Source: a virus
IMG/VR virus record: IMGVR_UViG_3300009124_000116
Span: 1-21,745 of that record
DNA length: 21,745 nucleotides
Reading direction: 5' to 3' (one strand)
A program made the position numbers and the translations under genes. How positions within the stretch are numbered: the first letter of the stretch is position 1; each line of letters starts with the position of its first letter. Below are positions 1 through 21,745 of this stretch, piece after piece. The notes under the pieces were generated by a model. That model did not search any database. It was not told the DNA's origin and saw nothing but the letters and a program-made list of their open reading frames with translations.

Positions 1-1
1 A

Positions 2-82
2 GTTAATGAAGGTGAATTCCCTTGGTCGCCGCCTGCTGATACAGCGGCGGATGAACCAGTAGAGGAGGAAGTGAGTGAGTAA
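2..82 (+). CDS. C-terminal end of an unidentified phage protein (partial)
   Basis: An open frame enters from the left edge and stops at the TAA at 80-82. Only 26 residues are visible. They end in an acidic tail (DEPVEEEVSE). The next gene starts inside this one, which is the tight packing of a phage operon. The visible part has no recognisable domain. From its position just before small virion and lysis genes it is probably a late gene, but that is inferred from context only. Confidence 0.6.
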   Translation, partial: VNEGEFPWSPPADTAADEPVEEEVSE

Positions 83-251
83 TCCAGAACTAGACAATCT
101 CGTAATGAACGACGATCAACCGACAGTCAGCATTGAATTGAACGTGCCGGAAGTGAACACGATCCTAGCCGCTTTGGGTGAGCTGCCGCACCGCGTGGCT
201 GACCCTATCTTGCGTAAGGTCGTCGAGCAGGCACAAAAGCAGGTTAACTAA
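75..251 (+). CDS. Small phage protein of 58 residues, unknown function
   Basis: GTG start at 75 with a strong Shine-Dalgarno, AGGAGG at 63-68, six bases upstream. An ATG at 105 is in frame but has no comparable SD, so GTG is preferred. The protein is soluble and has a central conserved-looking segment (VPEVNTILAALGELPHRVAD) followed by a short basic and amphipathic C-terminus. Small proteins of this pattern are often seen in tail regions of podoviruses and cyanophages, but I know no function. It overlaps the preceding gene by 8 bases, and its TAA overlaps the ATG of the next gene (TAATG), so the three are probably translationally coupled. Confidence 0.72.
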   Translation: MSNPELDNLVMNDDQPTVSIELNVPEVNTILAALGELPHRVADPILRKVVEQAQKQVN

Positions 252-484
252 TGACGCTTCAAACATCAGGTACGATAAGTTTAAAAGACATTCGCAATGA
301 ATTTGCTCCGACTACTAACTTATACAAGTTAAGCGCATATTATCGCAATGGTGTATTCGTTCCTGATACGGCTGCAAATGCTAACATTCCTACCTCTGGT
401 GAGATAAGCATTGGCGACTTTTATGGGGGCGATGCCACTCTGCCCGGCCCTCCCGGCGGCGGTGGCGGTGGCTTCGATCCGTAA
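251..484 (+). CDS. Small virion-type protein with TSGxIS repeats and a Gly-rich tail
   Basis: A 77-residue protein starting at the ATG that overlaps the preceding stop. It holds the motif TSGTISLKDI at residues 5-14 and a second, related copy, TSGEISIGDF, at 48-57, with a YYRNG segment between them. The C-terminus is a Pro/Gly tail (GPPGGGGGG). I recall the 'TSGxISLxDI ... YYRGG' pattern from many phage structural proteins, often as tandem modules near tail-fibre genes, where it is thought to be part of the virion surface. This copy is a single module with nothing else attached. A structural or accessory tail role is likely, and a capsid decoration role is possible. Confidence 0.7.
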   Translation: MTLQTSGTISLKDIRNEFAPTTNLYKLSAYYRNGVFVPDTAANANIPTSGEISIGDFYGGDATLPGPPGGGGGGFDP

Positions 485-500
485 TGAATGCCTCGGATCG
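475..500 (+). repeat. 7-bp inverted repeat spanning a stop codon
   Basis: CGATCCG (475-481) and CGGATCG (494-500) are perfect complements around a 12-base loop that contains the TAA of the preceding gene. A T-rich stretch (TCTTTTA) begins about 17 bases after the stem, too far for a typical intrinsic terminator. The hairpin might protect the mRNA 3' end or pause transcription. The rest of the 485-573 gap shows no convincing promoter. Confidence 0.35.
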
Positions 501-573
501 CCTTGCTGTGAAAACGTCTTTTATAGTGCGGCGAAAAACAACATATGGTAAGAGATACAATCTAGGGTAGTAT

Positions 574-1029
574 ATGTCTTTCAAACTCTCATCTCGAAGC
601 CTCACAAGGCTACAAGGCGTAGATGATCGCTTAGTCGACTGTGTAAAACGGGCGATTGAGCTGACGCGTGTGGACTTCGGGGTCGTCTGCGGCCTTCGCA
701 CGGTTGAGGAGCAGAAAGCCTTAGTAGCTAAGGGCGCAAGCAAGACAATGGCCAGCAAGCACCTTGAGGGTCACGCCGTGGATCTTATGGCTTACCTTGG
801 CGGCCGAGGGTCGTGGGAACTTAACTTGTACGACGACATAGCAGACGCCATGAAGGCAGCTGCAATCGAGATCGACTTGCCTCTGCGGTGGGGAGCGGCA
901 TGGCATTGCACCGACATGCGCTCTGCGCCTGGGAGCTGTGAGGATCTGATGAACGAGTATATCGACCTGCGGCGTTCACAGGGCAGAAGACCCTTCATCG
1001 ACGCACCTCACTTTGAGATTGGAAAATGA
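574..1029 (+). CDS. M15-family peptidase endolysin (D-Ala-D-Ala carboxypeptidase-like)
   Basis: A 151-residue zinc peptidase of the VanY/M15 type, predicted to cut peptide cross-links of peptidoglycan for host lysis. The diagnostic SKHLEGHAVD motif is at residues 61-70 (SxHxxGxAxD), giving zinc ligands His63 and Asp70. The third ligand is His146 in DAPHFE, with Asp143 in the place of the usual catalytic acid. Length and single-domain form match phage endolysins of the phage T5 Lys type; there is no separate cell-wall-binding domain, signal peptide or SAR segment, so release should need a holin. The SD is weak (AGGG at 563-566, 7 bases before the ATG). It overlaps the next gene by ATGA, so the lysis genes are coupled. 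Confidence 0.88.
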   Translation: MSFKLSSRSLTRLQGVDDRLVDCVKRAIELTRVDFGVVCGLRTVEEQKALVAKGASKTMASKHLEGHAVDLMAYLGGRGSWELNLYDDIADAMKAAAIEIDLPLRWGAAWHCTDMRSAPGSCEDLMNEYIDLRRSQGRRPFIDAPHFEIGK

Positions 1030-1265
1030 CTGACAACGAGCTCGAGATCCTGCTCGAAAGAGCAGCTAAGCGCGGAGCAGAGAAGGCTTTGAAGGAAGTC
1101 GGTCTGAGCGACGACGACGCGGTTCATGACATAAAAGAGATGCGCGATTTGCTAGAAGCCTTCAGAGACATGCGCCGAACAGTAGTAGTCACCTTCGCCA
1201 AGATGGTTACCACGTTTGTTGTGGGTCTTTTGGCTTTCGGCTCTTACATGAAATGGGGCAGTTAA
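1026..1265 (+). CDS. Small one-TM protein of the lysis cassette (DUF6127-like)
   Basis: A 79-residue protein coupled to the endolysin by an ATGA overlap. Residues 1-50 are charged and helical (LLERAAKRGAEKALKEVGL), and one hydrophobic helix lies at about 52-74 (VVVTFAKMVTTFVVGLLAFG). The pattern resembles short phage proteins annotated DUF6127; I recall them from phages of Alphaproteobacteria, but this is memory rather than a search. The predicted topology is cytoplasmic N-terminus and a single membrane anchor. Position between endolysin and holin-like gene suggests an accessory lysis role such as an antiholin, holin partner or membrane anchor. It lacks the lipobox and periplasmic coiled coil of a spanin pair. 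Confidence 0.7.
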   Translation: MTDNELEILLERAAKRGAEKALKEVGLSDDDAVHDIKEMRDLLEAFRDMRRTVVVTFAKMVTTFVVGLLAFGSYMKWGS

Positions 1266-1268
1266 CTG

Positions 1269-1649
1269 ATGCTAAAAGTTCTTTTTGGGCCAATTATCGA
1301 CATCGTTAAAACGGTGGTGGAAGGAAAGGTCACTCGATCTAAGGCTCGCGTGGAAGCCGAAACAAGCGCAATGCTTCAAGCCTCAAAGTCTCAAGCAGAC
1401 TGGGAAGCTTACATGGCTCAAAACTCTGGCCAGAGCTGGAAGGACGAGTGGCTTACTATCCTTTTTAGCGTTCCTCTGATATTGGCTTTCGTTCCAAATG
1501 GCGAGGCTGTTGTCATGAGAGGCTTTGAGGTTTTGGAGAAGATGCCTGATTGGTATCAGTATACGTTGTCTGTGATCGTGGCTGCCAGTTTCGGTGTTCG
1601 AAGCGTGATCGGGCTCATGAACAAAAAGGGCAAGAAGAATGGCTCTTGA
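1269..1649 (+). CDS. Probable holin (3TM holin-like)
   Basis: A 126-residue protein with two clear hydrophobic helices, about residues 61-76 and 98-115, an amphipathic N-terminus, and a basic C-terminal tail (MNKKGKKNGS), the charge pattern usual for holins. The segment after a Trp (SWKDEWLTILFSVPLIL) resembles the phage and gene-transfer-agent '3TM holin' group, in which a conserved Trp/Arg-Pro region precedes the first helix. It would form the membrane lesion that lets the M15 endolysin reach the wall. The next gene starts 11 bases before its stop. No spanin genes are apparent, so outer-membrane disruption is either encoded elsewhere or done another way. Confidence 0.65.
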   Translation: MLKVLFGPIIDIVKTVVEGKVTRSKARVEAETSAMLQASKSQADWEAYMAQNSGQSWKDEWLTILFSVPLILAFVPNGEAVVMRGFEVLEKMPDWYQYTLSVIVAASFGVRSVIGLMNKKGKKNGS

Positions 1650-2805
1650 GAGCGCAACATACATCAGCGGCCTAGTGGCCACTAACCCGACCTCGACGGA
1701 CAACGTCTCGGACGGCGACAACCACATCAGGCTTCTGAAGTCGACTATCAAGGCTTCTTTTCCGAACATCACCGGAGCTTTGTCATCGACCCACACCGCG
1801 ATCGACAGCGCTGTCAGCATCGCCAATGCCGCGACTTCGGCCAACACGGCTTCGGCGGTTGTTCGCCGCGACAGCAGCGGTAACTTTACCGCTGGCACAA
1901 TCACCGCAGCTTTGACAGGGAACGCCAGCACTGCGTCCGCATGGCAAACCGCTCGGACACTGACCTTTACGGGAGACGCTACTGGATCGGGGTCTGTCGA
2001 CGGGTCTGCTAACGTGAGCATTGCGTTGACGGTAGGCGACGACAGTCACAACCACATAATCGCCAACGTGGATGGGCTGCAGACTACGCTGGACGACAAA
2101 GCGAGCCTCACCGGAAGCTACGCCAATCCCACATGGATTACATCTCTGGCGGGAGCCAAGGTTACCGGAAACATAAGCGGAAACGCCGCCAACGTGACGG
2201 GAACTGTAGCTCTCGCTAACGGCGGCACAGGCGCTACTACGGCAACTGCTGCGCGATCTGCTTTAACTGCCGCCAAGTCTGGGGCGAACTCTGACATTAC
2301 TTCACTGACTGGGCTGACTACCGCTTTAAGTTTGGTTCAAGGCGGAACGGGGTCTACAACTTCAACAGGCGCTCGCACAAACATAGAGGCGGCCAAGTCT
2401 GGGGCAAACTCTGACATTACCTCGATCGGCGGTTTGACCACTGCGCTTTCTATCGCGCAGGGCGGAACGGGATCTACCACCGCTGCTGCGGCTCTGGCGG
2501 CTCTCGGAGGTATCGAAGGTGATCTAAAGCACAACTCCGCAAGCAGCCTCGGCATCAGCTGGGATATTGGAGGCACGACCTACATCCTGCAAGCAGGGAC
2601 AGGATCACTGGCAGGCAACACCACCGGGTCTATTACTTTCCCTACCTCGTACACTACTAAAGCTTTTTGCATTGCCTCCGGCGGCACATCGAGCGCCAGT
2701 AATGAAGGGGACATACATTCCTACGCTACTACAACAACAGGGGCTTCTATCATAAACTCAGCTGGATCTTCCGGAACTTACTTCTGGATTGCGCTGGGGT
2801 ATTGA
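1639..2805 (+). CDS. Tail fibre / receptor-binding protein with tandem repeats
   Basis: A 388-residue Gly/Ala/Thr/Ser-rich protein. The N-terminus has the sequence commonly found at the start of phage tail-fibre and collar proteins (SDGDNHIRLLKSTIKASFPN, residues 24-43), probably the virion attachment part. Residues 195-290 hold three copies of a 40-residue unit beginning GGTGxTT and including AAKSGANSDIT, typical of trimeric beta-rich fibre shafts. The C-terminus (about 315-388) has the pattern 'ILQAGTGS...ITFPTSY' and ends in FWIALGY, like the small C-terminal receptor-binding tips of many fibres. It should bind the host surface. Its start lies inside the holin gene, with only a weak purine stretch as SD. 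Confidence 0.85.
   Translation: MALESATYISGLVATNPTSTDNVSDGDNHIRLLKSTIKASFPNITGALSSTHTAIDSAVSIANAATSANTASAVVRRDSSGNFTAGTITAALTGNASTASAWQTARTLTFTGDATGSGSVDGSANVSIALTVGDDSHNHIIANVDGLQTTLDDKASLTGSYANPTWITSLAGAKVTGNISGNAANVTGTVALANGGTGATTATAARSALTAAKSGANSDITSLTGLTTALSLVQGGTGSTTSTGARTNIEAAKSGANSDITSIGGLTTALSIAQGGTGSTTAAAALAALGGIEGDLKHNSASSLGISWDIGGTTYILQAGTGSLAGNTTGSITFPTSYTTKAFCIASGGTSSASNEGDIHSYATTTTGASIINSAGSSGTYFWIALGY
2221..2520 (+). repeat. Tandem 120-bp coding repeats in the tail fibre gene
   Basis: Units begin at 2221, 2341 and 2461, exactly 120 bases apart, each starting GGCGGMACRGG and encoding GGTGxTT. Units 1 and 2 are complete and still close at nucleotide level (for example GCCAAGTCTGGGGC at 2272 and 2392); unit 3 is cut short after the Ala-rich part. 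The nucleotide similarity points to recent duplication or recombination rather than only protein-level convergence. Confidence 0.85.
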
Positions 2806-2808
2806 TCG

Positions 2809-4365
2809 ATGGCGTTCATACCCATCCGCAATGTTGGGCGAGGAGGCATCGTAACGGACCAAGACCCTTATGATCTAAACCTCACGCAGTTCGGTTCCGG
2901 CAACAACGTAGCCTTTGCTGACGGCCGTATAGGTAAAGCGCTTGGGTACACTGGTTACACAACTCCGACTGAGAGCCCTACACACATCCAGAGCTGGCAA
3001 GTGTCAGGAGGTTCTTCTCTGATATATGGCAGCTTAACCAAGCTGTACAAGTTTGACGGGTCCAGTCACACAAACGTATCCAAGACATCAAACACGTTCA
3101 ACTACAGCACCAGCGAAAGGTGGCAGTCTGTCCAAGCCGGTCAGGCAGTCATCATGAACAACGGGTCGGACGCACCTCAGTTTCTTCTCCCAGCAGGGTC
3201 TAGATTTGCTGATCTAACCGCATGGCCTTCCGGCATGACCACGTCATGCATAAAGCCATACAGCAGTTTTTTGGTGTGCGCAGGTTATGAGGACGGATCA
3301 GGGGCATATCCGTACACCGTCCGGTGGTCTGATGAGTTCGACCCGACAACAGTCCCCTCCGACTGGAACATTGCCAGCACGACCAATCTTGCAGGTGAAA
3401 ATTTCCTAAGCGGCCACAACGGCGTTCTTGTCGACCAAAAGACCCTCGGCGGGTCCAACATGATCTACGCCGAGCACGGCGTTTTCGCCATGGATTATAT
3501 AGGCGCACCTCTCGTTTTTAGTTTCCGAGAAGTCTTTAACGACGACGGTATTATTAACAGAGGGGCTGTTGCCAGCTTCTTCAACCGCCACCTGGTGGTG
3601 GGCCACAACGACATCTACATCCATGACGGTAACAGCAAGCAGAGCGTGGCCGACAAGAGGGTTCGACGAGAGTTTTACTCTCTCGTGGCGGACGAGCGTT
3701 CCGTGTATTGCGTGGAAGTACCGCAAAGGTCCGAAATTTGGATCTGTTTTGCGGACAACGATGCTTCTGATAGCGAAACCGCAAACAGAGCTTTGGTGTA
3801 CAACTGGACGCAAGAAGCTTGGACTTTTCAAGACATCCCAGAAACGAGAGCGATGTCCGTAAGCGACACCATCTCTTCCGTGGGCGCTTGGGATAACCAA
3901 TCGGTAACTTGGAACCAATCAAGCGACTACTGGTCGACACTTGGAGCTACTACCGACAGCTCAACGCTCAAACTTTTTGCTGCAGGAACAACCGACACTG
4001 AAATATATCAGATGCTGGACGGCTACAGTTCGGACGGCACTGCTTGCGACAGCTTTCTAGAAATAACAAAGATGGATCTGGACGAGCTAACCGGGCAAGC
4101 CACTAACACTATCAAGCGTATAAATCAGATTTTCCCTCAAATATCGGGAGACGGAACGGTCGACATCCAGCTAGGCTACAGCAACGCCCCGCAGGAAGGC
4201 GTAACGTGGATGCCTACCGTTCCTTACAACATCGGGACTGATCACAAGGTCGACATCCGATCTTCGGGGCGCTATCTAGCTATGCGAATTGAAAGTTCAG
4301 GCGCTACCGACTGGTGGATTTTGAACGGGCTTGATATAGAGGTTCTTGAGGTGGCCAAGCGATGA
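2809..4365 (+). CDS. Putative tail or neck structural protein, beta-rich, 518 residues
   Basis: Starts at the ATG three bases after the tail-fibre stop. The protein is rich in aromatic and beta-forming residues, with many GxN and WxxxxW segments, no membrane helix and no catalytic motif. The N-terminus (GGIVTDQDPYDLNL, then NVAFADGRIGKALGYT) is the usual beginning of a group of phage proteins placed near P22 gp10-like stabilisation or tail-hub proteins. Repeated short strands such as VYCVEVPQRSEIWICFAD and RALVYNWTQEAWTFQDIP suggest a beta-propeller-like fold. Position after the fibre and before the ejected-protein block fits a tail or neck component. A role as a second adhesin cannot be excluded. 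Confidence 0.68.
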   Translation: MAFIPIRNVGRGGIVTDQDPYDLNLTQFGSGNNVAFADGRIGKALGYTGYTTPTESPTHIQSWQVSGGSSLIYGSLTKLYKFDGSSHTNVSKTSNTFNYSTSERWQSVQAGQAVIMNNGSDAPQFLLPAGSRFADLTAWPSGMTTSCIKPYSSFLVCAGYEDGSGAYPYTVRWSDEFDPTTVPSDWNIASTTNLAGENFLSGHNGVLVDQKTLGGSNMIYAEHGVFAMDYIGAPLVFSFREVFNDDGIINRGAVASFFNRHLVVGHNDIYIHDGNSKQSVADKRVRREFYSLVADERSVYCVEVPQRSEIWICFADNDASDSETANRALVYNWTQEAWTFQDIPETRAMSVSDTISSVGAWDNQSVTWNQSSDYWSTLGATTDSSTLKLFAAGTTDTEIYQMLDGYSSDGTACDSFLEITKMDLDELTGQATNTIKRINQIFPQISGDGTVDIQLGYSNAPQEGVTWMPTVPYNIGTDHKVDIRSSGRYLAMRIESSGATDWWILNGLDIEVLEVAKR

Positions 4366-4607
4366 CGAGTTATCGTGTTGCAGCCACAGCGGCTTCCACG
4401 CTGGGAGACCTGCGCCGATGGGCTCTTGGGGAACTCCAAAGAGTTTCTCAGTCTATTGACCAAAAGCAGGCAACTATCAGCGTCTTAAACTCTCCTCCAG
4501 ACAAGCCTCAAGTGGGTATGCTTGTTATAGCTGACGGCACAAACTGGAACCCGGGGTCGGGGAGAGGCCTCTATTATTACGACAGCAGCTGGATCTATTT
4601 AGGGTAA
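4362..4607 (+). CDS. Small structural protein, 81 residues, unknown function
   Basis: Coupled to the preceding gene by ATGA overlap. The N-terminal half is helical (LGDLRRWALGELQRVSQSI) and the C-terminal half is short strands (GMLVIADGTNWNPG, then GLYYYDSSWIYLG). The 'ADGTxWNPGSG-G-YYY-W' ending is like small phage proteins that carry a trimerising helix and a beta tip, and suggests a minor virion component. No enzyme motif is visible. The next gene starts 5 bases after its stop. Confidence 0.65.
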   Translation: MTSYRVAATAASTLGDLRRWALGELQRVSQSIDQKQATISVLNSPPDKPQVGMLVIADGTNWNPGSGRGLYYYDSSWIYLG

Positions 4608-4611
4608 TTTT

Positions 4612-5850
4612 ATGTTCGGACTTAATTTCGGAAAATCGAAAAGCAGCTCTAGGTCTAGCGCTGCGAGCTATGTAGATCCAGGGCAACAAGGGTTTCTTAG
4701 CGATATCTACAATCGCGCTCAAGGGCTCTCAAATCAGCAGTTTCCGGTTGCGGACGTAGCGGGGATTAACCCTTCTATGATGTCCGCTCTAGATTACAAC
4801 ATGGGCGCAGGTCAATTCACGGCCAACACGGGCATGGACGCAGCCACGTTGGGGGCGAATGTTAATACAGCAGGCCTGGGAACAGCTCTCGGGTACGCTC
4901 AAGGAGCAGCAGGTTCCAGCCCGTTTTCTGGCGTGGGCGGGGCGCTTGGCACAGCAGGTGCTTTCGCAGGTATGGGTCAGCAGGGCAGCGCTTACACCGG
5001 CAGCGGGTTTAACCCGGGCATGAGCGCTCAGCTCGCAGGCATGGGAGCGCAAACAGGAGCTGCCGTAAACCAAGGTTTCAATCAGGCTAATCTTGGAAAC
5101 TACATCAACAACGAAATTCTGCAGGGGCAAATAGACGCGGCCAGCCGCGATATAACCCGCAACCTTCAAGAGAACCAGTTAACTGGAAACGCTTCTATGG
5201 CTGCCGGGGCAGGCGGCAGCGGATCGAGCAGGCGAGCTGTTATGGACGCGATATCAGCACGAGGGGCGGCCGATCGGGTGGGTGACATTTCAGCCGCCAT
5301 GAGGGGGCAAGCTTACGGACAGGCTTTAGGTATAGAAGCTTCAAGGGCCAGCGAAAACGCAGGTTTCCAGCAGGAGGCCAACTTATCTAATCAGTCGGCT
5401 TACAATCAGCTGCTAAGCCAAGGGGCCGGTATTGGATCCGATCAGCTAGGCAGAAACCTCGACCGAATGACTGGCATGAGCCAGTTCAACACCGGGCAGT
5501 TCAACCAGATGCTGGGTCAAGGTGCTAACCTTGGCCAAGGCATGTACGGAATGAACCTGCAGAACGCACAGTTCGGCGCTGGCTTGGCTGGAGATCTCGG
5601 GGCTCAAGGCTTTGACCAAGTCGTAGGTGGCACGTCCATGATGGGCAGGGGCAGCAACATGATGATGGACACCGGCCAGTATATGCGCGACTACGAGCAA
5701 GCTCTGCTCGATAGGCAGTACGACATGGCCATGGGGCCGTACAACGCTCTGAACTACTACAGCTCACTGGTCGGTGACCCGACTGTTCTTAACAAAGCCG
5801 AGAGCAGCAGCAAGGGTTCGAGTATCAGCGGCGGCTTGCAGGCAGGGTAA
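4612..5850 (+). CDS. Low-complexity virion protein, 412 residues, probably internal or ejected
   Basis: The sequence is dominated by Gly, Ala, Gln, Asn, Ser and Met. The start (residues 19-33, YVDPGQQGFLSDIYN) is the pattern seen in a widespread group of phage virion proteins. The middle (about 165-250) is a long helical segment (IDAASRDITRNLQENQL, SRASENAGFQQEANL), and Gly/Met-rich repeats (MTGMSQFNTGQFNQMLGQG) follow. The C-terminus returns to a helix ending DMAMGPYNALNYYSSLVG. No signal peptide or catalytic motif is present. Its place at the head of a block of large helical, low-complexity proteins suggests a protein packaged in the head or tail and released during infection. That role is inferred from context. 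Confidence 0.68.
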   Translation: MFGLNFGKSKSSSRSSAASYVDPGQQGFLSDIYNRAQGLSNQQFPVADVAGINPSMMSALDYNMGAGQFTANTGMDAATLGANVNTAGLGTALGYAQGAAGSSPFSGVGGALGTAGAFAGMGQQGSAYTGSGFNPGMSAQLAGMGAQTGAAVNQGFNQANLGNYINNEILQGQIDAASRDITRNLQENQLTGNASMAAGAGGSGSSRRAVMDAISARGAADRVGDISAAMRGQAYGQALGIEASRASENAGFQQEANLSNQSAYNQLLSQGAGIGSDQLGRNLDRMTGMSQFNTGQFNQMLGQGANLGQGMYGMNLQNAQFGAGLAGDLGAQGFDQVVGGTSMMGRGSNMMMDTGQYMRDYEQALLDRQYDMAMGPYNALNYYSSLVGDPTVLNKAESSSKGSSISGGLQAG

Positions 5851-5857
5851 ATATAAA

Positions 5858-7192
5858 ATGGCAAACCCACTGGATTTGATCTTAGGAGGCCGAGGCCGCC
5901 TTGAGAGGCTGGACGACGAAGACGAGGGTATGCGCGGAACCCTAGACAGTTTTGCCGCTCAGCTTCCGGTAGTCCTCGAAAACCCTACAGAAGAGCAAGC
6001 AGATCAGTACCAGCAGGCCGGTTACATGCAGAACGCACAGGGGGACATCGTAACCCCTGAGCGACAGCTCGCCATGCTTCGAGACCGACGCATCCAGGAT
6101 CTCCAAAACAGAGCTCAGGCCGAGCGCGATCGAAAATTGAAAAACCCTTTTTTCGTAGTAGGAGACAGCCTCGCTGACATAGGCCGAACCTTTCTGTCGC
6201 CTTTGTTCTGGCTTTCCGGGCAAGACAGCTCAGCCTTAGACCCATCAGAGCGAGTAAAGACGCAGTACCGAGGTCAATTCCAGCAGCTGGAAGAACTTCG
6301 CTACGCGAACATGCAGAACCTTTTGACTGCTCGGGACAACAGAGCACAAAACTACAGAACCATGCTGAAGGACTTCCGGTCTATCAGAGAGCCTTACTCT
6401 TCTGGAGAAAAAGAGCTGTACGACTTCGCGGTTCGCACTGGTCGCTTGGATGAATATCTCAACCCTAATACACAGCAAAACATCCGCAACGAGTTTCGCG
6501 CAAGCAAGGGTGATATTGTTGGCCTTCGTAACTCGGACGGCACGTCTCGCTTCATGCCCACAAAAACGTACGAGACAATTAGCCAGTACGGAAAGGATTT
6601 CCAAAGGGTCACGTCGGGCTTCGCGGAAGCTTACAGCGGCTACGCTCGTCTCGTAGAGGCTCTAAACTCTGGTACAGGTGTCGGCGACGTGGCCACTATC
6701 TTCGGTTTCGTCAGAACACTGGACCCGACATCTGTTGTTAAGGAAGGCGAGTATAATCTGGCTGCCAACGCTGGCGGCTTGTGGGATCAGCTCACTAACA
6801 TCATCACCAAGTACAAAACCGGCCAAGCGCTGCCTCCAGCTGTCCGGCAAGATATCGCAGATCTATCCCGCGCTCTTATGAACTCTTACATCGACGAGTA
6901 TGATCGTGTTCGAGGAAATTACACTCGCAGAATAGAACAGCTAGACGGCACAACCACGGAAGACATCTTAACACAGCTCGGGACGCCTATTGAATTAGTT
7001 TCTCAAAAATCCGTTTCTTCCGCCGGGGGATCTCCAAGTGCTCCCGCTGCTCCTATAACGGTCGAAAATGCTCCCATGCCTAATGACCCTGCACCACGCA
7101 GGATAAGACCTACGGGCGTACCTGCCCCTACGGACTTAAACACCGCGGGCAGCCCAGAGTTTCTAGAAGCTTTCGACAGATACGGTAGGTAA
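5858..7192 (+). CDS. Putative internal or structural virion protein, 444 residues
   Basis: The frame is open from 5774, but that would overlap the previous gene by 77 bases and has no SD; the ATG at 5858, with AGGG at 5844-5847, gives a normal start (MANPLDLIL). A helix-rich region occupies residues 60-190. From about residue 255 comes a segment I recognise from many phage and prophage proteins: SGYARLVEAL, GDVATIFGFVRTLDP, SVVKEGEYNLAANAGG, then a helical YxxxRGNY stretch. No enzymatic activity is known to me for this segment. The C-terminal 60 residues are Pro/Ala-rich and probably disordered. Placed between two other large virion proteins, it is most likely a structural or ejected protein. 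Confidence 0.68.
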   Translation: MANPLDLILGGRGRLERLDDEDEGMRGTLDSFAAQLPVVLENPTEEQADQYQQAGYMQNAQGDIVTPERQLAMLRDRRIQDLQNRAQAERDRKLKNPFFVVGDSLADIGRTFLSPLFWLSGQDSSALDPSERVKTQYRGQFQQLEELRYANMQNLLTARDNRAQNYRTMLKDFRSIREPYSSGEKELYDFAVRTGRLDEYLNPNTQQNIRNEFRASKGDIVGLRNSDGTSRFMPTKTYETISQYGKDFQRVTSGFAEAYSGYARLVEALNSGTGVGDVATIFGFVRTLDPTSVVKEGEYNLAANAGGLWDQLTNIITKYKTGQALPPAVRQDIADLSRALMNSYIDEYDRVRGNYTRRIEQLDGTTTEDILTQLGTPIELVSQKSVSSAGGSPSAPAAPITVENAPMPNDPAPRRIRPTGVPAPTDLNTAGSPEFLEAFDRYGR

Positions 7193-7197
7193 AGAAG

Positions 7198-9618
7198 ATG
7201 CCTTCAGAGAATCAATCTATAACTGGAATGTCCCATGCGGATGTTTTCGAAGCGGCTCGAAAGGCTTATCACTCGGGAGACGAGAAGGCTGCGAAAGTTC
7301 TTCTCGACAACATCCCCTTGGAAACTCGTAAAGAAATGCACAAGGATTACCTGCTCGAGTGGAACTATCAGCAGCAAGCTAGGCAGCGGGTCGAGAGCAT
7401 GGGAATAGGGGAGCGTATTTTGGAAGGGGCCGGCCTTATGGCTGGCAAGGCCGCACTGGGCATATCCGACCTTATCTCTGGCGACAACGACACACTTCCT
7501 CCTCCAGAAGAAGAAGAAGGGAAGGAGACAGGGGAAGAAAAACCCGTTCCAAGTAACGTTCAGCCTTCTTTTATAGAAGAGCTTTTAGGTCTTCCTACAA
7601 CCATAGAAGAAAGAGCCTCGACAGGAAAATGGTTTCAAACCAGAAACGACGCTCTCTGGAACAACGCCCCCGTCAGCGCGGCCTTCGGAAACTTCCTTGG
7701 CGCGACTGTCGTAGCGGCCCCAGCAATAATAGCAGCCGAGTCAGCTCCTGTGATTGGAGGAGCTTCTATGGCCGCACGAGTGGCTCCCCTTGTCCGCAAC
7801 GCTCCAACCGTTGCGAGGGCGGCCACTGCCACGGCGGCTCGAGCTCCTGCGGCCGCGGCAGCCGGTTACGGAGAGGGTTACCTTTACCAGCCTTGGGAGG
7901 GCGAGACGCGGGAAAGCAACGCTCAGATGACAGCTGCTTTCGCGGTTGCAGGCGAGGCTATCGGTAACGCAATCTCCGCCTACCGCGCCGCTAGATCGGC
8001 CGGAATGTTAGACGCAAAGAAATACGACAACATCAGTGAGGCTCTGTCCGAACAGGGCATCGACATTAACAATCTTCGGCCAGAAACTCAGGATTTCCTC
8101 ACAAGCTTAAGGGGTGACTTCGACGTAGATAAAGCGATCGAAGGTGCGATGCAAACCGAGTTCGGTTTCAAGCTTACTGCAGGCGAGGCTTCAAGGGACT
8201 TTACGCAGCTGTCTACTGAAGAGACTGCAGCCCGAATGAGCCAAGAGGCGGGTGATCGTTTACGCCAGTTCAAGGTTGAGCAGAACAGGGACATCACTGC
8301 CTCGGCGGGCCGCCTGGCCGAAGAGGCGGGCGGGGACGTAGCTTTGAGCCGTGAGGGCGTGGGTGCTTCCATTAAGACTGCCATGAGTGAAGTCCAGCAG
8401 GGTCAGAAAGACGCCTACGATGCTCTTTACACCGGCCTGCGCGACATGGCTGAGCAGAGCGGCTTCGACATCGAACTGCCTACCGCAAACGTACAGCAGA
8501 CTTTCGATCAGATGGTTCGGGATCACGGCTCGGAGTACGAAGGCTTCCTTACCGACATCGGCCGACGCTTTCAGGACTACGGCATTTTTGAGGCCGATCG
8601 TTTTGCACCTTCGAGACTTCTTGAAGCTACGGGTGTTGAGCGCAAACCTCTAACGCTCACAAATAAAGAAGACTTAGTTAAGTACCTAAACAGCCTCTAC
8701 ACCGAGGATCCTGTTCGCCAGCGGGTTATTGGGCAGCTGAAGGCGGCTCTAGACGACACCGCCGACATGGCCGTTGCGGACTACGAAGGCTTGAGCGATG
8801 AGGCTTTGAGGCTTGCAGGCGTCGACCCAGCAGCGGGTCGAGCTTTCTTGCAGCAGGCGGCCGAGGCTCGATCGGCTTTCCGAGAATATAAAGGCATGTG
8901 GGAAGGCCGGAACGTCATACAGGACATTGTAGACTTCAAGCCTGGAACGGAAACACCCCGTCTAGATCCTTCGGCGGTGTCTGGTGCTGTTATGCGCTCG
9001 CCTGAAAACGTGAACCGCGTAGTGAGCACACTGGCAGCTAACGGGCAGCAGCAGGCCGTTGACGATTTACGAACATTTGTCATGAAGGACATGTTTGAGC
9101 AGGCCGTTAACGTAAACAACGTCGACGTGGCTGGAGAGGGTGTTTTCAGCGGATCAAAACTCTCTTCTTACATCAAGAAGAACAGCGACGCGCTGCAAGC
9201 ACTTCTTACACCCGAGCAGTTTTCAAGGCTCAAAGGATTTGAGGAGCAGGTGGGCAAGGCCACTAAGAGACCTGCAGGAACCGTTAACACCAGCAACACA
9301 GCGTACAAGGTCATAGACTTTCTCTTCAAGCAGTTCGGACTTGGGAAAATCCCCGGACTTTCGCTTATTCCTGAAAGAACCGCTCGGGGTACGGTATCCA
9401 GAGCCACAGTCGACACGGCTGCCGAGGCTCTTAAAACCGACAACGTATTCCACCCGCGTCTTAACGCTCTGATCCGTCAAACATTGTCTACTTTTGAGAA
9501 CGCTCCTGAAGGTCAGGAGTTATTGTACATGGAGACCGGACCTTCGGGTGAGCAGTATCCGGTTTACGGAGACCCAGGTTCTCGGGGTCAGCTTTACTCA
9601 GCGGAGCCTAGTCAGTGA
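7198..9618 (+). CDS. Large internal or ejected virion protein, 806 residues
   Basis: The largest protein in the window. Residues 1-75 are helical. An acidic, Pro-rich linker (PPPEEEEGKETGEEKP, 101-116) follows, then a hydrophobic Ala-rich stretch at about 157-225 (TVVAAPAIIAAESAPVIGG) that could insert into a membrane. Residues 280-700 are long amphipathic helices with many Gln, Glu and Ala, the composition of podovirus internal core or ejection proteins that build a channel across the envelope. I see no lysozyme or transglycosylase motif. The next gene begins with a GTG that overlaps its TGA. A tape-measure protein of a siphovirus is an alternative, but the neighbours are not those of a siphovirus tail module. 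Confidence 0.68.
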   Translation: MPSENQSITGMSHADVFEAARKAYHSGDEKAAKVLLDNIPLETRKEMHKDYLLEWNYQQQARQRVESMGIGERILEGAGLMAGKAALGISDLISGDNDTLPPPEEEEGKETGEEKPVPSNVQPSFIEELLGLPTTIEERASTGKWFQTRNDALWNNAPVSAAFGNFLGATVVAAPAIIAAESAPVIGGASMAARVAPLVRNAPTVARAATATAARAPAAAAAGYGEGYLYQPWEGETRESNAQMTAAFAVAGEAIGNAISAYRAARSAGMLDAKKYDNISEALSEQGIDINNLRPETQDFLTSLRGDFDVDKAIEGAMQTEFGFKLTAGEASRDFTQLSTEETAARMSQEAGDRLRQFKVEQNRDITASAGRLAEEAGGDVALSREGVGASIKTAMSEVQQGQKDAYDALYTGLRDMAEQSGFDIELPTANVQQTFDQMVRDHGSEYEGFLTDIGRRFQDYGIFEADRFAPSRLLEATGVERKPLTLTNKEDLVKYLNSLYTEDPVRQRVIGQLKAALDDTADMAVADYEGLSDEALRLAGVDPAAGRAFLQQAAEARSAFREYKGMWEGRNVIQDIVDFKPGTETPRLDPSAVSGAVMRSPENVNRVVSTLAANGQQQAVDDLRTFVMKDMFEQAVNVNNVDVAGEGVFSGSKLSSYIKKNSDALQALLTPEQFSRLKGFEEQVGKATKRPAGTVNTSNTAYKVIDFLFKQFGLGKIPGLSLIPERTARGTVSRATVDTAAEALKTDNVFHPRLNALIRQTLSTFENAPEGQELLYMETGPSGEQYPVYGDPGSRGQLYSAEPSQ

Positions 9619-10115
9619 GCTTTTTTAACGACATTGGATCTTTCCTATCCAACCCGGTGGGCGGCCTTGTAGATCTTTTCCGCGACGACACTAGGCGCTT
9701 GCAAGAAGACACGGCCGCCAAAAAAGCGGAAAGCGAGCCTACACCCGCACAGGTGGCCTACCCGTCCTCCGGGGGCGGCTTCAGCATGGCCCCTGCGAGT
9801 GTTTACGAAAACATGGACAGAGGCATGGCCTCCGACAGCTCTTACTCCTTACAAAACGCACTAGGCTCGGCGGGGCTGTATAACCCCGCGGCCTCCATGC
9901 TTAAAAGCGATTTCAGCTTCAACCCTGTACAAGTTCCCGGCATGTCAGCCACAGCTGGCGGGAGCCCTAGCGGACCTCGTCAGCCGACCGAGATGGAACG
10001 ACAGATCATGGAGCTGCAAGGCCAAATAAACGCCGATCAAGGTTTGTTGCAAGAGCAAGTCGACCAGCCGGGCAGGCTTCTCCAGCTGCCTGCTTCTATT
10101 GGGATGAAAGGTTAA
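9615..10115 (+). CDS. Small virion-associated protein, 166 residues
   Basis: GTG start overlapping the TGA of the preceding gene (GTGA). A short N-terminal amphipathic helix (FNDIGSFLSNPVGGLVDLF) is followed by a charged region, a Gly/Ser/Met-rich central part (about 45-120) and a C-terminal coiled-coil-like helix (MERQIMELQGQINADQGLL). There is no membrane span or catalytic motif. The composition resembles the larger ejected proteins around it, so it may be a minor internal protein or chaperone of that complex. I do not recognise the family. Confidence 0.62.
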   Translation: MSFFNDIGSFLSNPVGGLVDLFRDDTRRLQEDTAAKKAESEPTPAQVAYPSSGGGFSMAPASVYENMDRGMASDSSYSLQNALGSAGLYNPAASMLKSDFSFNPVQVPGMSATAGGSPSGPRQPTEMERQIMELQGQINADQGLLQEQVDQPGRLLQLPASIGMKG

Positions 10116-10118
10116 ACG

Positions 10119-10271
10119 ATGCCGGGTAAAGGTTTATACGCAAACATCCACGCTAAGCGTAAGCGCATTGCCGCTGGGAGCAAAGAGCGTATGAGGAAGC
10201 CGGGATCTAAAGGGGCTCCTAAAGCTTCGGCTTTTAAAAAGGCCGCCAAAACAGCTAAGCGGAAAAAGTAG
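10119..10271 (+). CDS. Conserved small Lys/Arg-rich phage protein, 50 residues
   Basis: A very basic protein that starts at ATG 10119, begins MPGKGLYANIHAKRKRIAAG, and ends in a Lys/Ala tail (AAKTAKRKK). Nearly the same sequence (GLYANIHAKRKRIAAGS...MRKPG) recurs in many unrelated marine podoviruses, cyanophages and other tailed phages, in my recollection, and its function is not established. The charge suggests binding to DNA or RNA, perhaps condensing DNA in the head, and it is encoded among virion genes. It starts 3 bases after the stop of the previous gene. The tail portion resembles histone H1-like C-termini, and this may reflect composition only. Confidence 0.82.
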   Translation: MPGKGLYANIHAKRKRIAAGSKERMRKPGSKGAPKASAFKKAAKTAKRKK

Positions 10272-10278
10272 ATCCTTT

Positions 10279-11919
10279 GTGCCTGTCCTAGACTTTATCT
10301 CCGGCCTCTTTGAAGAAGACGAGCCTGCTAAGCAGAATCAGCCTGATCCCAGCTTCATGGATTACGTTCGAAGCGTGGGGGACAGCCTGAACCCCGAGGT
10401 CGTCTACGACACGGTGACAGATGCTGCGGTCAGAGGGGCTACGGGGGCATATAACTATGTCCGAACAACGACCCCGCGCCAGTTTGCAGAGGATGTTTAC
10501 GACGTAGGATCCGCTATCGTCAGAGGCGTTGCGGACAACCCCGTTGAGACTGTGGTCGACGCAATCCCCCTTGTTGGAGACATCAAGGCTTATGCCGAGG
10601 ACATAGATCAGGCCGCCGAGCTTAGATCTCTAGGTGACATCAATGCGGCTCAAGCCGTTGCTGGTCCTTCTTTAGCTTTGGCTGCAGCTGGGATCATTCC
10701 GGGCGTTGGAGAAGCTCGCAAAGGCGGTAAGCTTGCTAGTGCTGCAGAGAACATGCACCTCTCTCCCGCATTAAGCCAGAACTTCAAAACATACACCACC
10801 AACCCAGAAGACCTTACAAGATCTCAAAAAAGAAACGTCGAAAGTTATCTTACGAGAGCTGAGAATGAAGACAGCGCTTGGGGCGCTCGTGAGCGTATGA
10901 GGTTGACCGGCGAAACAAACATTTCACTCGACCGGCCTGTCCGAGAGACTGTATCCCCCGAAGCCTTACAAGGAGAAACTCTGATCCCTATTATGGGCGA
11001 CAGATCCATTGGAGGGGGAGAGCTCCGCTCTGTTCAGGGCGTCCCGTTAGACGCTCCCGTTCGATTAGAGGGCGGACCCATGTATCCGTTTTTGGGAGAG
11101 ACCGGGTGGGCTTCTATGGAAATTGCCGCGAGAGGCAAGCAGCGCCACATAGACAAAGCCGCCGAAGCCACAGGTCAGGCTCCCATAGCCATGTACACTT
11201 CCATGGGTGACCTCGCCATGGACTTCAACACCATGCATGCAGAGGCTGCTTTAAGGCAGCTACCGGCGTTAAATGTAAGACCAGAAGCGATAGAAGCTTT
11301 TAATGCCGCTATACGGGAAGGACACGGCGGAAAATCAGGTTTTCGAGGTATACCAGAGTTCCCCGGTATTCTCGACGAAGACGCTCTAGCCATGGTTCGC
11401 AATGAAGTGCCAACTACAAGTGCTCCAAACTCATACCTTCGTCAGTCCTTGGGAGCAGCATTTCGTAGAGCGGAGTTTCAAGATCAAGGGTTGCCGGTTC
11501 ATCAGGACATAGTCAGGGCGATAACCGAGCCTGATCTTGTCAACGACCCTGTGGGCTACAGCGGATACTCTTTTTTCAGAGGTGCTCCGGGCTTCGACGT
11601 GGATGTTGGAGACCACACTACTTACTCGCACAGGATACCTAAACAGGGGGCAGGAGGATCTACGGGTTCTAATTACGAGATAAACGTAGGCGGCCTAGAT
11701 TACACTGTGCCTCCAGATATCATGTTCCCGAAACAGTGGGCGGAAATAAGCAAGCAGACGGACAAGCACGGGAAACCGCTCACTGAACAAATGAAGGTCG
11801 GAACTTTGCAGAAAAGCCATGGTTTTGAGGTGGCTGACCAGCAGTGGGTTGACATAAACATGAGATTTCAAGAAGAGCGGCGAGCTGCGATGGAAGCGAA
11901 AGGTCTTCTGGAAGAGTGA
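10279..11919 (+). CDS. Putative ejected, polyvalent-like virion protein, 546 residues
   Basis: The start is GTG at 10279, since no ATG is available between it and the previous gene. Residues 1-110 are acidic and helical, followed by a hydrophobic segment (AGPSLALAAAGIIPGVGEA, about 127-145). From about residue 225 there is a globular region with PLDAPVRLEGGPMYPFLG and GWASMEIAARGKQRHIDKAA, a 'GGPxYP...WAS' pattern I associate with domains of large phage polyvalent proteins injected with DNA. Residues 430-530 are beta-rich with a HGF-VADQQW ending. No catalytic site can be assigned. It is the last late gene and converges on the replication operon with 2 bp between stops. Confidence 0.65.
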   Translation: MPVLDFISGLFEEDEPAKQNQPDPSFMDYVRSVGDSLNPEVVYDTVTDAAVRGATGAYNYVRTTTPRQFAEDVYDVGSAIVRGVADNPVETVVDAIPLVGDIKAYAEDIDQAAELRSLGDINAAQAVAGPSLALAAAGIIPGVGEARKGGKLASAAENMHLSPALSQNFKTYTTNPEDLTRSQKRNVESYLTRAENEDSAWGARERMRLTGETNISLDRPVRETVSPEALQGETLIPIMGDRSIGGGELRSVQGVPLDAPVRLEGGPMYPFLGETGWASMEIAARGKQRHIDKAAEATGQAPIAMYTSMGDLAMDFNTMHAEAALRQLPALNVRPEAIEAFNAAIREGHGGKSGFRGIPEFPGILDEDALAMVRNEVPTTSAPNSYLRQSLGAAFRRAEFQDQGLPVHQDIVRAITEPDLVNDPVGYSGYSFFRGAPGFDVDVGDHTTYSHRIPKQGAGGSTGSNYEINVGGLDYTVPPDIMFPKQWAEISKQTDKHGKPLTEQMKVGTLQKSHGFEVADQQWVDINMRFQEERRAAMEAKGLLEE

Positions 11920-11921
11920 TA

Positions 11922-12137
11922 TCATTCCTTCTCCGCCTGCTGGATCAAGCGGTCCAGATACCAGCGCGCCTTCTTGAGATCCTCTGTGGGCGCGCTTTTA
12001 TATCTCCACCTGTGTAGATACTTCTTAATGTTGCCTTCGAGGTAATAGGTAAAACCCTCGCCGAGAGTGTCTTCTAGGTAGTCTATACACTCTATCGACC
12101 CCACATTGTAGTGTGGCGGCTCGTTTACGATATCCAT
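11922..12137 (-). CDS. DUF3310 family protein
   Basis: A 71-residue protein with the DUF3310 signature: PPHYNVGSIECIDYLED at residues 7-23, then GNIKKYLHRWRYK and EDLKKARWYLDRLI. In other phages this domain stands alone or is fused to nucleotide-metabolism or nuclease domains, and its biochemical role is unknown. AAGGAG lies just upstream of its ATG at 12137. It is the last gene of the leftward replication operon, 12 bases after the helicase stop, and its stop nearly touches the stop of the late operon. Confidence 0.88.
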   Translation of the reverse strand: MDIVNEPPHYNVGSIECIDYLEDTLGEGFTYYLEGNIKKYLHRWRYKSAPTEDLKKARWYLDRLIQQAEKE

Positions 12138-12149
12138 CTCGCTGTCTCC

Positions 12150-13487
12150 TTACTTTTTAACGAACTCAAGGAGAGCGTCTTGGCTTTCCTTCTTCCCCTG
12201 CAGAACTTCGAGCACCAGAGCGTCCATGCTGTTCTTGGCTGTGACGTGAACCACGCGGACAGGCTTGTCCTGACCCTGCCTGTAAAGCCTCGCGTTGAAC
12301 TGCTGATACAGCTCGAGGGACCAGCTGAGACCGAACCACACAATAAGAGCTCCGCCCCTTTGAAGGTTGAGGCCGTGACCGGCACTGGCCGGGTGAGCCA
12401 GTAGGACTTCAATCTTCCCGGCGTTCCAGTCGTCGATCGTTTTTGGGTTTTTATCCAGAACCACGGCGTTGGGCAGCGCCTTCTGTATGCGTTCGAGATC
12501 TGATCGGAAGTTATACGCTACAAGGACAGGTTCGCCTGCCGTGTCGATGATCTCCCGCAGAGCATCTAATTTGGCGTCGTGAACCACGCGGTAGCTGTCG
12601 TCTTCGTCGTACACTGCGCCATTGCATATCTGCAGAAGCTTGTTCACCTTGGCCGCTGCGTTGGCCGCAGTCACTAATCCGTCGTCCCATTCGATTATGA
12701 AGTGATGTTTCATCTCCTCATAAGCTCGAAGCGCACCGGCTGGCATGCTTACTTCGATCACGCTGTCTACTCGTTCCGGCAGGTCGATGTAGTCCTCCGC
12801 TGACATCCGCAGAACCACGTCCGCCACTGCCTTGTACAGTGCCTCAACCCGGTGAGGCTTGACCTCATACTGCCTCCACTGAGGGTTTCCAACTTGGTGG
12901 CAGTAGCTTTCGAGGAACTTCGATCGCGTGTTGCCTAGCCGTTTACCTTTGTCGAGCAGGTATATCTGCGGCCACAACTCCAGCAGGTTGTTGGGGGCCG
13001 GTGTTCCCGTGAGCTGAACCATGCGGTCAACGTGGCCGAGGATCCGACGCATGGACTTCCAGCGTTTTGCCCCGTGGTTCTTGAACGAGCTGCTCTCGTC
13101 TATCACTACGCAGTCATAAGGCCAGCTTTGGCCGAGCTCGTCGCAGATCCACTGCACGTTCTCACGGTTGATGATGTGGATCTGGGTGTTCTCGCTGAGA
13201 GCTGCAGCTCGTTTGGAAGCTGGCAGCCCTGAAAGGACAGTGAAGCTGAGATCTTTGAGGTGGTCCCACAGACTAATCTCTGTCGGCCATGTGTGCTGAG
13301 CCACGCGGAGAGGTGCTATGACAAGGGCTTTGCGTATGTCGCCTGCGGACAGAAGATCCTGTAAGGCTGTGAGGGTTGAGACTGTCTTGCCCAGTCCCAT
13401 GTCGATCCACAGGGCAGCTGAAGGGTTGTCCTTGATGAACTCAACTGCTCTGCGCTGGTACTCGTGCAGGTTGTCCCTAGTTAGCAC
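12150..13487 (-). CDS. SNF2/DEAD-type superfamily 2 helicase
   Basis: A 445-residue two-domain SF2 helicase or translocase, acting on DNA with ATP. Motif I is DMGLGKT (29-35), motif II is DESSSFKN (130-137; DESS in place of DEAH), motif III is LTGTPAPN (159-166), and the second RecA domain carries SAGHGLNLQRGG and motif VI QQFNARLYRQGQ with its arginine finger. This is the compact SNF2-like helicase usual in phages with DUF2800/DUF2815/PolA/VRR-NUC modules, and it probably aids replication restart or recombination. The start is GTG at 13487 with AAGGAG a few bases upstream; it overlaps the nuclease stop. No accessory DNA-binding domain is present. Confidence 0.93.
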   Translation of the reverse strand: MLTRDNLHEYQRRAVEFIKDNPSAALWIDMGLGKTVSTLTALQDLLSAGDIRKALVIAPLRVAQHTWPTEISLWDHLKDLSFTVLSGLPASKRAAALSENTQIHIINRENVQWICDELGQSWPYDCVVIDESSSFKNHGAKRWKSMRRILGHVDRMVQLTGTPAPNNLLELWPQIYLLDKGKRLGNTRSKFLESYCHQVGNPQWRQYEVKPHRVEALYKAVADVVLRMSAEDYIDLPERVDSVIEVSMPAGALRAYEEMKHHFIIEWDDGLVTAANAAAKVNKLLQICNGAVYDEDDSYRVVHDAKLDALREIIDTAGEPVLVAYNFRSDLERIQKALPNAVVLDKNPKTIDDWNAGKIEVLLAHPASAGHGLNLQRGGALIVWFGLSWSLELYQQFNARLYRQGQDKPVRVVHVTAKNSMDALVLEVLQGKKESQDALLEFVKK

Positions 13488-13729
13488 AGCAGCTCCTTCC
13501 CTCTATCAATGTCGTCAATGACGTGAACTTCGAAGCCAGCGTCTTTAAGCTTTTTGTGTATGTGGTTTTGCAGCTTTGTGGGGTGCTTTCCGGGTGCTTT
13601 AAACTCGACCAGCATGATCTCCCCTTGGCGGAAGTAGATGCGATCGGGTACGCCCTTCTGGCTTGGGCTGACCCACTTGAAAGACACCCAGCCTTTAGAC
13701 TTGGCAAAGTCGGTGACCTTTTTCTCAAT
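13481..13729 (-). CDS. VRR-NUC domain nuclease, non-canonical start
   Basis: A small PD-(D/E)xK nuclease. The core motifs are GVPDRIYF (metal-binding Asp), then MLVEFKAPG (E-x-K, catalytic) and LQNHIHKKLKDAGFEVHVID, as in stand-alone phage VRR-NUC proteins of about 85-100 residues that cut branched DNA. No ATG, GTG or TTG precedes the domain. The coordinates use ATT at 13727-13729, which has GAGAGG 5 bases upstream and gives 82 residues. A GTA at 13742-13744 overlaps the polymerase TAA and would give 87 residues beginning REATIEKK, which looks like the natural N-terminus of the family. The gene lies between polymerase and helicase and probably depends on translational coupling. Confidence 0.85.
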   Translation of the reverse strand: MEKKVTDFAKSKGWVSFKWVSPSQKGVPDRIYFRQGEIMLVEFKAPGKHPTKLQNHIHKKLKDAGFEVHVIDDIDRGKELLC

Positions 13730-13740
13730 GGTCGCCTCTC

Positions 13741-15633
13741 TTACTTTCGGTATCTTTCGGCCTCGTACGCCTCGGCCTCGATCGGGAGCCCCTTGGCCCA
13801 CACTGGTCTCTCGCACAGCAGTTTCTCGAACTCTTCGAGACTGCCTCTTATCGTCGGTACGTCGCACACCACCTCGTCGTGAACTGTGAGAACTACTCGG
13901 TAGCCGTTCTCTTCCAAACGCACAACCGCTTCGGCTAAGAGATCCCGAGCTATGGCCTGCGTGATCGACTGCACGATCGAGCCGCCGTAAAGATTCACAT
14001 CTCCCCACCGGTGGGTGTGGTTGTTCATTCCTTGGCAAGTCAGCGACTGTCTTCCAAAGTCGTCATTGCTTATCTGGGCTTGGGGGAACGAAATCAGTCG
14101 TCCGCTGGGGAGCTCGAAGACAAGGTCTTCCCCCTCGATGCGGAAAGATCCGCAGCGAACGTCCTGCTTTGTCTTGTAGTGAACCGCTCTGACAGCGGCC
14201 TTCTGACAGTTCCACCAGAGAGACACTACGTTGGCGTTAGCTTCTCGCCAGTCGTCTCGGATCTGCAGTGCCTCCTCCTCGCTCACCTCACTTCCGTATG
14301 CCTGTGCCATCTTTTGGAAAGCTTTAACACCGCCCTGATAGCCAAGAGCTAGTGTTGCCACCTTGCCCAAGAAGCGCTGCTCTGAGTTCACGCGATCGTA
14401 ATTGACCCCGTACATGCGACTGGCTGTCGACTTGTATATGTCGAGACCCTGCACAAAGGCGTCGAGCGCTGCCTGTTCTCCAGCCATCCATGCTAGAACC
14501 CTAGCCTCGATCGAGGCAAAGTCCCCGGCGATCAGCCGGTGGCCTGAGCTGGGAATGAGCATGCCGCGCAGACAGCTCGACAAAGCCTCCATGGGTTCGT
14601 GGCCCAGAGCTTTCGGATCTTGCAGAGGCATAGCCCTTATGACCGGCAGCGGGTCTACGGTTGGCCGTGGGAGGTTTTGAGGTTGGAAGTGTTTACCTGC
14701 CCACCTTCCAGTGGCAGCCCCGTGGTAAATAAGAACTCCATGAGCTCTCTCGTCGCTGCCGAGGCAGGACAACATGGCCTTATACTTCTTAGTGCTGGAC
14801 TTCGAAAGAGCCTGACGGATCTCGAGAAACTCTTTGACGATTGAAGGGCAGCTGCTGTCCGACAAAGCCTTCTCGACAGCCGCCTTGTCGTAGCTGTCCA
14901 TCTGATATCCCCGAGCTTCTATCCACTTCAGGCTCTTGGCCCGACTAGCGGTACTGGCCAGGTCGCCCTTAGTTATCTGCTTCACTCTCTCGTTGCTCTC
15001 GCGCTCTACCTGCTCGATGATTGCCAGAGCATGGTGGATGCTGGCTTTGTCCAGACGGACGCCGCGCCAGTTAATCCTCTGGTCGATCTCAAACATCTTC
15101 TGCTCAAAATCGTTCAAGGGGCGCAGTCTCTGGCGGATAGTCCGCTCGGTTCTAACGTCCTGCAGGCAGTAGTCGTAAAGCTCCTGTAGAAGCTCAGGGT
15201 CTCTGTTCCGCTTGCTGCGGTAAGGCTTGCAGAGCCTTTGAATAAGGAGCTTGCCCCGCTTGCTCTTTGCCTGATCCTCACTCAAACCCAGTGCGGCCCC
15301 GCAAGATCCCAATGCTCGAGGGTATGCTTGGGCGCAGGCGAGGGCTGCGGTGTCGTTCCACTGGCTGAGCCTGGTTGCTGGCCATTTCAGGCAGCGGATC
15401 CAGACGGCCATTTCAAAGAATGAGTTCCACGCCCAGATCTCCGCTCCGTCAGCAATCAGATCGAACAAGCGTTTCGGCGCAGGCATATCCGGGGTCCACA
15501 GCTCAGGGTCTTCGTCGTCGACAGCCCAAGCTAGACACAGTGCCTCTGTAGTCGGATGCTCTGCGTAAGCGAAAGCACCTGCCGATCGGATGTCACACTC
15601 GCTGTAAGTTTCGAAGTCGATAGAAATCCGCAT
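13741..15633 (-). CDS. Family A DNA polymerase with 3'-5' exonuclease
   Basis: A 630-residue replicative polymerase. The proofreading domain has Exo I DFETYS (6-11), Exo II WNSFFE (69-74) and Exo III YCLQDV (155-160). The polymerase domain has the template-binding stretch TGRWAGKHFQPQNLPR (308-323), motif A DFASIEAR (371-378), motif B RFLGKVATLALGYQGG (420-435) and motif C VHDEV (584-588), so all catalytic carboxylates (Asp371, Asp586) are present. There is no 5'-3' exonuclease domain. Counting from Lys424, the position equivalent to E. coli Pol I Phe762 is Leu428. The start ATG at 15633 directly follows an intrinsic terminator and has no adjacent SD, which suggests low or controlled expression. 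It lies downstream of SSB and upstream of VRR-NUC. Confidence 0.96.
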   Translation of the reverse strand: MRISIDFETYSECDIRSAGAFAYAEHPTTEALCLAWAVDDEDPELWTPDMPAPKRLFDLIADGAEIWAWNSFFEMAVWIRCLKWPATRLSQWNDTAALACAQAYPRALGSCGAALGLSEDQAKSKRGKLLIQRLCKPYRSKRNRDPELLQELYDYCLQDVRTERTIRQRLRPLNDFEQKMFEIDQRINWRGVRLDKASIHHALAIIEQVERESNERVKQITKGDLASTASRAKSLKWIEARGYQMDSYDKAAVEKALSDSSCPSIVKEFLEIRQALSKSSTKKYKAMLSCLGSDERAHGVLIYHGAATGRWAGKHFQPQNLPRPTVDPLPVIRAMPLQDPKALGHEPMEALSSCLRGMLIPSSGHRLIAGDFASIEARVLAWMAGEQAALDAFVQGLDIYKSTASRMYGVNYDRVNSEQRFLGKVATLALGYQGGVKAFQKMAQAYGSEVSEEEALQIRDDWREANANVVSLWWNCQKAAVRAVHYKTKQDVRCGSFRIEGEDLVFELPSGRLISFPQAQISNDDFGRQSLTCQGMNNHTHRWGDVNLYGGSIVQSITQAIARDLLAEAVVRLEENGYRVVLTVHDEVVCDVPTIRGSLEEFEKLLCERPVWAKGLPIEAEAYEAERYRK

Positions 15634-15635
15634 AC

Positions 15636-15664
15636 AAAAAAAGTGGGGGCGCTATGACCCCCAC
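15636..15664 (-). terminator. Intrinsic terminator between SSB and DNA polymerase genes
   Basis: Read on the minus strand: GTGGGGG (15664-15658), loop TCATAGCG, CCCCCAC (15649-15643), then seven T (15642-15636). The 7-bp stem is perfect and almost all G-C, followed directly by the U-tract, so this is a textbook Rho-independent terminator. It begins 7 bases after the SSB stop and ends 2 bases before the polymerase ATG. A further GGGGG just upstream allows an alternative pairing register. Downstream genes have no obvious separate promoter, so they probably depend on read-through or antitermination. Confidence 0.88.
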
Positions 15665-15671
15665 CCCCTAC

Positions 15672-16220
15672 TTAGAGAAAATCGTCGTCGGCGGCGTCTG
15701 CGTCCTGCTCGTCGCTTATGTCATCGAACAGCTTGTCTACGCTAGGTGCTCCAGAGCCGAAGCTGTCTCCGTCCTTGACGAACTGCAGGCCAATAAGGTT
15801 GCAGTTAATCCGCTTACCAAACTGGTTGTCCTGAGCCCAGAAGCTGATTGCCGCGTTGACGTAGCAGCCTGAGTACGGACGGCCGTCCTCTTCCACGAGC
15901 GGGGTCTTGTCCCGATCAAGCACTTGAGGTCGCTTGAGGGTCGAGCAGCTGATGAAGACCGCGTTTTCGTAGCCGTCGTACGCTTTCTCTTCGCCGTCCC
16001 CCAAGCAGGTCTTGAGACCCTTTGGCGGCTTGCCGTTAAAAGCCTCGTCAGCCTTGGCCTTGACCGCCTTCTTTAGCTTGGCGATCTGATCGGCGTGGGT
16101 GTCCTTGTCCAGCAGCAGGTTGCAGCTGTACTTCGCCTTCTGCCCTTCCATGTACGCCTTCGGCGTAAAGATTTGGGCAAAAGACAGACGAACATTCTTC
16201 ACTGTAATGACTTCACTCAT
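15672..16220 (-). CDS. DUF2815 single-stranded DNA-binding protein
   Basis: A 182-residue protein of the DUF2815 family, related to T7 gp2.5-type SSBs. The N-terminus (VKNVRLSFAQIFTPKAYMEG), the central KYSCNLLLDKD and the GRPYSGCYVNAAISFWAQDN segment are family features. The acidic C-terminal tail (DADAADDDFL) is the usual SSB tail for contacting polymerase and helicase partners. It coats ssDNA during replication and recombination. Its ATG overlaps the stop of the DUF2800 gene (ATGA), and a strong terminator follows 7 bases after its own stop, which should make it one of the two most transcribed genes of the leftward operon. Confidence 0.93.
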   Translation of the reverse strand: MSEVITVKNVRLSFAQIFTPKAYMEGQKAKYSCNLLLDKDTHADQIAKLKKAVKAKADEAFNGKPPKGLKTCLGDGEEKAYDGYENAVFISCSTLKRPQVLDRDKTPLVEEDGRPYSGCYVNAAISFWAQDNQFGKRINCNLIGLQFVKDGDSFGSGAPSVDKLFDDISDEQDADAADDDFL

Positions 16221-17341
16221 TGGTCACTTTCCTTGTTGAAATAGGATTTCAGCGCAGGTCGCTTGTCACTCTCTGGAGCAAGCGTTGGCTTTCCATCCGG
16301 TTTGTCAATGAGATCGACGATCTCACCGCTCGCCTCACGACCGAGAGACTTCTCGGCCTGTGCGGGAGACTTGAGCTTGGACACAAAGGCGTCGTGTCCT
16401 AGCAATTTCGTTAGGCGTTCCTCGGCTGCGTCTTCGTCAGACCAGCGGCGCATAGATCGCCCTTCCACTACCTTCCAGCCGGGAATAACACCTCCTGCCG
16501 CTAGTAGATCTGTGGCGTGTTTCTTTACCGCGTCCGCCCAGCTGCTGATCTGGTCCAGCTTGCTGACAACTACCGCCAACTGGTCCGCTGTAAGCGTGTG
16601 GTGGTCTACGGTCTTGTCTACCTCTTCGAGATTGTCGAAAGCTCCGAAAGCCAACTCGAAGTTTTCTCGAGCAAGCGCTCCGCAGGTCGCCTTAGCTCTG
16701 CACCAGCGGCACTGTTTGTCGCCTGGGTGGAGAGGGGCGTCGTCGGTCATAGCAAGCTCGGCGGCTGGCTTAGCCACCTCCAGAGCCCACTCCAGCAGTG
16801 TCTTTACCGACATCTCGCACTGGCTGACATGGTCTAGTCGGGGCTGCACGATGTTGAGCGTCACGTCCTTGACTTGATAGTCGAAGCCGAAATCTTTGAT
16901 GGCCCCGATCGCGTACAGCATGAGCTGTTCGTTGTTCTCGGCGTGAACCTTGACGCCGGATCCAAACTTGGCGTCGATGACATGGACGTGGCCTGCGTTG
17001 AAAACGAGGCAATCCGCGGTCCCGAACCCTCGAGGGGCTATGTGTTCGTAGCTGACACGCTGCTCGTAAAATTTTATGCCGCGCTGCATGTTCACAAAGT
17101 CGACGTAATACTGGACGGCCTCAGCCATCTCGTCGCTAACTATGAACTCCCCGACACGCTTGCCGATGAACTCTCGAGCTACACGCTCTTCTCTCAAACA
17201 GCGCTCAGACAAGTCATGGCATGCTGTGCCTTCGGCCGCGAAGCGGCTGTACTCATCTGGGATGTCTTTTTCCATGCGGATCGAACCCGGGCAGGCGATC
17301 CATCTGTGAGCCTTTGAGGCTCCGAGCACTGCGTGTGCCAT
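16217..17341 (-). CDS. DUF2800 Cas4/RecB-like nuclease
   Basis: A 374-residue PD-(D/E)xK nuclease of the DUF2800 type. The start is ATG at 17341, which has AGAGGAG six bases upstream; an in-frame TTG at 17347 would have no spacing. His42, then GTAD (Asp110), IDAK (Asp123, Lys125) and Gln139/Tyr143 form the RecB-like catalytic site. Cys17 together with Cys211, Cys214 and Cys220 (CRWCRAKATC) match the four cysteines that hold an iron-sulfur cluster in AddB and Cas4. The likely role is 5' or 3' resection of DNA ends for recombination-dependent replication with the SSB encoded next to it. It is the first gene of the leftward operon. Confidence 0.92.
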   Translation of the reverse strand: MAHAVLGASKAHRWIACPGSIRMEKDIPDEYSRFAAEGTACHDLSERCLREERVAREFIGKRVGEFIVSDEMAEAVQYYVDFVNMQRGIKFYEQRVSYEHIAPRGFGTADCLVFNAGHVHVIDAKFGSGVKVHAENNEQLMLYAIGAIKDFGFDYQVKDVTLNIVQPRLDHVSQCEMSVKTLLEWALEVAKPAAELAMTDDAPLHPGDKQCRWCRAKATCGALARENFELAFGAFDNLEEVDKTVDHHTLTADQLAVVVSKLDQISSWADAVKKHATDLLAAGGVIPGWKVVEGRSMRRWSDEDAAEERLTKLLGHDAFVSKLKSPAQAEKSLGREASGEIVDLIDKPDGKPTLAPESDKRPALKSYFNKESDQ

Positions 17342-17359
17342 CCACAACTCCTCTGACTT

Positions 17360-17381
17360 TTGACAACTATCGGTTGTTGAC
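17360..17381. promoter_or_regulatory. Operator-like inverted repeat in the divergent control region
   Basis: TTGACAAC (17360-17367) and GTTGTTGAC (17373-17381) form an imperfect dyad with perfect ACAAC/GTTGT arms around TATCG. A further perfect half-site GTTGTCAA lies at 17404-17411. The dyad covers the start of the rightward -35, and the half-site covers both the rightward -10 and the leftward -35, so a bound repressor would block both. The neighbouring Cro-like protein is the obvious candidate ligand. Confidence 0.65.
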
Positions 17382-17406
17382 TAATGTCGTCGATCGGACG
17401 TATGTT
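17377..17406 (+). promoter_or_regulatory. Rightward sigma70-type promoter
   Basis: TTGACT (17377-17382), an 18-base spacer and TATGTT (17401-17406). It would transcribe the Cro-like gene and the PriPol-helicase. The -10 is imperfect. Overlap with the operator repeats supports a regulated promoter. Confidence 0.55.
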
Positions 17407-17411
17407 GTCAA
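17383..17411 (-). promoter_or_regulatory. Leftward sigma70-type promoter
   Basis: On the minus strand: perfect TTGACA (17411-17406), a 17-base spacer and GACATT (17388-17383). The -35 is consensus and the -10 weak, as expected for a regulated or activator-helped promoter. It would drive the DUF2800-SSB operon and overlaps the rightward promoter face to face, so the two should compete for RNA polymerase. Confidence 0.5.
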
Positions 17412-17430
17412 TCCTCGTTTTATCAACAGT

Positions 17431-17449
17431 CTTAAACAGGAGGTTTAAG
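17431..17449 (+). promoter_or_regulatory. SD-in-loop hairpin at the start of the repressor gene
   Basis: CTTAAAC (17431-17437) and GTTTAAG (17443-17449) are perfect complements, with the SD bases AGGAG as the loop, and the first base of the GTG start codon closes the stem. The SD AGGAGG sits 5 bases before the GTG. The palindrome could be an RNA hairpin that presents or hides the ribosome site, or a 19-bp DNA operator. Confidence 0.6.
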
Positions 17450-17682
17450 TGGAAGATCGTGAACAAGTTAGGAGGAAGCTGGAGCAGGTGTCTGCCTTAG
17501 TCGCTTCTTCCTCGTGGAATAGATTGGCTGGGAAGCTGGACGTTACCCGTCAAGCAATTAACAAGTGGATTGTCGCAGGCGAAGTGCCAGCTGCTCGAGC
17601 TTGCCAGATCGAGCTGCTCACTGAGGGCGCTGTGACTTGGAAGGAGCTTTGCCCAAAGCTGGTTCGTAACACTGAGATTTGA
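17449..17682 (+). CDS. Cro/YdaS-like helix-turn-helix repressor
   Basis: A 77-residue DNA-binding protein. The helix-turn-helix is at about residues 25-45 (NRLAGKLDVTRQAINKWIVA), followed by the GEVPAARACQIELLTEGAVT stretch that is characteristic of Cro and YdaS-type regulators (…VPxxRAxxIExxTxGxVT…). It should bind as a dimer to the dyads in the region just upstream and control both divergent promoters and its own. GTG start with AGGAGG placed in a hairpin loop. It is co-transcribed with the primase-helicase gene, which follows 11 bases after its stop. No CI-type partner repressor is encoded in the window, so whether this belongs to a true lysogeny switch is open. Confidence 0.87.
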   Translation: MEDREQVRRKLEQVSALVASSSWNRLAGKLDVTRQAINKWIVAGEVPAARACQIELLTEGAVTWKELCPKLVRNTEI

Positions 17683-17693
17683 GGAGAAGGACA

Positions 17694-19949
17694 TTGTTGA
17701 AGGATTACGGGCATAAGCTTGTAGCCAACGGCTACGACATCGTGCCAATCAAGAAGGGTCGCAAAGCCCCCTCGCTTTCCAACTGGCAGAACCTGCAAGC
17801 CACCTCGGAAGACGTGGACAAGTGGTTAGGAAACGGTCACGCCGACGGGGGCGTGGGTGTGCTGTGCCGCCGAACGCTCGCCGTGGACATCGACTGCCAC
17901 GACAAGAAGCTGAACTACGAGCTCATTCACTGGATGCGCGACAACGTAGGCGACGCTCCGATCAGGGTCGGCCGAAAGCCTAAGTGCATTATGCCTTACC
18001 GAGCGGAGACGCCTTTCGGGAAGATCCGATCGACAGAGTACGAGGACCAGGAGGGCAGCCGCCACGCGGTTGAGGTTCTGGCAAACGGTCAGCAGTTCGT
18101 GGCTTACGGTATCCACCCAGACACAAACAGAGAATACAGCTGGGTCGGAGGGGTAGGTATAGCTGACGTTCCTTACAAGGATCTGCCGACGCTATCTGAA
18201 GAACAGGCTCGAGCACTGGTTGCTTTCTTCGAGAAGAGGGCTGAGGAACGCGGCTGGGAGGCTGTGAGGCGGGGAGGCCAGACAGCCGCCAGCGGGGCTG
18301 TAGACCCAGACGACCTGTCTAATTTGAGAGCTAAACTCGATGTCGATCGTGAACAGATCGAGAAGTGGCTCGAGGCGATCGACCCTGACGAGCATCACGA
18401 CGACTGGGTCAAGGTCGGAATGGCGCTGCACCACCAGTTCGACGGAAGCGAAGAAGGTCTCGAGATCTGGGACGAGTGGTCGAGCGGCGGCAGCAAATAC
18501 AGTGAAGGTGTGTGCGCTAAGCGCTGGGACAGCTTCGACAGCCACAGCAAGGTTCCTGTCACCGCGGCGTACCTGCGCCGTCAGAGCGTTGAGGTTGTGA
18601 GCGAGGAAGTCAAAGACGAGAAGCTTCCTGCCATGCTCGAAAACTGGGCTTTCGTTCAGGTCGAGGGGTCCGCCAGAGTTATCCGCGAAGACATAAACAC
18701 AGGCTCGATCGTGCTCTACAAGATCGAAGATCTCAAGAAAGAGCACAAGAACTGCGAGATCCTCGATGTGTCGAGCCGTAAGCCAAAGATGATCAACCTC
18801 GTGGATGTGTGGCTGCAGAGCGATAAACGTCGCACTTATGCGGCCGGTCTCACGTTCGCTCCAGACGGAGAGGTTTTGGCCAAGTACAACCTGTGGCGCG
18901 GCTGGACTTACGAGCCAAGGGAGGGGGACGTTCGACCTTGGGTTGATTTCGTGACCGAGGTTGTGGCGAGCGGCAACGCCGACCACGCCAACTACATCAT
19001 CGCCTGGTGCGCTCAAATCATTCAGCAGCCTATGACCAAGATTGGCGTGGGCCTTGTGCTTCGAGGCTTGAAGGGGACAGGCAAGACCAAGTTCGGCGAG
19101 CTGCTCGGCGGTCTAGTAAAAGCCCACCACAAGATAGTGAGCCGTGCTGAGCACGTTACCGGACACTTCAACCGCCACCTCGAGGACTGTCTGGTTCTGC
19201 AGGCAGACGAAGCCTACTGGGCTGGGGCGAAGTCGAACGAAGGGGCTCTGAAGGATCTGCTGACCAACTCAGAACTCACGATCGAGCGAAAGGGCGTAGA
19301 CGCCTACACCGCGCCCAACTTCACCCGCGTACTGTTCACCTCGAATGAGGACTGGGTGGTCCCTGCCAGCCTAGATGAACGCAGGTTCGCTGTGTTCGAC
19401 ATTAGCTCGGTTCACAAACAGGACAGTCAGTACTTTGCTGCGCTCGACCGCTGGTATCACACTGGAGGGGCCAACTCTTTGATGCACTACCTGCAGAACT
19501 TCGACCTGTCGAAGATCAACGTCCGCATCGCTCCGCAGACAGAGGCTTTGACAGAGCAGAAGCTTGAAAGCCTGAGCTCGGTCGAGGGGTGGGTGTTTAA
19601 CTGCCTGATGGCTGGCGAGATCAGAGAGCACCGAGTGGCTGGCGATCGGCTTGAGTGGGGCGATCTGGTCAGCAAGGCTCAGCTGTACGACATCTACGTC
19701 TCATCAATCCGCAACCGCTACGAGCAGCCGGTCAAGGAAGTCCATTTCTGGCGAGCCCTGAGAGGCTGTGAGGGTCTGCTGCTGGATGAGAAGCAGAAGC
19801 GAGAGGGTGACAGCCGGATCCGCTGTGTGCAGCTGGCCGACCTGACCGATGCGCGTAGAGGCTTTGAAGTCGCGGCAGGGATGTCGATCGACTGGCCAGA
19901 TGCTGGCGAGGTTGACCCGCTCGACCCAGCTAACTGGGATGATGAGTAA
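17694..19949 (+). CDS. PriPol primase-polymerase fused to DUF5906 (D5/SF3-like) helicase
   Basis: A 751-residue bifunctional replication protein. The TTG at 17694 is chosen because AGGAGAAGG (17682-17690) is correctly spaced for it and the product begins LKDYGHKLVANGYDIVPI like other PriPols; a TTG at 17679 lies within the upstream gene. Residues 1-180 are the bifunctional primase-polymerase domain with catalytic acids in AVDIDCHD (Asp65, Asp67). A PriCT-2-like domain follows (HHDDWVKVGMALHHQF). The helicase has Walker A GLKGTGKT (458-465), Walker B LVLQADEA, the sensor LFTSNEDW and the arginine finger LDERRF. It should unwind DNA and make primers at the replication fork. The gene ends just before the DnaA-box region. 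Confidence 0.94.
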   Translation: MLKDYGHKLVANGYDIVPIKKGRKAPSLSNWQNLQATSEDVDKWLGNGHADGGVGVLCRRTLAVDIDCHDKKLNYELIHWMRDNVGDAPIRVGRKPKCIMPYRAETPFGKIRSTEYEDQEGSRHAVEVLANGQQFVAYGIHPDTNREYSWVGGVGIADVPYKDLPTLSEEQARALVAFFEKRAEERGWEAVRRGGQTAASGAVDPDDLSNLRAKLDVDREQIEKWLEAIDPDEHHDDWVKVGMALHHQFDGSEEGLEIWDEWSSGGSKYSEGVCAKRWDSFDSHSKVPVTAAYLRRQSVEVVSEEVKDEKLPAMLENWAFVQVEGSARVIREDINTGSIVLYKIEDLKKEHKNCEILDVSSRKPKMINLVDVWLQSDKRRTYAAGLTFAPDGEVLAKYNLWRGWTYEPREGDVRPWVDFVTEVVASGNADHANYIIAWCAQIIQQPMTKIGVGLVLRGLKGTGKTKFGELLGGLVKAHHKIVSRAEHVTGHFNRHLEDCLVLQADEAYWAGAKSNEGALKDLLTNSELTIERKGVDAYTAPNFTRVLFTSNEDWVVPASLDERRFAVFDISSVHKQDSQYFAALDRWYHTGGANSLMHYLQNFDLSKINVRIAPQTEALTEQKLESLSSVEGWVFNCLMAGEIREHRVAGDRLEWGDLVSKAQLYDIYVSSIRNRYEQPVKEVHFWRALRGCEGLLLDEKQKREGDSRIRCVQLADLTDARRGFEVAAGMSIDWPDAGEVDPLDPANWDDE

Positions 19950-19954
19950 CTTTT

Positions 19955-19963
19955 TTATCCACA
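19955..19963 (+). promoter_or_regulatory. DnaA box 1
   Basis: TTATCCACA, identical to the strongest E. coli oriC box (R1). It lies 6 bases after the primase-helicase stop and follows a run of T. The host initiator DnaA could bind here. Confidence 0.65.
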
Positions 19964-19966
19964 GGA

Positions 19967-19986
19967 TGACAACTAGGGGTTGCTTA
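19967..19986. promoter_or_regulatory. Second copy of the operator-like element
   Basis: TGACAACTAGGGGTTGCTTA matches 16 of 20 positions with TGACAACTATCGGTTGTTGA at 17361-17380, including an unbroken TGACAACTA and a GGTTG. The ACAAC/GTTGC arms keep most of the dyad. It lies in the only sizeable gap of the rightward operon and overlaps DnaA box 2 by 3 bases. Confidence 0.55.
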
Positions 19987-20012
19987 TCCACACAAGGCGT
20001 GGTACTTACAGT
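19980..20012 (+). promoter_or_regulatory. Possible promoter for the small-gene cluster
   Basis: TTGCTT (19980-19985) is a fair -35. A 17-base spacer leads to TACTTA, which is poor; TACAGT at 20007-20012 is a better -10 but at 21 bases. The second operator copy and DnaA box 2 both cover the -35. I am not certain that this is a promoter. Confidence 0.3.
19984..19992 (+). promoter_or_regulatory. DnaA box 2
   Basis: A second perfect TTATCCACA in the same orientation, 29 bases after the first. Together the two boxes occupy the 82-base gap between the primase-helicase gene and the small-gene cluster, and suggest either a phage origin or DnaA control of the downstream promoter. Confidence 0.65.
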
Positions 20013-20031
20013 CATCAAATGAGGAAAGGAA

Positions 20032-20265
20032 ATGCACATGACTAATTATCTGACCACCCGGCTCGGCGAAAAGTTTACCAACGCCGAGTTCAAAGCAATC
20101 CCGCGCAACAGCGACGGAGACATCATTGACCTGTTCGATGCTTATTGCTTCCTGACTAACGCTCAGCGCGAGAAGCTGACCGCAGACGATCAGAGCCGCT
20201 GCGAAGACTACGACGAAGAAATGCGCTACTTGGCTGAGGAAGCTTTTGAAGAGTTCGGTTTCTGA
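20032..20265 (+). CDS. Small acidic protein, 77 residues, unknown
   Basis: ATG at 20032 with GAGGAAAGGA immediately upstream; an in-frame ATG at 20038 is about equally well spaced, so the first two residues are uncertain. The protein is soluble, begins TNYLTTRLGEKFTNAEFKAI and ends in a strongly acidic helix (EDYDEEMRYLAEEAFEEFGF). It is not recognised. Small acidic proteins at the head of an early phage transcript often bind host proteins or mimic DNA, but nothing here shows that directly. It is the first gene after the DnaA-box region. Confidence 0.68.
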   Translation: MHMTNYLTTRLGEKFTNAEFKAIPRNSDGDIIDLFDAYCFLTNAQREKLTADDQSRCEDYDEEMRYLAEEAFEEFGF

Positions 20266-20272
20266 GTTTTAC

Positions 20273-20304
20273 GGGGGCGGTCTTATTAGAAGCTGGCCGC
20301 TCCC
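20273..20304 (+). repeat. Intergenic hairpin, 10-bp stem
   Basis: GGGGGCGGTC (20273-20282) pairs with GGCCGCTCCC (20295-20304), including two G-U pairs, around a 12-base loop. No T-run follows, so it is not an ordinary intrinsic terminator. It lies between two small genes and ends shortly before the strong SD GAGGAGG of the next gene. An mRNA stability or translation-control element is possible. Confidence 0.45.
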
Positions 20305-20327
20305 ACCCAGCCAAGAGGAGGTTCCAA

Positions 20328-20726
20328 ATGAAGATGTACAAGATCACCACGGTTTACGGAAAAACTTACTGGGCTCGAACACAGGCTGACGCCAAGACGA
20401 TATCTAAGAGGGTCGGATCTAAATGGGACCAAATCGATGTCCCCACCGACCACGCGGGTCTGTGCGACTTTCTCAACCAGGAGGTTGGCAGCGTCGTCAA
20501 GCAGGACGAACCTGCCGCACCTGCGGTAGAGCCTGTGGCTGCTGTAGTAAGCGCAGACATCGAACGTAAGTTTGCGCCTGCTAAATCCGAGAGTGAAGAG
20601 CGCTTCGAGCGTTCGATTTCGATCGACGAGATCCTTGAGGAAGCCGACTACCACCAAGCCAGCTCGATCCAGTACCGCGCCACCCAGCGCATGGTCGACA
20701 TCAAAGTGAGGGAGAACACCCAATGA
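20328..20726 (+). CDS. Unknown phage protein, 132 residues
   Basis: ATG preceded by AGAGGAGG at normal spacing. The N-terminal half looks globular (VYGKTYWARTQADAKTISKR, then KWDQIDVPTDHAGLCDFLNQ). A Pro/Ala-rich linker (EPAAPAVEPVAA) follows, then a charged helical C-terminus (SESEERFERSISIDEILEEA). No known domain or catalytic motif can be identified. The order of folded head, disordered linker and helical tail suggests a protein-protein adaptor. It is coupled to the next gene by an ATGA overlap and lies in the early cluster with the aaRS-like gene. Confidence 0.72.
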   Translation: MKMYKITTVYGKTYWARTQADAKTISKRVGSKWDQIDVPTDHAGLCDFLNQEVGSVVKQDEPAAPAVEPVAAVVSADIERKFAPAKSESEERFERSISIDEILEEADYHQASSIQYRATQRMVDIKVRENTQ

Positions 20727-20965
20727 AGCTATCACCTAAGATCCGCGCCGCTCTCGACGCAGAGCGCACGATCGCCATCGAGGTCTATCAGGACCACGGT
20801 TACGACAGCCGCGCCGACTACATCGAGGCGCTGGTCGAGGAGTTCGACGAGGAGCTGGTCGTGGCCGCCATGGCGGTGCTGCCTCCCAGCGAGGACTTCG
20901 ATGGGCTTGTTAGCGAGCTCGAGGACTGGCACGTCGTGAACGGACAGTTCGGGGTAGGGGCGTGA
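20723..20965 (+). CDS. Unknown small acidic protein, 80 residues
   Basis: Starts at the ATG overlapping the upstream stop (ATGA). The product begins with a short basic helix (MKLSPKIRAALDAER) and continues with acidic helices (YIEALVEEFDEELVVAAMAV, SELEDWHVVNGQFGVGA). No membrane segment or enzymatic motif is visible and I do not recognise the family. Its stop overlaps the GTG of the next gene (GTGA), so four consecutive genes here are translationally linked. Confidence 0.7.
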   Translation: MKLSPKIRAALDAERTIAIEVYQDHGYDSRADYIEALVEEFDEELVVAAMAVLPPSEDFDGLVSELEDWHVVNGQFGVGA

Positions 20966-21096
20966 AGCCTCCACCAGACAGCTGGCTGCGCGAGCACAAC
21001 ACTCGCGTGGCCGAACACATCCACCGCTGCAACGTGGAGCGGTTTCTCAGCAATGAATTTGGAGGAGAAGACAATGCGCTTGGAGACGAGTGGTGA
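20962..21096 (+). CDS. Very small protein, 44 residues, unknown
   Basis: A GTG overlapping the preceding TGA opens a 44-residue frame that ends at TGA 21094-21096. It begins KPPPDSWLREHNTRVAEHIH and ends GGEDNALGDEW. The frame fits exactly between neighbours, with GTGA overlaps on both sides, which supports translation. A purine-rich stretch at 21061-21070 in its 3' part looks like a Shine-Dalgarno site for something further downstream. It resembles the short linking genes common in phage early operons; no function can be proposed. Confidence 0.55.
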   Translation: MKPPPDSWLREHNTRVAEHIHRCNVERFLSNEFGGEDNALGDEW

Positions 21097-21745
21097 GTGA
21101 GGCGTTATTTCAGCACGGGGGTCTTCGGTTCTGGCACGAACGTGAAATACGGCTGCGAGAGCATGTAATAGCCGAACTAGCTGCGGCAGTGCGCGACACC
21201 TTGACCCGCGAATGGGGTATGTATCGCGTTGAGGGGCCGATCCTGCACCCGCGAGATCAAATCTCGCCGTCCTATGATGACGGAGACATTTTCGTCACTA
21301 ATCACAAGGGCTGGTGCCTACGGGCGGAAACCACGCCTTCGAGCTATGCGTATGCACGCTGGATGATGAAGCGGGGCGCGGGGTTGCCGTTGTGCATTTG
21401 GCAGGCGGGTATTTCGTCGCGGCGCGAGACAAACGACGGGGCCAGCGCGGCCAAACTGCGGTTCAATTCGTTTTGGCAGATTGAGTTTCAGTGCATTGTG
21501 CCTCTGGCAGAGAAGAGGCGCGACGGGGCGTTGCGCGGCAAGTTAATTGAAGCTTGTCGCCCCGTGGTTGAGCGGGTGACGATGGCGGACACACGGGTTG
21601 TTGATAGCGACCGATTACCTTCCTATTCCGAAAGCACGCGGGACATTGAGGTAAGGCTCGCAAACGATGGGAGGGAGGTAGCGTCTTGTTCGATCCGCAC
21701 GGACTTTTCTCCCGACACCCGCGTGGTTGAAATGGCCTTTGGGCT
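21093..21745 (+). CDS. Class II aminoacyl-tRNA synthetase-like protein, glycyl type (partial, runs off window)
   Basis: An open frame of 217 codons with no stop before the window ends. GTG at 21093 has GGAG (21082-21085) seven bases upstream and overlaps the previous stop; GTG at 21090 is the alternative. The N-terminus (GLRFWHEREIRLREHVIAEL, residues 10-29) and the motif 1-like YRVEGPIL (Pro49) fit a class II core. Next come LRAETTPSS (76-84), comparable to the RPETAQG glycine-site segment of GlyRS, and motif 2: ISSRRETND (Arg110, Glu112), then LRFNSFWQIEFQ (122-133), parallel to the F-T-Q-A-E run of GlyRS. The last residues (TRVVEMAFG) match the start of motif 3 (VIEPSFG in GlyRS). It may charge tRNA or be a paralogue with another acceptor. 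No tRNA gene is visible nearby. Confidence 0.78.
   Translation, partial: MSEALFQHGGLRFWHEREIRLREHVIAELAAAVRDTLTREWGMYRVEGPILHPRDQISPSYDDGDIFVTNHKGWCLRAETTPSSYAYARWMMKRGAGLPLCIWQAGISSRRETNDGASAAKLRFNSFWQIEFQCIVPLAEKRRDGALRGKLIEACRPVVERVTMADTRVVDSDRLPSYSESTRDIEVRLANDGREVASCSIRTDFSPDTRVVEMAFG

Follow-up and report, generated by a model that had tools for sequence, protein, structure and literature searches.

Why would a phage carry an aminoacyl-tRNA synthetase that appears to consist of a catalytic core, and what would such an enzyme charge? The question arises at the right edge of a linear IMG/VR virus record of 21,745 bases, which was analysed in full and is called the window here. An earlier note, made from the letters alone, had recognised at this edge the motifs of a class II core resembling glycyl-tRNA synthetase (GlyRS) and had proposed, among other roles, that it could recode translation or charge a phage tRNA.

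The window gene and its full-length counterpart

The frame starts with GTG at 21093, its last full codon ends at 21743, and it stays open at the right edge. The window is linear and 21,745 bases long, so it is the end of the contig, not a mutation, that truncates the frame. The gene, its motifs and the small frame preceding it are located as follows:

20962-21096, plus strand: small upstream ORF of 44 amino acids, starting with GTG and overlapping the start of the synthetase with its stop (GTGA)
21093-21743, plus strand: mini-GlyRS-like class II synthetase core, residues 1-217 of about 231, delimited by the ORF, its homologues and the full-length copy in contig L002
21216-21251, plus strand: motif 1 region, GMYRVEGPILHP, residues 42-53
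21321-21344, plus strand: RAETTPSS, residues 77-84
21402-21491, plus strand: motif 2 and its loop, QAGISSRRE...FWQIEFQ, residues 104-133
21606-21707, plus strand: lid and RTDF region, SDRLPSYSESTRDIE...REVASCSIRTDF, residues 172-205, aligned with GlyRS
21723-21743, plus strand: start of motif 3, VVEMAFG, residues 211-217; LDR and the C-terminus lie beyond the window

The class II motifs stand in the order that had been described, from the motif 1 proline through RAETTPSS and motif 2 to the start of motif 3. The missing end is supplied by phage contig L002, which holds a second copy of the gene (2437-3132) encoding 231 amino acids with 98% identity to the window protein; there, the sequence continues as LDRLVTIAGLGETK and a stop, the C-terminus of the complete protein being VVEMAFGLDRLVTIAGLGETK. 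The protein stops 11 residues past the motif 3 arginine, without an HGTP anticodon-binding domain. The motif 3 arginine thus exists in the full-length copy, and no anticodon-binding or further domain follows it. By way of L002, this answers the check that the earlier note had suggested for the sequence past 21745, and bears out its view of a catalytic core lacking the insertion domains of cellular enzymes. Across the family, protein length ranges from 218 to 284 amino acids.

DNA similarity between the window and L002 (97%) is confined to the stretch from about 21082 to the contig end, plus one short distant stretch, so the two represent different phage backgrounds with a near-identical gene. 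Of the codons that differ between the two gene copies, 17 are synonymous and 3 non-synonymous, a ratio that points to purifying selection in the window clade and rules out a degenerate pseudogene. Together with homologues in 19 phage records and GlyRS-model matches for all 77 aligned members, this confirms a real gene, beyond chance.

The GTGA overlap at 21093-21096 suggests translational coupling of the 44-residue ORF with the synthetase; the L002 gene starts with the same overlap, after an ORF unrelated to that of the window. The window gene adjoins phage replication genes, namely a Prim-Pol primase-helicase, a family A DNA polymerase, an Enc34-type ssDNA-binding protein, a DUF2800 protein and an SNF2 helicase, and a protein with a DnaA C-terminal domain is encoded 3' of the synthetase in L002 and L004. 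The replication genes of the window form two diverging blocks (12150-17347, minus strand; 17449-21745, plus strand), with a small, repressor-like ORF at 17449-17682 and a likely divergent promoter region around 17.4 kb. Elsewhere in the window, positions 10119-10271 encode a very basic protein of 50 amino acids (MPGKGLYANIHAKRKRIAAGS...), the DNA of which is kept at 88-90% in L002 and L007, phages otherwise unlike that of the window. A phage contig of the window's clade, L017, carries a type II hammerhead ribozyme on the minus strand (3720-3784, 43 bits).

Relationship to alpha2 glycyl-tRNA synthetases

The window protein alone matched PF00587 with an E value of 3.6e-4 and 21.1 bits, under the cut-off of 29.3, and the case therefore rests on the family profile. 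The window protein had no match in PHROG, and the best single-sequence PDB match was pyrrolysyl-tRNA synthetase (PylRS, 2e-3). The profile of 77 members matched alpha2 GlyRS best (3e-17), followed by PylRS, SerRS and ProRS at about 1e-6 to 1e-5 or weaker, and every aligned member matched a GlyRS model, the top one with 3e-18. In the profile alignments, RPETTPSSY pairs with RPETAQGIF of GlyRS, FYQLEFQ with EFEQMEME, and YSEKTLDIE..KWMEV.SISKRTDF with YSDRTVDIE..PWGEL.GVANRTDF.

The AF2 model of the full-length L002 protein, for which rows from annotated phage records were left out of the input, reached a mean pLDDT of 95.2 and a pTM of 0.92 and showed the class II antiparallel fold. Its closest folds were the GlyRS of M. 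tuberculosis (Z 23.6, rmsd 2.5 A) and Thermus (Z 23.1, 2.4 A) over 223 residues. Matches to alpha2 GlyRS ranged from Z 22.4 to 23.6, with 221-224 residues aligned at 17-20% identity; ProRS and a Bradyrhizobium glycine:[carrier protein] ligase came next, with Z around 22. As the Z values differ so little, the family was assigned on the basis of sequence. The proposal of a GlyRS-like core had hinged on a class II profile match and a class II antiparallel sheet, and both were found, with GlyRS coming first in profile and fold.

The active site is conserved throughout the family. In motif 1, where VEGPILHP forms residues 46-53, P49 and P53 are each kept in 73 of 77 members. E79 aligns with E188 of Thermus GlyRS within the RPET element and is glutamate in 76/77 members, the exception (L095) being garbled at that point. 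Motif 2 and its loop (SRRE...FWQIEFQ, residues 108-133) contain the invariant residues R110, E112, Q129 and E131; R110 aligns with the motif 2 arginine of Thermus GlyRS and E131, kept in 77/77, with its E239. The lid and RTDF region pairs with DKLSHYS..TVDIEY..W.E...NRTDF of GlyRS, and P176, Y178, D184, E195, S200, R202 and D204 are invariant in all 77 members. In motif 3, E213 is likewise kept in 77/77, as are the motif 2 arginine R110 and the motif 3 arginine R220, and the alanine at position 215 also occurs in M. tuberculosis GlyRS (VIEPAAGLTR).

Alpha2 GlyRS binds the amino group of glycine with three glutamates (Glu245/296/522 in the human enzyme; PMC4938167), a conserved triad stated for alpha2 GlyRS elsewhere as well (PMC12208437). 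By alignment, E79, E131 and E213 are the counterparts of these three residues. Since equivalents of the first two are also present in other class IIa enzymes, the assignment of glycine rests mainly on E213 and the RTDF region. On this basis, glycine is the likely substrate.

The family thus shares with the alpha2 GlyRS of bacteria, archaea and eukaryotes (class IIa) the fold (Z 23.6), motifs 1-3, the glutamate triad, the RTDF arginine and the Y..T.DIE lid. It differs from them in size (231 amino acids vs about 440-690), in the lack of the insertion and the HGTP domain, and in the lid, where the histidine of [AS]HY[AS] is replaced. The L002 protein scored 25.9 bits against the NCBIfam equivalog NF003211, under its 312-bit cut-off. 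As the anticodon-binding domain is absent and the equivalog score falls short, the protein is not to be filed as a GlyRS. Sequence and model support the reading that the window gene encodes a catalytically intact-looking minimal class II core of the alpha2-GlyRS type, with predicted activity, and we propose that the family works like the catalytic core of GlyRS.

Phage relatives, tRNA genes and the acceptor

Homologues are encoded in 19 annotated phage records (E values down to 1e-46), all with genomes of 311-636 kb; these are Caulobacter and Brevundimonas phages, Sinorhizobium phage Phosso, Xanthomonas phage XbC2 and two uncultured phages. Where an annotation exists, it reads 'hypothetical protein', 'aminoacyl-tRNA synthetase', 'serine-tRNA synthetase' or 'RNA synthetase class II'. 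Profile scans extended the family to 95 or more relatives on viral contigs. Bacterial genomes contributed at least 81, for the most part on chromosomes of Rhizobium, Devosia, Phenylobacterium, Mesorhizobium and Paraburkholderia. The family has no model of its own in Pfam, PHROG or NCBIfam, and we found no description of it in the open-access literature on phage and Caulobacter-phage synthetases, carrier-protein ligases and Gly leader peptides. Synthetases of huge phages likewise occur in jumbo phages with many tRNAs and were described as related to those of their hosts (Al-Shayeb et al. 2020, PMC7162821); unlike them, the present family is core-only, absent from PHROGs and found in a small phage too.

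We lean, by a modest degree, towards a minimal alpha2-GlyRS-type enzyme that activates glycine and charges tRNA via the acceptor end, with a host tRNA as substrate in the window phage. The enzyme would bind ATP together with an amino acid of very small size, glycine being the most likely one, form the aminoacyl-adenylate and transfer the aminoacyl group to the 3' end of a tRNA. Because it lacks an anticodon-binding domain, it would recognise the tRNA at its acceptor end at most. The window phage shows no tRNA gene, which points to a host tRNA, and glycylation would be kept or raised during infection, independently of the unrelated alpha2beta2 GlyRS that we infer for the host. The computed basis of this reading consists of the fold, the family, the conserved active site, purifying selection, the absence of other domains and the translation-gene neighbourhood in jumbo phages.

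The same lack of an anticodon-binding or other tRNA-binding domain in the full-length protein would also suit an enzyme that passes glycine or another small amino acid to a protein, be it a carrier protein or not, to a lipid or to a small molecule, as glycine:[carrier protein] ligases or EpmA do. The amino acid:[carrier protein] ligase Bll0957 of Bradyrhizobium, derived from SerRS, is likewise a stand-alone class II core, activates glycine and matches the predicted fold with Z 21.6, and no tRNA gene occurs in the window or the 32 kb L002 contig. Yet the carrier-protein-ligase model PRK07080 was matched by only one of nine members (E 0.12), and a PF00550 carrier protein was absent from 12/14 carrier phage records and more than 100 kb away in the other two, leaving none near the phage gene. 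As the neighbourhood in phages is moreover related to tRNA and translation, we consider a non-tRNA acceptor unlikely, and tRNA the more probable one.

What this neighbourhood holds differs among the phages. As the earlier note had stated for the window, the scan found no tRNA gene there, nor in the L002 contig, although both may be fragments; none lies near the synthetase at the window, L002 and Caulobacter-phage loci. The genomes of jumbo relatives contain as many as 68 tRNAs, and in 17 of 78 distinct phage loci the synthetase follows a tRNA at a distance of 500 nt or less, vs 5.3 expected at random positions, counting loci as independent and ignoring kinship. Which tRNA is nearest depends on the clade (CUA, Ser, Gly, Glu, Asn, Cys), so a constant partner does not emerge. 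Recurrent neighbours include peptidyl-tRNA hydrolase Pth2 (12 loci) and CysRS (9 loci); the two largest conserved-neighbour clusters were antisense shadows of the synthetase gene and were discarded. An altered identity of tRNA-Gly in carrier phages was rejected, as these tRNAs nearly always keep U73.

A dedicated phage tRNA, in one clade an amber suppressor reading chosen stop codons, is the partner suggested by nine jumbo-phage loci in which the sole tRNA of the fetched locus has the anticodon CUA and discriminator G73 and lies 52-1874 nt upstream of the synthetase:

L043, L047, L048, L052, L054, L057, L062 and L065, upstream of the synthetase: G73 tRNA(CUA), one clade with shared neighbours
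L010 (Phosso, 171983-172058), upstream of the synthetase: G73 tRNA(CUA)

A tRNA also lies within 20 nt upstream in XbC2 (Ser GCU), L032/L037 (Gly CCC), L072 (Gly GCC) and LR745206 (divergent). PylRS offers a precedent for a class II core paired with a tRNA(CUA), and was the top single-sequence PDB match; however, its profile support is about 11 orders of magnitude weaker than that of GlyRS, and the window phage shows no tRNA. Eight of the nine CUA loci belong to one clade, the cognate gene being present only there and in Phosso, and the identity of adjacent tRNAs varies elsewhere. We further examined three jumbo genomes (two complete records and 300 kb of a third), reading each stop as sense. 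TAG remained the stop of 54/553 and 90/557 ORFs, and ORF-restricted alignments across TAG gave no consistent residue by read-through homology in the three genomes; the unrestricted comparison was dominated by antisense shadow frames and was not used. Global amber recoding in the jumbo relatives was therefore rejected, although suppression at single sites may occur, and the recoding role proposed in the earlier note finds no support in its global form, even where amber tRNAs are carried. Another of its suggestions, that the enzyme charges a phage tRNA, is plausible where jumbo relatives are concerned, but no tRNA gene was found for it in the window or the L002 contig. For the family, we regard a dedicated phage-tRNA partner as distinctly improbable.

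Two further observations concern the tRNAs themselves. The genomes of Phosso (446731-446806), G016 (330698-330776) and G023 (293258-293333) each encode another tRNA(CUA) at a different site, this one with A73; two distinct amber-suppressor tRNAs thus occur in one phage, even though TAG serves as an ordinary stop. The divergent tRNA of L012 (LR745206.1, 7908-7981), just upstream of the synthetase, has an atypical D arm and an anticodon loop CUUGCAA read as UGC; it was missed by ARAGORN and scored above the Rfam cut-off (31 vs 29 bits).

Chromosomal copies and an Arg-Gly leader

In a quick tree, the phage rows were more diverse, most bacterial copies formed one clade nested among them, and phage contig L068 sat beside this clade. 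With midpoint rooting, this makes transfer from phage to bacteria the likely direction. Each of the six carrier genomes checked encodes GlyQ, which belongs to the unrelated alpha2beta2 GlyRS; a full alpha2 GlyRS, or any copy above the NF003211 cut-off, is absent from all of them. The family is therefore not a recent paralogue of the resident enzyme.

Almost all bacterial copies, in Rhizobiales (including Rhizobium and Devosia), Caulobacterales (including Phenylobacterium) and Burkholderiales, are preceded by a short leader ORF:

L096-L171, about 75-180 nt upstream of the synthetase: leader ORFs (e.g. L129, 5879-5994; L098, 5881-5997; L162, upstream of 5998)

The leader ends in GRGLRV.., RRGMGVFG or NQRGFGGT, and its CGA-GGT (Arg-Gly) codons are kept in every intact case; one Rhizobium leader has TGA at the Arg codon and hence a premature stop. 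In Alphaproteobacteria, the ORF is followed by sequence pairing with its end (a conserved distal hairpin), and Paraburkholderia shows a GC hairpin and a run of T at the corresponding place. Consensus folding gave a conserved helix of nine pairs, in which covariation support is weak because a single pair shows double changes. An Rfam scan of the Rhizobium loci found 6S RNA only, leaving the leader without an Rfam family. The arrangement makes the leader a candidate for ribosome-mediated attenuation, which would respond to Gly- or Arg-tRNA.

Such a leader would fit an enzyme that counters a host defence or stress depleting or damaging glycyl- or arginyl-tRNA, the cellular copies being induced when ribosomes stall at the Arg-Gly codons. 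The presence of the leader and distal hairpin before almost all chromosomal copies, and of GlyQ without full alpha2 GlyRS in the six genomes, are in line with this. On the other hand, none of 71 members matched PADLOC, which does not cover counter-defence, the phage upstream regions inspected showed no such leader, and the attenuation mechanism is itself conjectural, making this the least probable of the readings considered. A broader reading, possible if on the whole doubtful, is an undescribed, phage-born family of minimal glycine activators free of a tRNA reader. Its acceptor would be unusual, either a dedicated or divergent tRNA of the phage or a target other than tRNA, and Alphaproteobacteria would have taken the gene from phages and placed it under a new Arg-Gly leader attenuator.

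If the favoured proposal of a minimal tRNA-charging GlyRS is true, the window gene and its relatives would be among the smallest natural GlyRS-type synthetases, would allow a direct test of whether a class IIa catalytic core is sufficient for charging tRNA, and would represent a portable enzyme for glycylation, one not related to the alpha2beta2 GlyRS found in the bacteria checked. The family merits a name that could be given to the many genes currently annotated as hypothetical, serine-tRNA synthetase or RNA synthetase class II. It also points to an unrecognised leader-controlled gene in rhizobia, the leader of which is a candidate new attenuator.
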